A DNA stretch of 64,000 nt from Candidatus Planktophila lacus (lineage in GTDB: Bacteria; Actinomycetota; Actinomycetes; Nanopelagicales; Nanopelagicaceae). Of the stretch, positions 1 through 64,000 are shown in pieces. Every line of letters starts with the position of its first letter. Positions within the stretch are counted from its first letter, which is position 1. Below the pieces are notes generated by a model, which was not told the DNA's origin, did no database searches, and saw only the letters and a list, made by a program, of their open reading frames with translations. Location of the stretch: the NCBI RefSeq assembly GCF_002287925.1, contig NZ_CP016769.1:310001-374000 (forward strand). The letters run 5' to 3'. The position numbers and the translations under genes were made by a program.

Positions 1-129
1 GTCTTTATCTTGAAAGCTTCGATTGCATGGACTGCGCAATTCACCGGCTCTTTAGCAATTGCTTTAACGATTCCTGCGCTGATGCTGATGGCTACAGCGT
101 TTTTTGCGCGCGCCCTAAAAGTCAGTTAA
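1..129 (+). CDS. C-terminal fragment of an integral membrane protein
   Basis: Frame 1 is open from the first base to a TAA at 127-129 and encodes 42 residues ending FFARALKVS. The segment is almost entirely hydrophobic ([18 protein letters not shown] is a transmembrane helix followed by a short positively charged tail), so this is the last helix of a membrane protein, possibly a transporter. The family cannot be told from so little. It runs convergently into glgB and their stop codons overlap by 4 bp. Confidence 0.6.
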
Positions 130-2063
130 ACGCGCTCGAGCCAGACTGTAGAAAGTGGCGGGACTCGGAAACTCCGCTTTAAATCTGTATCTACATCAAC
201 GGCAAAAGAATCATTGGTTATTCCGCTACCTCCAAAGGCAACGGCATCGGTATTTAGAATTTCCCGCCAAACCCCTGCTGTAGGTAGTGGCAGTTGGTAA
301 TTCTCATGCGGAACTGGCGAGAAGTTAGTTATACAAACAAGTGGCTTTCCATCAACAGACCAGCGAGTAAAGGCCAAGACATTGCTTGCGCCATCATCAC
401 CCACTAACCAAGAGAAACCTTCTGGGTTTGTATCCTTCTGCCAAAGCGCAGGTTGAGATTTATAGATGGCATTTAACTCGGCAACAACTTTCTGCACTCC
501 GTTATGTTCGGCAAATTCAGTTAAATACCACTGCAGACCAGCGCTCTCGCTCCACTCATCATTCTGTGCAAATTCAGATCCCATAAAGAGCAACTTCTTA
601 CCTGGGTGGGCCCACATAAATCCATAGAGCGCACGCAACGTTGCTAACTTCTGCCAACGATCGCCAGGGAATTTATTTACTAATTGGCCCTTACCGTGCA
701 CAACTTCATCGTGTGACAGTGGAAGCATAAAGTTTTCAGACCAGGCATAAAGAATTGAGAAAGTAATCTCGTTGTGGTGGTAGACGCGATGAATTGGATC
801 GTGCTGCAAATATTCCAAGGTGTCGTGCATCCAACCCATATTCCATTTAAAACCAAAGCCGAGTCCGTTAGATGAAGTCTCTTTGGTGACACCCGGCCAC
901 GCCGTTGATTCTTCCGCGATCATCATGATGCCGGGATGAGTTTTATATGCAGTCGATGTTGCTTCCTGCAAAAGTTGAACTGCTTCGAGGTTTTCGCGAC
1001 CCCCAAATTTATTCGGTAGCCATTCGCCTTCTTTACGTGAATAATCTAGGTAAAGCATGGAAGCAACGGCATCTACACGAAGGCCATCGATGTGGAACTC
1101 GGTAAGCCAATAAAGAGCGCTAGCAACTAAGAAATTACGCACTTCATTGCGACCGAAGTTGAAGATCAAGGTGCCCCAGTCAGGGTGTTCACCTAGACGC
1201 GGATCGGCATGCTCATAAAGTGCTGTGCCATCGAATTTCGCAAGCGCCCATTCATCTTTGGGAAAGTGAGCAGGAACCCAATCCAGGATTACGCCAATAC
1301 CCGCAGCATGAAGCGCATCTACTAAGAATCTAAATTCATCAGGGGATCCAAAGCGCGAAGTCGGTGCAAAGAAGGAAGTTACTTGGTAACCCCAAGAAGG
1401 TCCATATGGATGCTCGGTAACTGGCAAGAATTCAACGTGGGTGAAGCCTTGTTCTGTTACATAGTTAACGAGTTCGGTTGCAAGTTCGCGATAAGAAAGC
1501 CCTAACTTCCAAGAGCCTAAGTGAACTTCGTAGACCGCAACTGGGCTGCGCCAAGGTTGAAATTTAGAGCGCTCAGCAATCCATTTTGAATCTTGCCATT
1601 GATAATTTGATTCGTTAACAATCGATGCGGTGTGTGGGGGAGTTTCGGTTTGGCGTGCAAGTGGATCAGCATGATCTACCCAGCGACCGTCGATGCCGCA
1701 GATGGCAAACTTGTATTTAACTCCTGCGCCTATATCTGCAATAAAGATCTCCCAGATACCGGATGAACCTAAGCGAATCATCGGATGGGTGTTCTTATCC
1801 CAGTAATTTAAATCGCTGATCAAACTAACTGCGCGTGCATTTGGCGCCCAAACAGTAAAGGCAGTTCCAAGCAGTTCTCCGCTTTGATCACGCCGCACAT
1901 GCGCACCAAGGACTTCCCATAATTTCTCATGGCGACCTTCGGCAAGTAGATGAAAATCTAACTCGCCTAAAGTTGAATTCGGATTTAAAAATGTTGCCGG
2001 CGCTATGTAGATCTCTTCCTTTGCATCTTTACTCTTACCGAATAGCTTCTGGAAGAAAGACAT
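126..2063 (-). CDS. glgB: 1,4-alpha-glucan branching enzyme GlgB
   Basis: GlgB cuts alpha-1,4 glucan chains and re-attaches them by alpha-1,6 links during cytoplasmic glycogen synthesis. The 645-residue protein has a CBM48-type N-terminal domain (about 40-150; FTVWAPNA at 69-76) and a GH13 catalytic barrel. Catalytic features are visible: GLRVDA with nucleophile Asp331, MIAEES with acid/base Glu384, and [11 protein letters not shown] with His451/Asp452. The C-terminal all-beta domain ends the protein. It lies 9 bp downstream of glgE, the same order as in mycobacteria, where GlgE and GlgB build glucan together from maltose-1-phosphate. The ATG has no Shine-Dalgarno sequence; a TAACCT box overlapping the glgE stop lies 6 nt upstream, so a separate leaderless transcript is possible in addition to readthrough. 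Confidence 0.96.
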
Positions 2064-2069
2064 GATCTG

Positions 2070-2075
2070 AGGTTA
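2070..2075 (-). promoter_or_regulatory. -10-like box (TAACCT) for a leaderless glgB transcript
   Basis: On the minus strand TAACCT is followed by 6 nt and the glgB ATG. The box includes the TAA stop codon of glgE. It is one of more than twenty starts in the window with the same spacing. Confidence 0.4.
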
Positions 2076-4037
2076 GAGCCTTACCTGGCAAATGTGTGCA
2101 ACTTTGCCAGTTGGTCTTGCTGGATCAAGGCGGATAAAGGTATCTGGGCTCCATGTAAAGCTCTGGTTATCCAGTAAATCTTTGACCTCGAATGAATGTG
2201 CCGCAATTCCGAGCGCCTTCATATCCCAATGAACTGTGGTCTCTTGAGCATAAGTTGGATCAAGGTTTACGACCACCAAAATCAAATCATCGCCTGTGCG
2301 CTTTGAATAAGCGATGATCGAATCAGAATCGGTGTGATGAAAGCGCAGATTGCGAAGTTGCAGCAACGCCGGGTGCGCGCGACGGATCTGGTTTAACTTA
2401 GTAATAAAGGGTGCAAGGGTTATGCCTTTTTTAGCCGCTCCATCCCAGTCACGTACCTTAATCTCGTACTTCTCTGAATCTAAATACTCTTCGCCACCTT
2501 CTTTAAAGCGGCGGTGCTCATAGAGTTCATAGCCGGCATACATTCCCCAAGAAGGAGTTAGTGTTGCTGCAAGCACTGCACGAAGTGCAAACATTGCAGG
2601 GTTTCCAGATTGCAAATGGAAAGGCAAGATATCTGGAGTATTCACCCAGAAGTTTGGTCTAAAGAATGCACTGGTCTCTTGCGAAACTTCGCGGCCGTAC
2701 TCCATAAGTTCGGCCTTGCTCGTGCGCCATGTGAAATAGGTATAAGACTGATGGAAACCAGCTTTGCCAAGTGCGTGCATCATCGCTGGTTTGGTAAATG
2801 CTTCCGCGAGAAATACAACGTCTGGGCTTTCCTTTTGAATTACTGACATAACTTCTTGCCAGAAGTGAACCGGTTTGGTGTGGGGATTATCAACGCGGAA
2901 GATGGTTACACCCTTAGAAACCCATACACGGATAATGCGAAGTACTTCAGCGAGAATTCCGGCATAGTCATTGTCAAAGTTAATTGGATAAATATCTTGA
3001 TACTTCTTAGGCGGATTTTCTGCGTATGCAATCGTGCCGTCAGGGCGAGTTGTAAACCATTGCGGATTTGATTTAACCCAAGGATGATCAGGTGATGCTT
3101 GTAGCGCTAGATCTAAAGCAATTTCCACGTTGTTCTTCTTGGCTATCGATACAAAGGTTTCAAAATCGGCCATAGTGCCAAGCGCTGGATTAATCGCATC
3201 GTGGCCACCTTCCACATTGCCGATCGCCCAAGGAACACCTGGGTCAGTATCGCTTGGAGTTAAAGTGTTATTGCGCCCCTTGCGATGTGCGGTGCCGATT
3301 GGATGAATTGGTGGCAGATAGAGAACATCAAAGCCCATCGCAGCAACGGCTGGAATTCGCTTTGCCGCAGTTGCAAAATTGCCGCTTGTAATACGGCCGT
3401 GCGCATCAACAATCGCGCCTTCGCTGCGAGGAAAGAATTCATACCAAGCACCGACAAGTGCGCGATCACGATCTGCACGCACAGGAATTAGTTCAGAACG
3501 ACTTACTAAGCGACGCAGTGGGTTAGCAGCAAAGTAAGCGCGAATTTCAGTGGTTGTTGCCTGCGAGAAACGATTGGCTGGTGCAAGTGAAGTATCAGTT
3601 AGCGCCTTGATTGCAGGGGAGAGCAACTTCTTTACAGATGGATCTTCGTTTAACTTCTCTTCGAATATTAACTTGCCGATGGTGCAGCAGAGTTCGGCAT
3701 CGATATTGGCTGCGATCTTTATTTCAGAGTCATGTTCCCATGTTGCAAAGGGGTCATCAAAGGCTTCGATGGCGTAACTGAATTCTCCGCGTGCCGGAAT
3801 TGTGATCGTTCCGTCGAAGCGATCGCCACCGCGCCAGATTTCGCGCATCGGAGTGCGGGAAATTTCTTTACCTTTGTCATCAAATAACAGAGCATGCGCA
3901 CCAAGTGCATCATGGCCTTCGCGAAAGATCGTTGCAGTAACTGCAATTACTTCACCCGCAACCGCCTTTACAGGAACTAACTCGCCTCCGAAATTAACCG
4001 CAGGAGAGATATCTGTAATGGGGATGCGAGTTATCAA
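2073..4037 (-). CDS. glgE: alpha-1,4-glucan:maltose-1-phosphate maltosyltransferase GlgE
   Basis: GlgE (GH13 subfamily 3) transfers maltosyl units from alpha-maltose-1-phosphate to the non-reducing end of glucan chains. The 654-residue product has the N-terminal beta domain, then the barrel with YLPPIHPIG (240-248), FRVDNPHTKP with nucleophile Asp383 and FLAEAF with acid/base Glu412, all hallmarks of the family. The chosen start is a TTG at 4035-4037 (MITRIPI...), supported by GAGG on the minus strand just upstream; this ribosome site lies on the aceE stop codon, so the two genes are translationally close (8 nt apart). glgB follows. Neither treS, pep2 nor glgM is in this window, so the donor route cannot be judged. 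Confidence 0.95.
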   Translation of the reverse strand: MITRIPITDISPAVNFGGELVPVKAVAGEVIAVTATIFREGHDALGAHALLFDDKGKEISRTPMREIWRGGDRFDGTITIPARGEFSYAIEAFDDPFATWEHDSEIKIAANIDAELCCTIGKLIFEEKLNEDPSVKKLLSPAIKALTDTSLAPANRFSQATTTEIRAYFAANPLRRLVSRSELIPVRADRDRALVGAWYEFFPRSEGAIVDAHGRITSGNFATAAKRIPAVAAMGFDVLYLPPIHPIGTAHRKGRNNTLTPSDTDPGVPWAIGNVEGGHDAINPALGTMADFETFVSIAKKNNVEIALDLALQASPDHPWVKSNPQWFTTRPDGTIAYAENPPKKYQDIYPINFDNDYAGILAEVLRIIRVWVSKGVTIFRVDNPHTKPVHFWQEVMSVIQKESPDVVFLAEAFTKPAMMHALGKAGFHQSYTYFTWRTSKAELMEYGREVSQETSAFFRPNFWVNTPDILPFHLQSGNPAMFALRAVLAATLTPSWGMYAGYELYEHRRFKEGGEEYLDSEKYEIKVRDWDGAAKKGITLAPFITKLNQIRRAHPALLQLRNLRFHHTDSDSIIAYSKRTGDDLILVVVNLDPTYAQETTVHWDMKALGIAAHSFEVKDLLDNQSFTWSPDTFIRLDPARPTGKVAHICQVRL

Positions 4038-4045
4038 GAGTTACC

Positions 4046-6766
4046 TCAGCCAGAGCCTTCGGTATTTCCCGGATCTGCAGCGTTAATGTCATTAATCTGA
4101 TACTTATTGATCGCTTCTTGCACAACACCAGCCTTTACATCTCCGCTCTTAGCAAGAGCTGCAAGTGTTGCGATAACGATTGATTCGGCATCGACCTTGA
4201 AGTGGCGACGCAGTGCACCGCGAGTATCGGATAGACCAAAGCCATCAGTTCCAAGTGAAACAAAGTCTTGGTTAACCCATGGTGCGATCTGATCTTGTAC
4301 TGCGCGCATGTAATCGCTAACTGCGATGACTGGACCTTCAGCGTTGGCAAGTTTCTTGGCAACGTATGCGGTGCGTTGATCAGATGGATTTAAGAAGTTG
4401 TGGCGATCTACAGCCAGACCGTCGCGGCGTAGTTCATTCCATGATGTAACTGACCAAACGGATGCTGAAACTCCCCAATCAGATTCAAGAAGCTTTGCTG
4501 CCTTTAGCGCCCAGTTCATACCAACGCCAGATGCCAAGATCTGCGCAACTTTCTTACGCTGCTTTGGACCTTGCTGGAATAGATAAATTCCCTTGAGCAA
4601 ACCTTCGACATCCAAGTTCTCAGGTTCTGCTGGCTGAACATATGGCTCGTTGTAAACAGTTAGGTAGTAGTAAATGTTCTCGCTGTTCTCGCCATACATA
4701 CGACGTAGACCATCTTTAACGATGTGGCCGAGTTCGTATGCAAATGCTGGGTCGTATGCAACAACTGCTGGGTTAGTTGAAACAAGAAGTGGTGAGTGAC
4801 CATCTTCGTGTTGCAGACCTTCACCGTTAAGAGTTGTGCGACCTGCTGTTGCACCGACTACGAATCCGCGTACCAACTGATCGGCAGCAGCCCAGAAAGC
4901 ATCTCCAGTGCGCTGGAATCCAAACATTGAGTAGAAGATGTAGATCGGAATCATTGGTTCATCGTGCGTTGAGTATGAAGATCCAACTGCAGTAAATGAA
5001 GCAACTGAACCGGCTTCGTTAATGCCTTCGTGAAGGATTACGCCCGCAGTTGATTCTTTGTAGGAAAGCATTAGCTCGCGGTCGACTGCGGTGTATTGCT
5101 GACCGTGTGGTGAGTAAATCTTTAGCGTTGGGAACAATGAATCCATACCGAAGGTACGAGCCTCATCAGGAATGATCGGCACTAAACGCGCACCAAGTCC
5201 TGGATCCTTAACGAGATCCTTCAACATACGAACAAATGCCATGGTGGTTGCAACTTCTTGCTGACCAGATCCGCGCTTTACAGATTCGTATGCTTCATCG
5301 GCAGGTTGTGCCAATGGGCGTGAAACGCTGCGACGACGTGGAATTGATCCACCAAGTGCGGCGCGACGTTCTTCCAGGTACTTAGCTTCTGCAGAATCCG
5401 CAGCTGGCTTGTAATAAGGAGGTGTGTACTTATCCAACTTCTCATCTGCAATTGGAATACCCAAACGATCGCGGAATTCGACGATATCTTCAAGTGACAT
5501 CTTCTTCATCTGGTGCGTTGAGTTGCGCGCTTCGAAGTGCGAACCAAGTGTCCAACCCTTAACGGTCTTCGCCAAGATAACTGTTGGTCGACCATTTGGT
5601 TGTGATGCAGCAGCGTAGGCAGCATAAAGTTTGCGGTAATCATGTCCGCCGCGCTTTAGGTTCCAGATTTGATCATCTGACCAGTTTGCAACCATTGCTG
5701 CAGTGCGTGGATCGCGGCCAAAGAATTTTTCGCGAACATAAGCGCCGCTCTCGCCCTTAAATGTTTGGTAATCACCATCGAGAGTGGTGTTCATAATATT
5801 TACAAGTGCGCCTTCGCGATCTTGGGCAAGCAGTGGATCCCACTCGCGGCCCCAGACAACCTTGATTACATTCCAGCCGGCTCCACCGAAGATTGATTCA
5901 AGCTCTTGAATAATCTTGCCGTTACCGCGCACAGGTCCATCAAGGCGCTGCAAGTTACAGTTAACAACGAATGTTAAGTTATCGAGATTTTCGCGTGATG
6001 CGAGTCCAATCGCGCCCAAGGTATCTACTTCATCGACTTCACCATCGCCAAGGAATGCCCAGACATTTTGCTGGCTCGTATCTTTAATCCCGCGGTTATG
6101 TAGGTAACGGTTAAAGCGCGCTTGATAAATTGCATTGATCGGACCGATACCCATAGACACAGTTGGGAACTGCCAGAACTCAGGCATCAAACGTGGGTGC
6201 GGATAAGAAGAAAGTCCGCCGCCCTTATGTGAAAGTTCCTGACGGAAACCATCTAGTTGGTGTTCGCTTAAGCGGCCTTCCATAAATGCGCGTGCATACA
6301 TTCCGGGAGATGCATGTCCCTGGAAGAAGATCTGATCTCCGCCGCCTGGGTGATCTTGTCCGCGGAAGAAGTGGTTGAAACCAACTTCGTAAAGTGCGGC
6401 AGATGATGCGTAAGTAGAAATGTGTCCGCCGACTCCGATGCCGGGGCGCTGTGCGCGGTGCACCAACATCGCAGCGTTCCAGCGGATGTAAGCGCGGATG
6501 CGACGTTCGATCGCTTCATCGCCAGGAAATGCTGGTTCGTTTTCTGGAGTAATAGTGTTGATGTAATCGGTATTGCGAAGTGCGGCAACGCCGATATTTT
6601 TTTCATGTGCGCGCTGTAGCAACTTCAAGATTAGGTAACGAGCGCGTACGGGACCTGCGCCATTGAGTGCGGCATCGAAGGAGGCTTGCCATTCGGCGGT
6701 CTCACTTGGATCGATATCTACTAGCTGGTCGATGATCTGGTCTGGGACGCCGAAGTTCTCGCTCAT
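4046..6766 (-). CDS. aceE: pyruvate dehydrogenase E1 component, homodimeric type (AceE)
   Basis: AceE decarboxylates pyruvate with thiamine diphosphate and passes the acetyl group to the lipoyl domain of E2. The 906-residue length is normal for the single-chain alpha2-type E1. The thiamine diphosphate motif is visible as GDGEVDE followed some 30 residues later by [11 protein letters not shown], and the active-site region [19 protein letters not shown] is present near residue 190. E2 and E3 genes are not in the window, which is usual for actinobacteria. It is followed at 8 nt by glgE, an unusual partner that may simply share its promoter. The neighbour across the divergent gap (DUF3052, then ahpE) is the same as in Mycobacterium. 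Upstream of the ATG the minus strand reads GAGAAT then 6 nt, a weak leaderless promoter candidate. Confidence 0.96.
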
Positions 6767-6891
6767 GGGCTTATTCTCGCGCTTACGCGGTAGTAGAGCA
6801 AAATCCGACCACTTTCTGTCTCAGAAAGGCGCCGATAAATGGACCACCCGAAACCCTTGTCAAAGCGCTCGCAATTCGGTGGACTTATCCC

Positions 6892-7284
6892 GTGGCAAAG
6901 GGGATGGGATTTGCTCAAGGAGAGATCGTCCTTGAAGTTGGCTATGACTCTGATTGCGATGACGCACTTCGCAAAGAGATCGCTGCCACAGTTGGTACCA
7001 AATTTCTAGAAGGATCTGCAACCGAAGTCGTCGATGCAGTAATTCTCTGGTGGCGCGATGGTGATGGCGATCTCGTCGATGAATTAATGGATGCCCTCAC
7101 CTATTTAAGTGAGACCGGACCGATCTGGGTGTTAACTCCAAAAGTTGGTCGCGATGGACATGTTGAACCAAGTGATATTCAGGATGCGGCACCAATTGCG
7201 GGGATGAGCCAAACATCAACCCTTGTCGTAGCAAATGATTGGACGGCAACACGTCTAGTGGCGCGTAAGGCTGGCAAGCGATAA
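6892..7284 (+). CDS. DUF3052 family protein
   Basis: A 130-residue acidic protein of the actinobacterial DUF3052 family; no biochemical role is established. Recognisable family features are the N-terminal GEIVLEVGYDSDCDD, the central AVILWWRDGDGDLVDELMDA and the end WTATRLVARKA. The homologue in M. tuberculosis (Rv2239c, from memory) sits between aceE and ahpE, exactly as here. The reading starts at GTG 6892; an in-frame ATG at 6904 is an alternative, and neither has a good ribosome site. The 125-bp gap to aceE must hold both divergent promoters. The stop codon overlaps the promoter-like TAAGTT box of ahpE. Confidence 0.85.
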   Translation: MAKGMGFAQGEIVLEVGYDSDCDDALRKEIAATVGTKFLEGSATEVVDAVILWWRDGDGDLVDELMDALTYLSETGPIWVLTPKVGRDGHVEPSDIQDAAPIAGMSQTSTLVVANDWTATRLVARKAGKR

Positions 7285-7287
7285 GTT
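7282..7287 (+). promoter_or_regulatory. -10-like box (TAAGTT) for leaderless ahpE
   Basis: TAAGTT ends 7 nt before the ahpE ATG and begins with the stop codon of the DUF3052 gene. No Shine-Dalgarno sequence is visible. Confidence 0.4.
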
Positions 7288-7294
7288 TGGCGGC

Positions 7295-7768
7295 ATGAGC
7301 CAAACACTTACTGGAATTTCTGTTGGATCGGTTGCACCTGACTTTGAATTAAAAGATCAGCATGGCGCCAAGGTTTCACTTTCATCGTTTAAGGGAAACA
7401 AGAACGTAGTCGTTCTCTTTATTCCCTTTGCATTCACCGGAACATGTACTGGCGAACTCTGCGCAATTCGTGATGACTTAGCCGCATTCCAAAACGACAA
7501 CGTTCAGGTAATTGCTGTCTCATGCGATTCGCCTTACACACAAAAAGTTTTTGCAGAACAAGAGGGTTACAAGTTCCCAGTGCTTGCGGATTTCTGGCCA
7601 CATGGCGCAGCAGCAAAAGCTTTCGGGGTATTTAACGAAGATATTGGTTGCGCAATGCGCGGCACATTTATCATCGATAAAGTAGGCGTAGTTCGCTGGT
7701 CAGTCGTAAATGGCCTCGGCGATGCGCGTAATAACGGGGATTACAAGGCCGCAATCGCTGCCCTGTAG
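7295..7768 (+). CDS. ahpE: AhpE-type peroxiredoxin
   Basis: A 157-residue thiol peroxidase that reduces hydrogen peroxide, organic peroxides and peroxynitrite in the cytoplasm. The peroxidatic motif PFAFTGTC (P44, T48, C51) is intact, and DFWPHGAAAKAFGVFNE matches mycobacterial AhpE closely. A second cysteine at 56 (GELC) sits five residues after the peroxidatic one; mycobacterial AhpE has aspartate there as I recall, so resolution chemistry may differ. Its partner genes aceE and DUF3052 are adjacent as in Mycobacterium. With katG at 27596 it forms the peroxide defence seen in the window. Confidence 0.92.
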   Translation: MSQTLTGISVGSVAPDFELKDQHGAKVSLSSFKGNKNVVVLFIPFAFTGTCTGELCAIRDDLAAFQNDNVQVIAVSCDSPYTQKVFAEQEGYKFPVLADFWPHGAAAKAFGVFNEDIGCAMRGTFIIDKVGVVRWSVVNGLGDARNNGDYKAAIAAL

Positions 7769-7796
7769 TTGAGGTAGTATTTGCCTCGCAACAATC

Positions 7797-7868
7797 GGGT
7801 GCTTAGCTCAGTGGTAGAGCGTCTCGTTTACACCGAGAATGTCGGGGGTTCGAAACCCTCAGCGCCCA
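7797..7868 (+). tRNA. tRNA-Val (anticodon TAC)
   Basis: A full cloverleaf can be drawn: acceptor GGGTGCT/AGCGCCC with one G-U pair, D arm GCTC...GAGC, anticodon stem TCTCG/CGAGA around loop TTTACAC (anticodon TAC), and T arm GGGGG-TTCGAAA-CCCTC. The discriminator is A and CCA is not encoded (the sequence continues CAG). Its last 18 nt plus one base recur at 9222-9240. Confidence 0.95.
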
Positions 7869-7869
7869 C
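7851..7869 (+). repeat. left copy of tRNA-Val 3'-end direct repeat (att-like)
   Basis: CGAAACCCTCAGCGCCCAC, the 3' end of tRNA-Val, recurs at 9222-9240 in the same orientation with one mismatch (C to T) in 19. Duplication of a tRNA 3' end on both sides of a gene is the classical footprint of site-specific integration. Confidence 0.7.
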
Positions 7870-7875
7870 AGTTCT

Positions 7876-9102
7876 TTACTTCTTATTCTCTTTGTAAACT
7901 TTCGACGCAGTTTTTGAAAGCGCTATTGAAGCTTCTTCCCAACTGATTCCGTAAACTTTTTTAAACGAATCTTCGAATGTCTGACCATCAGCTCTCCCAA
8001 CTTGAACATCGAAAGTCTTATCCACCCCACCAACTGCAATTAGGGCGTCCATGACGATGTATCCAAGACTGAAGAGCATTGAATATGTGTTAGAGGGGCA
8101 TGGTGCCTGCATATTCTCTTTCAGAAATGCCTGAATGGTCTCTGGTTCATAGTCTTTAAGAACCCACCTATTGTCAGTTATCCAGCCTTTTCGAATTCTT
8201 ACGTAGTCCTCAGCGCTTTTTGCAAGCGTTGGAATTGAGATTGCTTGCGGCTGACCTTCTGCAAACCAACAGGGCATTTGCATTGATGGTGGAACTTTTG
8301 TTTTTCCTTTAAAAATCATGCCTTGAACAGCATGTGTATATTCATGTAAATCATTCTGACCATTAAATTTCTGAATGTTGAATCGGTTCACGGGATTGGA
8401 AACACCAACAAGTACAAGCCCAATATCGGTCGTGATGTTGGTGACCGCCCCATCGCAATCAATCCCGGAACATTTCTCGGACGCCTGATCTGCGTAGTTA
8501 ATTCCTAAATTGAAGGGGCTTGTATATTTGTTTGCTTCATTTCTAGCCCATGAAACATCTTCTTTGTTGAACTGAATGAATTTGATTTCAGAAGGTTGTT
8601 TTTGGCTACCCATAACCCGAGAGCCCAATGTCACAGCATTGATAGTCCATTGATCCGGATATCTCTGAGGTGTATTAGGTCCGAAGAGAAACGAAATTTT
8701 TAGTTCGGAAGATTTATGTAGCTCCAAATTGGTTTGAATCTTGTCCCACACTGCGTAAGGGATGCCCTGATAACGCTCCTCTATATTCGCAAATGAAGTC
8801 GGCAACTCAATAACTTTTGAATTTATCGGTTCTTGTGACGAAGACGTTGATCCTGATGTCCCTTGTGAGGGTGATGAACTGGCTGCTGGTGCGGGCTGCT
8901 TTGAAGGTTTTGAAATCAAGACTCCCTTATTCCAAACTAACAGCTTCCCAGTCTTTACGCAGGTGTACTTCTTGCCAGAGAAAGTGGAAGTCGCTCCCGC
9001 TTTAGTACAAGCACTACCCGCCTTAACCGCTCCAGAGGCAGGGTTTGTTAGGGAAGCACCAAAGAATGCGATGGCAATTATCAAGGCATAGGACCTCTTC
9101 AT
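7876..9102 (-). CDS. secreted protein with HExxH metallopeptidase-like motif
   Basis: From the ATG at 9100-9102 the product has 408 residues and begins with a typical signal peptide (MKRS, then ALIIAIAFFGASLTNPASG, cleavage near residue 24). Next comes a short cysteine-containing module, residues about 25-60 (VKAGSACTKAG...KKYTCVKTGK...VWNKG), then a Ser/Pro-rich linker. The C-terminal half has LHEYTHAVQ (His253, Glu254, His257) and, 25 residues on, PCWFAEGQ with Glu282, the pattern of gluzincin zinc peptidases. I do not recognise a named family. The start is chosen because a TATTCT box lies 7 nt upstream and longer in-frame readings put charged residues before the signal peptide. It is the only gene between the two copies of the tRNA-Val 3' end, so it is probably acquired cargo. 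Confidence 0.75.
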   Translation of the reverse strand: MKRSYALIIAIAFFGASLTNPASGAVKAGSACTKAGATSTFSGKKYTCVKTGKLLVWNKGVLISKPSKQPAPAASSSPSQGTSGSTSSSQEPINSKVIELPTSFANIEERYQGIPYAVWDKIQTNLELHKSSELKISFLFGPNTPQRYPDQWTINAVTLGSRVMGSQKQPSEIKFIQFNKEDVSWARNEANKYTSPFNLGINYADQASEKCSGIDCDGAVTNITTDIGLVLVGVSNPVNRFNIQKFNGQNDLHEYTHAVQGMIFKGKTKVPPSMQMPCWFAEGQPQAISIPTLAKSAEDYVRIRKGWITDNRWVLKDYEPETIQAFLKENMQAPCPSNTYSMLFSLGYIVMDALIAVGGVDKTFDVQVGRADGQTFEDSFKKVYGISWEEASIALSKTASKVYKENKK

Positions 9103-9109
9103 GGCAAAA

Positions 9110-9115
9110 AGAATA
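9110..9115 (-). promoter_or_regulatory. -10-like box (TATTCT) for the secreted metallopeptidase-like gene
   Basis: On the minus strand TATTCT is followed by 7 nt and the ATG at 9102. Confidence 0.4.
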
Positions 9116-9221
9116 CTGACGCCTATGAGATTTGTCTGCAGTAGCCTCAAAAATCTGAGGTGATTCAAGTAGATGAAAAGAAGCTCCTGCAGGTTGCGAG
9201 AGAGTAATCAAAGATAGATTA

Positions 9222-9240
9222 CGAAACCCTCAGTGCCCAC
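9222..9240 (+). repeat. right copy of tRNA-Val 3'-end direct repeat (att-like)
   Basis: CGAAACCCTCAGTGCCCAC matches 7851-7869 at 18 of 19 positions. The single change still allows a G-U pair in the acceptor stem. The segment between the repeats is about 1.37 kb and contains one complete gene and no recombinase. Confidence 0.7.
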
Positions 9241-9242
9241 CT

Positions 9243-9326
9243 TTACTGATTTAAATACGCAACCTTAATTGCAGCTAAATCAATCTTCTTCATCTCCAGC
9301 ATCGCTTTAGTAGCGTGCTGAGAACC
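9243..9326 (-). pseudogene. 3' remnant of a PhnB-like VOC family gene
   Basis: On the minus strand the last 27 codons before TAA at 9243 read SQHATKAMLEMKKIDLAAI then KVAYLNQ. This resembles the C-terminus of PhnB-type glyoxalase-fold (VOC) proteins, which commonly end in a run like AMLxMKKIDIAALxxAY. An in-frame TAA stands directly upstream and no rest of the gene can be found, so it is a truncated relic. It begins 3 bp after the tRNA repeat, suggesting that insertion or deletion at this boundary removed the rest. The family assignment is from memory of the motif. Confidence 0.45.
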
Positions 9327-9365
9327 TTATTGATCAGATCCTTCAATGGCGACCTCTCGAAGCAA

Positions 9366-9722
9366 TTACTTGGCTTGAGTCAATCTCGCTTTGATTAGCT
9401 TCTTCATGAGAGTTTTTGTAAGTGGCTTATCAACTGGAACATGAATAGCGCTGATTGTTTTTGAGAATCCCGCTAACTCTTCAGGGAATAACTTCAAAAT
9501 TGATCCACTAAAAGGGTAGTAACCAACGTGCTTCTTATTGGCTAGCAATCCGGCCACGATCGTTTCATCCACTTTAAATGCCGGCATTCCGTAGCTAACT
9601 ACTTCTTGCGCATCTGGAACTATCTCCAAAATTCGCTTGCGCATCTCGAGCATGGTTTCTTTATGTGGCGACGAGGCCGATTGATAATGTGCGCGAACTG
9701 CGACAGGTAACTGTTTTGCCAC
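9366..9722 (-). CDS. DUF1801 (YdhG-like) domain protein
   Basis: A small cytoplasmic protein of about 118 residues with the DUF1801 core: EVVSYGMPAFKVDE, then HVGYYPFSGSILKLF and a C-terminal KPLTKTLMKKLIKARL. Family members are described as iron-chaperone-like (frataxin-like fold) but function is not firmly known. The GTG at 9720-9722 is preferred over a TTG five codons earlier because TACTAT followed by 6 nt precedes it, matching the leaderless pattern elsewhere here. It stands in an accessory stretch between a VOC relic and the divergent zinc-ribbon gene. Confidence 0.75.
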   Translation of the reverse strand: MAKQLPVAVRAHYQSASSPHKETMLEMRKRILEIVPDAQEVVSYGMPAFKVDETIVAGLLANKKHVGYYPFSGSILKLFPEELAGFSKTISAIHVPVDKPLTKTLMKKLIKARLTQAK

Positions 9723-9728
9723 GGAGAA

Positions 9729-9734
9729 ATAGTA
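9729..9734 (-). promoter_or_regulatory. -10-like box (TACTAT) for the DUF1801 gene
   Basis: On the minus strand TACTAT is followed by 6 nt (TTCTCC) and GTG at 9722. Confidence 0.4.
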
Positions 9735-9817
9735 CAACTGGCCCTAATCAAGTAAGGTTCTCCATAGAATTCAATATCCGGTGCGCGACGAAGAAGTGCA
9801 GTTATAAGGAGCGAGTT

Positions 9818-10546
9818 GTGAAGGCTAGCGTTAGCGATCAGCGCTCCATTCTCGACATTCAGAACTTCGATTTCACTACAACTTCCCTAAACGCCAAAGC
9901 CTCTGGCCTTCCAGAGATACCGGCGATTAATTCACTCACAATCAAGCAGAACAATGCTCGCGATCTACGTATCGCCGCTGAAACAGAGTTAAACGATGTA
10001 AAGCGCGAGTTAAACCGGGCCGAAACAGATGTTGAACAAGTTGTCTCACGAATCAATCGCGATGAAGCCCGCCTTGCCTCTGGCACAGGGGCTGCCAAAG
10101 AGTTAGAACAACTCCAACATGAACTTGTTTCCCTCGCTGCACGCCGTGCTGAACTCGAAGAAGTAGAGCTCGAGATCATGATGCGCGTTGATGGAATTAA
10201 AGAGCGCATCGCAGAACTTGGTGCCGAAGAAAGCGCTCATGCAGCAGAGATTGCCAACCTAGAAATTTCCAAGGAAAACGCGCTAACAATTATCTTTGCA
10301 GATCTCAAAGCAGCGGCTGATGATCGCGCGAAGACTGCAGCCAGCGTTAACCCCGAACTAATGGCGCTGTACGAGAAAATTCGCACCAGCAATAATGGAA
10401 CAGGAGCAGCAGCCTTGGTTGGAAACCAATGCAAAGGTTGTCACTTAACTTTAAACACCATCGAACTACAGCGCATTGCAGGTTTGCCGGAAGATGAACT
10501 AGTACGCTGCGAAGAATGTCGGTGCATTTTGGTGCGTGGTCTATAA
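9818..10546 (+). CDS. coiled-coil C4-type zinc-ribbon protein (Rv2229c-like)
   Basis: A 242-residue protein with a long coiled-coil middle (about 45-175, rich in Glu, Ala, Leu and Arg) and a C-terminal zinc ribbon with CKGC and CEEC pairs about 28 residues apart. The fold resembles the CT398/FlgZ-like or CdsZ-type zinc-ribbon family; the exact role is unknown. The GTG start at 9818 is supported by AAGGAG at 9806-9811, one of the few clear Shine-Dalgarno sites here; a longer reading from 9665 would run antisense through the DUF1801 gene. Its stop touches the ATG of the RNase H/phosphatase gene, a pair that is also adjacent in Mycobacterium (Rv2229c-Rv2228c). Confidence 0.85.
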   Translation: MKASVSDQRSILDIQNFDFTTTSLNAKASGLPEIPAINSLTIKQNNARDLRIAAETELNDVKRELNRAETDVEQVVSRINRDEARLASGTGAAKELEQLQHELVSLAARRAELEEVELEIMMRVDGIKERIAELGAEESAHAAEIANLEISKENALTIIFADLKAAADDRAKTAASVNPELMALYEKIRTSNNGTGAAALVGNQCKGCHLTLNTIELQRIAGLPEDELVRCEECRCILVRGL

Positions 10547-11632
10547 ATGGTGCGCAATTTTAAGTTAACTGCCGATGGTGGTTCACGTGGAAATCCAGGC
10601 CCTGCTGGTTACGGCGCAGTGGTTACTGAAAACGGCAAAATCGTTGCCGAACTCTTCGATGTCATCGGAATAGCAACTAATAACGTTGCTGAATACAGCG
10701 GACTTCTTGCTGGCTTGAGCCATATAAATAAATTGGATTCCGCAGCGACGGTTGAAGTTGCCATGGATTCAAAGTTAGTTGTTGAGCAGATGTCTGGTCG
10801 TTGGCAGATTAAGCATGCGGATATGCGCGATCTGGCAAAGCAGTGCCGAGCAGCTCACGATCCTTCGCTCGTTAAATACTCATGGATTCCACGCGATGAA
10901 AATTCTCATGCCGATCGCTTAGCCAATAAGGCTCTAGATGGCGGCTCCGCACATAAGCCTGAACCACAAGTGCAACAGAACTATTTATCTGAGCGACTTC
11001 GCAGTAGCGAAGTTCCAACCATGCTGTACATGGTTCGCCACGGTGAAACAATCTTAACCCCGCTGCGAAAGTTTTCGGGAACTGGGCCAATCAATCCAGA
11101 GTTAACGGAGAAAGGTTTATCTCAGGCTGCTGCTGTTGCCAAAGAGATTGCCAAGTTAAAGCCAGAAGTTTTAATTGCTTCTCCTCTAATGCGCACCACC
11201 CAAACAGCGCAAGCAATTGCTGCTGCCACAGGACTTGAAATCAACTTTGATGAAATTTGGTTCGAACTTTCATTCGGAGATTGGGATGGCCTCTCCTTCG
11301 AAGAGGTAAAAGAGAAGTTCCCTGATGAATATCAAGCCTGGCTAAATTCATCTTCCTACGCACCTGCCGGTGGCGAGTCTTACGATCAGGCAGGTATTCG
11401 CGTTGAAGAAGCGTTAGAAAAAGTAGCAGCTGAATATCCAGGTCAGCGCGTCGTCGTAGTAACTCACAATGGAGTCATTAAATTAGCGGCACAGATCGCA
11501 ACCGGGGCACCCACCGAAGCGGTCTTTCATATAGATGCAGCACCTTGTTCAATAACATCAATATCAATTTGGCCATCAGATGGACTGCGCGCCCTGCGTA
11601 GCCTTAACGAGACAGGACACTTCCGCCCATGA
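10547..11632 (+). CDS. bifunctional RNase HI / alpha-ribazole phosphatase-like acid phosphatase
   Basis: A fused enzyme of 361 residues. Residues 1-130 form an RNase HI domain with Asp10 (TADGGSRGNPGPAG), Glu49 (NNVAEYSG) and Asp74 (VAMDSKLV). Residues 158-361 form a histidine phosphatase domain with YMVRHGET (catalytic His165) and the second histidine in VVVTHNGV. The M. tuberculosis homologue Rv2228c has both RNase H and CobC-type phosphatase activity and is the model for this call. The RNase H part removes RNA from RNA-DNA hybrids; the phosphatase part may act in cobamide metabolism. It is directly joined to the zinc-ribbon gene and overlaps the following terC by 4 bp, so the three are likely one operon. 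Confidence 0.93.
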   Translation: MVRNFKLTADGGSRGNPGPAGYGAVVTENGKIVAELFDVIGIATNNVAEYSGLLAGLSHINKLDSAATVEVAMDSKLVVEQMSGRWQIKHADMRDLAKQCRAAHDPSLVKYSWIPRDENSHADRLANKALDGGSAHKPEPQVQQNYLSERLRSSEVPTMLYMVRHGETILTPLRKFSGTGPINPELTEKGLSQAAAVAKEIAKLKPEVLIASPLMRTTQTAQAIAAATGLEINFDEIWFELSFGDWDGLSFEEVKEKFPDEYQAWLNSSSYAPAGGESYDQAGIRVEEALEKVAAEYPGQRVVVVTHNGVIKLAAQIATGAPTEAVFHIDAAPCSITSISIWPSDGLRALRSLNETGHFRP

Positions 11633-12516
11633 TTAGTTCAACCGAGTGGCTATTAACTATTGGTGGTCTTGCCGCAGTAATTATCTTTGATTTAGCCCTG
11701 GCTATTGCTCATCGCAACAAAGAGACCAGTACAAAAGAGGCTCTCGGATGGACGCTCTTTTATGTGGCGGCGGCTATAACTTTTGGTTTGCTAATGCCAC
11801 GTTGGACATCAGATCAACTGCGGACTGAATTCTTTGCAGGCTGGCTAACCGAGTATGCACTCTCTGTCGATAACATCTTCGTATTTATCATTTTGATTTC
11901 AACGCTCAAGGTAAAGAAAGAATCCCAGCAACTTGTTCTTCTCTTCGGAATCCTTATCGCCATAGTTCTACGCGTGATTTTGATCTTTGCTGGAGTCGCA
12001 CTTGTAACTCGCTTTACTTCAGCGTTTTACTTCTTCGGTGCGTTTTTGATTTACACCGCCTGGAAGCTAATAAATGAAAAAGAAGAGGTAGAAAAAGATG
12101 AAGGTAAGTTAATTGCCTTCCTTCGCAACCGTGGGCTAAGCACATTCGCCATTGCGCTAATTGCTCTGGGCGTTACCGATCTCGTATTTGCCCTTGATTC
12201 AATCCCGGCAATCCTTGGGCTAACAACCAGCACCTATGTTGTGATTACTGCAAATATCTTTGCGCTAATGGGTCTTCGTCAGCTCTACTTCTTGCTTCAA
12301 GGTGCAATGGATCGATTAGTTCACCTTGGCCGCGGGCTCTCATTTATCTTGGCATTTATCGGTGTGAAGATGATCTTGCACGCGTTACACGAAAATGGCG
12401 TGCACGTTGTTGATATTTCACTTGAGGTTAGCTTGACGGTAATCGTCTCCACCTTGGCGATTACAGCCCTTACAAGTCTCTATGCAACTAGAGGTAAAGA
12501 AATCTCAAAGGAGTAG
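11629..12516 (+). CDS. TerC family integral membrane protein
   Basis: A 295-residue membrane protein with seven to nine helices and the TerC signatures TEYALSVDNIFVFI (about 75-88) and ALGVTDLVFALDSIPAILG (about 180-198). TerC/Alx-type proteins export manganese (and possibly other metals) across the cytoplasmic membrane. It is translationally coupled to the RNase H/CobC gene (ATGA overlap) and has no riboswitch of its own, unlike the second terC at 25545. Its end overlaps the convergent oxidoreductase gene by 12 bp. Confidence 0.9.
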   Translation: MISSTEWLLTIGGLAAVIIFDLALAIAHRNKETSTKEALGWTLFYVAAAITFGLLMPRWTSDQLRTEFFAGWLTEYALSVDNIFVFIILISTLKVKKESQQLVLLFGILIAIVLRVILIFAGVALVTRFTSAFYFFGAFLIYTAWKLINEKEEVEKDEGKLIAFLRNRGLSTFAIALIALGVTDLVFALDSIPAILGLTTSTYVVITANIFALMGLRQLYFLLQGAMDRLVHLGRGLSFILAFIGVKMILHALHENGVHVVDISLEVSLTVIVSTLAITALTSLYATRGKEISKE

Positions 12517-13626
12517 TTCGCCACCTAAAGCGATATCTTCATTTTCTGCGATCTTCTTGGCGATCTTCTGCGCCAAAGCTAAATCTTCAAGGCCATCGGC
12601 AATTGGATCTGCGCTCTGCTTTCCAGTCTTAACTAGTTGATAGAACGCCTCTAATTCAACTTCAAAGGCTGGCTTATAAGATTCAAATTTATTTGATTGA
12701 TGATCAATACCTTTGCGATAAGTTGAAATAAGTTGAGTAGGTACGCGCAAAATGTAAGGGCTTGGAAAGACGATGTGATGACCCTCTTCACCGCTCACCC
12801 AACGAATCTCCTCCTGGTACATCGGGTATTGATCGAGATAGAACCAACGCACCGTTACGCGAACTCCATCTGCGGTGCGACCAAAAATTATGATCGAATC
12901 ACTCGCTGAACCTGCTGGCCAGCGGTCTACGTGATCGACTTCAGTTATATGAATATCAAGTGCGCGAAGGACAGAGAATTCGTGAATTACGCTGCCAAGA
13001 ACCATTTCCGAATACAGATTTCCAAATGAAGCTGCACCCGCTTTACCGAGAGCGTCCTCCTGAACTGCTGTGCGAGATTTTGTAAACAATTCGATTAAGT
13101 CAGCAGATGGTTTAGGCATATTCAGCGATTCATCTGAAGTAACCAGTTGGCTATCTCCACTTGGGTGTAAGACTAAGACGTCGACTGTGCGCGGACGCGT
13201 CTTAATCGCTTTCTGCGCCTCAACAACTGCTGGATCAAAGGTCTTCATATAACCGATCATTAGATTAGATCCAGATTCCGACTTTGCTTTTTCAATTCTA
13301 TTTAGCTCTGCACGAGAATAGGCAAGAGGTTTTTCGCAAAATACTGTCTTGCCGGCTCGAAGTGCCATCTCCACAATCTCGGCATGTGATCCTGAATTCA
13401 AAATTAGAACAGCATCAACTTCCTTCGAATCAATCATTTTCTTAGGATCTGAAAAACAAACATCTCTTGAAATACCAAAGCGATCGGCTAAGGCATGTGC
13501 AGCGTTAACATTTAGGTCGGCCAAAGCCACAATCTCAAATAGATCTGTGCGGCGAGTTAGTATCGGTAGATGAACTGAAGATGCAACTGATCCAGTTCCA
13601 ACAATTCCAACTTTGATCGCGCTCAT
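12505..13626 (-). CDS. Gfo/Idh/MocA family oxidoreductase
   Basis: A 373-residue NAD(P)-dependent sugar or inositol dehydrogenase-type protein. The Rossmann fold is clear (KVGIVGTGSVASSVH at the N-terminus) and the family EKP motif is present (VFCEKPLAYSRAEL). The ATG at 13624-13626 is chosen because it is preceded by AGGA at proper spacing and begins the Rossmann strand; a longer open frame upstream overlaps the divergent glycosidase gene. Substrate cannot be told. It is divergent from, and only 42 bp away from, an MGH1-like glycosidase and a TIM-barrel isomerase, so the three probably handle one sugar or polyol. Confidence 0.88.
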   Translation of the reverse strand: MSAIKVGIVGTGSVASSVHLPILTRRTDLFEIVALADLNVNAAHALADRFGISRDVCFSDPKKMIDSKEVDAVLILNSGSHAEIVEMALRAGKTVFCEKPLAYSRAELNRIEKAKSESGSNLMIGYMKTFDPAVVEAQKAIKTRPRTVDVLVLHPSGDSQLVTSDESLNMPKPSADLIELFTKSRTAVQEDALGKAGAASFGNLYSEMVLGSVIHEFSVLRALDIHITEVDHVDRWPAGSASDSIIIFGRTADGVRVTVRWFYLDQYPMYQEEIRWVSGEEGHHIVFPSPYILRVPTQLISTYRKGIDHQSNKFESYKPAFEVELEAFYQLVKTGKQSADPIADGLEDLALAQKIAKKIAENEDIALGGELLL

Positions 13627-13668
13627 TGCATTCCTATTCTTAGATGTGGCTGATATCGTAGCGAAATA

Positions 13669-14952
13669 ATGCAAATAAATGACCACACCCCAACTCCGGA
13701 TGATATTTCTTGGGTGAGCGATGAAGTTGCGGCGATACATGAACGCAATCGTCAACGCGGTCACGCCGATTGGTGCGGTCATGACTTTGATTTCACCTGT
13801 CCTTCATCCGTTACTTATCCATTTCAGTGGTTCTGGGATTCTTGCTTCCACGCAATCGCGTTGAGTCATGTAGACCTTCAAAAAGCTGAGGCAGAGCTGA
13901 AGAGTCTGCTCAAGAATCAGCACTCTGATGGCTTTGTCTCTCACGTAACTTTTTGGCAGCGTGATGCTTATGAAGAGATGGTTTCGACTTATGCGATTGC
14001 ATTCCGCAGTCGATACTTATCAGATGAGATGCAACCACCACTTTTGGCTGAAGCGGTAAGCGCTGTGGCAAAGCGTGGTCGTGGGGTTGAATTCATCAAC
14101 GAAGTGTTGCCTGCTGTAAAGCGGTTCTACGAATGGCTTCACACTGTGCGCAATCCATATGGTGATGGCTTGGTTCGTGTAGTTCAACCAGATGAGACCG
14201 GTATAGATCACTCTCCAGTCTGGGATGAAATAATGAATATCCAAGATGAGGAGCACGAATCTTGGGATCGCGGCTGGCATTCAATCTGCGATCCATATGA
14301 CAAGTTTGATCGTGATCCAAAGAAGATGATTGAACTAAATCACTTTGTCGTTGCCGATGTAATGACAAATACTATTTACATTGAAAATCTCCATGTACTT
14401 GCCGATCTCTGCCAGCAAGTTGGAGATCAAGCCGGTCACGACGAATACCAGGCCAGAGCAGTGAAAGCTCGCAAATCACTTGATGAACTCTGCTGGAACG
14501 AAGAAGACGGTCTTTATTACGGTGTAAACGGTAAGGAAAATAAGCAACTGCGCGTCAATACCTTTATGTGTTTGATGCCATTGCTTTTACCTGATCTTGA
14601 AAAGAGAAAAGCAGATTTACTCATCGCGCGGATTTTAAATCCAGATGAGTACTGGGCCAAGTATCCGATACCAAGCACTGCGATGAACCATCCCACTTAC
14701 CGCCCAGATACTGTTGGTGGAAATTTAGTATGGCGGGGACCTTCATGGATCAATAGCAATTGGTATATCGCTCGCGGATTAAAGCGCCATGGTCGGAATG
14801 ACTTAGCACGCCACATAACCAACCAGAGCATCGCGATGGTTCGAAAGAGTGGATTCCGTGAGTATTACAACCCGCAAACTGCACATGGTCGTGGGGCACC
14901 TGACTTTAGCTGGTCAACTATTCTTATAGATCTAATCCACGAGGTGAAATAG
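13669..14952 (+). CDS. MGH1-like glycoside hydrolase (GH63/trehalase-like fold)
   Basis: A 427-residue cytoplasmic protein with an (alpha/alpha)6 barrel signature: PFQWFWDSCFHAIAL near residue 50, an acidic central region (VQPDETGIDHSPVWDE) and GGNLVWRGPSWINSNWYIARGL near the C-terminus, typical of mannosylglycerate hydrolase/GH63-type enzymes. The WDSCFH and RGPSW motifs supply the usual substrate-binding residues. No signal peptide is seen. The next gene follows at 3 nt, so both are cotranscribed. Possible substrates include glucosyl- or mannosyl-glycerate-type compatible solutes; this is inference from the family. Confidence 0.85.
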   Translation: MQINDHTPTPDDISWVSDEVAAIHERNRQRGHADWCGHDFDFTCPSSVTYPFQWFWDSCFHAIALSHVDLQKAEAELKSLLKNQHSDGFVSHVTFWQRDAYEEMVSTYAIAFRSRYLSDEMQPPLLAEAVSAVAKRGRGVEFINEVLPAVKRFYEWLHTVRNPYGDGLVRVVQPDETGIDHSPVWDEIMNIQDEEHESWDRGWHSICDPYDKFDRDPKKMIELNHFVVADVMTNTIYIENLHVLADLCQQVGDQAGHDEYQARAVKARKSLDELCWNEEDGLYYGVNGKENKQLRVNTFMCLMPLLLPDLEKRKADLLIARILNPDEYWAKYPIPSTAMNHPTYRPDTVGGNLVWRGPSWINSNWYIARGLKRHGRNDLARHITNQSIAMVRKSGFREYYNPQTAHGRGAPDFSWSTILIDLIHEVK

Positions 14953-14955
14953 AAA

Positions 14956-15831
14956 ATGAGTAATCTCTTAAAAAGCGCCAAGGTTGGAATCGTTGCCCTC
15001 AACTGGAAATTTGAGATGGCAAAGTCTGAAGATTTCTTGAGTCGCATTGCAGCCTACGGTTTCAAAGGTATTCAGATCTCAGTTGAGCAAGCAAATTCAG
15101 ATAAGTTCTTATCTCAAATGAAACAGAACGATTTAGCGACTGCCGAACAGTATCTAGATATCGCCTGCGATGAGAACGGCCCACTTCCAACTGCCGATGC
15201 TCATTCGCAAGAGATAGTTGATGCAGCTATTCGTGCCAAAGTTGAAATGTTGGTATTTGCCGTTGATGGAACTTTAGAACGAGATATTTATGCAGGTCGC
15301 GCTCATCTAGGTCCGCACCTAAATGAAACCGGATATCAGTGCCTAGCTGATCACATTGCTAAATACGCGCAGTTAGCGAAAGCGGCCGGAATTCGTTCTT
15401 CATTCCATCCACACGCAGCCACTTATATTGAAACTCCTGAAGAGACCAGAAAGCTAATGGCCCTTCTTGATTCCGATTTGGTTGGCATGTGTCTTGATGT
15501 TGGACATTGGCTTGTCGGTGGGGGAGATCCCGTTGCTGGTGTAGTCGAATACGGAAAACGTGTTACACATGTTCACATTAAAGATGTTGATCCAGAGATT
15601 CTGAAAAAACTTATTACTGGTGAATACGAAGGTATGAACGTTGCAGTTGAAGATCACTATCTTTTCGTGCCAGCTGGCGAAGGTGCACTTGATCTAATTG
15701 GGCTATTTGCAGAACTTGAAAAGATTGGCTTCTCGGATTGGATGATGAGCGAACAAGATAAAGCGCGTGAGCCGGCTGAAGAAAAATCAGGGGTTTCTAT
15801 GCGCAATATCGAGGCAGCTCTGAAGGGTTAG
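14956..15831 (+). CDS. sugar phosphate isomerase/epimerase family TIM-barrel protein
   Basis: A 291-residue protein of the AP-endonuclease-2-like TIM-barrel superfamily (xylose isomerase-like, IolE/IolI-like). Metal-site regions visible are SFHPHAATYIETPEE, GMCLDVGHWLVGGGD, VTHVHIKDVD and a final Glu region MMSEQD. A GAGGTGAAA ribosome site lies at the end of the glycosidase gene, 3 nt upstream, so translation is coupled. With the Gfo/Idh/MocA dehydrogenase across the gap it could form an oxidation plus isomerisation/dehydration route for a polyol or glycoside; the substrate is not known. Confidence 0.85.
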   Translation: MSNLLKSAKVGIVALNWKFEMAKSEDFLSRIAAYGFKGIQISVEQANSDKFLSQMKQNDLATAEQYLDIACDENGPLPTADAHSQEIVDAAIRAKVEMLVFAVDGTLERDIYAGRAHLGPHLNETGYQCLADHIAKYAQLAKAAGIRSSFHPHAATYIETPEETRKLMALLDSDLVGMCLDVGHWLVGGGDPVAGVVEYGKRVTHVHIKDVDPEILKKLITGEYEGMNVAVEDHYLFVPAGEGALDLIGLFAELEKIGFSDWMMSEQDKAREPAEEKSGVSMRNIEAALKG

Positions 15832-15860
15832 CAGCCCCTATCCATTTCCCGTACGCCCGA

Positions 15861-15866
15861 TATTGT
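15861..15866 (+). promoter_or_regulatory. -10-like box (TATTGT) for leaderless hutU
   Basis: TATTGT ends 7 nt before the hutU ATG. No Shine-Dalgarno sequence is visible. Confidence 0.45.
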
Positions 15867-15873
15867 TCACCCC

Positions 15874-17535
15874 ATGACTAGTACTCCGCGTATTTTGCAT
15901 GCCGCAACCGGTTCAACTCTGACCGCTAAAGGCTGGGGACAAGAGGCCGCCCTGCGCATGCTTCATAACAACTTAGATCCAGCTGTTGCAGAACATCCCG
16001 AGAACTTAGTTGTTTATGGCGGAACTGGAAAAGCAGCACGAAACTGGCCATCCTTTGATGCAATAGTAAAAAGCCTCACCAACTTAAAAGATGATGAAAC
16101 GCTTCTGGTTCAATCAGGTAAACCAGTTGGAGTCTTTGCAACGCACGAATGGGCGCCGCGAGTTCTGATAGCAAATTCAAACTTGGTTGGCGATTGGGCC
16201 AATTGGCCAGAATTTCGTCGCCTAGAACAACTTGGCTTAACTATGTACGGGCAGATGACTGCCGGTTCTTGGATTTACATTGGAACGCAAGGAATTTTGC
16301 AAGGCACGTACGAAACCTTTGCAGCAGTTGCACAGAAGAGATTTAACGGAACCTTGCAAGGCACGCTAACCCTGACCGGCGGTTGTGGCGGAATGGGCGG
16401 CGCGCAGCCACTTGCTGTGACCATGAATGGCGGCGTCTGCTTAATTATCGATATTGATAAGTCACGTTTGGAAAAGCGAATTCAGACTCGTTACTTAGAT
16501 GAAATTGCCGACAACATCGACGATGCAATTGAGAGAGTTCTTAAAGCGAAGAATGCGCGAGTTCCGCTATCTGTTGGGCTTGAAGGTAACGCCGCTGAGT
16601 TATTCCCGCTCTTGCTCAGCATGGATGTACCAATTGATATCGTCACAGATCAAACTTCTGCACACGATCCTTTCTCATATATACCTGCTGGCGTTGATGT
16701 TCACGCCGCAGCACAGATGGCGAAAGATAACCCCGAAGATTTCACTAAGCGCTCACAAGCATCGATGGCAAAGCACGTTGAAGCAATGGTTGGCTTTATG
16801 GATAAAGGCGCAGAAGTTTTTGATTACGGTAATTCAATCCGGGATGAAGCCCGCCAAGGTGGCTATTCACGAGCCTTTGCCTTCCCAGGCTTTGTTCCCG
16901 CATATATCCGCCCACTTTTCTGCGAAGGGAAAGGACCGTTTCGATGGGTAGCGCTTTCAGGAGATCCAAAAGATATCTATCGCACAGATAAAGCTGTTCT
17001 AGATCTATTTCCAGAAAATGAAGGTCTACATCGCTGGATCACAATGGCGCAAGAGAAAGTCGCCTTCCAAGGCTTGCCAGCACGTATCTGTTGGTTGGGT
17101 TATGGCGAAAGAGATAAGGCCGGACTTGCCTTCAATGATTTAGTTGCACGTGGTGAAGTCTCTGCACCGATTGTTATTGGTCGCGACCATTTAGATTGCG
17201 GTTCTGTCGCATCTCCATATCGCGAAACTGAAGCGATGCTCGATGGTTCAGATGCAATCGCAGATTGGCCGCTGCTAAATGCGATGGTCAACATTTCATC
17301 TGGCGCTTCATGGGTTTCACTTCACCACGGTGGTGGCGTTGGTATGGGACGTTCAATCCACTCTGGTCAAGTCTCTGTTGCCGATGGCACAAAGCTGGCG
17401 GCACAAAAACTAGAGCGCGTATTAACAAATGATCCAGGTATGGGAGTTATTCGCCATGCAGATGCTGGTTATGACATCGCCATTGATACTGCCAAGGAAC
17501 GCCATGTTCATGTACCGATGCTGGATATTGAATGA
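15874..17535 (+). CDS. hutU: urocanate hydratase HutU
   Basis: HutU hydrates urocanate to imidazolonepropionate using tightly bound NAD as an electrophile; second step of histidine breakdown. The 553-residue length is normal. Visible family features are [27 protein letters not shown] (NAD site) and [17 protein letters not shown] with the conserved active-site cysteine. It is first in hutU-hutI-hutH and overlaps hutI by 4 bp. No hutC repressor or histidine permease is nearby. Confidence 0.97.
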
Positions 17536-18707
17536 CCAGCACGCTCCTTTTCAATATCGGGCAACTAGTTACAAATGATCCGCAGCACGATGGTACCAAG
17601 CTCGGGGTAATTAACGATGCCGCGTTGTTGATTGAAGATGGCGTTGTTGCTTGGGCTGGGCCTAACGCCGATGCACCAACGCATCACATCAAACGTAAGA
17701 TCGATGCTCACGGCAAGGCAGTTATCCCTGGTTTTGTAGATAGCCACACACATATGATCTTCGCGGGAGATCGCAGTAAAGAATTTCGCGCACGGATGCT
17801 GGGGGAGAGCTACACAGCAGGCGGCATCGCCCACACCGTTGAACAAACTCGCAGCGCTAGCGATGAGGCGCTCACAAACAATGCGAAATCACTATTAAAT
17901 GAGGCTTATTCATCAGGCACCACAACTATCGAATGTAAATCAGGTTACGGGTTAACTGTTGAAGATGAGCGGCGCTCACTTGAAATTGCCCAGAGTTTTA
18001 CCGAAGAGACAACTTTCTTGGGTGCACATGTTGTTCCAGTTGAATATAAGAAGAACCCAAAAGATTATGTGGATTTAGTAACCGGTCCGATGTTGGATGC
18101 AGTGCTTCCATACTCAAAGTGGATCGATGTATTTTGCGACAAAGGCGCATTTTCAGTAGATGATGCCCGCACAATTCTTAAGGCCGGCATGGCGAAAGGT
18201 TTGCAACCACGCCTACATGCCAACCAACTTCAAGAAGGCCAAGGAGTTCGCCTCGGAGTTGAACTAGATGTTGCTTCCGTTGACCATGTCTCGCACCTAA
18301 GCGAGAAAGATATCGAAGCGCTTTCAACATCAAATACTGTGGCAACACTTTTGCCTGGCGCAGAGTTTTCAACCCGATCGGCTTATCCAGATGTTCGCCC
18401 GCTTTTAGAAGCGAGCATCACCGTGGCACTTGCCTCTGACTGCAATCCCGGAAGTTCTTACACAACGAACATGCCATTCATTATCGCGATCGCAGTTCGC
18501 GAGATGCATTTCTCACCAGAACTAGCTTTATGGTCGGCAACGATGGGAGGCGCAAAGGCGCTACGCCGCGACGATATTGGACATCTCTTTGAAGGTGCGC
18601 GCGCTAACTTTTCGATTCTTTCTGCAGATTCGTATATCCACTTGGCATATCGCCCGGGTGTTAACTTAATAGAACAGGTGTGGCGCGATGGCCTCCAAAT
18701 CAAATAG
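17532..18707 (+). CDS. hutI: imidazolonepropionase HutI
   Basis: HutI opens the ring of imidazolonepropionate to N-formimino-glutamate; a metal-dependent amidohydrolase. The 391-residue product shows the amidohydrolase metal motif [34 protein letters not shown] and [11 protein letters not shown] with the late Asp ligand. It starts inside the end of hutU (ATGA) and overlaps hutH by 20 bp, so the three hut genes are one transcript. Confidence 0.96.
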
Positions 18708-20241
18708 AACAGTAACTCTTTCAACCTCAGGAGTAACTTTCGCCGATGTTATTGATGTTGCCAGATACGGCGCCAAAGTTGAACTTTCAAAGCAATCTAT
18801 CGATGCCATCAACGCTTCCAGAAAATACATTGAAGAGTATGCAGCTGGAGGAATCCCGGTTTATGGCGTATCTACTGGGTTTGGAGCTTTGGCTAACCGC
18901 CATATTGATGTGGCAGATCGTGCACAATTGCAGAAATCGCTAATTCGCTCGCATGCCGCAGGCGTTGGCCCAGCAGTTGAGCGCGAAGTTGTCCGGGCAC
19001 TTATGTTCTTGCGACTTAGAACAATGGCTTCCGGCCGCACCGGTGTTCGCGTTGCGCTAGCGCAGAGTTATATCGATTTCTTAAATCATGGAATCACTCC
19101 AGTTGTTCCAGAGTTTGGATCACTGGGATGCAGTGGAGATTTAGCGCCGTTATCTCATTGTGCACTTGCGCTAATGGGTGAAGGAAAAGTCCATGATGCA
19201 AACGGTGTTGAAATGCCAACGATGCAGGCGCTTGATGCTGCAGGAATTAAACCGATCGAACTTCAAGCTAAAGAAGGTCTTGCGCTAATTAACGGCACCG
19301 ATGGAATGCTCGGAATGTTGATCATGGCATGTGCTGATCTCGAACAGCTTTGCGCAGTTGCCGATATAACAACTGCCATGAGCATCGAAGGGTTACTCGG
19401 TACTGATCGAGTGTTTGCCCCCGATCTACATGCACCGCTGCGTCCGCAGGTTGGCCAAGCGGTAAGTGCTGCAAATATCTTTGCAATGCTTAAAGGCTCG
19501 GGCATTGTTGCCTCACACCGCGAAAATGATTCACGCGTACAAGATGCTTATTCGCTTCGCTGCGCACCTCAAGTTGCGGGCGCTGTCCGCGACACTATTT
19601 CCTACGCTTCAACTATCGCCGAGCGCGAACTCGCATCAGCGATTGATAATCCTGTCGTACTCCCTGATGGACGCGTTGAATCCAACGGAAACTTCCACGG
19701 AGCACCTGTTGCTTATGTATTAGATTTCCTTGCAATTGCCGCTACAGATTTGGGCTCAATTGCAGAACGTCGCACCGACCGCGCACTTGATCAACATCGT
19801 TCTGCCGGTTTGCCACCATTTTTAGCGCACGATCCTGGAGTTGATTCAGGGCTAATGATTGCGCAATACACACAAGCAGGTTTAGTTAGCGAGAACAAAC
19901 GCCTTGCAACTCCTGCCAGCGTTGACTCGATTCCGTCATCTGCAATGCAAGAAGATCATGTATCTATGGGTTGGTCGGCTGCGCGTAAATTACGCAAAGT
20001 TGTTGATAATCTCGCTCGCATCTTGGCTATCGAACTCGTTACTGCAGCGCGCGCCATTGAACTTCGCGAAGGTTTGAGCCCATCACCTGCAACAGGTCGA
20101 GTTGTTAAAGAGTTGCGAAAAGTAGTTCCGGGAGTTGGGCCAGATCGTTTCTTATCTCCAGAACTTGAAGCGGCGACAACGTTGGTTAATTCAGGATCAA
20201 TCGTTAACGCTGCAAGAGAAGTTGTTAAAGAACTTATCTAG
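18688..20241 (+). CDS. hutH: histidine ammonia-lyase HutH
   Basis: HutH removes ammonia from histidine to give urocanate; it is the entry step although its gene is third here. The 517-residue protein has the catalytic Tyr59 (PVYGVSTGFGAL) and the MIO-forming region GSLGCSGDLAPLSH. The autocatalytic triad reads Cys148-Ser149-Gly150 rather than the textbook Ala-Ser-Gly; the serine and glycine that cyclise are kept. NENDSRVQD-type residues (HRENDSRVQDAYSLRC) and the C-terminal SMGWSAARKLRKV region are also typical. The ATG at 18688 lies within hutI. It ends convergently on hutG with an 8-bp overlap. Confidence 0.96.
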   Translation: MASKSNRTVTLSTSGVTFADVIDVARYGAKVELSKQSIDAINASRKYIEEYAAGGIPVYGVSTGFGALANRHIDVADRAQLQKSLIRSHAAGVGPAVEREVVRALMFLRLRTMASGRTGVRVALAQSYIDFLNHGITPVVPEFGSLGCSGDLAPLSHCALALMGEGKVHDANGVEMPTMQALDAAGIKPIELQAKEGLALINGTDGMLGMLIMACADLEQLCAVADITTAMSIEGLLGTDRVFAPDLHAPLRPQVGQAVSAANIFAMLKGSGIVASHRENDSRVQDAYSLRCAPQVAGAVRDTISYASTIAERELASAIDNPVVLPDGRVESNGNFHGAPVAYVLDFLAIAATDLGSIAERRTDRALDQHRSAGLPPFLAHDPGVDSGLMIAQYTQAGLVSENKRLATPASVDSIPSSAMQEDHVSMGWSAARKLRKVVDNLARILAIELVTAARAIELREGLSPSPATGRVVKELRKVVPGVGPDRFLSPELEAATTLVNSGSIVNAAREVVKELI

Positions 20242-21133
20242 TAGCAAATCCTGCGGCTGCCTCAAGAACCAAGAGAGCAGCTAAGCGCAAGGTGCGTTGA
20301 TCATCTGAATCAGCGGCAGCATCGATTTCCGTAATGTCGATTGCGCGAACTCGCTTATCAGCACCTAATAGAAGCGCTGCTTGGCGCAGTTCATCTGCAG
20401 ATATTCCACCAGGCATTGCCGCTGGGCACGCCGGAACGACGCTGCGATCACATACATCGACATCTAGATCAACATAAATCTCACGCCCGTCAGCGCCAGC
20501 GATTTCTAGCGCTTTCTTTAATACATCAGCAATGGTCATCTCACGCAATTGCCCACGAGAAAACACAGTTATGCCATTTTCTTTAGCACGCTGGCTGTAC
20601 TCGGCGCTATTAGCAAAGTCGGCAATACCAATTTGCACAATGTTTTTTCCTGGCAAACCAGCCTGAATCAATTGCCAAACAGGAGATCCATTTGATTGGC
20701 CATCACGAAGATCGTGGTGTGCATCAAAAGTGATCAAGCCGATCTTTGATAAGTCTGGCCATAAACCAGATGCAACTGAGTAGGTAATGGAGTTATCGCC
20801 ACCAAGTGCAATTACTAACTTGTGTTTTGCCAATAATCCACTCACAAAAGCACCAACTCGTGCGACGCCTTCAGGACCATCTGGTGAATCAATATTGCCT
20901 AAATCAATAAATGATTGACCGCTTAAATCAACGCCTTGCGAAGTTGAATAAGTTGAGTAGCGAGCCAGCGCACTTCTAATTGCATCTGGAGTTTGATCTG
21001 CGCTAGTCGGCGAAATAGAACCTTTATGTGCCGGTACTCCAACTAATGCGATATCTGAGCTCGGGTCAGACGACATTAATAAAGTATTGGCGCGCTTCCA
21101 CTTTGGATCATGCGGCAGATTTGCGCTCATCAT
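20234..21133 (-). CDS. hutG: formimidoylglutamase-type ureohydrolase (arginase family)
   Basis: A 299-residue arginase-fold manganese hydrolase. Metal motifs: GGDNS (111-115), FDAHHD (Asp137, His139, Asp141), and DLDVDVCD (Asp224, Asp226). Position 114 is Asn where arginases and agmatinases have a metal-binding His. Its place against hutH makes formimidoylglutamate the likely substrate, giving glutamate plus formamide; agmatinase or guanidinobutyrase remain possible. It is on the opposite strand from hutUIH, with its own TACGAT promoter box 6 nt upstream of the first of two tandem ATG codons, so its expression may be separate from the hut transcript. Confidence 0.82.
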   Translation of the reverse strand: MMSANLPHDPKWKRANTLLMSSDPSSDIALVGVPAHKGSISPTSADQTPDAIRSALARYSTYSTSQGVDLSGQSFIDLGNIDSPDGPEGVARVGAFVSGLLAKHKLVIALGGDNSITYSVASGLWPDLSKIGLITFDAHHDLRDGQSNGSPVWQLIQAGLPGKNIVQIGIADFANSAEYSQRAKENGITVFSRGQLREMTIADVLKKALEIAGADGREIYVDLDVDVCDRSVVPACPAAMPGGISADELRQAALLLGADKRVRAIDITEIDAAADSDDQRTLRLAALLVLEAAAGFATR

Positions 21134-21139
21134 TTGCTA

Positions 21140-21145
21140 ATCGTA
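21140..21145 (-). promoter_or_regulatory. -10-like box (TACGAT) for leaderless hutG
   Basis: On the minus strand TACGAT is followed by 6 nt and ATGATG. Confidence 0.4.
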
Positions 21146-21162
21146 AGGCTTTATTCTTGGAC

Positions 21163-21168
21163 TACAAT
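21163..21168 (+). promoter_or_regulatory. -10 box (TACAAT) of rnpB
   Basis: TACAAT ends 7 nt before the first base of the RNase P RNA P1 helix, the expected distance to the start of transcription. Confidence 0.55.
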
Positions 21169-21175
21169 CATGCAC

Positions 21176-21529
21176 GAAGAGTCGCCCGGATCACCGCGTT
21201 GTAGCAATACACCGAGGAAAGTCCGGACTTCGCAGAGCAAGGTGGTGGGTAACGCCCACCCGGAGAAATCCGCGGGATTAGTGCCACAGAAAATAGACCG
21301 CACATGCAAATGTGTAAGGGTGAAACGGTGGTGTAAGAGACCACCAGTATTTGTAGTGATGCAGATAGCTTGGTAAACCCCACCTGAAGCAAGACCACGC
21401 AGATGGCGTTTGAGAACTGCTCGTTCGAGCCATCGGGTAGGTTGCTTGAATCTGTAAGTAATTACAGATCTAGATGGATGGTGATCCGTTCGCAAGAACG
21501 ACAGGATCCGGCTTACAGGGCGACTCTTC
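21176..21529 (+). ncRNA. rnpB: RNase P RNA, class A
   Basis: About 354 nt, the catalytic RNA that matures tRNA 5' ends. The termini form a perfect 12-bp P1 helix (GAAGAGTCGCCC at 21176-21187 with GGGCGACTCTTC at 21518-21529). Conserved core pieces are present in order: GAGGAAAGTCCGGACT near 21214 (P4/CR-I), GGGTAACGCCC, the GTGCCACAGAAAA region, GGTGAAACGGTGG, GGTAAACCCCACC near 21372, and ACAGGATCCGGCTTACAG near the 3' end (P4 3' strand). Its 3' end is duplicated twice downstream, see the repeats at 21984 and 23061. Confidence 0.97.
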
Positions 21530-21533
21530 TTTA
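21505..21533 (+). repeat. rnpB 3'-end direct repeat, copy 1 (inside rnpB)
   Basis: The last 25 nt of rnpB plus four bases. Copy 3 at 23061-23089 matches 27 of 29 positions; copy 2 at 21984-22000 keeps the terminal 13 nt exactly (CGACTCTTCTTTA). Confidence 0.75.
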
Positions 21534-21593
21534 CATTTAGTTACTACGAGTAACTTCATTAATGTGTCATAATTCAGTAACGCTTGTTTGGTA

Positions 21594-21633
21594 GCAAAAG
21601 GGACTTGGTTAAATACCAAGTCCCTTTTGCTTT
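21594..21633 (+). terminator. intrinsic terminator downstream of rnpB
   Basis: A perfect 16-bp inverted repeat: GCAAAAGGGACTTGGT (21594-21609), loop TAAAT, then its complement (21615-21630) and a short T run. A degenerate second copy lies 96 bp downstream. Confidence 0.85.
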
Positions 21634-21689
21634 ACTGCAAATGGCCTAGTTCTATGCAATAGTTCGAGCACGGTGGTTTGGTAGTAAAT

Positions 21690-21725
21690 GGGAGTTGGCG
21701 TCATGCCGGCTCCCTTTTGCTTTTT
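21690..21725 (+). terminator. second intrinsic terminator, related to the first
   Basis: GGGAGTTGGC (21690-21699) pairs with GCCGGCTCCC (21705-21714), two G-U pairs, followed by TTTTGCTTTTT. The flanks (GTTTGGTAG before, CCCTTTTGCTTT after) match those of the terminator at 21594, so this is a diverged duplicate. Confidence 0.75.
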
Positions 21726-21799
21726 ATAAAACTTTATACACAGGTGACTTACTCACTTCTCTTTAGCGCCAGCTTTAGATCTAACTTCGCTCCCGTGTT

Positions 21800-21874
21800 G
21801 GGGGCGTGTTGTAATTGGCAGCCTGGTCGTTTACCAAACAAGCGGAGCGGGTTCGAATCCCGTCGCCTCCACCA
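21800..21874 (+). tRNA. tRNA-like gene, identity uncertain, possibly degenerate
   Basis: The acceptor stem GGGGGCG/CGCCTCC (one G-U) and T arm GCGGG-TTCGAAT-CCCGT are sound and ACCA follows, so CCA is encoded. D-loop bases AATTGGCA fit a tRNA. However the D stem has two mismatches and the anticodon stem is poor: the best alignment gives loop TTACCAA (anticodon ACC) with two mismatched pairs, while another folding gives a 5-nt loop around GTT. Neither is a normal bacterial tRNA. Unlike tRNA-Val at 7797, it encodes CCA, which suggests foreign origin. It lies between copies 1 and 2 of the rnpB 3' repeat. Confidence 0.5.
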
Positions 21875-21942
21875 CAGTCTTAACTGTTTCAATTCGATCT
21901 ATTGGTAATGGTCAAATGAGTTGGAGTAGATTTGCATGGGAG

Positions 21943-21966
21943 GGCCTCGAGAGATCGGGGCCTTTT
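21943..21966 (+). terminator. intrinsic terminator after the tRNA-like gene
   Basis: GGCCTCGA (21943-21950), GAGA tetraloop, TCGGGGCC (21955-21962), then TTTT. Eight base pairs including one G-U. Confidence 0.7.
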
Positions 21967-21983
21967 CCAATTTCCCGACTTTT

Positions 21984-22000
21984 AGGCCGACTCTTCTTTA
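21984..22000 (+). repeat. rnpB 3'-end direct repeat, copy 2 (short)
   Basis: AGGCCGACTCTTCTTTA; the last 13 nt are identical to rnpB 21521-21533 and the preceding bases differ at one position in the P1 strand. It separates the tRNA-like/terminator segment from the epimerase gene. Confidence 0.6.
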
Positions 22001-22027
22001 TTAGTGATTTGTGGAATGATTTCCTAT

Positions 22028-23062
22028 ATGACCAGAGTTCTTCTTACAGGTGCAAGTGGCTATATTGGCAAACACATCACACTCCAGCTTCTCAATCAGG
22101 GATATGAAGTTCGTGCTTCAGTCCGCAAGCTTTCAAAGTCATCAGAAGTTCGCGATGCAGTCGCGCCGCATCTTTTAGAAATTTCATACCTAGATTCTCG
22201 TCTAACATTTATTGAACTCGACCTTGAGAAAGATTCGGGTTGGAATTCTGCCCTCAAAGATATTGATGTGTTGATGCACACTGCATCGCCCTTTCCACTC
22301 ACTTCGCCCAAAGACGAGAATGATTTGATCCGCCCTGCAGTCGAAGGCACTTTGAGAGCACTACGTGCTGCAAAAAATTCTGGAGTCAAGCGAGTAATTC
22401 TGACTTCATCGGTCGCGGCAATCTATGGCCGTGAGTTAACTTCTGGCGCTTTGGCCTATGACGAAACAATGTGGACAGATGTTGAGCATCCAGTTGGGCG
22501 TGTGGCTTATACAAAGTCTAAGACTTTGGCTGAAAAGGCAGCTTGGGATTTCATCAAAAGTGAAGCTCCTGAAATTGCCCTGACAACCATTAATCCAGTT
22601 CTAGTGCTTGGTGCACCTTTAGATAAGAACTTTGGTTCATCAATTTCGCTTGTGGAAAGAGTATTAAACGGAAGTGATCCGATGTTGCCAGATCTAAAAT
22701 TTGCAATCGTAGATGTACAAGATGTTGCCAAGATGCATGTTTACGCAATCAAGAGTGAAAATACAAAAAACGAACGCATAATCGCTTCCTCAGAAACCAG
22801 ATCATTTGTTGAGATAGCGAAGTTTTTAAAGAGCTTGTATCCAAAGAGTAAGGTCAAGTCAGCGCAGGCGCCCACATTCATTATTCGCTTGCTTTCACTA
22901 TTCGATGGTTCTATAAAGCCGATTCTGCCTCAACTAGGAAAGCCCATGAATGTTAGTGGGTCCAAGGCTCAGCGCTTGTTGAACATTAGCTTTATTCCTG
23001 TTGAAGTCACCTTAAAAGAATCTGCGGATTATTTGATTAAGAATGGCTTTATCAAAGGCTGA
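22028..23062 (+). CDS. NAD-dependent epimerase/dehydratase, dihydroflavonol-reductase-like
   Basis: An extended short-chain dehydrogenase of 344 residues: Rossmann motif TGASGYIGKHI at the N-terminus, DLEKDSGW (adenine-binding Asp), HTASPF, ILTSSVAAIYG and the catalytic YTKSK (Tyr-x-x-x-Lys). This subfamily includes dihydroflavonol-4-reductase and cinnamoyl-CoA reductase-like oxidoreductases; the bacterial substrates are mostly unknown. The ATG at 22028 begins just before the Rossmann strand; a longer start at 22004 adds eight unconvincing residues. The gene exactly fills the space between copies 2 and 3 of the rnpB 3' repeat, and its TGA overlaps copy 3, so it looks like inserted cargo. Confidence 0.85.
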   Translation: MTRVLLTGASGYIGKHITLQLLNQGYEVRASVRKLSKSSEVRDAVAPHLLEISYLDSRLTFIELDLEKDSGWNSALKDIDVLMHTASPFPLTSPKDENDLIRPAVEGTLRALRAAKNSGVKRVILTSSVAAIYGRELTSGALAYDETMWTDVEHPVGRVAYTKSKTLAEKAAWDFIKSEAPEIALTTINPVLVLGAPLDKNFGSSISLVERVLNGSDPMLPDLKFAIVDVQDVAKMHVYAIKSENTKNERIIASSETRSFVEIAKFLKSLYPKSKVKSAQAPTFIIRLLSLFDGSIKPILPQLGKPMNVSGSKAQRLLNISFIPVEVTLKESADYLIKNGFIKG

Positions 23063-23089
23063 TCCGGCCTAAAGGGCGACTCTTCTTTA
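23061..23089 (+). repeat. rnpB 3'-end direct repeat, copy 3
   Basis: Matches rnpB 21505-21533 at 27 of 29 positions and keeps the whole 12-nt P1 strand GGGCGACTCTTC intact (23074-23085). It spans the stop of the epimerase gene and the stop codon of the convergent LuxR-type gene. Confidence 0.75.
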
Positions 23090-24679
23090 GATAATCAGAT
23101 TTTCTTTGGCCTTCTTGGCGGCTTCACCTCTGCCACTTACGCCTAATTTTTTATAAATATTTCGCAGGTGAGTTTTCATCGTGTTCTTCGAGATGTGCAG
23201 AATTTGGCCAATTTCTGAGATCGAATTCTCCGATACTAGGTATCTCAAGACTTCAATCTCGCGCCCTGTTAGTTGTTCTCCAGTAAATTTCATTAACCGG
23301 TTACGTTCTTGAATCCGGTCAATCGCCAACCTGCTTAAGGACTCCAACCAGATTGACTTCTTCGTAGAAGATAAATCGATGATTGCTTCCAGAGTTGAAT
23401 TCTCTTGCCGTAGGAAGATTTCTTGCGCCCCGACCTCTTCGCCTTTGGCAAGAGCGATCTTGAGGTACTCACGCTGTTTCTTTGCACCTTCATCTTTTAT
23501 TTTAGCCAGAGCCAAATTCTTCCTAATTACCTCGTGAGGCGTATTTTCTGAGAGTTTCTTTATCTCGCTCACATCACTGAGTTTTGAATTTCTTAAAACA
23601 CTTTTACCCAGCTGTTGTAAGTATTGAATTTCTGGATTTCGCTTAACAATCGTGTCGATTCTGCCCAGATCCTTTGACTGATTCTTTGCTAGTAATTCTC
23701 CCAAATCGACTAACCAGGTCATCGCCTTTAGATCTGGATCAAGTAGAAGTTCATTCCTCAATCGAGCGACCTTTGTTGAAATTTTATCTTGGCTATTAGG
23801 AATACGTGACAAAATTCTAATCTCACCAACTAGGCAAAGATAGTTGATAAAGATCATCCTATTTTCCTGAGCCTCTTTTCCTAACTTCACCATTTCATCA
23901 AGTGCTTCGTCAATCATTGAAAATTCATATAGGCAGCGGATTAATACAAATCTACAATCAAACGGTGATGCGATTCCAACTCGACCAGAAGCCTCTTCAA
24001 GTGCAATTGTGGATTTGGCTAACTCGTAGGCTTTCTTATACTCACCTTGCGAGAGTAATTGCATAGATTTAATCGCAGATTTGGCTTGATCTAAAACACT
24101 TAAGTTATCGGGATTATCGATGTGCAAAATATCTTCAGCGCATTCATTTAGCTTATTAGTATCAGATGTAACCAGAGCGATACAAGCAACTAGCCGAATC
24201 AATCGGCCCCTATCCATCGGATCTAACGTTCCACTTTTAATTGGAGAATTGATTGAAATTTCGGCGTGTTTTAGCGCTAATTGATGGTTACCGCTATGAA
24301 AATTCACATATGCTCGACAGAGATTGCTTATCTGATCTACCCAGACTTCAATCGGATTACCTTTAGTACTTTTCTCTAGTTCATCGAGCAAGGTGGTGCA
24401 TTTTCTAAAATCCAAATCAATCAAATTGCCAATGGCTTCAAATCCCCTTGCCATGAACAAGCTATTTTCTGATTCATCAAGAGAGCTCTTTGCATACTCG
24501 ATGAATTCTTTTCCTTGTCCAGTTAGCGACAACTCCGCCATTCGGGTTAAGTAGAGGCGATAGAAAAAATCTAAATCATTCTTTTCAATCGCAGTCTCAA
24601 TAATTTTTTGGACGCTGCTGGCAAAGCCCGGGAGGGGTGATTTGGAAGCGTCGCTACTCACCCTCCTAGGGTGAGGCAT
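23087..24679 (-). CDS. large LuxR-type (LuxR C-terminal HTH) transcriptional regulator
   Basis: A 530-residue protein with a C-terminal LuxR/GerE helix-turn-helix, residues about 468-525 (LTGREIEVLRYLVSENSISEIGQI, then KNTMKTHLRNIYKKLGV). The preceding 450 residues are helical, leucine- and lysine-rich and look like tetratricopeptide-type repeats, as in MalT/LAL-like regulators, but no N-terminal NTPase Walker motif is visible. The gene is visibly A+T-richer than its neighbours. Its stop codon is the last three bases of rnpB repeat copy 3. Its start region sits in a cluster of TCACCC/GGGTGA inverted repeats, suggesting autoregulation; the ATG at 24677-24679 is used, with GTG at codon 7 as alternative. 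Confidence 0.8.
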   Translation of the reverse strand: MPHPRRVSSDASKSPLPGFASSVQKIIETAIEKNDLDFFYRLYLTRMAELSLTGQGKEFIEYAKSSLDESENSLFMARGFEAIGNLIDLDFRKCTTLLDELEKSTKGNPIEVWVDQISNLCRAYVNFHSGNHQLALKHAEISINSPIKSGTLDPMDRGRLIRLVACIALVTSDTNKLNECAEDILHIDNPDNLSVLDQAKSAIKSMQLLSQGEYKKAYELAKSTIALEEASGRVGIASPFDCRFVLIRCLYEFSMIDEALDEMVKLGKEAQENRMIFINYLCLVGEIRILSRIPNSQDKISTKVARLRNELLLDPDLKAMTWLVDLGELLAKNQSKDLGRIDTIVKRNPEIQYLQQLGKSVLRNSKLSDVSEIKKLSENTPHEVIRKNLALAKIKDEGAKKQREYLKIALAKGEEVGAQEIFLRQENSTLEAIIDLSSTKKSIWLESLSRLAIDRIQERNRLMKFTGEQLTGREIEVLRYLVSENSISEIGQILHISKNTMKTHLRNIYKKLGVSGRGEAAKKAKENLII

Positions 24680-24758
24680 TTAGGGAGTTTTTTATAGGTG
24701 ATTCTCAGCGTAGTGGGGTGATAAAAAGGGGCGATTTGTCAGTCACCCCGCTGGGTGA
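24657..24758. promoter_or_regulatory. cluster of TCACCC/GGGTGA inverted repeats (putative operators)
   Basis: Three elements share the half-site GGGTGA: a perfect palindrome CTCACCCT-CCT-AGGGTGAG at 24657-24675 over the LuxR start, a single GGGTGA at 24716-24721, and TCACCC-CGCT-GGGTGA at 24743-24758. The extended GGGTGAGGC occurs twice in direct orientation. They lie between the LuxR-type gene and the divergent DUF4287 gene, so either or both may be controlled. Confidence 0.5.
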
Positions 24759-24799
24759 GGCTCTGGCTTACGGAGCGAGAGGTCTTCTACGATTTAGCA

Positions 24800-25012
24800 A
24801 TGGCTGAGAAAAAGGTAATGGGTCCGGCATCTTACTTTCCATCCATAGAGAAGAAGTATGGAAAGCCGATCGAACATTGGATGAAGGAACTCAAGAAGGT
24901 TTCCAAGCTTGCTCACATGGAACAGGTGGCGCACCTGAAGGAAAAGTTTGAAATGGGACACGGCCATGCAAATGCAATCGTGGCGGTATTTCGACAAAAG
25001 AACGGCCTGTAA
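24800..25012 (+). CDS. DUF4287 domain small protein
   Basis: A 70-residue protein with the DUF4287 pattern: PASYFPSIEKKYGKPIEHWM at the N-terminus and HLKEKFEMGHGHANAIVA at the end. Function is unknown; the family often accompanies DUF5655 or similar small proteins. The ATG at 24800 starts the conserved region; upstream in-frame codons run into the operator-like repeats. It is 4 nt from the DUF2200 gene and probably cotranscribed. Confidence 0.75.
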   Translation: MAEKKVMGPASYFPSIEKKYGKPIEHWMKELKKVSKLAHMEQVAHLKEKFEMGHGHANAIVAVFRQKNGL

Positions 25013-25016
25013 TTAA

Positions 25017-25364
25017 TTGACTCACAAGATCTACGAGATGCCAGTGGCGTCGGTTTATGTTCACTATGTAAACAAGGTAGTCCGAAAAGATCGGACTGAG
25101 GATGAGCTAATTGAGGTTATCAAGTGGCTGACAGGGTTCGACAAAAGAACTCTGAAAAAGCATCTTAAAGATGAAATTACATTTAGAGAGTTCTTCAAAG
25201 AGGCCAAGATTAATCCGAAAGCCAAACTGATCACAGGAAGTATTTGTGGCGTAAAAATTGCTGAAATTGAAGACCCACTGATGAAGAAGATTCGCTACAT
25301 GGATAAGTTGGTCGATGAACTAGCCAAGGGCCGACCAATGGAGAAGGTCCTTCGCCAAGTTTGA
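25017..25364 (+). CDS. DUF2200 domain protein
   Basis: A 115-residue cytoplasmic protein matching the DUF2200 family over its length: HKIYEMPVASVYVHYV, DELIEVIKWLTGFD, TFREFFKEA, ITGSICGVKIAEIEDPLM and DKLVDELAKGRPMEKVLRQ. No function is established. The start is a TTG at 25017, the only codon that keeps the conserved N-terminus; ATG 25038 would cut into it. It follows the DUF4287 gene at 4 nt. Confidence 0.78.
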   Translation: MTHKIYEMPVASVYVHYVNKVVRKDRTEDELIEVIKWLTGFDKRTLKKHLKDEITFREFFKEAKINPKAKLITGSICGVKIAEIEDPLMKKIRYMDKLVDELAKGRPMEKVLRQV

Positions 25365-25380
25365 TAGCCGAGTGTTTAAT

Positions 25381-25409
25381 TTGCGAAGCTTTAAATATCA
25401 CCATAGACT
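25381..25409 (+). promoter_or_regulatory. promoter of the riboswitch-terC transcript
   Basis: TTGCGA (25381-25386), a 17-bp spacer and TAGACT (25404-25409) form a good sigma-70-type promoter that would start transcription about 25416, just before the riboswitch P1 helix. Confidence 0.6.
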
Positions 25410-25418
25410 TTCGCGAAG

Positions 25419-25526
25419 TTAAGGGGAGTACCTCGCTAACGCACCTTCGTCAATACGGATAGAAGTTATCCCGGAGTTGCGACCACATTGTGGTGAGGGA
25501 GACCTTGGCAGTATCTGCCCCTTTAA
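25419..25526 (+). ncRNA. yybP-ykoY (manganese) riboswitch
   Basis: The sequence contains the conserved pieces of the yybP-ykoY Mn2+ aptamer in order: AAGGGGAGTACCTCGC, the TTCGTCAATACGG segment, ATCCCGGAGTTGCGACCAC, GGTGAGGGAGACCTTGGCAGTATCTGCC and the closing strand CCCCTTTAA pairing with TTAAGGGG. It stands 18 nt ahead of a terC gene, the classic partner. Manganese binding is expected to raise TerC expression so that excess metal is exported. No terminator hairpin is seen between aptamer and ATG, so control may be translational. Confidence 0.88.
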
Positions 25527-25544
25527 CGAATAGGTTTAATAAAC

Positions 25545-26546
25545 ATGGATGTAACACTTTTAACTTGGACTGTAGTTATTGGCGTAATCACTGCGCTGAT
25601 CGTTATTGATCTACTCACCGTAAGTCGCAAACCCCACGATGTAATGTTCAAAGAGGCGGCAATCTGGTCGATCTTCTACATCGGCGTCGCCATTGCTTTT
25701 GGAATCTGGGTCTGGCAAAGTGCAGGTTCGCAATTTGGAACTGAGTACTTTGCCGCTTATCTCGTTGAGAAATCGTTATCTGTAGATAACTTGTTTGTAT
25801 TCATAATCATCTTGGCTCAATTCAAGGTGCCATCAATATTCCACCAAAGAGTGTTGATGTTTGGCGTCATTCTTGCGCTCGTTCTCCGCGCAATCTTTAT
25901 CGCAGTTGGTGCAGCAGCGCTAGCCGCCTTTAGCTTCACATTCGTGATCTTCGGTGCAATTCTTATCTGGACCGGCGTTGGCTTATTCAAGCACTGGGAT
26001 GAAGACCCTTCACCTGAAGATAACGGCATGGTGCGCACCATCAGAAAACGTATTGCTATGACTGATGAATACGACGGTTCGAAGATATTTACGCGTCAAA
26101 ATGGCAAGCGCATCGCCACACCTATGTTCTTGGTGATGATCGCTATCGCATCAACCGATCTACTTTTTGCGCTGGATTCAATCCCAGCGACTTTCGGTGT
26201 TACACAAGAGCCATTCTTGGTCTTTGCAGCTAATGCATTCGCGCTTTTGGGCTTACGCGCCTTGTACTTCTTGCTCAAGGGGCTGCTAGATAAGTTGGTT
26301 TACCTATCTCTTGGTCTGTCAGTAATTCTTATGTTTATCGGAATTAAGTTGATCCTGACTTATTTGCACGAAACCTGGACTGAGATTCCTAAGATCCCAA
26401 CCGTTGGCAGCTTGGCTGTAATCGGTTTAATTCTGCTGGTTTCAACGGTGGCGAGCTTTATAAAGGTAAAGCGAGATCCACAGGCGCAGGCTCATGCTGG
26501 TCGCGTTACTTCAGGAAAGCATCCCGAAGTTAATAACCAGGAGTAG
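25545..26546 (+). CDS. TerC family membrane protein, manganese-exporter type
   Basis: A 333-residue polytopic membrane protein with the TerC signatures VEKSLSVDNLFVFIIILAQF (about 73-92) and IASTDLLFALDSIPATFGV (about 205-223), acidic membrane residues that bind metal. It is longer than the first TerC (295 residues) by a cytoplasmic loop around 150-190 and a C-terminal charged tail. The yybP-ykoY riboswitch in its leader strongly supports manganese export as the role. Confidence 0.92.
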   Translation: MDVTLLTWTVVIGVITALIVIDLLTVSRKPHDVMFKEAAIWSIFYIGVAIAFGIWVWQSAGSQFGTEYFAAYLVEKSLSVDNLFVFIIILAQFKVPSIFHQRVLMFGVILALVLRAIFIAVGAAALAAFSFTFVIFGAILIWTGVGLFKHWDEDPSPEDNGMVRTIRKRIAMTDEYDGSKIFTRQNGKRIATPMFLVMIAIASTDLLFALDSIPATFGVTQEPFLVFAANAFALLGLRALYFLLKGLLDKLVYLSLGLSVILMFIGIKLILTYLHETWTEIPKIPTVGSLAVIGLILLVSTVASFIKVKRDPQAQAHAGRVTSGKHPEVNNQE

Positions 26547-26562
26547 TTTCGAATGAGAGAAT

Positions 26563-26925
26563 TTACTGAGCCATTATGGCGTCGTGAACGTATTGCGCTA
26601 ACCCGCGCACGCGGCCGTCGTAATACTCTTTAAATCTCTTATCCTCAAGATACATAACAGCCAGATTTTTTTGCATTTCAGGAGAGCATTCGTAGAACCA
26701 TTTTGAAATCGCATCTCTATGGGCGATAACTGCAGCTTGTGTTTTTTCAGATTGAATATCTAGCCCATTGCCAAAGGCATACACAAAGAGTTCGGTGGCA
26801 GCTTCTTGGTCTATCTTGGCTTTTCTAAAATCTTCTTTTGAGTATTTCGAAGTTTTCGCTTGGGACTGTTCATATGCGGCGGTAGTTCCCCATCGCGCTT
26901 GCACTTCATCATCGTATTCAGACAT
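26563..26925 (-). CDS. stand-alone TipAS domain protein
   Basis: A 120-residue protein that matches the C-terminal TipAS ligand-binding domain of MerR-type TipAL regulators (EVQARWGTTAAYEQS, ISKWFYECSPEMQKNLAVMY, GLAQYVHDAI). In streptomycetes TipAS binds thiopeptide antibiotics covalently through a cysteine; here a cysteine is present in FYECSPEM. No MerR DNA-binding domain is attached. The ATG at 26923-26925 is used; the open frame continues upstream but would run antisense to the YCII gene. Confidence 0.8.
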   Translation of the reverse strand: MSEYDDEVQARWGTTAAYEQSQAKTSKYSKEDFRKAKIDQEAATELFVYAFGNGLDIQSEKTQAAVIAHRDAISKWFYECSPEMQKNLAVMYLEDKRFKEYYDGRVRGLAQYVHDAIMAQ

Positions 26926-26977
26926 GCCTAATTCTAACCTCAACTCGTTTTTCGTAGCCTTTCTCTTGGGGTATATG

Positions 26978-26983
26978 TAAACT
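26978..26983 (+). promoter_or_regulatory. -10-like box (TAAACT) for the YCII-domain gene
   Basis: TAAACT ends 6 nt before the ATG at 26990. Confidence 0.4.
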
Positions 26984-26989
26984 CGCGCC

Positions 26990-27313
26990 ATGAAGTTTAT
27001 AATTTTTGTAATTGATGATTTAACTAATTCTGGAACTCCGGCTGAGATGGTCGAAATAAATGCATTCAACGACAGTCTGCGCGCCAATGGCCAATGGATT
27101 TTCGCTGGGGGATTAAGTGCGCCCGAAAATGCGAGCGTGATTGATAATCGCGGCGATGCAGGTATCGATACGGGCAAACCTCTATTCGATGCAAAGGAAA
27201 ATTTCAGCGGCTTCTGGTTGATTGAGGCGGCAAATCTGGAAATTGCTAAAGATTTGGCTTTCGCCGGTTCCAAAGCTTGCAACCGCAAAGTCGAACTTCG
27301 CCCACTTCTTTAG
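26990..27313 (+). CDS. YCII-related domain protein
   Basis: A 107-residue ferredoxin-like-fold protein of the YCII/YciI family: KFIIFVIDD at the N-terminus, AFNDSLRANGQWIFAGGLSAPE, and FSGFWLIEAANLEIAKDLAF followed by an ELRPLL end (the usual VEVRPL). Family members are small and largely uncharacterised, sometimes fused to or encoded near sigma factors. It is probably transcribed leaderless from the TAAACT box. Confidence 0.8.
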   Translation: MKFIIFVIDDLTNSGTPAEMVEINAFNDSLRANGQWIFAGGLSAPENASVIDNRGDAGIDTGKPLFDAKENFSGFWLIEAANLEIAKDLAFAGSKACNRKVELRPLL

Positions 27314-27327
27314 CGCATCGGATACAA

Positions 27328-27495
27328 ATGAACATGCTTAGAAAGATTCTTCCAATACTTGGATTGGTAATTGGAGCGCTAGCGCTAGTTTCTGGCGAAG
27401 CCGATGATTCACCTGGACTACAGGGTCTGGGTTTGGCGCTGATACTTTGGATTAACTATCGATTTTGGAAGAAACGCCAGCAATCAAAGGGGTGA
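27328..27495 (+). CDS. small membrane protein, unknown
   Basis: A 55-residue protein with two hydrophobic stretches (ILPILGLVIGALALVSG and GLGLALILWINYRFW) and a basic tail KKRQQSKG. I do not recognise it. The start ATG 27328 is 15 bp after the YCII stop; a longer open frame from 27277 overlaps the YCII gene and is less likely. Confidence 0.5.
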   Translation: MNMLRKILPILGLVIGALALVSGEADDSPGLQGLGLALILWINYRFWKKRQQSKG

Positions 27496-27580
27496 AAACA
27501 CCCATTCTCGTATCAGTTGCTGAGACTCAAGGATCTGGCCTGGTAGAAGTTTTGATAGAGTCCAAATCATTAAGCGTTAG

Positions 27581-29761
<2,181 letters not shown>

Positions 29762-29762
29762 A

Positions 29763-30836
29763 TTACTTATCTGGATTAGGAACAGTTACATCTCGAACAA
29801 ATGCTTCGAGATCGTTTACTGATTGTAAGAAGCCTCGCAAAGTTCGAAGAGTTGCACCGAAGTTGGTGAACTGATCGATCTTAAGTCCGTCGACGTCATA
29901 CATTTTGTTGAACTCTGGCAGCGTCTGAAGTGTCTTTAGAATCGTTGGGTCAACTGACTCTTCGATGCTATTTAAATTCGGAACAAGCTCTGCTTTATTG
30001 ATCTTTACCTGCCAAGCATATGGAGGTGAGATAACAGAGTCTCCACCAAGAATTTGGCTCCAATGCATGTGATTGCGGAAGGCTGCAGATAACAAACGAG
30101 TGCGATAGCCACGCTCTTTGTAAACCTGGTGTGCGTGCTTAAAGACGGCAACGCCGGCCCACTCCATAACGCCTGGATCGATCATGGCGCCAGATTTTTC
30201 TGCTGAAACCTTTACCCAGTCATCAACGCGACCAACCATGATCGTGCAGACCGGACCCATCTGTGAGATATCTAAACCTTCTGCTTCACGGCGCTTAAGA
30301 CCGCGCTCAATCGCTTCGGCTACTGCAATAGTTTGTGCAACCGAGAATGAAACAGTCGCATTCAAACTCACGCCTTGGTAGGTAGCTTCTTCAAATGCGC
30401 TAATCGCCTCTGAAGTAACCGGAATCTTCACAATAATATTCTTGGCTAACTTTGAAAACACCACTGCTTGTTCAGTTAGAGCCTTGGCATCACGGAAGTT
30501 ACGTGGATCTGTCTGAATAGATAGACGACCATTTCTTCCATTTTGCTTTTCAAACTCTGGCTCAAAGATCTTTGCCGCATTGATCGAAAGTTCCTCAAAC
30601 ATTGCCCAACCAATTTGATCATCTGTGGCAGTCGGGTTGTTCTTGGCATATTCCTTAATGCGCCCTACCCAATATTCCTTATCGGCTTTAATCGCACTGA
30701 GTGCGATGACCGGATTACATGTCGCTCCTACGATTCCCCAAGTAAGTGCATCCTTTAGCTCTTTCGGATCAGCAGAGTCATTCCAAAGTACTGTCTTGGA
30801 ATTTTCTTTCATATACAGGAAAGGTGATTGAGTCAT
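29763..30836 (-). CDS. tal: transaldolase family protein
   Basis: A 357-residue class I aldolase of the transaldolase family: GATCNPVIALSAI (N-terminal sugar site), NIIVKIPVT with the Schiff-base Lys, GVSLNATVSFSVAQTIAVAEAIERGL and CTIMVGRVDDWVK. Length and the extra C-terminal section (about 60 residues) are closer to TalA/TalB-like outliers than to the short fructose-6-phosphate aldolases, so transfer of dihydroxyacetone units in the pentose phosphate pathway is likely but not certain. No transketolase or zwf is adjacent. It converges on katG with 1 nt between stops. Confidence 0.85.
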   Translation of the reverse strand: MTQSPFLYMKENSKTVLWNDSADPKELKDALTWGIVGATCNPVIALSAIKADKEYWVGRIKEYAKNNPTATDDQIGWAMFEELSINAAKIFEPEFEKQNGRNGRLSIQTDPRNFRDAKALTEQAVVFSKLAKNIIVKIPVTSEAISAFEEATYQGVSLNATVSFSVAQTIAVAEAIERGLKRREAEGLDISQMGPVCTIMVGRVDDWVKVSAEKSGAMIDPGVMEWAGVAVFKHAHQVYKERGYRTRLLSAAFRNHMHWSQILGGDSVISPPYAWQVKINKAELVPNLNSIEESVDPTILKTLQTLPEFNKMYDVDGLKIDQFTNFGATLRTLRGFLQSVNDLEAFVRDVTVPNPDK

Positions 30837-30842
30837 ATTTCT

Positions 30843-30848
30843 ATCTTA
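30843..30848 (-). promoter_or_regulatory. -10-like box (TAAGAT) for the transaldolase gene
   Basis: On the minus strand TAAGAT is followed by AGAAAT and the ATG at 30836. Confidence 0.4.
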
Positions 30849-30869
30849 GTAGATTCCGCCTTTATGCCA

Positions 30870-30875
30870 TAAAGT
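30870..30875 (+). promoter_or_regulatory. -10-like box (TAAAGT) for the acetyltransferase gene
   Basis: TAAAGT ends 7 nt before ATG 30883. Confidence 0.4.
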
Positions 30876-30882
30876 TTCAACT

Positions 30883-31350
30883 ATGAACTTTGAAATGCGC
30901 CCTTACAAGCCAGAAGAATTTGAGCGCGCCTGCCAAGTTCGCGGCCTTGAAACCAGCGAAGCGCAACAGAGATTTAAAGCGCGCTTTGATTCCTCAGGTA
31001 CCTGGCTTGATCACTATCTGCATTTTGCCCTATTGCGAGATGGGAAATTGATTGGCGATATTCAGCTACGCCATTGCGACAAAACGATGCCTGACGGATC
31101 CGGTCATATTGGGCTTGATATTGCAGAAGATGAACGTGGCAAAGGTGCCGGAACTGCCGCACTTAACTTGGCGTGGGAGTGGGCTGTTGCCAATAGTTTT
31201 CATCGTCTAGAAGGATCTACTTCCGAAGAGAATGTTGCAATGCAGAAAGCCTTTGAAAAAGCTGGCTGGGAGTATGAAGGCAGACTTAAAAAGTTATTTA
31301 TGCATGATGGCGTTGCCGAGGATTATTTGTCTTTCGCAAAAACTATCTAG
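30883..31350 (+). CDS. GNAT family N-acetyltransferase (RimJ/RimL-like)
   Basis: A 155-residue protein with the GNAT acetyl-CoA motif GLDIAEDERGKGAGTAAL and the C-terminal EGSTSEENVAMQKAFEKAGWEYEGRLK typical of the RimJ/RimL type that acetylates amines or protein N-termini. The target is unknown. Its end overlaps the convergent AlkD-like gene by 8 bp. Confidence 0.82.
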   Translation: MNFEMRPYKPEEFERACQVRGLETSEAQQRFKARFDSSGTWLDHYLHFALLRDGKLIGDIQLRHCDKTMPDGSGHIGLDIAEDERGKGAGTAALNLAWEWAVANSFHRLEGSTSEENVAMQKAFEKAGWEYEGRLKKLFMHDGVAEDYLSFAKTI

Positions 31351-32056
31351 TCAGTAGCCATCTCTTTCGTTCACTTTCCGAAAACTTCTCAATCGAATAA
31401 CGCAGCGCCGTTCTGGGCATTTGAGTGCAATATTCCTGCAAGAAAGTCCTGAGTAAACCAGGATCTCGTTTACCCATCTCACGTAAAAGCCAACCGACCG
31501 CCTTGTGCATTAAATCGTGTTTGTCTCCAAGGTGGCGCTCTGCCATTTCGTAAGTTGGTTCGAGATCGCCAGCGCGAAGAAAGGCGAAGGTAAAGACGAC
31601 AGATACGCGACGTTCCCAGAGAGATTTACTCTTGGCCAACTTATTTAGGACCGCCATGGGATCTTCTATCTGAAGCAGATACTCGCCCAAAGTAGGAGCA
31701 GTCACATCAACTAAATCCCAGTTGTTAATGTTGCCAGCTTTCAGCTCCTTTAGATAGAAGTTGAAGAACTTCTTCTTCTCATTTAAATCTCGAGATCTCT
31801 TAAATTGATTTGTAAGAATAATCAGCCCACAGAGTCGAACCTCGTGTATATCTGAATTGGTAAGTTTTGCGATCTCATTGAGAGGCAACTCTTTGAATCG
31901 TGCAGCGACTTTGCGAGTCTGCGGTACAACAACGCCAATGAAGATATCGCCTTCGGCGTAGTCCCCGGGGCCGGTCTTAAAGAAGCGTTGCAGCTCGGCG
32001 GCTTTTCCAACAGATGACAGGGCTTTGAGATCTGCAATGACCTGTTTTGCGCTCAT
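31343..32056 (-). CDS. DNA alkylation repair protein, AlkD-like (HEAT-like repeats)
   Basis: A 237-residue all-helical protein. Features of the AlkC/AlkD superfamily are visible: FIGVVVPQTRKVAARFK, SDIHEVRLCGLIILTNQF, NNWDLVDVTAPTLGEYLL, WERRVSVVFTFAFLRAGD and HKAVGWLLREMGKRD. AlkD enzymes excise N3- and N7-alkylated purines. The promoter-like TAGAAT box 6 nt upstream fixes the ATG at 32054-32056. Confidence 0.85.
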   Translation of the reverse strand: MSAKQVIADLKALSSVGKAAELQRFFKTGPGDYAEGDIFIGVVVPQTRKVAARFKELPLNEIAKLTNSDIHEVRLCGLIILTNQFKRSRDLNEKKKFFNFYLKELKAGNINNWDLVDVTAPTLGEYLLQIEDPMAVLNKLAKSKSLWERRVSVVFTFAFLRAGDLEPTYEMAERHLGDKHDLMHKAVGWLLREMGKRDPGLLRTFLQEYCTQMPRTALRYSIEKFSESERKRWLLTR

Positions 32057-32062
32057 ATCTAG

Positions 32063-32068
32063 ATTCTA
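32063..32068 (-). promoter_or_regulatory. -10-like box (TAGAAT) for the AlkD-like gene
   Basis: On the minus strand TAGAAT is followed by CTAGAT and the ATG at 32056. Confidence 0.45.
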
Positions 32069-32125
32069 TTCGCTATTCTTTTAGTTAAGAACTTTTGGCT
32101 TTACTAATTCGGTTATGGGGTAGCG

Positions 32126-32956
32126 ATGTTTGAGGCGATTTTTCTCGGCGCGCTCCAAGGGTTAACTGAATTTCTCCCGATCTCATCTAGCGCACATATT
32201 CGTATCGCCGGAGAGTTATTTGGAACGAACGCCGATCCTGGCGCGACATTCACTGCGATAACTCAAATCGGTACCGAACTTGCCGTACTTATCTATTTTC
32301 GCAAAGATATTGTTCGGATAATCAGCGCATGGTTTAGCCAAGTTTCTCGTAAACAGCTACTGGCTGCTGAAAAAGCTGATGCGCGATTAGGTTGGTTGAT
32401 AATTATTGGCACATTGCCGATAGTTGCCTTGGGATATTTCGGTCAAGAGATAATCCGGAATGATTTCCGCTCACTCTGGCTAATCGCTACGACCTTGATT
32501 GTTTTCGGAATAATTCTGGGGATCGCAGATAAATATGGAAAGACAGAGCGCCAACTCCATCAGTTAACTCCTGTGCATGGCGTTCTATATGGATTTGCGC
32601 AATCACTTGCACTTATCCCAGGTGTATCCCGCTCCGGTGCAACTATCGCAATGGGTCGATTTATGGGCTACAGCCGTGAAGCAGCGCTGCGTTATTCATT
32701 CTTGCTTGCACTACCAGCAGTCTTTGGCAGTGGCCTTTACGAGTTAAACGGTGCGCTTGGTGAGAGTGCATCTGAGCGAGTCTTTTCACTTCCAGAAACT
32801 TTTGTGGCGACTGCAATTGCATTTGTAACTGGCTACGCAGTGATCGCTTGGTTGTTAAAATATGTGACAACTAAGAGTTTTGCCCCTTTCATTCTCTACC
32901 GAATCGCTCTGGGTTCATTATTAATTCTCCTTCTCTCACTAGGGGTTATCTCATGA
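32126..32956 (+). CDS. uppP: undecaprenyl-diphosphatase UppP (BacA)
   Basis: A 276-residue integral membrane enzyme that recycles the lipid carrier of cell-wall synthesis by removing one phosphate from undecaprenyl diphosphate. Both family signatures are intact: GALQGLTEFLPISSSAH (about 8-24, with the catalytic Glu) and LIPGVSRSGATIAMGR (about 163-178). The 3' end overlaps the next gene by 4 bp. Confidence 0.96.
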   Translation: MFEAIFLGALQGLTEFLPISSSAHIRIAGELFGTNADPGATFTAITQIGTELAVLIYFRKDIVRIISAWFSQVSRKQLLAAEKADARLGWLIIIGTLPIVALGYFGQEIIRNDFRSLWLIATTLIVFGIILGIADKYGKTERQLHQLTPVHGVLYGFAQSLALIPGVSRSGATIAMGRFMGYSREAALRYSFLLALPAVFGSGLYELNGALGESASERVFSLPETFVATAIAFVTGYAVIAWLLKYVTTKSFAPFILYRIALGSLLILLLSLGVIS

Positions 32957-34188
32957 GCGCTAATTGGTCGGGCACTGTAAATTTTCGAGATGCGCAGCGG
33001 GTAGCACCAACGTCAGTTGAGGAGCTACAGGAGTTTGTCTCCAATTCTGCACGAGTTCGTGCACGTGGCAGCGCGCATTGCTTCAATGACATTGCAGATA
33101 CTTCTGCAACGGCGATCACCTTTGAGAACATGCCTTCAGATATTGATATCAATAAAGAGAAGAAAACTGTCCGAGTTCCAGCAGGAATGAAATACGGAGA
33201 GCTAGCAGTTGCTCTACACGATCGAGGCTGGGCGATACATAACATGGCTTCGCTTCCTCATATATCTGTTGCTGGTGCTGTTGCGACAGCAACCCACGGA
33301 TCTGGCGTTGGAAACGGTAATCTTGCGACAGCGGTTGAAAGCCTAGAACTAGTTTTACCTGATGGATCGCTCAAGCGAATTTCTAAAGGCGATGCAAGTT
33401 TTGAAGGTTCTGTAGTCGGCCTAGGTTTAACTGGCGTTGTAGTTAATTTAGATCTGGCAATTGAGCCGACATTTAATATTGCACAAACTGTTTATCGCGG
33501 AATGTCTCGCGAAAGTTATGCCGCAAACTTAGATGAAATCATGAGCCTTGCCTACAGCGTTAGTTACTTCACCACCTGGGCTGCTGCAGGCGGGGGAGAA
33601 GTCTGGGCAAAGTTTAAAGCTGGAACTACTGCACCAACAGACTTTTTTGAGGCGTATCCAGCAACATCAAACCGACATCCACTGCCAGGGCTTGATCCAG
33701 AACCGTGCACCGAACAGATGGCTGTAAGTGGACCATGGCATTTGCGTTTGCCGCATTTCAAGATGGAGTTCACCCCAAGTGCTGGTGATGAAATTCAGAG
33801 CGAGTTCTTCGTTGCACGTAAAGATGCACCTGCGGCGATCGCTGCACTTGAGAAAATTGCGCCACAGATAAATGAGATTCTCTGGGTAACCGAGATCCGC
33901 GCCATTGCCGCAGATGATCTCTGGATGAGCCCGCACTACCAGCGCGACTCAATTGGAATTCATTTTACGTGGAAGAAAGTTGATGCGGTCTATGAAATGG
34001 TTAAAGTTGTCGAAGCAACGCTTGCGCCATTTGGCTATCGCCCACACCTAGGTAAGGTCTTTTCGGCTAGCCCTGATTACTTTAAATCGGTTATGCCGAA
34101 GTTCGATGATTTCAAGAAGCTCGTAACGGAAATAGATCCAACTAATAAATTTGGTAACGAGTTCACTAATCGGCTGATCGGCCGTTAA
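32953..34188 (+). CDS. FAD-linked alditol oxidase-like protein (AldO/D-arabinono-lactone oxidase family)
   Basis: A 411-residue flavoprotein of the VAO family. The FAD site has RARGSAHCFNDIADT, where His42 is at the position that carries covalent FAD in Streptomyces alditol oxidase, and HNMASLPHISVAGAVATATHGSG, nearly the AldO text. The C-terminus has the ALO-type HLGKVFSASPDYF. AldO oxidises xylitol, sorbitol and similar alditols at C1 with release of peroxide, which would make the nearby KatG useful. It is translationally coupled to uppP and converges on regX3 with a 4-bp overlap. Confidence 0.83.
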   Translation: MSANWSGTVNFRDAQRVAPTSVEELQEFVSNSARVRARGSAHCFNDIADTSATAITFENMPSDIDINKEKKTVRVPAGMKYGELAVALHDRGWAIHNMASLPHISVAGAVATATHGSGVGNGNLATAVESLELVLPDGSLKRISKGDASFEGSVVGLGLTGVVVNLDLAIEPTFNIAQTVYRGMSRESYAANLDEIMSLAYSVSYFTTWAAAGGGEVWAKFKAGTTAPTDFFEAYPATSNRHPLPGLDPEPCTEQMAVSGPWHLRLPHFKMEFTPSAGDEIQSEFFVARKDAPAAIAALEKIAPQINEILWVTEIRAIAADDLWMSPHYQRDSIGIHFTWKKVDAVYEMVKVVEATLAPFGYRPHLGKVFSASPDYFKSVMPKFDDFKKLVTEIDPTNKFGNEFTNRLIGR

Positions 34189-34871
34189 ATCTCGAGTTTG
34201 TAACCTAAGCCTCGGATTGTATGAATAATCTTGGGATTTGCTGGATCTTCCTCGATTTTCGCGCGCAAGCGCTTGATGTGTACATCCAAAGTTTTGGTAT
34301 CGCCGAAGTAATCATTACCCCAGACGCGATCAATCAACTGGCTACGAGTCAGAACTCGGCCGCTATTGCGCATTAGAAACTCAAGAAGCTCAAACTCTTT
34401 GAGTGGGAATGTGACCGCGACTGAATTAACTGTTACTTGGTGCTTATCCAAATCCATGCGCACTGAACCAGCAGTTAAGAGTGCACCTTCTTCGATTCCA
34501 GCGCTCTCTCCAGAGTTACGGCGCATTACCGCTTTCATTCGCGCCAGCAATTCTCGCGAAGAGTATGGCTTTGTTACGTAATCATCGGCGCCTAGTTCCA
34601 GCCCGACGACCTTATCGATCTCAGAATCTTTGGCGGTCAACATAATTATCGGTACTTGTGAAGTTGAGCGAATTACGCGACAGACTTCAGTACCAGAAAC
34701 CTCAGGAATCATCAGATCTAAAAGAATCAGATCTGGATTAAAGGTTTGGAAGCGCTCAATTGCTTCGGCGCCATTTACCGCTACTTCGACTTCATAGCTC
34801 TCTTTTTTAAGAAGATACGCCAGAGCATCGGAGAAGGAGATTTCATCTTCAACAATCAGAACTTTTGTCAT
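34185..34871 (-). CDS. regX3: RegX3/PhoB-type response regulator
   Basis: A 228-residue OmpR-family regulator: receiver domain with acidic pair ED(8-9), phospho-acceptor Asp52 (LILLDLMIPEVSG) and LTAKDSE, then a winged helix DNA-binding domain from about 130 (FPLKEFELLEFLMRNSGRVLTRSQLIDRVWG, DVHIKRLRAKIEEDP, IHTIRGLGYKLEI). The gene is downstream of and overlaps the histidine kinase by 4 bp. The position next to phoU-pst and the PHO-box-like repeats between support control of phosphate uptake. Confidence 0.9.
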   Translation of the reverse strand: MTKVLIVEDEISFSDALAYLLKKESYEVEVAVNGAEAIERFQTFNPDLILLDLMIPEVSGTEVCRVIRSTSQVPIIMLTAKDSEIDKVVGLELGADDYVTKPYSSRELLARMKAVMRRNSGESAGIEEGALLTAGSVRMDLDKHQVTVNSVAVTFPLKEFELLEFLMRNSGRVLTRSQLIDRVWGNDYFGDTKTLDVHIKRLRAKIEEDPANPKIIHTIRGLGYKLEI

Positions 34872-35929
34872 GCTTCATCCTCTTTAATTGATTGAATTGG
34901 AAGCCGGATTGAGAATGTGCTTCCCACATTCTCTGAACTCCAGACTGAAATTTCTCCGCCGTGCTTTGAAATGATGTGTTTAACAATTGATAACCCCAAA
35001 CCGGTTCCACCGGTCTCGCGTGATCGAGCAGGATCTACACGATAGAAACGTTCAAAAATTCTTTCAATTTCAGCATCGGCGATACCGATTCCTTGATCTG
35101 CCACTGAAACGGTCACAATATTCTGATCAATACTTGTACTTACAGAAACTTGAGTATCTGGTGGTGAGTAATTAACCGCATTCTCAATCAGATTATGAAC
35201 CGCCATAGTTAGCTGCTCGCGGTCTCCCAAAACACGACAATCAGCACCTTCAGCAAACGTTAGAGCGATTTTTCTAGAATCCGCGGTAGTTCGGCATTGG
35301 TCTAGCGCTTCTTTCAATAAGTCATTAACCGAAAGCGACTGTGCTTCTTGCAGTGGATCAGAATCTTGAACGCGGGAGAGTTGAATAATCTCTTGCACCA
35401 AATCAGTTAAACGTTTTGCTTCAATTTGCATTCGGCTAGCAAATTTAGTTACCGCTTCTGAGTCATCCTTGGCGCCGAGCACCGCTTCACTAAGCAAAGA
35501 GAGAGCGCCAATTGGTGTCTTTAGCTCATGGGAAATGTTTGCCACAAAATCTCTACGAACTTCATGGACACGTTGTGCTTCACTTTCGTCACGAAGCAGT
35601 ACAAGTACTAAGTTGTCTTCGGAAAGTGGAATTACATTTACTGTGATCTCGCGCTTTCCTTCACCAATTGGCCCGCGTGCAATCTCAACGGTGCCGGTCT
35701 GCTTTAAATTTGTACGTCGAACAACACGGATCGAGGCCAGGAGCTCTTCACTCTGAATTCGGCCATCTTTCAAAACTCCAAGATTTTCTGCTTCGTCGTT
35801 GGCATATACGGGGATCTCACCCGGGGCGAGAATAAGGCTGGCGCCATCGAGCTGGCTTAGGGTTCTGAGCAATAACTCAGGCAGTTCACGCCCGTCGTGT
35901 TCAGCCAAACTCTTCTCGCGGCGCCACAT
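34868..35929 (-). CDS. senX3: SenX3-type phosphate-sensing histidine kinase without membrane segment
   Basis: A 353-residue kinase. A PAS-like domain covers about 20-115, the H box is RRDFVANISHELKTPIG with phospho-acceptor His134, and the ATPase domain has NLIENAVNYSP, VADQGIGIADAEIERIFERFYR and GGTGLGLSIVKHI. The N-terminus MWRREKSLAEHDGRE has no transmembrane helix, whereas mycobacterial SenX3 has an N-terminal membrane anchor. The start is supported by a TAGAGT box 6 nt upstream and by the PHO-box-like repeats beyond it, leaving no room for membrane helices. It probably pairs with RegX3 and is inhibited through PhoU and the Pst transporter. Confidence 0.9.
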   Translation of the reverse strand: MWRREKSLAEHDGRELPELLLRTLSQLDGASLILAPGEIPVYANDEAENLGVLKDGRIQSEELLASIRVVRRTNLKQTGTVEIARGPIGEGKREITVNVIPLSEDNLVLVLLRDESEAQRVHEVRRDFVANISHELKTPIGALSLLSEAVLGAKDDSEAVTKFASRMQIEAKRLTDLVQEIIQLSRVQDSDPLQEAQSLSVNDLLKEALDQCRTTADSRKIALTFAEGADCRVLGDREQLTMAVHNLIENAVNYSPPDTQVSVSTSIDQNIVTVSVADQGIGIADAEIERIFERFYRVDPARSRETGGTGLGLSIVKHIISKHGGEISVWSSENVGSTFSIRLPIQSIKEDEA

Positions 35930-35935
35930 GTCTAA

Positions 35936-35941
35936 ACTCTA
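35936..35941 (-). promoter_or_regulatory. -10-like box (TAGAGT) for senX3
   Basis: On the minus strand TAGAGT is followed by TTAGAC and the ATG at 35929. Confidence 0.45.
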
Positions 35942-35968
35942 TAGCCCCAGCGCATCTGATTCTAAGCA

Positions 35969-36008
35969 GTTCACCTTGCGTTAACCATCTCTTGGGCAGC
36001 CGTTAATC
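35969..36008. promoter_or_regulatory. PHO-box-like direct repeats between senX3 and phoU
   Basis: GTTCACC (35969-35975), GTTAACC (35980-35986) and GTTAATC (36002-36008) are spaced 11 and 22 bp apart, i.e. on an 11-bp register. This is the form of actinobacterial PhoP/RegX3 binding sites. The array ends 9 bp before the phoU -10 box, so it covers the -35 region. Confidence 0.65.
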
Positions 36009-36017
36009 CCTTGCGCC

Positions 36018-36023
36018 TAGCGT
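36018..36023 (+). promoter_or_regulatory. -10-like box (TAGCGT) for leaderless phoU
   Basis: TAGCGT ends 7 nt before ATG 36031, which favours this ATG over GTG 36022 (the GTG overlaps the box). Confidence 0.45.
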
Positions 36024-36030
36024 GCGCACC

Positions 36031-36681
36031 ATGCCTTTAATTAGATCTACATTCCAGGACGAACTAGATGGCGTCTCCCAAACTCTCTTTGACCTAAGCG
36101 TCATGGTCTCCGACTCAATGGCGAAAGCAACTCGCGCCATCATGGAGAAGAATTTGCCGCTTGCCGAAGAAGTCATTTCTTTTGACGAGAACATCGACAC
36201 CATCCAACATGATTTAGATGCGCGAATTATCGACATCATTGCGCGTCAACAACCAGTGGCGTCAGATCTTCGCGCACTAATTACCGCGCTGCGCATGTCT
36301 GCAGACCTAGAACGTATGGGAGATCTTGCACATCACGTTGCGAAGATTGTGCGCTTGCGCCATCCAGAGCCAGCCGTGCCGGATGCCGTATTGAAATTGG
36401 TTGAAGCTATGGGTGTTGCCGCAGAGAAAATCGCAACAAAGACCGGAGTCGTTATTTCAACTCGCGACACCGTGATGGCTGCTCAGCTTGAAAAAGACGA
36501 CGACGAAATGGACTTGCTCCATCGCCAATTGATCTCAGCTCTAATCGCTCCAACTTGGGAACATGGAGTTGAAACTGCCATTGATTTAACTTTGCTGGGT
36601 CGCTACTACGAGAGATATGCAGATCATGCGGTTTCAGTTTCACGCCGCGTAATCTTTTTGGTAACTGGAAAGTTTGCCTAA
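36031..36681 (+). CDS. phoU: phosphate signalling protein PhoU
   Basis: A 216-residue two-repeat helical bundle protein that binds metals and links the Pst transporter to the sensor kinase. Both repeats carry the family metal motifs, for example EEVISFDENIDTIQHDLDARIIDI near 50-75 and DDDEMDLLHRQLISALI near 155-170; DLERMGDLAHHVAKIV is the usual E/DxxxD motif. It is first in phoU-pstC-pstA-pstB, divergent from senX3-regX3 and under the PHO-box-like repeats. Confidence 0.95.
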   Translation: MPLIRSTFQDELDGVSQTLFDLSVMVSDSMAKATRAIMEKNLPLAEEVISFDENIDTIQHDLDARIIDIIARQQPVASDLRALITALRMSADLERMGDLAHHVAKIVRLRHPEPAVPDAVLKLVEAMGVAAEKIATKTGVVISTRDTVMAAQLEKDDDEMDLLHRQLISALIAPTWEHGVETAIDLTLLGRYYERYADHAVSVSRRVIFLVTGKFA

Positions 36682-36682
36682 A

Positions 36683-37663
36683 GTGTCACAAACAAAAACG
36701 ATTCCAAGCCCTCGAGAACTTTCAACCGAACCCCGTCGTTCGGATAAGGTATTTCGTGGAATTGTTACTAGTGGAGGTCTTTCTTCGCTAGTAATTTTAG
36801 GATTGATTGCGCTCTTCTTGTTCTATCGCGGCTATGAAGTCTTGCGCGAAGAAGGCTTGAGCTTCATAACAAGTGCAGATTGGTCGATCACGCTCGATGA
36901 GTCGGCCAATGTTGTCGAAAGTAATTTTGGTCTTTCTGCAATGCTCGTTGGAACCATTCTCTGTGCGCTGGTTGCCGTTGTAATTGCTGTGCCAATCTCG
37001 GTTTTTTCAGCTCTATTTTTGAACTTTTACGCACCACAGTGGATGAAGAAGATCCTGGTTGCGGTCATCGACATGATGGCTGCCTTTCCTTCAATTCTCT
37101 TCGGTATCTGGGGCTTCTTAGTTTTAATGCCTAGCGTTGAATACTGGGGAAAGCTAATAAACAAGTACTTAGGTTGGATTCCTCTCTTTGAAGTAAATCC
37201 ATATTTCTTTACGCGCTCACCATTTGTTGCAGGTGTAGTTCTGGCGATCATGATCATTCCAATCATCACATCTGTCTCACGCGAAATATTTGCCCAGGCA
37301 CCGCTTGATCGAATCCAAGCAGCATTTGCACTTGGTGCAACTCGTTGGACAATGATTAAAGCCGTTGTGATTCCGCATGGTCGAAGCGGTGTAGTTGGTG
37401 GAGCGATGCTCGGCCTGGGTCGCGCAATGGGAGAAACTGTCGCCGTATTTACAGTGCTAAATATTGTCTTCCAGATTAACTGGTATGTCTTGCTTGGCGC
37501 AGGTGGAAACGTTGCATCGCTAATTATTCTTAAGTTCAACGAAGCTAGCGAGTATGAAATCAAAGCTCTAATGGCTGCTGGTTTGGTGCTCTTCTTCCTT
37601 ACTCTTTCAGTAAACGCAGTCGCAAATGTGATTGTTAAGCGAACAGGAAAGTCCGGACGATGA
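36683..37663 (+). CDS. pstC: phosphate ABC transporter permease PstC
   Basis: A 326-residue inner membrane permease with about six helices and the ABC-permease EAA loop (ALGATRWTMIKAVVIPHGRSGVVGG). DMMAAFPSILFGIWGF is typical of PstC. GTG 36683 with GGAAAG at 36667-36672 is preferred; a TTG at 36674 would overlap the phoU stop. It overlaps pstA by 4 bp (ATGA). Confidence 0.94.
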   Translation: MSQTKTIPSPRELSTEPRRSDKVFRGIVTSGGLSSLVILGLIALFLFYRGYEVLREEGLSFITSADWSITLDESANVVESNFGLSAMLVGTILCALVAVVIAVPISVFSALFLNFYAPQWMKKILVAVIDMMAAFPSILFGIWGFLVLMPSVEYWGKLINKYLGWIPLFEVNPYFFTRSPFVAGVVLAIMIIPIITSVSREIFAQAPLDRIQAAFALGATRWTMIKAVVIPHGRSGVVGGAMLGLGRAMGETVAVFTVLNIVFQINWYVLLGAGGNVASLIILKFNEASEYEIKALMAAGLVLFFLTLSVNAVANVIVKRTGKSGR

Positions 37664-38700
37664 GCGCTGTAGCTACTCCACAGAAGCCTTGGGCGAAGAA
37701 GCCTGCTGATCGCATTCGCGAGATCTCATTTCTTATCGGCTCGTTAGCTTTCTCGTACGGATTTGTTGCCGCAACCGAGATGAAAGGAAAGTTGGCCTAC
37801 GGCTTTATCTTCTTCGTGGCTTATGCAGTGCTTTCATCTACTTACTCTTTTCTTACCAGAGGCGCACCCGCGGCCAAAGATGCTTTTGTTAGAACACTCG
37901 TTGCCTTAGGCGCAGTCTTAACAATCATTCCAATCGGCAGCATTCTCTTTACTGTGCTCCAAAAAGGCCTGCCAGGCCTGCATTTCGGGTTACTTAGCAA
38001 TGACATGTCTATGGCAACTTCGACAGATCCAATTGCCACAGGTGGCGTCTTGCACGCAATCACTGGAACGCTAACTTTGGTTGCACTTGCCTTGGTAATG
38101 AGCGTTCCGCTTGGAATTTTGACAGCGCTTTATCTAACTGAAATTAAGGGCAAATTTGCTGGACCAATTAGATTCTTGGTTCAAGCAATGTCGGGTGTCC
38201 CTTCAATTGTCGCCGGCCTCTTTATTCTCTCTGCCGTTCTCTATCCAATAACAAAAGGTTTTTCTGCGTTGATGGGCGCTTTAGCGCTGACTATCTTGAT
38301 GATCCCAACGATTGCTCGAACATCAGAAGAAGTTTTATTGCTTATTCCAAATGATCTCCGTGAGGCCGGGACAGCATTAGGCGGAACTCAGTGGCGCACG
38401 GTTGCAATGATCGTCCTGCCCGCAGCGCGAAGCGGATTGATGACTGCAGTGATTTTGGGTGTTGCTCGTATCGCTGGCGAAACCGCCCCACTCCTATTGT
38501 TAACAGGTGGTGGCGACAAGGTAAATCCAAATCCATTTAACGGCTCGGTTGGATCTCTTCCTTATTACATCTGGAAAGCCTTTAACGCTGGTTCTCCTGA
38601 AGCGATTACACGCGCTTGGGCGGGGCTATTAGTTCTGATGATTCTAGTTTTGCTCCTCTTCACAGCAGCACGCGCCCTAACTTCACGAAAGGTTTCCTAA
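37660..38700 (+). CDS. pstA: phosphate ABC transporter permease PstA
   Basis: A 346-residue permease. The first 80 residues are an additional hydrophobic section with two helices before the usual PstA core; the core has [15 protein letters not shown] and the EAA loop [28 protein letters not shown], followed by [16 protein letters not shown]. Partner of PstC in the membrane channel. Its TAA overlaps the pstB ATG by one base. Confidence 0.94.
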
Positions 38701-39575
38701 TGATCCAGACTCCGGAAAGTGAGAAAGAAATGTCAACTCCTGCGCAACCTAGTTCGCTAGCAAGTGTGGCTAATGCAAAGGCGCCACGGACTCAAGCCAG
38801 CACCGCGCAAGGCACTGGTCTAGAAACTCGCGGCATTCACGCCTGGTTTGGAAAGAACCACGTTCTCTCAGATATCAACCTAGATTTCACAGCAGGATCA
38901 GTGACAGCGCTGATCGGACCTTCTGGTTGCGGCAAGTCAACATTTATCCGCACGATCAACCGCATGCACGAATTTATTCCTGGCGCAGCGATGGCAGGTG
39001 AAGTACGACTCGATGGCAAAGATATTTATGCACCGGGCGTTGATGTTACGAAGATTCGTCTACAGATCGGCATGGTTTTCCAGAAGCCAAACCCATTCCC
39101 ATCAATGACTATCGGTGAGAACGTACTTTCTGGTTTAAAGCTGGCGCAACTTAAGGTAGATAACAAGGAAGAACTTCTTGAGTCTTGCTTAGTTCGTGCT
39201 GGGCTTTGGAATGAAGTAAAAGATCGTCTTGATGCACATGGTGGATCACTCTCTGGCGGTCAGCAGCAGCGTCTCTGCATCGCTCGTGCGCTTGCAGTAA
39301 GCCCGCAGGTACTTCTGATGGATGAGCCTTGCTCGGCTCTTGATCCAGGATCAACCTTGCGCATTGAAGAAACCATCCGCGAACTCTCAGATTCAATGAC
39401 AATCGTGATCGTGACTCACAATATGCAGCAGGCAGCTCGCGTATCTGATTACACAGCATTCTTCTTATCCGATGGTGGACCTGGCGAGATGATCGAAGTC
39501 GCCCGCACAAGTGAGATCTTCTCCCAGCCAAAGGATCAGCGCACGGAAAATTACGTCACCGGCCGCTTCGGTTAG
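38700..39575 (+). CDS. pstB: phosphate ABC transporter ATPase PstB
   Basis: A 291-residue ATPase with Walker [10 protein letters not shown], signature LSGGQQQRL, Walker [15 protein letters not shown] and the switch His in [14 protein letters not shown]. About 40 residues precede the usual PstB start ([16 protein letters not shown]): a Ser/Thr/Ala-rich, low-complexity tail; ATG 38730 would shorten this by ten residues. The start at 38700 is coupled to the pstA stop. Confidence 0.94.
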
Positions 39576-39587
39576 TAGTTACCTGCT

Positions 39588-39638
39588 GTTCACCTAAAGG
39601 TTGACCAACGTTTGCCTCAAAGAACCAAGTAGTTAACC
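39588..39638 (+). promoter_or_regulatory. PHO-box-like repeats upstream of pstS
   Basis: GTTCACC (39588), GTTGACC (39600), GTTTGCC (39610) and GTTAACC (39632) lie at offsets 0, 12, 22 and 44, close to an 11-bp register. They precede a TACATA-type -10 sequence near 39644 and match the array in front of phoU. Confidence 0.65.
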
Positions 39639-39692
39639 CGGGATACATAGTTTTCTCCTTGTTCGTCACCTATTTCAAACAAGGGGAAATTA

Positions 39693-40838
39693 ATGAAAGT
39701 TTCAATGCTCGCAAAATCTGCAGCAGTAGCACTTGCCTTTGGGTTGGTAACTTCAACTCCAGCTCACGCAGTTGATCTATCAGGTTCAGGCGCATCATTT
39801 CCTGCGCTTCTAATCGAAGCTTGCAAGGCTCCATTTGCAACAGCTTCAGGACATTCATTTACATACGCATCATCTGGTTCAGGTGCAGGTCGCACGAACT
39901 CAGATAGATCTGTCGGAGATTTCTGGTTCTCAGATGCAGCACACACAGCAGCAACCAAGCGCGCGAGCATTATTCACGCACCAGTAGTTGCAGCACCAAT
40001 TGGAATTCTTCACAATCTTCCATCACGTAACACACTTTCACTTTCAGCATCGACAATCGCTGGAATTTTCTCCGGAGCAATCACACGTTGGAACGATCCA
40101 GCGATCGTGAGAGATAACAACCGTGCATACGACAAAATTGTCTACAAGACAAAGAATGGCGCTGTGGTTAAGGATTCAAAGGGCGACCCAATCGTTGCCA
40201 AGAAGATCGCAACTACAACTCGCTACACACTTCCAGATAAGCCAATCAAGGTTGTCTACCGTTCAGATTCATCAGGTACAACAGAGAACTTCACTAACTA
40301 CCTAAATAAGTCAGCCCCAACAGTTTGGACTAAGGCTAAGGCTGCAGTCTTCACAACTTCATTCCCAGGAAATATCAACTCACCCGAGAACTTGGGCCGC
40401 ATCGTTGGTGCTGCATCGTCAACTGGTGTTTCACAGCTTGCTGGAAAGACACCTTACTCAATCACATTCGCTGAAGTTAATTACGCTGTTGCAAATAGAC
40501 TCAAGGTTGCAAACGTAATTAACCCAGCAGGCAATGCTGTTGAGCCAACATCAGTAACAACATCTGCATTCTTGTCACAGGCAACAATTGATGCCAACGG
40601 AATCATGTCATTTGATTACGCGACAAAAGAGGCTGGTGCCTACACGCTAGGTATTGTCTCGTACATGTTGGTTGATACAAACTACCCAGATAAGAACAAG
40701 GCGGCTGCTGTTAAGTCACTTGCATCATTTATCTTGAGCCCAGCATGCGCTAAGGACAAGGGAGAAGCACTTGGCTTCAGCGTTCTAGATGGTGAATTCC
40801 TAAAGAAAGCTCAGTCACTAGTAGCAAAGATCGGTTGA
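39693..40838 (+). CDS. pstS: phosphate-binding protein PstS
   Basis: A 381-residue secreted solute-binding protein. The signal peptide runs to AHA at residues 24-26; there is no lipobox cysteine, so it is not an obvious lipoprotein. The phosphate-binding core is clear: LSGSGASFPALLIEACK, FWFSDAAH, NLPSRNTLSLSASTIAGIFSGAITRWNDPAI and VVYRSDSSGTTENF. GGGGA-type ribosome site (AAGGGGAAA) precedes the ATG. It follows pstB rather than leading the operon and has its own regulatory repeats and a terminator behind it, so it can be transcribed alone at higher level. Confidence 0.95.
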   Translation: MKVSMLAKSAAVALAFGLVTSTPAHAVDLSGSGASFPALLIEACKAPFATASGHSFTYASSGSGAGRTNSDRSVGDFWFSDAAHTAATKRASIIHAPVVAAPIGILHNLPSRNTLSLSASTIAGIFSGAITRWNDPAIVRDNNRAYDKIVYKTKNGAVVKDSKGDPIVAKKIATTTRYTLPDKPIKVVYRSDSSGTTENFTNYLNKSAPTVWTKAKAAVFTTSFPGNINSPENLGRIVGAASSTGVSQLAGKTPYSITFAEVNYAVANRLKVANVINPAGNAVEPTSVTTSAFLSQATIDANGIMSFDYATKEAGAYTLGIVSYMLVDTNYPDKNKAAAVKSLASFILSPACAKDKGEALGFSVLDGEFLKKAQSLVAKIG

Positions 40839-40862
40839 TTTTTAACCTATCCACGAGGGGAG

Positions 40863-40894
40863 AACGGCCAGGGAAACCTGGCCGTTTTTCTTTT
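40863..40894 (+). terminator. intrinsic terminator of pstS
   Basis: AACGGCCAGG (40863-40872), GAAA loop, CCTGGCCGTT (40877-40886), then TTTCTTTT. Confidence 0.9.
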
Positions 40895-40898
40895 CCCC

Positions 40899-40904
40899 TA
40901 AACT
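40899..40904 (+). promoter_or_regulatory. -10-like box (TAAACT) for the acetyltransferase gene
   Basis: TAAACT ends 6 nt before ATG 40911, directly after the pstS terminator. Confidence 0.45.
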
Positions 40905-40910
40905 CAACTC

Positions 40911-41387
40911 ATGCTTATCCGCCTAGCAACACCTGAAGACACATCAGATATTCACCGCTTGATATATGAGCTTGCGGTCTACGAAAAAGCACCTGATGAG
41001 ATGGTTGCAACGATTGAGCAAATAGAGCAATCCTTATTTAACAGCCACCCAGTTGCCTTCTGTCACGTTGCTGAAGTTGAAGGAAAAATTGTTGGCATTG
41101 CGCTCTGGTTCTTAAACTACTCAACCTGGCTCGGCAAACCTGGCATTTATCTAGAAGATCTCTTCGTGCAGCCGGAATATCGCGGCCATGGAATCGGTAA
41201 AGGATTTATGAAGACCTTGGCTCAGCTCTGCGTTGAACGCGGCTATGAGCGTTTCCAATGGTGGGTGTTGGATTGGAATGCCCCATCAATTGATTTCTAC
41301 AAATCACTTGGTGCTGTGGCGATGGATGACTGGACTGTCTTTAGACTGTATGGAGATGCGTTAAAGAAATTTGCAAGCCAGGCGTAA
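40911..41387 (+). CDS. GNAT acetyltransferase, diamine/spermidine acetyltransferase-like
   Basis: A 158-residue GNAT protein: IRLATPEDTSDIHRLIYELAVYEKAPDE at the N-terminus, IYLEDLFVQPEYRGHGIGKGFM (acetyl-CoA site) and RFQWWVLDWNAPSIDFYKSLGA. This pattern is that of SSAT-like enzymes that acetylate polyamines or related amines. It converges on the Orn/Lys/Arg decarboxylase gene with no gap, which fits a role in diamine metabolism, but the substrate is inferred. Confidence 0.82.
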   Translation: MLIRLATPEDTSDIHRLIYELAVYEKAPDEMVATIEQIEQSLFNSHPVAFCHVAEVEGKIVGIALWFLNYSTWLGKPGIYLEDLFVQPEYRGHGIGKGFMKTLAQLCVERGYERFQWWVLDWNAPSIDFYKSLGAVAMDDWTVFRLYGDALKKFASQA

Positions 41388-42830
41388 TTACTTCTTTACG
41401 ACTCTGTAACTCTTTAGCGTTGGATCAGTGGCGTAAGCAATGCGAACGCCCGCTTTTTGAGAGGCACTTAGCCCGCTAACAATCTGCTCTGTTAGAACTT
41501 CACCTGGAGCAACAACTGCCACCCCTGGTGGATATGGAGCGATGAGATCTGCTGAGATCCGACCAATCGCATCACTTGAGCTAACCATTTCGGTCTTTGC
41601 AAAATAAGCATCACGCATCGAAGTTGCAATCTGTGGCACAACTGACCAACTAAGCGCGGTTGCGCTCTGTCGAGGTGCGTTCTGTAATTTTTTAAGAATT
41701 GGTACTAGCGTCATGGCAAGTGCCTGGAAATCTTCTTTGGTATCGGCCAAGGTTGCTAAGAAAACTATGGTGTCGTTATCTGCCATTTCAACGCGAATGC
41801 CTTGCGCAATCAGCGCGCGCTCTATTTCTACCCCTGCAGCGCCAAGTTGTTGCACGCGAAGCACGATCTTTGCCGGATCGAATCTTCCCGCAGGAAAGTC
41901 ACTTGGATTTAAGAAAATTGGTAGGTCAAAGTTTGCCTGTACCGCTAATTTAAATTGCGCCACATTTTCAATCAGGGCGCCTAGTAATTCAGGGCCGCGA
42001 GTTTGTAGCAGCGCCCTCACGGCATCAATTGATGCCAGGGGGGCACCAGCTGGAGAAGTCGTGTGCGTAGTTTCAAAGCTCTGCTCAAGTCTTTCGGCGC
42101 TAATAAATTTAGTTTTAGCAAGCAGCAACGCAGAGGCGCTATATCCAGGCAGCGCCTTATGAACGCTAGTAATTAAAGCATCTGCACCCTGTGCAATAAC
42201 GTGCTGTGGCAGGTCGGGATGGAATCCAAAATGTCCACCCCAAGCGGCATCAACGATTACTGGGATTGATTTTTCATGCGCTGCGGCAATTAAAGGTTTT
42301 AAGTCAGAGAGTGTTCCGAGATAACCAGGTTCGGTTAACAAAATTGCGATTGGGCTCTCTTTGAGAACGCGTTGTAATTCAGTTACGGCAATTCCAATTG
42401 GCACACCTGAGGCGCCATCAAGTTCGGGGTTCATCCAAATTGGTTCAAGCCCTGCAAGTACTAACGCGCTGAGAACTGAGCGATGAGCGGTGCGCGATAC
42501 CGCAACTTTATCTCCAGGTTTTCCAAGCGCCAGGATCACTGCTTGATTGGCGTGGGTTGAACCACCTGTTGAAAAACGGGCAAAATCTGCGCCCCAGAAT
42601 TGCGCTGCAATCTTTTCTGACTTTGCCAAAATCTGATTGGTTAATTTGATTTCATCTAAGCCACCGTAAAGTGGAATATCAGAATCAACGACGGCGCCTA
42701 ATCCGACATCAATTTGGGAGGCTCTTTGTTTATGTCCAGGGATTGTGAAGGGAGTGTGATCTGCCTCAAAGTAAGTCAGGTATGCATCAAGCAGCGGAGC
42801 GCTGCGACGTAGTTCATTTCTCTTCTCCAC
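41388..42830 (-). CDS. Orn/Lys/Arg decarboxylase family protein (PLP-dependent)
   Basis: A 480-residue fold-type I PLP enzyme of the Gram-positive-type, shorter decarboxylases. The PLP lysine lies in SVHKALPGYSASALL, DAAWGGHFGFHPDLPQ holds the Asp that binds the pyridine ring, and TPFTIPGHKQ and FSTGGSTHANQAVI are family motifs. It makes a diamine (cadaverine, putrescine) or agmatine; the neighbours, an SSAT-like acetyltransferase and gabT, are consistent with polyamine turnover. The start is GTG 42830 with TAGGCT 6 nt upstream. Confidence 0.87.
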   Translation of the reverse strand: MEKRNELRRSAPLLDAYLTYFEADHTPFTIPGHKQRASQIDVGLGAVVDSDIPLYGGLDEIKLTNQILAKSEKIAAQFWGADFARFSTGGSTHANQAVILALGKPGDKVAVSRTAHRSVLSALVLAGLEPIWMNPELDGASGVPIGIAVTELQRVLKESPIAILLTEPGYLGTLSDLKPLIAAAHEKSIPVIVDAAWGGHFGFHPDLPQHVIAQGADALITSVHKALPGYSASALLLAKTKFISAERLEQSFETTHTTSPAGAPLASIDAVRALLQTRGPELLGALIENVAQFKLAVQANFDLPIFLNPSDFPAGRFDPAKIVLRVQQLGAAGVEIERALIAQGIRVEMADNDTIVFLATLADTKEDFQALAMTLVPILKKLQNAPRQSATALSWSVVPQIATSMRDAYFAKTEMVSSSDAIGRISADLIAPYPPGVAVVAPGEVLTEQIVSGLSASQKAGVRIAYATDPTLKSYRVVKK

Positions 42831-42836
42831 TATCCG

Positions 42837-42842
42837 AGCCTA
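42837..42842 (-). promoter_or_regulatory. -10-like box (TAGGCT) for the decarboxylase gene
   Basis: On the minus strand TAGGCT is followed by CGGATA and the GTG start at 42830. Confidence 0.4.
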
Positions 42843-42875
42843 ACTCGTTGCGCCGCAGAAGTTAAAAAGAGGCTC

Positions 42876-42881
42876 TACAAT
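42876..42881 (+). promoter_or_regulatory. -10-like box (TACAAT) for gabT
   Basis: TACAAT ends 6 nt before ATG 42888; a near-consensus -10 hexamer. Confidence 0.5.
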
Positions 42882-42887
42882 TTATCC

Positions 42888-44228
42888 ATGACCGCAAAGG
42901 ACCCTCTCCCGCAATCACGTCACTTGGCTACCGCTATTCCAGGGCCAAAATCGCAGGAGTTAATTGCTCGTCGTAAAGAGGCAGTTTCAGCAGGGTTAGG
43001 CATGGCAATCCCAGCGTTTATCGAACGCGGTGAAGGCGCAATCCTGCAAGATGTAGATGGCAATCGCATTATTGATCTGGGTGCAGGAATAGGCGTTGTA
43101 AACGTTGGAAATGCTGCACCGCGCGTTGTGAATCGCGTGGTTGATGCCGTGCAGGCGTTTACACATACCAACTTCACGACCGCTCCATATATGGGTTATG
43201 TCGAAGTCTGCGAGGCGCTTAATCGTTTAACGCCAGGCACACACAAGAAGAAATCTATTTTGCAAAACTCTGGCGCCGAAGCTGTTGAGAACGCGATCAA
43301 GATTGCGCGCCATTCAACTAAGCGCCCAGCAATTATCGTCTTTGAACATGCCTATCACGGCCGCACCAACTTAACGATGGCTCTAACCGCCAAGAACGTT
43401 CCTTACAAAGAAGGTTTTGGTCCTTTCGCCAACGAGATTTATCGCATGCCGATGCCTTACTCATTCCACTATGAAGGCAACCTGGCAACTATGGCGCAGG
43501 ATTACCTGGATATCGTGACTTCAAAGATTGAAAAAGAAGTTGGCGCTCATAACGTTGCAGCAATAATTATCGAACCAATCATGGGCGAAGGTGGATTTAT
43601 CGTTCCACCTAAGGGATTCTTGTCAGGACTTTCAAAGTTTGCAACTGATCACGGAATCGTCTTTATCGCTGATGAAGTTCAGACAGGTTTTGCGCGCACC
43701 GGCAATATGTTTGCCTGCGAAGATGAAGGCATTGTTCCTGACATGATCGTTACCGCAAAGGGAATCGCAGGTGGTTTGCCACTTGCTGCTGTTACTGCGC
43801 GCGCGGAAATTATGGATTCATCACACGTTGGTGGACTCGGCGGAACTTACGGTGGAAACCCAATCGCATGCGCAGCAGCTCTCGGCGCGATCGAAACTAT
43901 TGAAGAAGAGAAACTTGTCGAACGTGCACGTCACATCGGAAAGATTCTTAACGAATCACTGACTGCGCTGGCCAAGAAGTATCCAATCATTGGTGAAGTC
44001 CGCGGACGCGGTGCAATGCAGGCGATCGAACTTGTTGAAGCCGGAACAAAGACCCCAAACCCTGCTGCAATGGCTGCGGTAATCAAGTATTGCCAGAGCA
44101 AAGGCGTTCTCATTCTCACCGCCGGCACATATGCAAATGTGATTCGCTTCTTGCCACCGATCGTCATTAGCGATGAATTGCTCAAGGATGCACTTGGGGT
44201 TTTAGAAGAAGCTTTCGCAAGCCTCTAA
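42888..44228 (+). CDS. gabT: 4-aminobutyrate aminotransferase GabT
   Basis: A 446-residue class III PLP aminotransferase. Motifs: LGAGIGVVNVGNAAPRVV, NSGAEAVENAIKIAR (phosphate binding), FEHAYHGRTNLTMALT, FIADEVQTGFARTG (Asp to the ring nitrogen) and TAKGIAGGLPLAAV with the Schiff-base Lys. The GabT subgroup is indicated by the GVLILTAGTYANVIRFLPPIVI C-terminus. It moves the amino group of 4-aminobutyrate (or 5-aminovalerate) to 2-oxoglutarate. It is divergent from the decarboxylase gene over 57 bp that hold both promoters. No gabD is nearby. Confidence 0.92.
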   Translation: MTAKDPLPQSRHLATAIPGPKSQELIARRKEAVSAGLGMAIPAFIERGEGAILQDVDGNRIIDLGAGIGVVNVGNAAPRVVNRVVDAVQAFTHTNFTTAPYMGYVEVCEALNRLTPGTHKKKSILQNSGAEAVENAIKIARHSTKRPAIIVFEHAYHGRTNLTMALTAKNVPYKEGFGPFANEIYRMPMPYSFHYEGNLATMAQDYLDIVTSKIEKEVGAHNVAAIIIEPIMGEGGFIVPPKGFLSGLSKFATDHGIVFIADEVQTGFARTGNMFACEDEGIVPDMIVTAKGIAGGLPLAAVTARAEIMDSSHVGGLGGTYGGNPIACAAALGAIETIEEEKLVERARHIGKILNESLTALAKKYPIIGEVRGRGAMQAIELVEAGTKTPNPAAMAAVIKYCQSKGVLILTAGTYANVIRFLPPIVISDELLKDALGVLEEAFASL

Positions 44229-44248
44229 TTAATTGCGATTAACGCACT

Positions 44249-44254
44249 TATACT
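44249..44254 (+). promoter_or_regulatory. -10-like box (TATACT) for the UPF0126 gene
   Basis: TATACT ends 6 nt before GTG 44261 and supports this GTG as the start. Confidence 0.5.
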
Positions 44255-44260
44255 CTTTCA

Positions 44261-44872
44261 GTGGATCTAGAACTCTTAGTAAATATCCTTGACCTGGCTG
44301 GCACCTTTGCCTTTGCCCTGGTTGGTGCGCGTATCGCCGCGGATAAAGGTTTGGATTACGGTGGCATCGCATTTATCGCCGCTATCGCATCACTTTCAGG
44401 TGGAACTTTCCGCAACCTGCTTTTGGGGGAGCGGCCACCTTGGGTTTTACACACCTGGTTATTCGCAGGCGTTGTAATTGCAGTCTTAATTACTTTAGTC
44501 ATTAAACGAACCAATCCAGTAGGTCGATTTGTACTTACTCTCGACACAATTGGTTTAGCAGTTTGTTCAGTTTCAGGTGCGCAATTTGCACTAACCCACG
44601 GAGCGCCATTTCTGGCGGCGGTATTCCTCGGGCTTATTGGCGCCGTAACCGGCGGTTTGCTGCGAGATGTACTTTGCCAAGTTGAGCCAGTTTTGCTGCA
44701 CCGTGAAACTATCGGCACATCTTGTTTAGCAGGATCACTCGTCTACGTCACAGGCGACTACTTTGAATTGAACTCTGGTTTTGTCGCACTTTCAGCAGGC
44801 CTAGTTGTAATAATTGTTCGTGAACTTTCTATCCGCTTTGACTGGCATCTGCCAAAGGTGGGCGCGCGTTAA
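44261..44872 (+). CDS. UPF0126/TRIC-like membrane protein (YicG family)
   Basis: A 203-residue protein with six to seven helices arranged as two repeats. Each repeat has the glycine-rich signature followed by R-N/D: SGGTFRNLLLGERPPWVL and TGGLLRDVLCQVEPVLL. The family includes prokaryotic relatives of trimeric intracellular cation channels and glycine-import candidates; the ligand here is unknown. It abuts the next acetyltransferase gene. Confidence 0.87.
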   Translation: MDLELLVNILDLAGTFAFALVGARIAADKGLDYGGIAFIAAIASLSGGTFRNLLLGERPPWVLHTWLFAGVVIAVLITLVIKRTNPVGRFVLTLDTIGLAVCSVSGAQFALTHGAPFLAAVFLGLIGAVTGGLLRDVLCQVEPVLLHRETIGTSCLAGSLVYVTGDYFELNSGFVALSAGLVVIIVRELSIRFDWHLPKVGAR

Positions 44873-45436
44873 GTGAATTTGAAAGAACCGGTTATCTCAA
44901 CAGCAAGACTTGAACTGCACCATATCTCAGCGGATCGACTGATAGATCTCTTTGAAAAACGTGACGACACCTTCGCTCTCGTCGGTGAAACTTTCACTAA
45001 TCCGCTTCGCAACTTAATTGACTTTCAAGGACCACTTGCTTGGCGCGTTCCACAAGTAAAGGCAGATCCAGCAACTAATAAATGGTTTGTGCGTTGGATT
45101 GTTCTAAAGGAGAACCGCGAAGTCATCGGAAGCACCAGTTTTCATGGCACACCGGATGCGCAGGGAATGATGGAGATCGGTCTTGGCATTGAGACCCAAT
45201 ATCAGAACCAGGGATACGCGAAAGAAGCGCTGTTGGGAATGTGGCGCTGGGTCTTAACTTTTCCGGAAGTGAAGACGCTGCGATACACGGTCAGTCCCCA
45301 AAATCTTCCCTCAATAGCAGTGATCAAATACTTCGGTTTTGACTTCAAAGGACAGCAGATTGATGAAGAAGATGGTCCGGAAGATATTTACGAGATGGAT
45401 CGTGAAACTTTCTTAAAAAAGTGGGGCGCTAATTAA
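44873..45436 (+). CDS. GNAT family N-acetyltransferase (RimJ/RimL type)
   Basis: A 187-residue GNAT protein: ISTARLELHHISADRLIDLF, IGSTSFHGTPDAQGMMEIGLGIETQYQNQGYAKEALLGMWRW and RYTVSPQNLPSIAVIKYFGF. The GTG start directly follows the TAA of the UPF0126 gene, so it relies on coupling. It overlaps tgt convergently by 4 bp. The target is not known. Confidence 0.82.
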   Translation: MNLKEPVISTARLELHHISADRLIDLFEKRDDTFALVGETFTNPLRNLIDFQGPLAWRVPQVKADPATNKWFVRWIVLKENREVIGSTSFHGTPDAQGMMEIGLGIETQYQNQGYAKEALLGMWRWVLTFPEVKTLRYTVSPQNLPSIAVIKYFGFDFKGQQIDEEDGPEDIYEMDRETFLKKWGAN

Positions 45437-46686
45437 TCGCGAGATTGACCGGATCTATGGGTGTAGCGCCCTAAGAATTCATTCTTCATATCTATAAAGT
45501 TGCCATCAATTAACGCCTGACGCATCTGATCAACTAAGCGAACCACAAAACGTTCGTTATGGATTGTGGCTAGAGTTGCAGCAACCATCTCTTTACCGCG
45601 GAATAAGTGGCACAAGTAAGCACGCGTGAAATTGGTGCAGGTATAACAATCGCACTCGTCATCAATCGGATTGAAGTCGCGTACGTATGGTGCATTAGAG
45701 AGATTAAAGCGACCTTGCATTGTGTACACAGCGCTAGAACGTGCGATACGTGATGCAAGAACACAGTCGAAGGTATCTACGCCATTTTCCACTCCGACAA
45801 ATAAATCTTCTGGCGCACCAATGCCGAGTAAGTGTTTCGGCTTATCTTCCGGCAAGGTGCTATTTACCCAACCAACGATTGTGCCAAGAGATGATTTATC
45901 TAGCGCTCCACCAATACCGAAGCCATCGAATTCGATTCCTGAAGATGACATCGTTCCTAAATCGTGCGCTGCTTTCTTACGGAGATCTTCATATTGCGCA
46001 CCTTGAATAACGCCAAAGAGCGCCTGGTATGGCTTATCGCTGCGGACATCAGTTAAACGCTTATGTTCATCTAAGCAACGAATCGCCCAGTCGTAGGTGC
46101 GCTCCATCGCGAGCTCTTGGTAAGGACGGGTGTTGTGCAACGTTGTGCATTCATCGAAAGCGAAGATTATGTCAGCGCCAATTTTATGTTGGATCTGCAT
46201 GGAAATTTCAGCGGTGAAGCGATGCATCGAACCATCGAGGTGCGATTTAAAGGTAACTCCATCATCGTCTACGTGGGCTAAACGCTCTTTATTTCCAGCG
46301 ATAACTTGATCTGATCGGAAAGTCTTGGCATCCATCGCTAAAACTTTTTTAAATCCAACACCGAGTGAGAGGACTTGAAAGCCTCCGCTATCGGTAAAGG
46401 TTGGCCCTGGCCAATTCATAAATTGGGCTAGGCCACCTGCCTCATCTAGAACATCAGGGCCGGGCTGTAAATAGAGGTGATAAGCATTGGCCAATAAAGC
46501 TTGTGCGCCAAGATCTTGCATCGCTGCAGGTAGAACTGCTTTAACGGTGGCCTTTGTGCCAACTGGAATAAATGCTGGAGTTTGAATATCGCCATGTGGA
46601 GTAGAAAGTGTGCCAACGCGCGCCAGAGAATTTTCTGCTCTCTTCTTTATCTCAAATGAGAAGTTTTTTGCTGCTGGAGTCGACAC
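45433..46686 (-). CDS. tgt: tRNA-guanine transglycosylase Tgt
   Basis: Tgt exchanges guanine at wobble position 34 of Asp, Asn, His and Tyr tRNAs for a queuosine precursor or queuine. The 417-residue protein shows TDSGGFQVLSLG (substrate Asp), FAFDECTTLH, GFGIGGALDKS and the zinc site CDCYTC...YLCHLF with a following His. Residues 142-170 contain the VDDDGVTFKSHLDGS segment. Start GTG 46686, 32 bp from the divergent MFS gene. No queuosine biosynthesis genes occur in the window. Confidence 0.94.
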   Translation of the reverse strand: MSTPAAKNFSFEIKKRAENSLARVGTLSTPHGDIQTPAFIPVGTKATVKAVLPAAMQDLGAQALLANAYHLYLQPGPDVLDEAGGLAQFMNWPGPTFTDSGGFQVLSLGVGFKKVLAMDAKTFRSDQVIAGNKERLAHVDDDGVTFKSHLDGSMHRFTAEISMQIQHKIGADIIFAFDECTTLHNTRPYQELAMERTYDWAIRCLDEHKRLTDVRSDKPYQALFGVIQGAQYEDLRKKAAHDLGTMSSSGIEFDGFGIGGALDKSSLGTIVGWVNSTLPEDKPKHLLGIGAPEDLFVGVENGVDTFDCVLASRIARSSAVYTMQGRFNLSNAPYVRDFNPIDDECDCYTCTNFTRAYLCHLFRGKEMVAATLATIHNERFVVRLVDQMRQALIDGNFIDMKNEFLGRYTHRSGQSRD

Positions 46687-46706
46687 AAGCGTTATTGTCT
46701 CAGATA

Positions 46707-46712
46707 TAGACT
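46707..46712 (+). promoter_or_regulatory. -10-like box (TAGACT) for the MFS gene at 46719
   Basis: TAGACT ends 6 nt before ATG 46719, within a 32-bp divergent gap to tgt. Confidence 0.45.
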
Positions 46713-46718
46713 GCCCTG

Positions 46719-47960
46719 ATGTTCGCAGGAAAAGCGCCCTTTCAAGAGTTCACTTCTCTTTTAAATCCGCATTCGCGACGCATTGTTGCGGGAATCGCTC
46801 TCAGCGCTATCGGTCGCGGTATGACGCTTTCGCTCTTGATGGTTTATCTCCACGATATCCGGGGTTTCTCTATCGCATTTGGCGGCGCAGTAATGGCGTG
46901 GGGCGCACTCTTTGGGATTATCTGCACCCCACCACTTGGGTCACTGGTCGATCACATCGGACCAAAGAAAGTAATGCTCGCCGGTCTTGTGATCTCCGGA
47001 TTTTCAGCCCTTGCCTTCGCTTTCGTAACAACTCAAGCACATGCGTTAATTGCAATAACTTTATTCGCTTTTGGTGGTCAATGTGTTTGGCCTTCGCAGA
47101 TGGTGATTTTAACTCGCGTTACTCCACTAAAGGATCGAACCAAAATCTTTGGTTTTAACTTTATGTTGATGAACCTTGGTCTCGGTATCGGTGGATTTAT
47201 ATCGGCTCTGATTATTCGCGAAGATTCGATTCTCTCTTATCAAATTATGTACTTTATTGATTCTCTTACTTATTTTGTCTTTATCTTCTTTATTTGGGGG
47301 CTTAACACCCCTCATGCCGGCAAATATGTTGCGAAAGAGCATGAGCCCGAGAAGGGGAGCTATCGAGAGCTATTTGCGATCAAAGAGTTGTCGATCCTGA
47401 CTATCGCAGGAATCATACTTTTAACGTTCGGCTACGGACCTTTGCAATCAGGGCTACCAATTTATGCGACGCAATATCTTGATTTGGCGCCGAATTGGTT
47501 GGGGATCATCTTTGGCGTAAATACCTTTGCAATTGTGGCCTTCCAGCCGCTAGTTCTAAAGTTGATCGCTAATTATTCGAAGTACACCGCGCTGATTTCT
47601 GTAGGAGTTATTTGGGCGTTTTCTTGGCTAGCCGTTGGTATTTCGCCATACCTGTCAATGTTTATGGCCGGGATCGCACTTTGTGTAAGTCAATTGATCT
47701 TCGCCTTCGGTGAGATGGTCCACGCACCAACTAGCCCGGCGTTAACGCAAGAACTTGCTCCTGAACATATTCGTGGTCGCGCAAGTGCGCTAACTAGTTT
47801 GCAGTGGGGAATTTCTGGAATTGCAGGTCCAGCCGTTGCCGGACTAATGATCGGTGCAAATCTAGAACAGCTCTGGGTTTTAACCATGGCGATCGGGGTA
47901 CTTGCACCAATTCCTTTATTTGCTTACTTAAAGCGCTCCACAAATAAGGCAAAGAAATAG
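46719..47960 (+). CDS. MFS transporter, drug-efflux type
   Basis: A 413-residue carrier with twelve predicted helices. The MFS signature between helices 2 and 3 is present (PPLGSLVDHIGPKKVMLAG). The C-terminal half has GEMVHAPTSPALTQELAPEHIRGRASALTSLQWGISGIAGP, common in DHA1-type exporters such as MdtH. Substrate unknown. A bidirectional terminator follows. Confidence 0.85.
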   Translation: MFAGKAPFQEFTSLLNPHSRRIVAGIALSAIGRGMTLSLLMVYLHDIRGFSIAFGGAVMAWGALFGIICTPPLGSLVDHIGPKKVMLAGLVISGFSALAFAFVTTQAHALIAITLFAFGGQCVWPSQMVILTRVTPLKDRTKIFGFNFMLMNLGLGIGGFISALIIREDSILSYQIMYFIDSLTYFVFIFFIWGLNTPHAGKYVAKEHEPEKGSYRELFAIKELSILTIAGIILLTFGYGPLQSGLPIYATQYLDLAPNWLGIIFGVNTFAIVAFQPLVLKLIANYSKYTALISVGVIWAFSWLAVGISPYLSMFMAGIALCVSQLIFAFGEMVHAPTSPALTQELAPEHIRGRASALTSLQWGISGIAGPAVAGLMIGANLEQLWVLTMAIGVLAPIPLFAYLKRSTNKAKK

Positions 47961-47989
47961 CCCGCTCACGCAGATCGCGTGAACGGGCT
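47959..47989. terminator. bidirectional terminator-like hairpin
   Basis: AGCCCG-c-TCACGC, loop agatc, GCGTGA-a-CGGGCT: twelve base pairs with one mismatch, between the convergent MFS and lipoprotein genes. Confidence 0.7.
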
Positions 47990-48004
47990 AAGTTCCCTAA
48001 AAAT

Positions 48005-48541
48005 TTAAGCGAGTTTTCCAGTAACTTCAATTACATTTGTTAGGCCGTTAGAAAGCGTTACTGAGATTTCTTCGCCACCCTTACCTGGGCAAGAAAGTCC
48101 CCAAGAGAACTTGGCAGTTGCACCAGCAGCAAGCGGAGTAGTTGGTGCGCCCTCCATCTGATTATCGCCATCGAAGATATCGACACATTCGCCAGTGGTT
48201 GTTGAACCCTTAACAATTAGCGTTGCTAAATCTAAATCTGCAGCTGAGCCATTTTCAACGGTTACGTTGAATCGCTCGTTGGTCTGGCCAGGCAGCATTC
48301 CGGAAGCGAATTTTCCAGGTGTGAAGCTAGAAGGTGAGGAAAGTGTGTATGAAACTTTGTCTGGAGTTACGACAGGAGCATCAAATCCGCCAGTTGCTTG
48401 CGGTGCTTCTTCAACTTCGGTAACGAGCGTTTGATCGTCGACCTGAGCTGCCTCATCAGATCCACCGCATGCAGAGAGGGTTAGCGCTAGGACGATAGCT
48501 GCGCTGGCAGTTGCAAAGTTCGTAGATTTAGCATTAAACAT
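48005..48541 (-). CDS. putative lipoprotein, DUF4352-like
   Basis: A 178-residue secreted protein starting at ATG 48541, which has GGAGG about 8 nt upstream. The signal peptide ends in the lipobox LSAC (LALTLSACGG), followed by an acidic, disordered stretch and a beta-rich domain (FNVTVENGSAADLDLATL, PLAAGATAKFSWGLSC, VTLSNGL). This architecture resembles DUF4352/telokin-like extracellular domains of unknown ligand. It is divergent from oppC. Confidence 0.75.
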   Translation of the reverse strand: MFNAKSTNFATASAAIVLALTLSACGGSDEAAQVDDQTLVTEVEEAPQATGGFDAPVVTPDKVSYTLSSPSSFTPGKFASGMLPGQTNERFNVTVENGSAADLDLATLIVKGSTTTGECVDIFDGDNQMEGAPTTPLAAGATAKFSWGLSCPGKGGEEISVTLSNGLTNVIEVTGKLA

Positions 48542-48596
48542 TGAGGCCTCCAAGAGAAATTTCATTACGCAGGTGACTATTTACTAGCCCTAAGTA

Positions 48597-48602
48597 TAGA
48601 GT
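48597..48602 (+). promoter_or_regulatory. -10-like box (TAGAGT) for oppC
   Basis: TAGAGT ends 7 nt before ATG 48610. Confidence 0.4.
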
Positions 48603-48609
48603 AGCCCGC

Positions 48610-49596
48610 ATGTCTCTCAACTCAGCAACTAACTCAGAAGTTGATGCACCAATTAGCGCTAGCCCTGCAATCGCTGGCCGTAGCCCGCGCCAGATCGCAT
48701 GGAGCCGCTTTAAGCGAAATAAAGTAGGCATGACAGCAGCAGGAATCAGTATTTTCCTGCTGAGCATGTCGCTCTTTGCGCCAATCGTGTGCCGAGTTTT
48801 GGGGATCAATCCGAACGACCTAAACCTTGAAGGTTTAAATAGCAGTGGTATTCCAACGGGTGATTTAGCCGGCTTTAGCATGGAACATCCACTTGGCGTA
48901 ATTCCCGGAACGGGTCGCGATTTACTGGCCCAACTTCTTTACGGTTCACGTATCTCATTTATGATCGCAATTCTTACAACTGCAACTGCGCTAACTATTG
49001 GTTTCTTCGTAGGAATTGTTGGTGGTTATTTCCGCGGCCGCGTTGATGGATACCTCGGTCGCTTTACTGACTTCCTTCTCGCATTCCCAGCTTTCTTTAT
49101 GATCGTTGCACTTAGCGAACCAATGGTCGATCGCATTGAAAAATTCGGAATTGCAGAAGGCAATGGCGCTCGCGTTCTCTTCTTAATCCTCTTCTTATCT
49201 TTCTTCGGATGGCCGGGATTTTCTCGACTAATTCGTTCACAGGTTCTCTCACTTCGTGAACGCGAATTCGTAACCGCTGCACAAGCAATGGGTGCAACCC
49301 GTCGTCGAATTATTCTGAAAGAACTTGTCCCTAATCTTTGGGCGCCGGTAATTGTGGTTGTCTCGCTTTCACTCCCTGGCTACCTCGCATCGGAAGCGGT
49401 CTTCTCATTCCTAGGTCTGGGTGTTCAACCACCAGCATCTACTTGGGGCATCCTGCTTTCTAATGCCACCCGCTTCGTAACCGTTATGCCGAGCTTCTTC
49501 CTAATTACAGCAGCCTCCCTAGTCATCGTAGTTCTGGCCTTTAACTTGGTCGGCGATGCGCTGCGCGATGCGCTAGACCCAAGAGCCGACAAATAA
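48610..49596 (+). CDS. oppC: oligopeptide/dipeptide ABC transporter permease (OppC/DppC type)
   Basis: A 328-residue permease with an N-terminal oligopeptide-permease domain (WSRFKRNKVGMTAAGISIFLL), five further helices and the EAA loop (AAQAMGATRRRIILKELVPNLWAP). GTGRDLLAQLLYGSRISF and SEAVFSFLGLGVQPPASTWG are OppC/DppC signatures. It is the first gene of the transporter locus, before the binding protein; oppB follows oppA. A hairpin lies between it and oppA. Confidence 0.92.
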   Translation: MSLNSATNSEVDAPISASPAIAGRSPRQIAWSRFKRNKVGMTAAGISIFLLSMSLFAPIVCRVLGINPNDLNLEGLNSSGIPTGDLAGFSMEHPLGVIPGTGRDLLAQLLYGSRISFMIAILTTATALTIGFFVGIVGGYFRGRVDGYLGRFTDFLLAFPAFFMIVALSEPMVDRIEKFGIAEGNGARVLFLILFLSFFGWPGFSRLIRSQVLSLREREFVTAAQAMGATRRRIILKELVPNLWAPVIVVVSLSLPGYLASEAVFSFLGLGVQPPASTWGILLSNATRFVTVMPSFFLITAASLVIVVLAFNLVGDALRDALDPRADK

Positions 49597-49694
49597 CAAC
49601 CGCGTAACGATTTATCTAGGGGGCTTAAATCACCCCTGCTCCTACCGCCGAGTATTCACTTTTCGGACATTTTCTGCTTAACTCAATCCACTCG

Positions 49695-49717
49695 TAGTGC
49701 GGGTTTGCCCGCCACTA
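49695..49717 (+). terminator. hairpin between oppC and oppA
   Basis: TAGTG-CGGG, loop TTTG, CCCG-(C)-CACTA: nine base pairs with one bulged C. There is no T run, so it may act as an RNA stabiliser or attenuator rather than a terminator. Confidence 0.45.
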
Positions 49718-49741
49718 CATCCCAATCGAAAGGATTACGGA

Positions 49742-51496
49742 ATGAGCCCTCGTTATGCTCTTCGTCGTGCCGTAGTTGTTGCATCTGCAAGCGCTTTGCT
49801 TCTTGGAACCGTTGTGGTTGCTGGAACAAACGCTGCATCTGCTGCAACAACACCAAAGACAGGTGGAATTCTCACTTTTCTTGAGCACGAACCACGTCTT
49901 GATCACCTAGATCCAAGCCGTATCTACACCGGACGCGACCTCGCGTTTATGAATTCATTTCACACTCGTACTTTGGTTGCATACAACCCAGTCCCAGGTG
50001 CTGCAGGAGCAAACCTTGTTCCAGATCTAGCAACAAACACTGGTGTTCCAAGCAACGCTGCTAAGACATGGAAGTTCACACTTCGTCCAGGCACAAAGTT
50101 TGAAGATGGAACTCCAATTACATGTGAGCATGTCCAATACGGTACATCTCGTGTATTCGCACAAGATGTAATCAACAACGGACCTACTTACTTGCTTTCA
50201 TGGCTTGATATTCCAAAAGATAAAGATGGAAATTCAATCTATGTTGGTCCTTACAAGAGCACCAAGGCAGCACAAGCTGCTTACAACAAGGCAGTCTCTT
50301 GCTCAAGCGACAACCGCACAATTACTTTCCAACTGAACAAGTCAATTGCTGACTTCAACTACTTGGCTACATACGGTGTTATCTCACCTATCCAAAAGAA
50401 GAAGGACACAGGCGATAAGTACGACCTAAACCCACAGGCAACAGGTCCGTACAAGATCGTTGAAAACAGCAAGACACAGCTTCGTATGGTCCGTAACGCA
50501 CAGTGGTCAAAAGCATCTGACCCAGTACGTACTCCATACCCAGATGAAGTAATCATCCAGTTCGGTCTTGATGAAGAAGTAATCGACCAGATCATGTTGG
50601 AAGACACAATTCCTTCAGCAATGAACTTTGGTGGACCACTTCCTTCAAATAAGGACAAGTTCTTCACCGACGCAAAGTTCAAGAACCGTCGTATGAACAA
50701 CTCAGATCCATACGCCATCTACATCGCATTTAACGTGAAGGCAATGCCTTGCTTGGAAATCCGCCAAGCGATGTACCACTCACGTGATGCGAAGGCTCTT
50801 CTTGACTACGCAGGCGGCCCAACTTATGCAGGTTCATATGCAACCGGCGTAATTAGCCCACTCGTAGCAGCTGACTACGCACCTACCAAGGTCGTAGGTC
50901 CAGGAAGCCCAGATTTCAAGCCTGAAGGAAATATCGTTAAGGCGAAGGAATTGATGGAAATCGCAAAGACCAAGTGTCCTGCTGATTACAAGAAGGCAAC
51001 TGAAGAAGGCATCACAATGGATGTTCGTCAGTCTGTAACACTTAACGACACAATTCCAATCAACGAGGCTGCATACGCTCGCGCTGGAATCAAGGTTAAG
51101 TGGAACATCATCAGCTCTGGTTACTACTCAACAGTTATGAACCCTGACAAGCAGAAAGATATGTCTGCTTCTGGTTGGGGTGCTGACTGGGCAAATGCTT
51201 CAACAGTTATTCCAGAACTATTTGCATCATTCGGTGGATTTAACCTTTCACAGAACACTGCAGATCCTGCTTACAAGGCCTTTGAAGATAAGGTCAACAT
51301 TGCGATGAAGACAACCGATCGCAAGAAGCAAGCAGTAATGTGGAAAGAACTAGATGCATATGCAATGAAGCAGATGTGGGTATTGCCAACAACGTTTGGT
51401 AAGGCTCAGGAAGTTTGGGGCTCACAGCTTGCAAACGTCTTCTTCTGGGTACCTCAGGGTAACCCTGCATACGGAAAGATCTGGATTAACAACTAA
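49742..51496 (+). CDS. oppA: oligopeptide/dipeptide ABC transporter substrate-binding protein
   Basis: A 584-residue extracellular binding protein (SBP family 5). The ATG at 49742 has AAAGGA 8 nt upstream and begins a signal peptide (RYALRRAVVVASASALLLGTVVVAG) cleaved near AASA. There is no lipobox. The mature part starts with GGILTFLEHEPRLDHLDPSRIY and has FTLRPGTKFEDGTPITCEHV, the usual family-5 signature. It is strongly biased to a few codons and highly acidic-to-neutral, as expected of an abundant protein. Substrate probably peptides. Confidence 0.92.
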   Translation: MSPRYALRRAVVVASASALLLGTVVVAGTNAASAATTPKTGGILTFLEHEPRLDHLDPSRIYTGRDLAFMNSFHTRTLVAYNPVPGAAGANLVPDLATNTGVPSNAAKTWKFTLRPGTKFEDGTPITCEHVQYGTSRVFAQDVINNGPTYLLSWLDIPKDKDGNSIYVGPYKSTKAAQAAYNKAVSCSSDNRTITFQLNKSIADFNYLATYGVISPIQKKKDTGDKYDLNPQATGPYKIVENSKTQLRMVRNAQWSKASDPVRTPYPDEVIIQFGLDEEVIDQIMLEDTIPSAMNFGGPLPSNKDKFFTDAKFKNRRMNNSDPYAIYIAFNVKAMPCLEIRQAMYHSRDAKALLDYAGGPTYAGSYATGVISPLVAADYAPTKVVGPGSPDFKPEGNIVKAKELMEIAKTKCPADYKKATEEGITMDVRQSVTLNDTIPINEAAYARAGIKVKWNIISSGYYSTVMNPDKQKDMSASGWGADWANASTVIPELFASFGGFNLSQNTADPAYKAFEDKVNIAMKTTDRKKQAVMWKELDAYAMKQMWVLPTTFGKAQEVWGSQLANVFFWVPQGNPAYGKIWINN

Positions 51497-51547
51497 TCCA
51501 AATCTTTACCTGCAAGCGCTTTAAATAGCGCAAATAGCAGTAGAGAC

Positions 51548-51587
51548 AGGTACTTCCGGCGCTAAGCAATTGGCGTCGGAAGTACCT
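51548..51587 (+). terminator. long stem-loop between oppA and oppB
   Basis: AGGTACTTCCG-G-CGCTA, loop AGCAAT, TGGCG-T-CGGAAGTACCT: about 17 base pairs with two G-U. A weak pyrimidine tail follows. It could attenuate transcription so that oppA message exceeds oppBDF, or protect the oppA 3' end. Confidence 0.7.
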
Positions 51588-51652
51588 TCTTACTGGTAGG
51601 TTCAACTTTCTTAAAAGTTAAAAATTAATACACGCAAGAAGGGATTGAAGAG

Positions 51653-52648
51653 ATGTTGAAATTCATCGGGCGCCGCGCAATATTTGCAGCGTTCACAATC
51701 CTGATCGTCTCAGCCGTTGTCTTTGGAATATTCTCTCTGCTCCCATTTGATCCAGCCGCTCTGACTTGTGGTCAGCGTTGTACAGATCAGATCGTTGAAG
51801 CAAATCGAGTTCGTCTAGGTTTTGATAAACCAATTTACGAGCAATATTGGCTCTTCCTCTCTGGAATCTTTCTCGGACGCACTTATGGCGCCGGAAGTGC
51901 AGCCTTTACTTGCCCAGCACCATCCTTTGGATATTCATTTAACGAAAATGCTTGCGTTACCAACATGCTGGTTGAGGCTCTGCCAATCACAATCAGCTTG
52001 GCAATCGGTGCGCTTCTGCTCTGGCTCACAGTTGGAATTGGCCTGGGCATCGTTGCAGCTAAATTTAAAAACCGTTGGCCTGATACAAGTTCATCAGTTT
52101 TCGTACTTCTAGCAACATCACTTCCTACTTTCGTTACAGGCCTTGCTCTACTTATCTGGGTTTCTATCAAGTGGAAGCTAATTCCCCTTTCCTTGCAGGG
52201 TTACACCTCAATCCTCGATAACCCATTTAAATTTGTTGAGTATTTCATCTTGCCGTGGATCACCTTGGCAATCGCCTATGCCGCGATCTACACCCGCTTT
52301 ACACGTGCTGCACTTCTTGAAACGCTGGGCGAGGATTACATCCGCACCGCTCGCGCTAAGGGCGTTGGCGAACGCGTCGTCTTCTTTAAGCACACACTTC
52401 GTGCGGTGCTGGCCCCTTTGATCACCTTGGCTGGTCTCGACTTTGCCGGACTAATTGGTGGAGCGATTATTACCGAAACGATCTTTAACCTGCCAGGACT
52501 TGGCCGCCTTACGCTTCGCTCGGTTTACGAATTCGATCTATCTGTTGTTCTTGCAACAACTATCTTGGCAGCAGTAGTTGTCATCGTAATGAACTTGATC
52601 GTAGATATGTTGTATGCAGTTCTTGATCCACGGGTGCGCATCACATGA
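51653..52648 (+). CDS. oppB: oligopeptide/dipeptide ABC transporter permease (OppB/DppB type)
   Basis: A 331-residue permease: N-terminal FIGRRAIFAAFTILIVSAVVFGIFSLLPFDPA, RLGFDKPIYEQYW, the EAA loop RTARAKGVGERVVFFKHTLRAVLAPL and IITETIFNLPGLGRLTLRSV, all OppB/DppB hallmarks. A periplasm-facing loop of about 40 residues (GRTYGAGSAAFTCPAPSFGYSF) is larger than usual. It overlaps oppD by 4 bp. Confidence 0.93.
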   Translation: MLKFIGRRAIFAAFTILIVSAVVFGIFSLLPFDPAALTCGQRCTDQIVEANRVRLGFDKPIYEQYWLFLSGIFLGRTYGAGSAAFTCPAPSFGYSFNENACVTNMLVEALPITISLAIGALLLWLTVGIGLGIVAAKFKNRWPDTSSSVFVLLATSLPTFVTGLALLIWVSIKWKLIPLSLQGYTSILDNPFKFVEYFILPWITLAIAYAAIYTRFTRAALLETLGEDYIRTARAKGVGERVVFFKHTLRAVLAPLITLAGLDFAGLIGGAIITETIFNLPGLGRLTLRSVYEFDLSVVLATTILAAVVVIVMNLIVDMLYAVLDPRVRIT

Positions 52649-53679
52649 CCGAGCTTCTTCATATTCAGGACTTACACGTCTCCTTTAAAACCGATGATGG
52701 CTTGGTCCGCGCCGTAGATGGCGTATCGCTAACTCTAAATGCCGGTGAAACCGTTGCCATCGTGGGCGAATCTGGCTCCGGTAAAACCGTTACCAGCCTT
52801 TCTGTGATGGGGCTTCATAAAAAAGGATCAGCCCAGATCTCGGGATCAATTTCACTAAATGATGGCGGGACCTTTAAAGATGTTGTCTCGCTAAACGATG
52901 ATGCGATCCGCGATATCCGTGGGCGCGCAGTTGCGATGATCTTCCAGGATCCCATGTCCTCACTCCATCCTTTTTACAAGATCGGCAGCCAGCTTGCTGA
53001 GGCTTACTTGGTTCACAATCCAGGTAAGAAGAAAGAGGCGATGGCCCGCGCAGTTGAGATGCTTGATCTCGTTGGAATTCCAGAGCCAGCAAAGCGCGCT
53101 GTTGAATTTCCACACCAATTTTCGGGCGGTATGCGCCAGCGCGTAATGATTGCAATGGCTTTGATGAACTCACCACAAATCTTGATCGCCGATGAACCAA
53201 CAACCGCTCTAGATGTAACGGTGCAGGCTCAGATCTTGGCGCTACTTTCCAAGCTTAAGAAAGAATTTAACATGGGTATCTTGTTGATCACCCACGACCT
53301 CGGTGTTGTTGCACAAGTGGCCGATCGCGTAAATGTTATGTATGCAGGGCGCATTGTTGAAGAAGGCCCAGTAGATGACATCTTCTACTCACCACTTGCT
53401 CCTTACACACTCGGACTCCTTAAATCAGTGCCACGAGTTTCATCAAAGAACGAACGCCTCAAGGCGATTCCAGGACAGCCACCTTCACTAATTAACCTGC
53501 CAGTTGGTTGCCCATTTGCACCACGCTGTGAGTACAAGCAACATTCATCAGAATCTGGTTGTAACTCAACTAAGCCGGAACTAATCGGCACCTCAGCAAC
53601 TCATCGTTCTCGCTGCCATATCCCTGAAGCCCTGCGCAATGATTTATTTGCTAAAGAGTTAAAGGAGTTACAGTCATGA
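52645..53679 (+). CDS. oppD: oligopeptide/dipeptide ABC transporter ATPase (OppD/DppD type)
   Basis: A 344-residue ATPase: Walker A GESGSGKT, signature FSGGMRQRV, Walker [15 protein letters not shown], switch His in [12 protein letters not shown], and the C-terminal oligopeptide-transporter extension with [11 protein letters not shown]...C that in relatives binds an iron-sulfur cluster. Overlaps oppF by 4 bp. Confidence 0.94.
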
Positions 53680-54647
53680 GCGATGTAATTCTAAAAGTTG
53701 ATAATTTGGTCAAGCACTTCCCAACTGGCAAGGGCAAGCGTGGCGAAAAGGAAGTTGTAAAGGCTGTCGACGGCATCTCCTTCGATTTAAAGGCTGGCGA
53801 AACTCTTGGCCTGGTAGGCGAATCTGGTTGCGGTAAGACAACTGCCGGCCGCACAATTTTGAAGCTAACTGAACCAACTTCTGGAAAGTTAATCTTCGAA
53901 GATCAAGACATCACCGATTACAGCGCAACCAAGATGCGCGCAATCCGCGCCCAGATGCAGATCATCTTCCAAGATCCATACTCTGCGCTAAATCCGCGTC
54001 AGACAATCGGCAAGATTATTTCTGCACCATTTGAAATCCAAGGAATTACTCCACCGGAAGGCGTTAAGACTGCCGTGCAAAACCTAATGGCGCGCGTTGG
54101 TCTAAACCCAGAGCACTACAACCGCTACCCACACGAGTTCTCAGGCGGACAGCGCCAGCGCATCGGTATCGCTCGTGCAATCGCGTTAAAGCCACGTTTT
54201 ATCGTTGCCGACGAACCTGTTTCAGCACTGGATGTTTCGATCCAGGCCCAGGTAATTAACTTGTTAGAGGATCTGCAAGAAGAAGAGAAGATCAGCATGG
54301 TCTTTATCGCCCACGATTTATCTGTGGTGCAACATATTTCAGATCGCGTGGCAGTTATGTACCTCGGCAAGATGATGGAGATTGCAGCGACTGCTGATCT
54401 TTACGATAAGCCGCGCCATCCTTACACAACAGCGCTTCTATCTGCGGTGCCGCTGCCAGATCCACGATCTGAACGCACCCGCGAACGCATTATCTTGACC
54501 GGTGATCTACCTAGCCCAATTAATCCACCATCGGGTTGCGTCTTTAATACCCGTTGCTGGAAGGCGCAAGATAAGTGCCGCACCGAAGTGCCACAGTTGG
54601 TACAGCTCGGGGCTTCACAAGTGGCCTGCCACTTCCCTGAAAACTAG
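53676..54647 (+). CDS. oppF: oligopeptide/dipeptide ABC transporter ATPase (OppF/DppF type)
   Basis: A 323-residue ATPase: Walker [10 protein letters not shown], signature FSGGQRQRI, Walker [15 protein letters not shown], switch His in [13 protein letters not shown]-terminal [17 protein letters not shown] extension. Last gene of the transporter set; it ends 2 bp before the stop of the convergent dehydrogenase gene. Confidence 0.94.
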
Positions 54648-54649
54648 TT

Positions 54650-55804
54650 TTAAAGCCAGGGATTGATTACAACTTTTCCTGATTGCGGCGACATCGACAT
54701 CTGCATCGCTTCATCTGCCTGATCTAATCCAAATTCATGGGTCACCAAATCTGCAAAAGGATATTGCTTGGCGTATTTATCAAAGAGTTTCAGTGACGGC
54801 CCATAAGCATTAATAGGGTGGTTAGAAAGCCCGATCAATCTGACATTTTTACTCAGCACATGGCGGTGCATGCTTATCGATACTTCTCCAGTATCCGCGA
54901 AGTTACCCATCTCAAGGAGTGTGCCACCGCGGCGTAGCATCTCGATTCCTTCAATAACCGGTTCTGGACGATTGGTCATATGTAAAACCACATCTGCTCC
55001 GATGCCACCAGTTAGTGAATGGATAAGTTTTAGACGCTCGCTCTGACTTGTCTTATCTACATTGATTGTTAAATCGGCCCCAAATTTCTTAGCAAGATCT
55101 AAGCGGTAGTCAGATTTATCTATACAGATAACTTTTCCGGCACCCATGATTCCCAATTTAGCCACATGCAATAGCCCCAGTGGTCCTACGCCAAAGACCA
55201 CAACGGTATCGCCACTAGTAAAACCTTCAATTGAGTAAGAACTAAAATCCTTTAATTTATCTAACGATGCAGCACAGGCCATTAACTCAGCAAGAACCGC
55301 TACTTTTGGCGAGATATTCTCGGGAACCTTATAAAAGAACGTTCCTGGCTTGAAATACATGTATTCGGCCCAACCGCCCAACAGGTGCGGCCATTGCGCA
55401 CTTGTAAAACTATTTCCGTAGCACTGGGATTTAGAACACCAGCTATAGCCTTGGATATGAGTGCAGTAATAACATTTTCCGCAGATCATGTCTGGGCACA
55501 TGACAATTCGATCACCGACTTTTACAGGCGCTTGGTAGAAATCGCCTGATTCCTCAATGGCTGGGCTTAACTCTTCAATAACTCCAACATTTTCATGGCC
55601 TTGAATAATTGGAAACGGGGTATCGGTCTCTGATTCGGTACCGGCATATTGTTTGGTCTCACCTTGGTAGGTGTGCTTATCGGTGCCGCAGATGCCAGAG
55701 AGCTCCACTCGCATAAGTAGCGCCCCATCTTCTAACTTGGGGCGGTCAAATGTTTGAACCTCATAACGGCCCGGAGCTACTAGAACGGCGGCGCGAATCT
55801 TCAT
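54650..55804 (-). CDS. zinc-dependent alcohol dehydrogenase family protein
   Basis: A 384-residue MDR enzyme. Catalytic zinc residues are in SGICGTDKH and IIQGHENVG; the structural zinc site is compressed as CGKCYYCTHIQGYSWC. The NAD fold has VVFGVGPLGLLHVAKLG and an Asp after VICIDKSDYR, indicating NAD preference. The subfamily resembles sorbitol/threonine/erythritol dehydrogenases; the substrate is unknown. Start ATG 55804 is supported by TAACTT 6 nt upstream. Confidence 0.87.
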   Translation of the reverse strand: MKIRAAVLVAPGRYEVQTFDRPKLEDGALLMRVELSGICGTDKHTYQGETKQYAGTESETDTPFPIIQGHENVGVIEELSPAIEESGDFYQAPVKVGDRIVMCPDMICGKCYYCTHIQGYSWCSKSQCYGNSFTSAQWPHLLGGWAEYMYFKPGTFFYKVPENISPKVAVLAELMACAASLDKLKDFSSYSIEGFTSGDTVVVFGVGPLGLLHVAKLGIMGAGKVICIDKSDYRLDLAKKFGADLTINVDKTSQSERLKLIHSLTGGIGADVVLHMTNRPEPVIEGIEMLRRGGTLLEMGNFADTGEVSISMHRHVLSKNVRLIGLSNHPINAYGPSLKLFDKYAKQYPFADLVTHEFGLDQADEAMQMSMSPQSGKVVINPWL

Positions 55805-55810
55805 ACCGAT

Positions 55811-55816
55811 AAGTTA
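55811..55816 (-). promoter_or_regulatory. -10-like box (TAACTT) for the alcohol dehydrogenase gene
   Basis: On the minus strand TAACTT is followed by ATCGGT and the ATG at 55804. Confidence 0.45.
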
Positions 55817-55833
55817 GACCTTTTGTGAGGCTG

Positions 55834-57786
55834 TTACCAGATTTCTACGCGATCCTTTTCAGCCAGCCATAACTTGTCGCCTGCGGTTACTTCAAAGGCT
55901 TCATAGAAATCGCTGATATTGGCAACGATCGCGTTGCAACGAAACTCATATGGAGAATGCGGATCAGTTGCGATGCGACGGCGCAGTTCTTCGGCACGAA
56001 CCTTGCCGCGCCATGCTTGCGCCCACGATAAGAAGAAACGTTGTTCTCCCGTTAAACCATCGATTACAGGCGCTGGAGCGCCCTTTAGAGCCAATTTATA
56101 AGCCTTAAAGCCGATTGCAAGGCCGCCCAGGTCTCCAATGTTTTCTCCGACCGTTAGAGCGCCATTTACATGGATATCTGGGGTCTCTTCTGGATAAAGG
56201 GCATCAAATTGTTTGATCAACATATTGGCGCGCTTTTCAAATTCGGTGCGATCGGATTCGGTCCACCAATCGATCATGTTTCCATCGCCATCGAATTTAG
56301 AACCTTGGTCATCAAAGCCGTGGCCGATTTCATGGCCGATAACCGCGCCGATTCCGCCGTAATTGGCTGCGATATCGGCTTCCAAATCGAAGAACGGTGG
56401 CTGCAAGATAGCGGCCGGAAAGACGATCTCGTTCTGGATCGGGTGGTAATACGCGTTAACAGTCTGTGGGGTCATTAGCCATTCGGACTTATCAACTGGC
56501 TTACCGATCTTGGCTAATTCGATATCGCGCGAGAACTTGGTGATCCGGCCAATGTTTCCAAAGAGGCCATCGCGGGTAATAGTTAGCGCCGAATAATCGC
56601 GCCACTTATCGGGATAGCCGATCTTTGGTGTGAACTTTCCTAACTTATCTAAAGCCTTGGCTTTGGTTTCTGGGCTCATCCAAGAAAGTTCGTTAATGCT
56701 GATTCGGTAGGCCTCGATCAAGTTATCAACTAGTTCGAGCATTGCGGTTTTAGCTGCCTCTGGGAAATGGCGCTGTACATAGATGCGGCCGATGGCTTCG
56801 CCAAGTGCGCCTTCTACAAAGGAGATAGCGCGCTTCCAGCGAACCCGGATTTCAGGGGTGCCCGATAAAGTCTTGGCGTAGAAATCAAAGTTCTGATTTA
56901 CAAATTCGTCAGGCAGGTATGCCGCAGCTCCTGAAATTAACTGCCACTTCATCCACGCCTTCCATGGGTCGGGATCAAAGTTTTCGAGGATGCTAGATAG
57001 GCCAGCAAAGAACGGTGGCTGTTGAACAACTAACTCGTCAAAGGCCGCCTTTGGAATCTGGCTGAACTCAAGCCAGGTCGCCCAATCAAAGTGTGGGGCA
57101 AGGGCGCAGAGCTCTTTAAAGGTCATCTTGTTATATGTCAGTTCGACATCGCGATCTTTAACCTGATCAAAATGGTGTGATGCAATTTGGGCTTCTAGGG
57201 CGTAGATCTTTTCTGCTAAATCTGCACCGTTATCAATCTTGGCCAGCGCAAACATTTTGGCGACGTGGAATTTAAAGGCTTTGCGAATTTCTTCATATTG
57301 TTCTTCGCGGTAGTAAGCCTCATCGGGCAGAGATAGGCCACCTTGTCCCAAATAGATAATGTTCATTTCGGAGTTCATGGCATCGCCGTAAATTCCAAGA
57401 CCAAATGCGCCACCTAGCCCGCGCATTTCTAGATCGGCCATCGTCTTAATAAATTGATCACGAGTTTCGATGCGATCGATTGCGGCGAGATCTTCAAGCA
57501 GGGGAGTAATGCCGGCTTTGGTGATCGCATCAGTGTCGAGGAAGCAGTCATATAAATCGCGAATCTTCTGGGCATCGCCTTCGCCTTTGGCGGTCTCGAT
57601 GATTTCGCGGACCTGGGCTTCAGCCTCTAAATAAAGTTGGTAGGTAATGCCATCGGAGGAGCGATCTTGTGGGATCTCGTGGTCCTTGAGCCAGCGGCCA
57701 TTGAAGTAGCGGTAGAGATCATCTTGGGGGCGAAAAGTTTTATCGATATGTGAAGGATCGATCCCACTACGTAGCTGCTTAGTCAT
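55834..57786 (-). CDS. pepO: M13 family zinc metallopeptidase (PepO/neprilysin-like)
   Basis: A 650-residue endopeptidase for oligopeptides. The zinc site is HEIGH (His485, Glu486, His489) within VIGHEIGHGFDDQGSKFDGDG, the third ligand Glu548 is in TVGENIGDLGGL, and NAYYHP is the substrate-binding NAxY-type motif. No signal peptide is seen, so it is cytoplasmic and may digest peptides brought in by the Opp system. ATG 57786 has AAGGAAG upstream; the frame continues 5' through the divergent marR promoter and is not used. It shares a palindromic operator with marR. Confidence 0.93.
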   Translation of the reverse strand: MTKQLRSGIDPSHIDKTFRPQDDLYRYFNGRWLKDHEIPQDRSSDGITYQLYLEAEAQVREIIETAKGEGDAQKIRDLYDCFLDTDAITKAGITPLLEDLAAIDRIETRDQFIKTMADLEMRGLGGAFGLGIYGDAMNSEMNIIYLGQGGLSLPDEAYYREEQYEEIRKAFKFHVAKMFALAKIDNGADLAEKIYALEAQIASHHFDQVKDRDVELTYNKMTFKELCALAPHFDWATWLEFSQIPKAAFDELVVQQPPFFAGLSSILENFDPDPWKAWMKWQLISGAAAYLPDEFVNQNFDFYAKTLSGTPEIRVRWKRAISFVEGALGEAIGRIYVQRHFPEAAKTAMLELVDNLIEAYRISINELSWMSPETKAKALDKLGKFTPKIGYPDKWRDYSALTITRDGLFGNIGRITKFSRDIELAKIGKPVDKSEWLMTPQTVNAYYHPIQNEIVFPAAILQPPFFDLEADIAANYGGIGAVIGHEIGHGFDDQGSKFDGDGNMIDWWTESDRTEFEKRANMLIKQFDALYPEETPDIHVNGALTVGENIGDLGGLAIGFKAYKLALKGAPAPVIDGLTGEQRFFLSWAQAWRGKVRAEELRRRIATDPHSPYEFRCNAIVANISDFYEAFEVTAGDKLWLAEKDRVEIW

Positions 57787-57819
57787 GACTTCCTTTGTTC
57801 TCGTAACCGTCAAATAAGT

Positions 57820-57835
57820 AGTTGAAAGTTCAACT
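57820..57835. promoter_or_regulatory. palindromic MarR operator
   Basis: AGTTGAA-AG-TTCAACT is a perfect 7-bp inverted repeat with a 2-bp spacer, the usual form of MarR sites. It lies midway in the 76-bp divergent gap, about 15 bp before the marR -10 box and 34 bp upstream of the pepO start. Confidence 0.7.
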
Positions 57836-57850
57836 TTGCGGTAATTAACG

Positions 57851-57856
57851 TATGAT
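57851..57856 (+). promoter_or_regulatory. -10 box (TATGAT) for leaderless marR
   Basis: TATGAT ends 6 nt before ATG 57863. Confidence 0.5.
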
Positions 57857-57862
57857 TGCCCA

Positions 57863-58345
57863 ATGGCACGGCAAAACGCTACCTCACCTCGCTGGCTCAA
57901 CGCTGCTGAAATGAAGGCTTGGCGCCGCTATATCGTGGCTAGCCGGCGATTGCTCGAAGCCCTGGATTTAGACCTAGCCCACCATGAACTTTCGATGGCC
58001 GATTACGAGATTTTGGCTCAATTAAGTGATGCCCCAGAACGCCGGATGCGTATGTCAGAGCTAGCCGATGTGGCGATGTTGTCGCGCTCGCGCCTTTCGC
58101 ATCGCATGAAGGTAATGGAGAAGGCCGGCTGGGTAAAGCGTGAGGCTTGCCCTATAGATAAGCGCGGATATTTTGCGGTGATGACCGCTAAGGGTTGGAA
58201 GGCGATCGTTGCTGCGGCCCCGGACCATGTAGATAGTGTGCGCTCACGTTTTGTTGATCATCTATCGAAGGGCGATCAAGCGGCCCTTGCAGAAATTTTT
58301 GAGCGAGTATCAGAATCGTTAAGAAAAGATTTAAAAGATAAATAA
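57863..58345 (+). CDS. MarR family transcriptional regulator
   Basis: A 160-residue winged-helix regulator: WRRYIVASRRLLEALDLDLA, MADYEILAQLSDAPERRMRMSELADVAMLSRSRLSHRMKVMEKAGWVKREACPIDKRGYFAVMTAKG. It likely binds the palindrome at 57820 and represses both itself and pepO; the inducing ligand is unknown. Confidence 0.9.
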   Translation: MARQNATSPRWLNAAEMKAWRRYIVASRRLLEALDLDLAHHELSMADYEILAQLSDAPERRMRMSELADVAMLSRSRLSHRMKVMEKAGWVKREACPIDKRGYFAVMTAKGWKAIVAAAPDHVDSVRSRFVDHLSKGDQAALAEIFERVSESLRKDLKDK

Positions 58346-58377
58346 AAAACCCGCCACATAAAGTGGCGGGTTTTTTA
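58343..58377. terminator. bidirectional intrinsic terminator
   Basis: TAAAAAACCCGCCAC, loop ATAAA, GTGGCGGGTTTTTTA: a perfect 15-bp stem with T runs on both strands, between marR and the convergent histone-like gene. Confidence 0.95.
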
Positions 58378-58389
58378 TTAAGTAATGAA

Positions 58390-58776
58390 TTACTTAGCTG
58401 CTGCCTTCTTGCGGCGGCGCTTCTTTGGAGCAGCTGCTGGAGCTGCTGCCTTCTTGCGGCGACGCTTTGGAGCTGCCTTCTTAGCTGCTGCCTTCTTGCG
58501 ACGCTTTGGAGCTGCCTTCTTAGCTGCTGCCTTCTTGCGACGCTTCTTTGGAGCTGCCTTCTTAGCTGCTGCCTTCTTGCGACGCTTTGGAGCTGCCTTC
58601 TTAGCTGCTGCCTTCTTGCGACGCTTTGGAGCTGCCTTCTTAGCTGCTGCCTTCTTGCGACGCTTTGGAGCTGCCTTCTTTGCTGCTGCCTTCTTGCGGC
58701 GCTTCTTTGGAGCTGCTGCTGGAGCTGCTGCCTTCTTGCGACGCTTCTTTGGTGCTGCTTTCTTAGCTGCGGCCAC
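58390..58776 (-). CDS. lysine/alanine-rich histone H1-like repeat protein
   Basis: A 128-residue, extremely basic protein built only from Ala, Lys, Arg and Pro after the first methionine. Nine near-identical 13- to 16-residue units (type KKAAPKRRKKAAA, with PAAAPKKRRKKAAA variants near both ends) follow each other. The composition matches bacterial histone H1-like DNA-binding tails (as in HupB C-terminal extensions or Hc1/AlgP-type proteins), so non-specific DNA or RNA binding in the nucleoid is likely. The GTG at 58776 has GGAGAA 6 nt upstream. No globular domain is attached. Confidence 0.8.
   Translation of the reverse strand: MAAAKKAAPKKRRKKAAAPAAAPKKRRKKAAAKKAAPKRRKKAAAKKAAPKRRKKAAAKKAAPKRRKKAAAKKAAPKKRRKKAAAKKAAPKRRKKAAAKKAAPKRRRKKAAAPAAAPKKRRRKKAAAK
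58391..58775 (-). repeat. 39- to 42-bp tandem repeat inside the histone-like gene
   Basis: The gene consists of nine tandem copies of a 39- to 42-bp unit with nearly identical DNA, for example the core CTTCTTAGCTGCTGCC on the plus strand. Such identity favours slipped-strand expansion or contraction. The repeat also creates long meaningless open frames in other frames on both strands. Confidence 0.85.
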
Positions 58777-58847
58777 GTACTTCTCCTATCGGAATGGTTC
58801 GGATCCGTCACCCAAACCTGTTCGTGGATAAGTGTGACGGAAATGTA

Positions 58848-59008
58848 AAAATATTGCTAGTACATAGCGCGAAAAAACGGAGTGCGTGTCGCAATTTATT
58901 TTTTTATTTTTTTGTGCATTTAAGAAAAAATAATGGAAATGATTTACCGATTGGTAGCCGTTTTTTAAGAAAATCTAGAAAATCTAGAAAAATTGACCCG
59001 ATTTTTTC
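58848..59008. other. A+T-rich intergenic region upstream of the histone-like gene
   Basis: About 160 bp with A and T runs, including two tandem copies of AGAAAATCT (58969-58986). It holds the upstream promoter region of the histone-like gene and the 3' flank of the MFS gene. No ORF or RNA is recognisable; its sequence is clearly more A+T-rich than the rest of the window. Confidence 0.5.
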
Positions 59009-60289
59009 CTATTTTTCATCTTCGGCGCGAATTCTGCGCATTTCAACGGCATATTCGTTCGTTTCAGAGTCATATTTTCGCAATTTCGGCAGGCAAAGGG
59101 CCAAAATTGCGACCGAAACTATGCAGAGAACCCCTCCAAAAGTTACTGAGAAGTTCAATGTGGTAACCGCCGCCATCGATGCCGCACGCATCTGGCCGGC
59201 TAGTGGGCCAATTGAATATGAAAGTAGTTCGATCCCTGCAAGGCGTCCGCGGTATCCATCTGGAATTGTTTGGTTCCAAATTACTCCACGGAAAAGCGCA
59301 CTGACCATATCGGCGGCCCCGGCCATGGCAAGAAATAGCAGAACCAGAATCAAGGAATTGGATAACCCGGCAAATGCAATCGCTGCGCCCCAACCGATAG
59401 CCGCCCAAATAACCGCCCGTCCATGAAAACGATAGGTGCGCGTCCATCCACTTGTCAGAGTTACTGCAACCGAGCCAACGGTTCCGGCGGCATAGAGCAG
59501 ACCGAGCGCCCAAGGTGCGCCAAGTTGGTCTGCCCAAAAGGGAAAGAGCGCAATTGGCATCGCAAAGAACATCGCTGCTAAATCAACTAGGTAAGTTCCC
59601 ATTAAATCTTGGCGACTAAATGCATAACGCACACCCTCAATTAACCCTGCCAGAGATGGCTTTTGCGCCTCTGGATTGGCAGGCACGTTTTTAACGCGCA
59701 TCAGAAATGCGAGAGAGATAAAGAAAGTTGCGATATCTGCGATGTACCCAACTGAAACGGAGAAGGTTGCAATTAAAACTCCACCAATTGTTGGACCGAT
59801 GATCACACCGAGCTGCCAACGCAGTGACATCAACGCACTTGCCGCCGGAAGATCGGCATGGCCAACTAGCCGCGGCAAGATGGCATCGGCGCTGGGGCGT
59901 TGCAGGCCATTGACGGCGGCAAATAAACCGATGACGACATAGATCAGAATTAGATTGGGGTTGGGAGAGATGGCGTTGACCAACAAGATTGCGACCAGTA
60001 CCAAGGATGCAAACTCGGTCGCCCAGATCATCTTCTTGCGATCGACGTAATCGGCTAAGACCCCGCCATAGAGCCCAAAGAGAATCAGCGGCACGATTTC
60101 GACCACCCCTGAGATACCAACTGCGATGTAAGAGTTGGTCATCTCTTTGATCTGAAACGGGACGGCGACGTAAGTAATCATCGACCCGAGGTAGGTAATC
60201 AGGCCAGAGGCCCACAAATTTCGAAAATCTGGGTATTTTTTGAGCGGAGTTAGATCAATCGCAAATTTTGAACGCTTATCTTCTTCCAC
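59009..60289 (-). CDS. MFS transporter, EntS/MFS_3-like
   Basis: A 426-residue carrier with about twelve helices, starting PLKKYPDFRNLWASGLITYLGSM, then YGGVLADYVDRKKMIWATE (MFS signature loop), LVGHADLPAASALMSLRWQLGVIIGPTIGGVLI and RGVIWNQTIPDGYRGRLAGIE. This resembles the MFS_3 group with EntS-type exporters. The GTG at 60289 is 5 nt downstream of the panB stop, so both are probably one transcript. Confidence 0.85.
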   Translation of the reverse strand: MEEDKRSKFAIDLTPLKKYPDFRNLWASGLITYLGSMITYVAVPFQIKEMTNSYIAVGISGVVEIVPLILFGLYGGVLADYVDRKKMIWATEFASLVLVAILLVNAISPNPNLILIYVVIGLFAAVNGLQRPSADAILPRLVGHADLPAASALMSLRWQLGVIIGPTIGGVLIATFSVSVGYIADIATFFISLAFLMRVKNVPANPEAQKPSLAGLIEGVRYAFSRQDLMGTYLVDLAAMFFAMPIALFPFWADQLGAPWALGLLYAAGTVGSVAVTLTSGWTRTYRFHGRAVIWAAIGWGAAIAFAGLSNSLILVLLFLAMAGAADMVSALFRGVIWNQTIPDGYRGRLAGIELLSYSIGPLAGQMRAASMAAVTTLNFSVTFGGVLCIVSVAILALCLPKLRKYDSETNEYAVEMRRIRAEDEK

Positions 60290-60294
60290 GTGGG

Positions 60295-61113
60295 TTAGTT
60301 AAAGGTATTTTCGGCGCCAGGGAAAGTTCCCCCACGCACATCGGCGGCAAATTCTTGGGCGGCTGCCGAAATTTCAGAACGCAAGTTTCGATAAGCCTTG
60401 GCCAACTTTGGTGGATTGGCAGTTAGCCCAACTAAATCTGTCCAGACTAAAACTTGGGCATCGCAGTTAACGCCGGCGCCGATTCCGATAGTTGGAATCG
60501 AAAGTGCGGCCGTTATCTTTGCGGCAAGTTCTGCTGGAACGAGTTCTAAGACAATAGCGAAAGCGCCCGCCTTTTCCAGAGCGAGCGCGGCCTGCAAAAT
60601 CGCCTCCCCATCTTCACGACCTTGGACGCGATAGCCACCAAGTTGGTGAAGTGATTGTGGGGTAAGGCCCAAGTGGCCCATGACCGGAATGCCGGCGGCG
60701 GTTAACTTTTCAACAGTTGCCAAATGCGCACCTTCTAGTTTTACCGCCATCGCGCCAGCCTCTTTAAAGAAGCGGATCGAAGTTGCCAGCGCTTGCTCAG
60801 GTGATGACTCGTATGAACCGAAGGGAAGATCTGCAACAACAAGTGCGCGCTTTGATCCGCGCACCACGGCGCGAGTTAGCGGAATCATTTCATCGACGGT
60901 GACTGGGATGGTGTTCTCTTCGCCCAGAAAATTATTGCCGGCGCTATCGCCGACCAATAGAACAGGTATGCCAGCGGTATCGAAGATCTCGGCGGTCATC
61001 TGTTCGTAAGAAGTGAGCATCGCCCACTTTTCGCCGTCGGTCTTGGCCTTCTTTAAATCGAGAATCGTGACGCGACGATGTGCCGCCCCACCGTAAAGGG
61101 TCGTTGTACTCAT
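60295..61113 (-). CDS. panB: 3-methyl-2-oxobutanoate hydroxymethyltransferase PanB
   Basis: PanB makes ketopantoate from 2-oxoisovalerate and methylenetetrahydrofolate, the first step of pantothenate synthesis. The 272-residue TIM-barrel enzyme has MLTSYEQMTAEIFDTAGIPVLLVGDSAGN, VVADLPFGSYE, VKLEGA, PVMGHLGLTPQSLHQLGGYRVQGR, and LELVPAELAAKI, all family signatures. GGAGG lies 6 nt before the ATG. panC is not present. panB-nadE-glnA are neighbours in mycobacteria as well. Confidence 0.95.
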   Translation of the reverse strand: MSTTTLYGGAAHRRVTILDLKKAKTDGEKWAMLTSYEQMTAEIFDTAGIPVLLVGDSAGNNFLGEENTIPVTVDEMIPLTRAVVRGSKRALVVADLPFGSYESSPEQALATSIRFFKEAGAMAVKLEGAHLATVEKLTAAGIPVMGHLGLTPQSLHQLGGYRVQGREDGEAILQAALALEKAGAFAIVLELVPAELAAKITAALSIPTIGIGAGVNCDAQVLVWTDLVGLTANPPKLAKAYRNLRSEISAAAQEFAADVRGGTFPGAENTFN

Positions 61114-61192
61114 CTGTTCCTCCAGCCTCGAAGCTTCGCGAGAAGTCTCCGGGTCTTATCTATTGAGGGTTCTGGGACTAAGGGTATTCCAT

Positions 61193-61198
61193 TACTCT
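61193..61198 (+). promoter_or_regulatory. -10-like box (TACTCT) for leaderless nadE
   Basis: TACTCT ends 6 nt before ATG 61205. Confidence 0.45.
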
Positions 61199-61204
61199 TG
61201 AAGA

Positions 61205-62869
61205 ATGAAGTTGCGAGTAGCCCTCGCCCAGGTCAACCCAACAGTTGGTGATCTGGTGGCCAACGCTGCCTTGGTGCGCACCAACTTCAAGACCGCCCAA
61301 GATGCAGGCGCGCATATCGTTGTATTTCCCGAGATGGTTTTGACGGGATACCCAGTTGAAGATTTAGCGCTCCGTCCATCTTTTCAACTAGCCAGCCAGA
61401 GAGCCTTAACTGAAATAGCCGGTCAATTAACTGGTGGATGTGTGGCGATCGTTGGTTATTTAGATCAAGTAAATGGCGCCCCACAAAATATGGTTGCCGT
61501 CATCAGCGATGGCCAGGTCACAGCGCGCTATGCCAAGTGCCACCTTCCCAACTACGGCGTCTTTGATGAATTCCGCAACTTTGTTCCGGGAGATCAAACT
61601 CTGTTGGTGCGCATCCATGGCGCAGATATCGGAATCGCAATCTGTGAAGATCTCTGGATCGATGGAGGAATTACCGCCCAACTTGCTGATCGCAAACCTG
61701 GGCTAGTTATCGTTCCTAATGGTTCGCCATATGAACGCGCTAAAGATGACACACGTTTAGCTCTGGTAACCAAGCGCGCTCGCCAAGCCAAGGCGCCATT
61801 GGTCTATGTAAATATGACCGGCGGCCAAGATGATCTGGTCTTTGATGGCGACAGCATTGTGGTTGGCGCAGATGGTGCGGTCATTGCGCGAGCACCACAA
61901 TTTGAAGATGGCATCGCGGTAGTTGATATCGATGTTGCAACCAAGACAAGTTCACCAGATGTGATTATCTCCGAAGATGAAGTCAGCGTTGATCGCGCCC
62001 TGATTCCTGGTGTGGCTGTTCGCCTTGATGACCGTGAAGAAATTTGGAACGCGATAGTTGTGGGCTTGCGTGACTACGTTGAGAAGAATGGTTTCCGTAG
62101 CGTTGTCGTTGGTTTATCGGGCGGTATTGATTCGGCGTTAGTTGCAGCCTTGGCTGTCGATGCACTTGGTGCCAAGCGAGTAAATGGCGTTGCGATGCCA
62201 AGTAAATACTCATCCGAACATTCAATCTCTGATGCCCAAGCTTTCGCCGATGCCACCGGTATTCACTTCCGCACCGTGCCAATTGCGCCGATGGTTGATG
62301 CCTATATGAATAACCTGGTTTTAAAGGGCGTTGCTGAAGAAAATCTGCAGGCCCGTGTTCGCGGAACAACGCTGATGGGGATCTCAAATCAAGAAGGTCA
62401 TTTAGTTTTAGCAACCGGCAATAAATCAGAGCTCGCCGTTGGTTACTCAACGCTTTATGGTGATGCCGTGGGCGGCTTTGCCCCAATTAAAGATATTTAC
62501 AAGACCGATGTCTGGGCGTTATCTCGTTGGCGCAATGAAATCGCGCGCGCCCGCGGTGAGGCCGAGCCAATTCCGGTTAACTCAATTGAAAAAGAGCCAA
62601 GTGCAGAGCTTCGCCCTGGCCAAAAAGATACTGACTCACTTCCTGATTACTTATTGCTAGATCGCGTCTTAACGGCATACGTAGATGATGATCAAGGCTC
62701 AGCGGCGTTGATTGCGGCAGGCTTTGATGAGGCTTTGGTTCGTCGCGTAATTGCGATGGTCGATAAGGCCGAATACAAGCGCCGCCAATATCCACCTGGG
62801 CCAAAGGTTTCTAAGCGAGCGTTTGGAAAGGATCGCAGACTTCCAATGACTTCGCGCTGGGCTGAATAA
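61205..62869 (+). CDS. nadE: glutamine-dependent NAD+ synthetase NadE
   Basis: A 554-residue two-domain enzyme that amidates nicotinate adenine dinucleotide. The N-terminal nitrilase-type glutaminase has the triad Glu43 (VVFPEMVLTGYP), Lys111 (RYAKCHLPNY) and Cys147 (IAICEDLWIDG). The C-terminal synthetase domain has the ATP loop GLSGGIDSAL (303-312) and TGNKSELAVGYSTLYGDAVGGFAPIKD. Of the shorter two-domain type rather than the long mycobacterial form. Confidence 0.95.
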   Translation: MKLRVALAQVNPTVGDLVANAALVRTNFKTAQDAGAHIVVFPEMVLTGYPVEDLALRPSFQLASQRALTEIAGQLTGGCVAIVGYLDQVNGAPQNMVAVISDGQVTARYAKCHLPNYGVFDEFRNFVPGDQTLLVRIHGADIGIAICEDLWIDGGITAQLADRKPGLVIVPNGSPYERAKDDTRLALVTKRARQAKAPLVYVNMTGGQDDLVFDGDSIVVGADGAVIARAPQFEDGIAVVDIDVATKTSSPDVIISEDEVSVDRALIPGVAVRLDDREEIWNAIVVGLRDYVEKNGFRSVVVGLSGGIDSALVAALAVDALGAKRVNGVAMPSKYSSEHSISDAQAFADATGIHFRTVPIAPMVDAYMNNLVLKGVAEENLQARVRGTTLMGISNQEGHLVLATGNKSELAVGYSTLYGDAVGGFAPIKDIYKTDVWALSRWRNEIARARGEAEPIPVNSIEKEPSAELRPGQKDTDSLPDYLLLDRVLTAYVDDDQGSAALIAAGFDEALVRRVIAMVDKAEYKRRQYPPGPKVSKRAFGKDRRLPMTSRWAE

Positions 62870-62915
62870 GGGCCACGTAACACAGCCGTAACTTTGACTT
62901 GGCAAGATCTGGGGT

Positions 62916-64000
62916 ATGACTTCCCACGATTCACATCCTGATTCACAGATGAGCAAGCAACAAGAGTTCGTGCTTCGCACTATCGAAGAACGCAATATTC
63001 GTTTTATCCGTTTGTGGTTTACCGATGTCTTGGGATATTTAAAGTCTGTTGCAATTGCACCTGCTGAGTTAGTTAACGCCTTCGAAGAAGGAATCGGTTT
63101 CGATGGTTCAGCGATTGAAGGCTTTGCCCGTGTTACCGAATCAGATATGTTGGCAAAACCTGATCCTGCAACATTTTCGATCTTGCCATGGCGCACTGAA
63201 GCCCCAGGTGCAGCACGTATGTTCTGTGATATCACCATGCCCGATGGTTCACCTTCACATGCTGATCCACGCAACGTACTTCGTCGCACTTTAAACAAGG
63301 CAGCCCAAATGGGTTACACCTGTTACACACATCCCGAAATTGAATTCTTCCTGTTTAAAAATTCACCAGTAAAAGGCGAACAACCAGTACCGGTTGATCA
63401 AGGTGGATATTTCGATCACACACCAGCTGTTGTGGGACATGACTTCCGTCGCCAAGCGATCACTATGTTGGAGGCGATGGGAATCTCTGTCGAATTTAGC
63501 CACCATGAAGGCGCGCCAGGCCAACAGGAGATCGATCTACGTTATGCCGATGCTTTAAGCACCGCGGATAACATCATGACTTTCCGCCACGTGATTAAAG
63601 AAGTTGCACTTGAACAAGGTTTCTACGCATCTTTTATGCCTAAGCCATTTACCGAGCATCCAGGCAGCGGAATGCACACCCACGTCTCGCTCTTTGAAGG
63701 CGAGAAGAATGCTTTCTACGATGCATCAGCCGAATTTAATTTATCTAAAGTTGCCCGCTCATTTATCGCCGGCATCTTGAAGCATTCATCTGAAATCACT
63801 GCAGTAACAAATCAATGGGTGAACTCATATAAGCGCCTGCAAGGTGGGGGAGAAGCGCCTTCACTGATTTCTTGGGGACATAACGATCGCAGCTCGCTAG
63901 TGCGTATCCCGATGTATAAACCAAATAAAGAGAATTCAACTCGTATCGAATTTCGTTCTCCTGATTCTGCATGCAATCCATATCTGGCATACGCGGTGAT
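62916..64000 (+). CDS. glnA: glutamine synthetase, GlnA2-like (partial, runs off the window)
   Basis: The frame is open from ATG 62916 to the end of the window, 361 codons, so the C-terminus is missing. It reads EFVLRTIEERNIRFIRLWFTDVLGYLKSVAIAP, then GIGFDGSAIEGFARV, EIEFFLF, EGAPGQQEIDLRYADALSTADNI, HPGSGMHTHVSLFEG and NRSS-type NDRSSLVRIPMYKPNKENSTRIEFRSPDSACNPYLA. Closest in my recollection to actinobacterial GlnA2 (Rv2222c). ATG 62949 is an alternative start. Glutamine made here is also the amide donor for the upstream NadE. Confidence 0.94.
   Translation, partial: MTSHDSHPDSQMSKQQEFVLRTIEERNIRFIRLWFTDVLGYLKSVAIAPAELVNAFEEGIGFDGSAIEGFARVTESDMLAKPDPATFSILPWRTEAPGAARMFCDITMPDGSPSHADPRNVLRRTLNKAAQMGYTCYTHPEIEFFLFKNSPVKGEQPVPVDQGGYFDHTPAVVGHDFRRQAITMLEAMGISVEFSHHEGAPGQQEIDLRYADALSTADNIMTFRHVIKEVALEQGFYASFMPKPFTEHPGSGMHTHVSLFEGEKNAFYDASAEFNLSKVARSFIAGILKHSSEITAVTNQWVNSYKRLQGGGEAPSLISWGHNDRSSLVRIPMYKPNKENSTRIEFRSPDSACNPYLAYAV

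Follow-up and report, generated by a model that had tools for sequence, protein, structure and literature searches.

Is the gene at positions 21800-21874 of the window, by which we mean the whole stretch of 64,000 nucleotides of Candidatus Planktophila lacus DNA analysed here, a tRNA gene, the remains of one, or a part of something else? The original prediction had placed three readings side by side: a tRNA carried by mobile DNA, a decayed tRNA, or a tRNA mimic that serves as an attachment (att) site or regulatory RNA. The question concerns two nested features:

21800..21874 (+): tRNA-like domain with invariant G3:U70, A73 and an encoded CCA
21825..21843 (+): anticodon arm, GGTCGT-TTACCAA-ACAAGC; the antisense target is its loop plus the 3' strand at 21838-21843

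A Gly tRNA with the anticodon ACC was placed at exactly 21800-21874 (+) by ARAGORN, and the Rfam tRNA model scored the interval at 36.5 bits (gathering threshold 29), with the broken pairs located in the D and anticodon stems. The proposed covariance model run thus returned a score and ARAGORN an isotype, and the picture of sound acceptor and T arms and an encoded CCA next to poor D and anticodon arms was borne out. At 36.5 bits the interval still folds as the cloverleaf of an elongator tRNA, yet it lies below the 47-74 bits of the resident tRNAs (69 for the tRNA-Val at 7797) and ranks weakest among the 41 tRNA matches of the genome. Identity and anticodon do not agree as they should in an elongator tRNA, since alanine identity (G3:U70 and A73) is set against the Gly anticodon ACC; G3:U70 is found in 40/40 relatives and A73 in 39/40, the same as in the resident tRNA-Ala and tmRNA. 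Acceptor, T and D arms are almost without variation among the 40 relatives. The D arm, defective by the broken pairs in the Rfam model, also pairs in a shifted register (GUUGU/GCAGC). The statement that no five-pair anticodon stem can form needs correcting, since a 6-bp stem exists (positions 26-31/39-44), in which 6/6 pairs covary among the 40 relatives, usually with 1-2 mismatches; at least one mismatch is retained in 39 of 41 stems. The encoded CCA cannot serve as a foreign mark, because about nine of the resident tRNAs recovered carry it too (His, Pro, Gly-TCC, Met, Arg-CCT, Cys, Asn, Leu-TAG and one Val). Rescue of a missing isotype was ruled out, since the genome already has its own Gly tRNAs (GCC and TCC) and Ala tRNAs (TGC and GGC). 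The domain resembles the tRNA-like domain of tmRNA in its alanine acceptor stem with G3:U70 and its weak D arm, whereas the tag reading frame and full tmRNA fold are absent. With the tmRNA model it reached 36.3 bits, below the cut-off, compared to 140 bits for the true tmRNA elsewhere in the genome; a split or second tmRNA was rejected because that tmRNA is complete and the match covers the tRNA-like ends (terminal 75 nt) only.

The search for homologues that had been suggested was productive among acI bacteria and empty for phages and viral contigs. A 106-bp query had matches at 87-100% in eight genomes of the genus, that of the window among them, with 87-99% over 99 bp, a conservation greatly in excess of chance. 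An exact search for GGGGGCGTGTTGTAATTGGYAGCCT returned 38 contigs, almost all of them freshwater acI/Nanopelagicaceae by their label or recognisably so; 50 distinct relatives were found in Nanopelagicaceae (acI). Within the genus, a covariance model (R1), built from 40 sequences, located strong copies in ~38 of 135 genomes, and it found others in two further genera of the same family. Family members score about 170-194 bits with their own model, and matches below ~60 bits in the class-wide R1 search were ordinary tRNAs. Conservation and the R1 distribution argue for a patchy, family-specific element and not a degenerating tRNA. No homologue was found in phages, nine motif matches in viral contigs being unrelated, and a phage tRNA was ruled out on these grounds; plasmids gave no homologue, a single weak Nocardia match reaching only 10% coverage. 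No specific Rfam family was found for the module, and the window contained no T-box match at Rfam gathering thresholds. Seven contigs titled Bifidobacterium breve MAG (L056, L062, L063, L067, L072, L077 and L087) contain acI sequence and look like mislabelled freshwater MAGs.

Conservation is not confined to the tRNA-like domain; downstream it reaches ~90 nt past the gene, to a terminator. The flanking features are:

21782..21799 (+): conserved leader TAACTTCGCTCCCGTGTT, near invariant in 40 relatives and the upstream limit of conservation
21882..21931 (+): trailer hairpin P3, eight pairs with compensatory changes
21942..21966 (+): intrinsic terminator GGGCCTCGAGAGATCGGGGCCTTTT, whose stem covaries in eight genomes

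Comparison of the relatives shows that the predicted transcript could fold on itself in two ways. The trailer loop TATTGGTAAT (21900-21909) is the complement of the anticodon loop (as RNA, UAUUGGUA is complementary to UACCAA), and GUG.U of the leader is pairable with A.CAC of the tRNA-like 3' end, the pairs being kept at 99.5%. A further helix, P1, between leader 21790-21797 and trailer 21935-21942 is 92% paired with weak covariation, and may lie outside the transcript; TAACTT in the leader may be a -10 promoter element.

Upstream of the leader, the following features were identified:

21540..21554 (no strand): palindrome GTTACTACGAGTAAC, upstream of the first sRNA unit, a possible operator
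21580..21633 (+): sRNA unit 1, cognate; predicted start ~21580, extended -10 TGTCATAAT
21670..21724 (+): sRNA unit 2, non-cognate; guide GGTGGTTTGGTA

Across the family, the tRNA-like gene is preceded on its own strand by one or two such units, ~125 and often ~215 bp upstream. Each unit encodes an sRNA of roughly 50 nt and consists of an extended -10 (55/61 units, mostly at one fixed spacing), the sequence N6-TTGGTAGTAA and a terminator hairpin, in that order. At the predicted 5' end of the sRNA lies the guide, N6TTGGTA, which reads as the reverse complement of the loop and 3' stem strand of the anticodon arm. Unit 1 carries the guide CGCTTGTTTGGTA at 21581-21593 and a terminator hairpin at 21600-21629, and is predicted to pair with its target over 13 nt of Watson-Crick pairs and one G:U (-22.1 kcal/mol). 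Unit 2 forms a weaker duplex with the target of its own module (-13.7 kcal/mol), and its guide fits tRNA-like RNAs with the 3' strand ACCACC in other genomes (L005/L070, L097). An TACTnnGAGTAA-like motif occurs in 35/44 first units. The palindrome before the first unit (GTTACTnCGAGTAAC, 21540-21554) and a half-like site before the tRNA-like gene in relatives (GTAACTTC, 21782-21790) suggest a regulator common to both kinds of gene. A reading frame in the sRNA unit (LVVIGTWL...) was discarded, as neither its frame nor its length is conserved, judged by eye.

The main result is that guide and target diversify together between strains, as shown by comparison of 50 distinct modules, 47 of them with sRNA units. 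The variable target, the 3' strand of the anticodon stem, takes 22 distinct sequences and varies independently of the rest of the element; between this genome (G000) and another of the same species (G085), both guide and target differ. The variable 6 nt are matched exactly by the guide in 34/47 modules, compared to a mean of 3.5 and a maximum of 11 with shuffled partners, and full pairing including G:U occurs in 41/47 (shuffled mean 7.0, maximum 17); the 5000 shuffles ignore relatedness, and type-A relatives cluster in one family. The longest Watson-Crick run averaged 12.0 nt compared to 7.8 for shuffled partners, and the duplex energy -23.8 compared to -16.5 kcal/mol. In the seven modules that pair only by way of G:U, the guide departs each time by an A -> G change opposite U, a pattern that favours pairing as RNA over identity at the DNA level. 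Over the six positions of the 3' strand, the sRNA pairs 5.8 on average and the tRNA-like RNA's own 5' strand 4.7. Of the 22 non-cognate units, 15 have a guide that suits the target of a different module, where the letter-shuffled control gave 0.4 and at most 3. Among the 50 modules, a fully paired cognate sRNA is absent in six that have units, and L149 has no visible unit.

Divergent modules extend these observations. Where the anticodon loop changes from ACC to GCC (L148, L152, L153), the trailer loop changes from GGTA to GGCA and the sRNA from TTTGGTAG to TTTGGCAG, and in L148 a 3' end CCG is accompanied by GCG in place of GTG in the leader. These are compensatory changes for all three predicted interactions, in few independent cases. 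In the canonical register the anticodons of divergent modules read Ala or Val; L148 has U3:G70, and L150, L151 and L154 have U73. The latter three (L150 and L151 from genome G242, L154 from G076, directly 3' of rnpB) form a second class with Val or Ala anticodons, in which the sRNAs are longer and match the 3' end of the acceptor by 12-13 complementary nt, among them UGG facing CC(A/G). In these three cases, in which the last bases of the L154 match were judged by eye, the pairing partner is thus conserved and the paired region different. Another locus (L081:2870-3290) has a well-formed tRNA-Val (UAC) of different sequence as its body, together with the usual sRNA unit and trailer and without a matching guide. 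Truncated modules were seen in L078 and L084:3150-3200, as expected for an element that is gained and lost.

The genomic setting bears on how such an element could travel. The features around the module are:

21178..21531 (+): rnpB, RNase P RNA class A (Rfam RF00010, 310.9 bits); its 3' end is the attachment site
21510..21532 (+): REP copy 1, the rnpB 3' end and left cassette boundary, GGCTTACAGGGCGACTCTTCTTT
21977..21999 (+): REP copy 2, degenerate, right cassette boundary, three mismatches to the rnpB 3' end
22028..23062 (+): next cassette, an NAD-dependent epimerase/dehydratase gene (Pfam PF01370, E 2.7e-25)
23066..23088 (+): REP copy 3, after the epimerase gene, one mismatch to GGCYTAYAGGGCGACTCTTCTTT

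A search of the genome for REP gave these three matches and no further copies. The RNA module fills ~470 bp with its sRNA gene(s), tRNA-like RNA, trailer hairpin and terminator. It is built like an integrase-mobilised cassette, flanked on either side by direct repeats of the 3' end of an RNA gene, and elsewhere a tyrosine integrase lies beside such repeats. In other acI genomes, the intervals between REP copies contain various genes or, at about 380-475 bp, nothing but the RNA module; in L104 a REP lies 35 bp beyond the end of a phage (tyrosine) integrase (E 1.3e-26), and in L108 one adjoins the C-terminus of an integrase. The cassette of G000 itself contains no integrase, so the module would be moved in trans, we infer by REP-associated integrases. 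Compared to G085, the chromosome is 91-94% identical on both flanks, which reach up to 21633 and resume at 24976, whereas between them identity falls to 85.5% in the tRNA-like part and other cassettes take the place of everything else; the epimerase/dehydratase gene is missing from the same place in G085. The interval 21532-24975 is a hypervariable island behind rnpB that holds mostly other genes in G085. With rnpB 3'-end copies flanking the module, similar intervals carrying unrelated genes or an integrase, and a region that differs within the species, the suggestion of a gene carried by mobile DNA is upheld. The same repeats dispose of the tRNA-like gene as the att site, since they belong to the rnpB 3' end. 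Partial extra rnpB copies lie beside the intact gene in two genomes (G060:C24:49741-49953 and G076:C6:12166-12338), probably left by repeated insertion. In genome G242 (another genus, 2.2 Mb), modules (L148-L151, L153, L183-L190) lie close to a repeat of another sequence, GCAATCCCACTAATCGTTAATGC, of which that genome has 12 copies; this may be a second array that uses a different attachment site. The arrangement resembles integrase islands at tRNA and tmRNA 3' ends (Islander, PMC4383910) and gene cassette arrays, which likewise have direct repeats of an RNA-gene 3' end and an integrase beside one; it differs in its rnpB target and in intervals of about 380-475 bp that hold only the RNA module.

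What the module does is a separate matter from its anatomy. That the tRNA-like gene belongs to a module of two RNAs is, from its architecture, highly probable. Our leading interpretation, to which we give a little less than even odds, is that it is the tRNA-like half of such a module on a small mobile cassette, forming an RNA-only addiction/immunity pair; an addiction function as such we regard as tentative. The tRNA-like RNA would be a stable effector, kept inactive as a precursor by internal pairings (trailer loop and leader) and as a mature RNA by the short-lived antisense sRNA, an allele-specific inhibitor. Upon loss of the cassette, the sRNA would decay first and the freed tRNA-like RNA would harm translation. 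In hok/sok type I systems, a stable target RNA is controlled by a labile antisense RNA and its precursor is locked by its own 3' end. The proposed scheme shares the stable target, labile antisense and self-locked precursor and differs in that the target is no mRNA and no toxin protein is encoded. The simplest harm would be misreading of Gly codons as Ala, through alanine identity (G3:U70, A73) combined with the anticodon ACC, and the main class suggests such Gly-to-Ala misreading. One mistranslation mechanism cannot serve all modules, since divergent classes lack alanine identity and have other anticodons, and the harm may lie elsewhere; leader-CCA pairing, moreover, could block maturation to a chargeable RNA.

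Co-diversification together with orphan partners aimed at other strains is a signature of toxin-immunity or incompatibility systems. By sequence, the module has a candidate RNA antitoxin complementary to the adjacent RNA, as is expected of type VIII systems. In CreTA and SdsR/RyeA (PMC10767807, PMC8501985), too, two small RNAs are encoded next to each other, and CreT acts on tRNA supply; CreA guides Cascade to transcriptional repression and SdsR and RyeA lie on opposite strands, whereas the pairing predicted here is direct, to a tRNA-shaped RNA from the same strand, and involves no CRISPR part. In its fullest form, which we advance with appreciable reserve, the proposal is one of polymorphic RNA-only addiction/immunity, with a tRNA-shaped toxin of mismatched identity, an allele-specific antisense RNA, rnpB cassettes below 500 bp, and orphan antisense RNAs that would confer immunity to rival cassettes.

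The main rival, which we consider rather unlikely, is a regulatory RNA switched by antisense pairing and not a toxin, in which the tRNA-like domain would be a structural or protein-binding module (for RNase P, EF-Tu or AlaRS) and the sRNA would switch the anticodon arm between a closed, trailer-paired and an open state, controlling genes of the cassette or host. Of the three original readings, the tRNA mimic acting as a regulatory RNA comes closest, having overlooked the upstream antisense units and the trailer hairpin. A precedent is tRNAOther of Bacillus cereus (PMC3399842), according to its abstract a pseudo-tRNA at a genomic island that is unused in translation and lies as a tRNA-like element in a larger regulatory RNA; that abstract describes neither a co-diversifying antisense sRNA nor trailer-anticodon pairing, and phylum and site are different. 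Conservation of the whole transcript from leader to trailer, beyond the tRNA part, is consistent with a regulatory RNA, as are the pairable leader and CCA end and the anticodons that differ among subfamilies. Regulation alone leaves unexplained why guide and target co-diversify fast and why second sRNAs fit other strains, and no conserved downstream gene is present.

Incompatibility or copy control, in the manner of ColE1 RNA I/RNA II, is improbable. In that pair, loop-loop antisense pairing, quickly changing specificity classes and tRNA-like folds occur together. Here, a transcript needed for excision, replication or transfer would be barred by a resident sRNA of the same specificity class, which agrees with kissing-type pairing of an anticodon-like loop and fast-changing specificity. 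Co-resident modules in L050, L056, L082 and G157 do have differing targets, but the pairs are few and not significant compared to random draws. The target can be recognised as a tRNA by its acceptor and T arms, there is no replicon and the cassette has no replication gene, and a tyrosine integrase suffices to explain integration.

Very improbable is an explanation at the level of DNA, in which the matched sequences, inverted repeats ~120-210 bp apart on a mobile element, would be recombination sites or products of gene conversion and RNA pairing would be incidental. Anticodon arms are common att cores. Departures from identity nevertheless preserve G:U pairing, the match starts close to where the sRNA is predicted to begin, downstream of a conserved promoter, covariation in the stem and trailer helices is that of RNA, and the att repeats lie elsewhere, at the rnpB 3' end. 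Finally, a decayed or ordinary tRNA gene, possibly phage-derived and without special function, has the low tRNA score and the truncated remnants (L078, L084) to recommend it and is refuted for the family, leaving it scarcely any probability, by the near-invariant arms of 50 distinct relatives and the compensatory changes in their covarying helices, by the missing homologues in phages and viral contigs, and by the resident Gly and Ala tRNAs.

As far as checked, the RNA-RNA module is real and undescribed; the literature searched, with subscription journals and preprints outside its scope, contained no description of such an RNA pair or of acI rnpB cassettes. The novelty lies in its anatomy; should it prove to be a type VIII addiction module, it would be a previously unseen form within that type. 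A tRNA-shaped RNA that co-evolves at its anticodon arm with an antisense RNA of its own would represent a kind of RNA-RNA pair not known before and would extend the short list of RNA toxins by a possible tRNA-based effector. The family would also provide, ready-made by nature, more than 20 RNA pairs, matched and mismatched, on which specificity can be tested directly, and the module would show how tiny mobile cassettes persist in highly streamlined, abundant freshwater bacteria.
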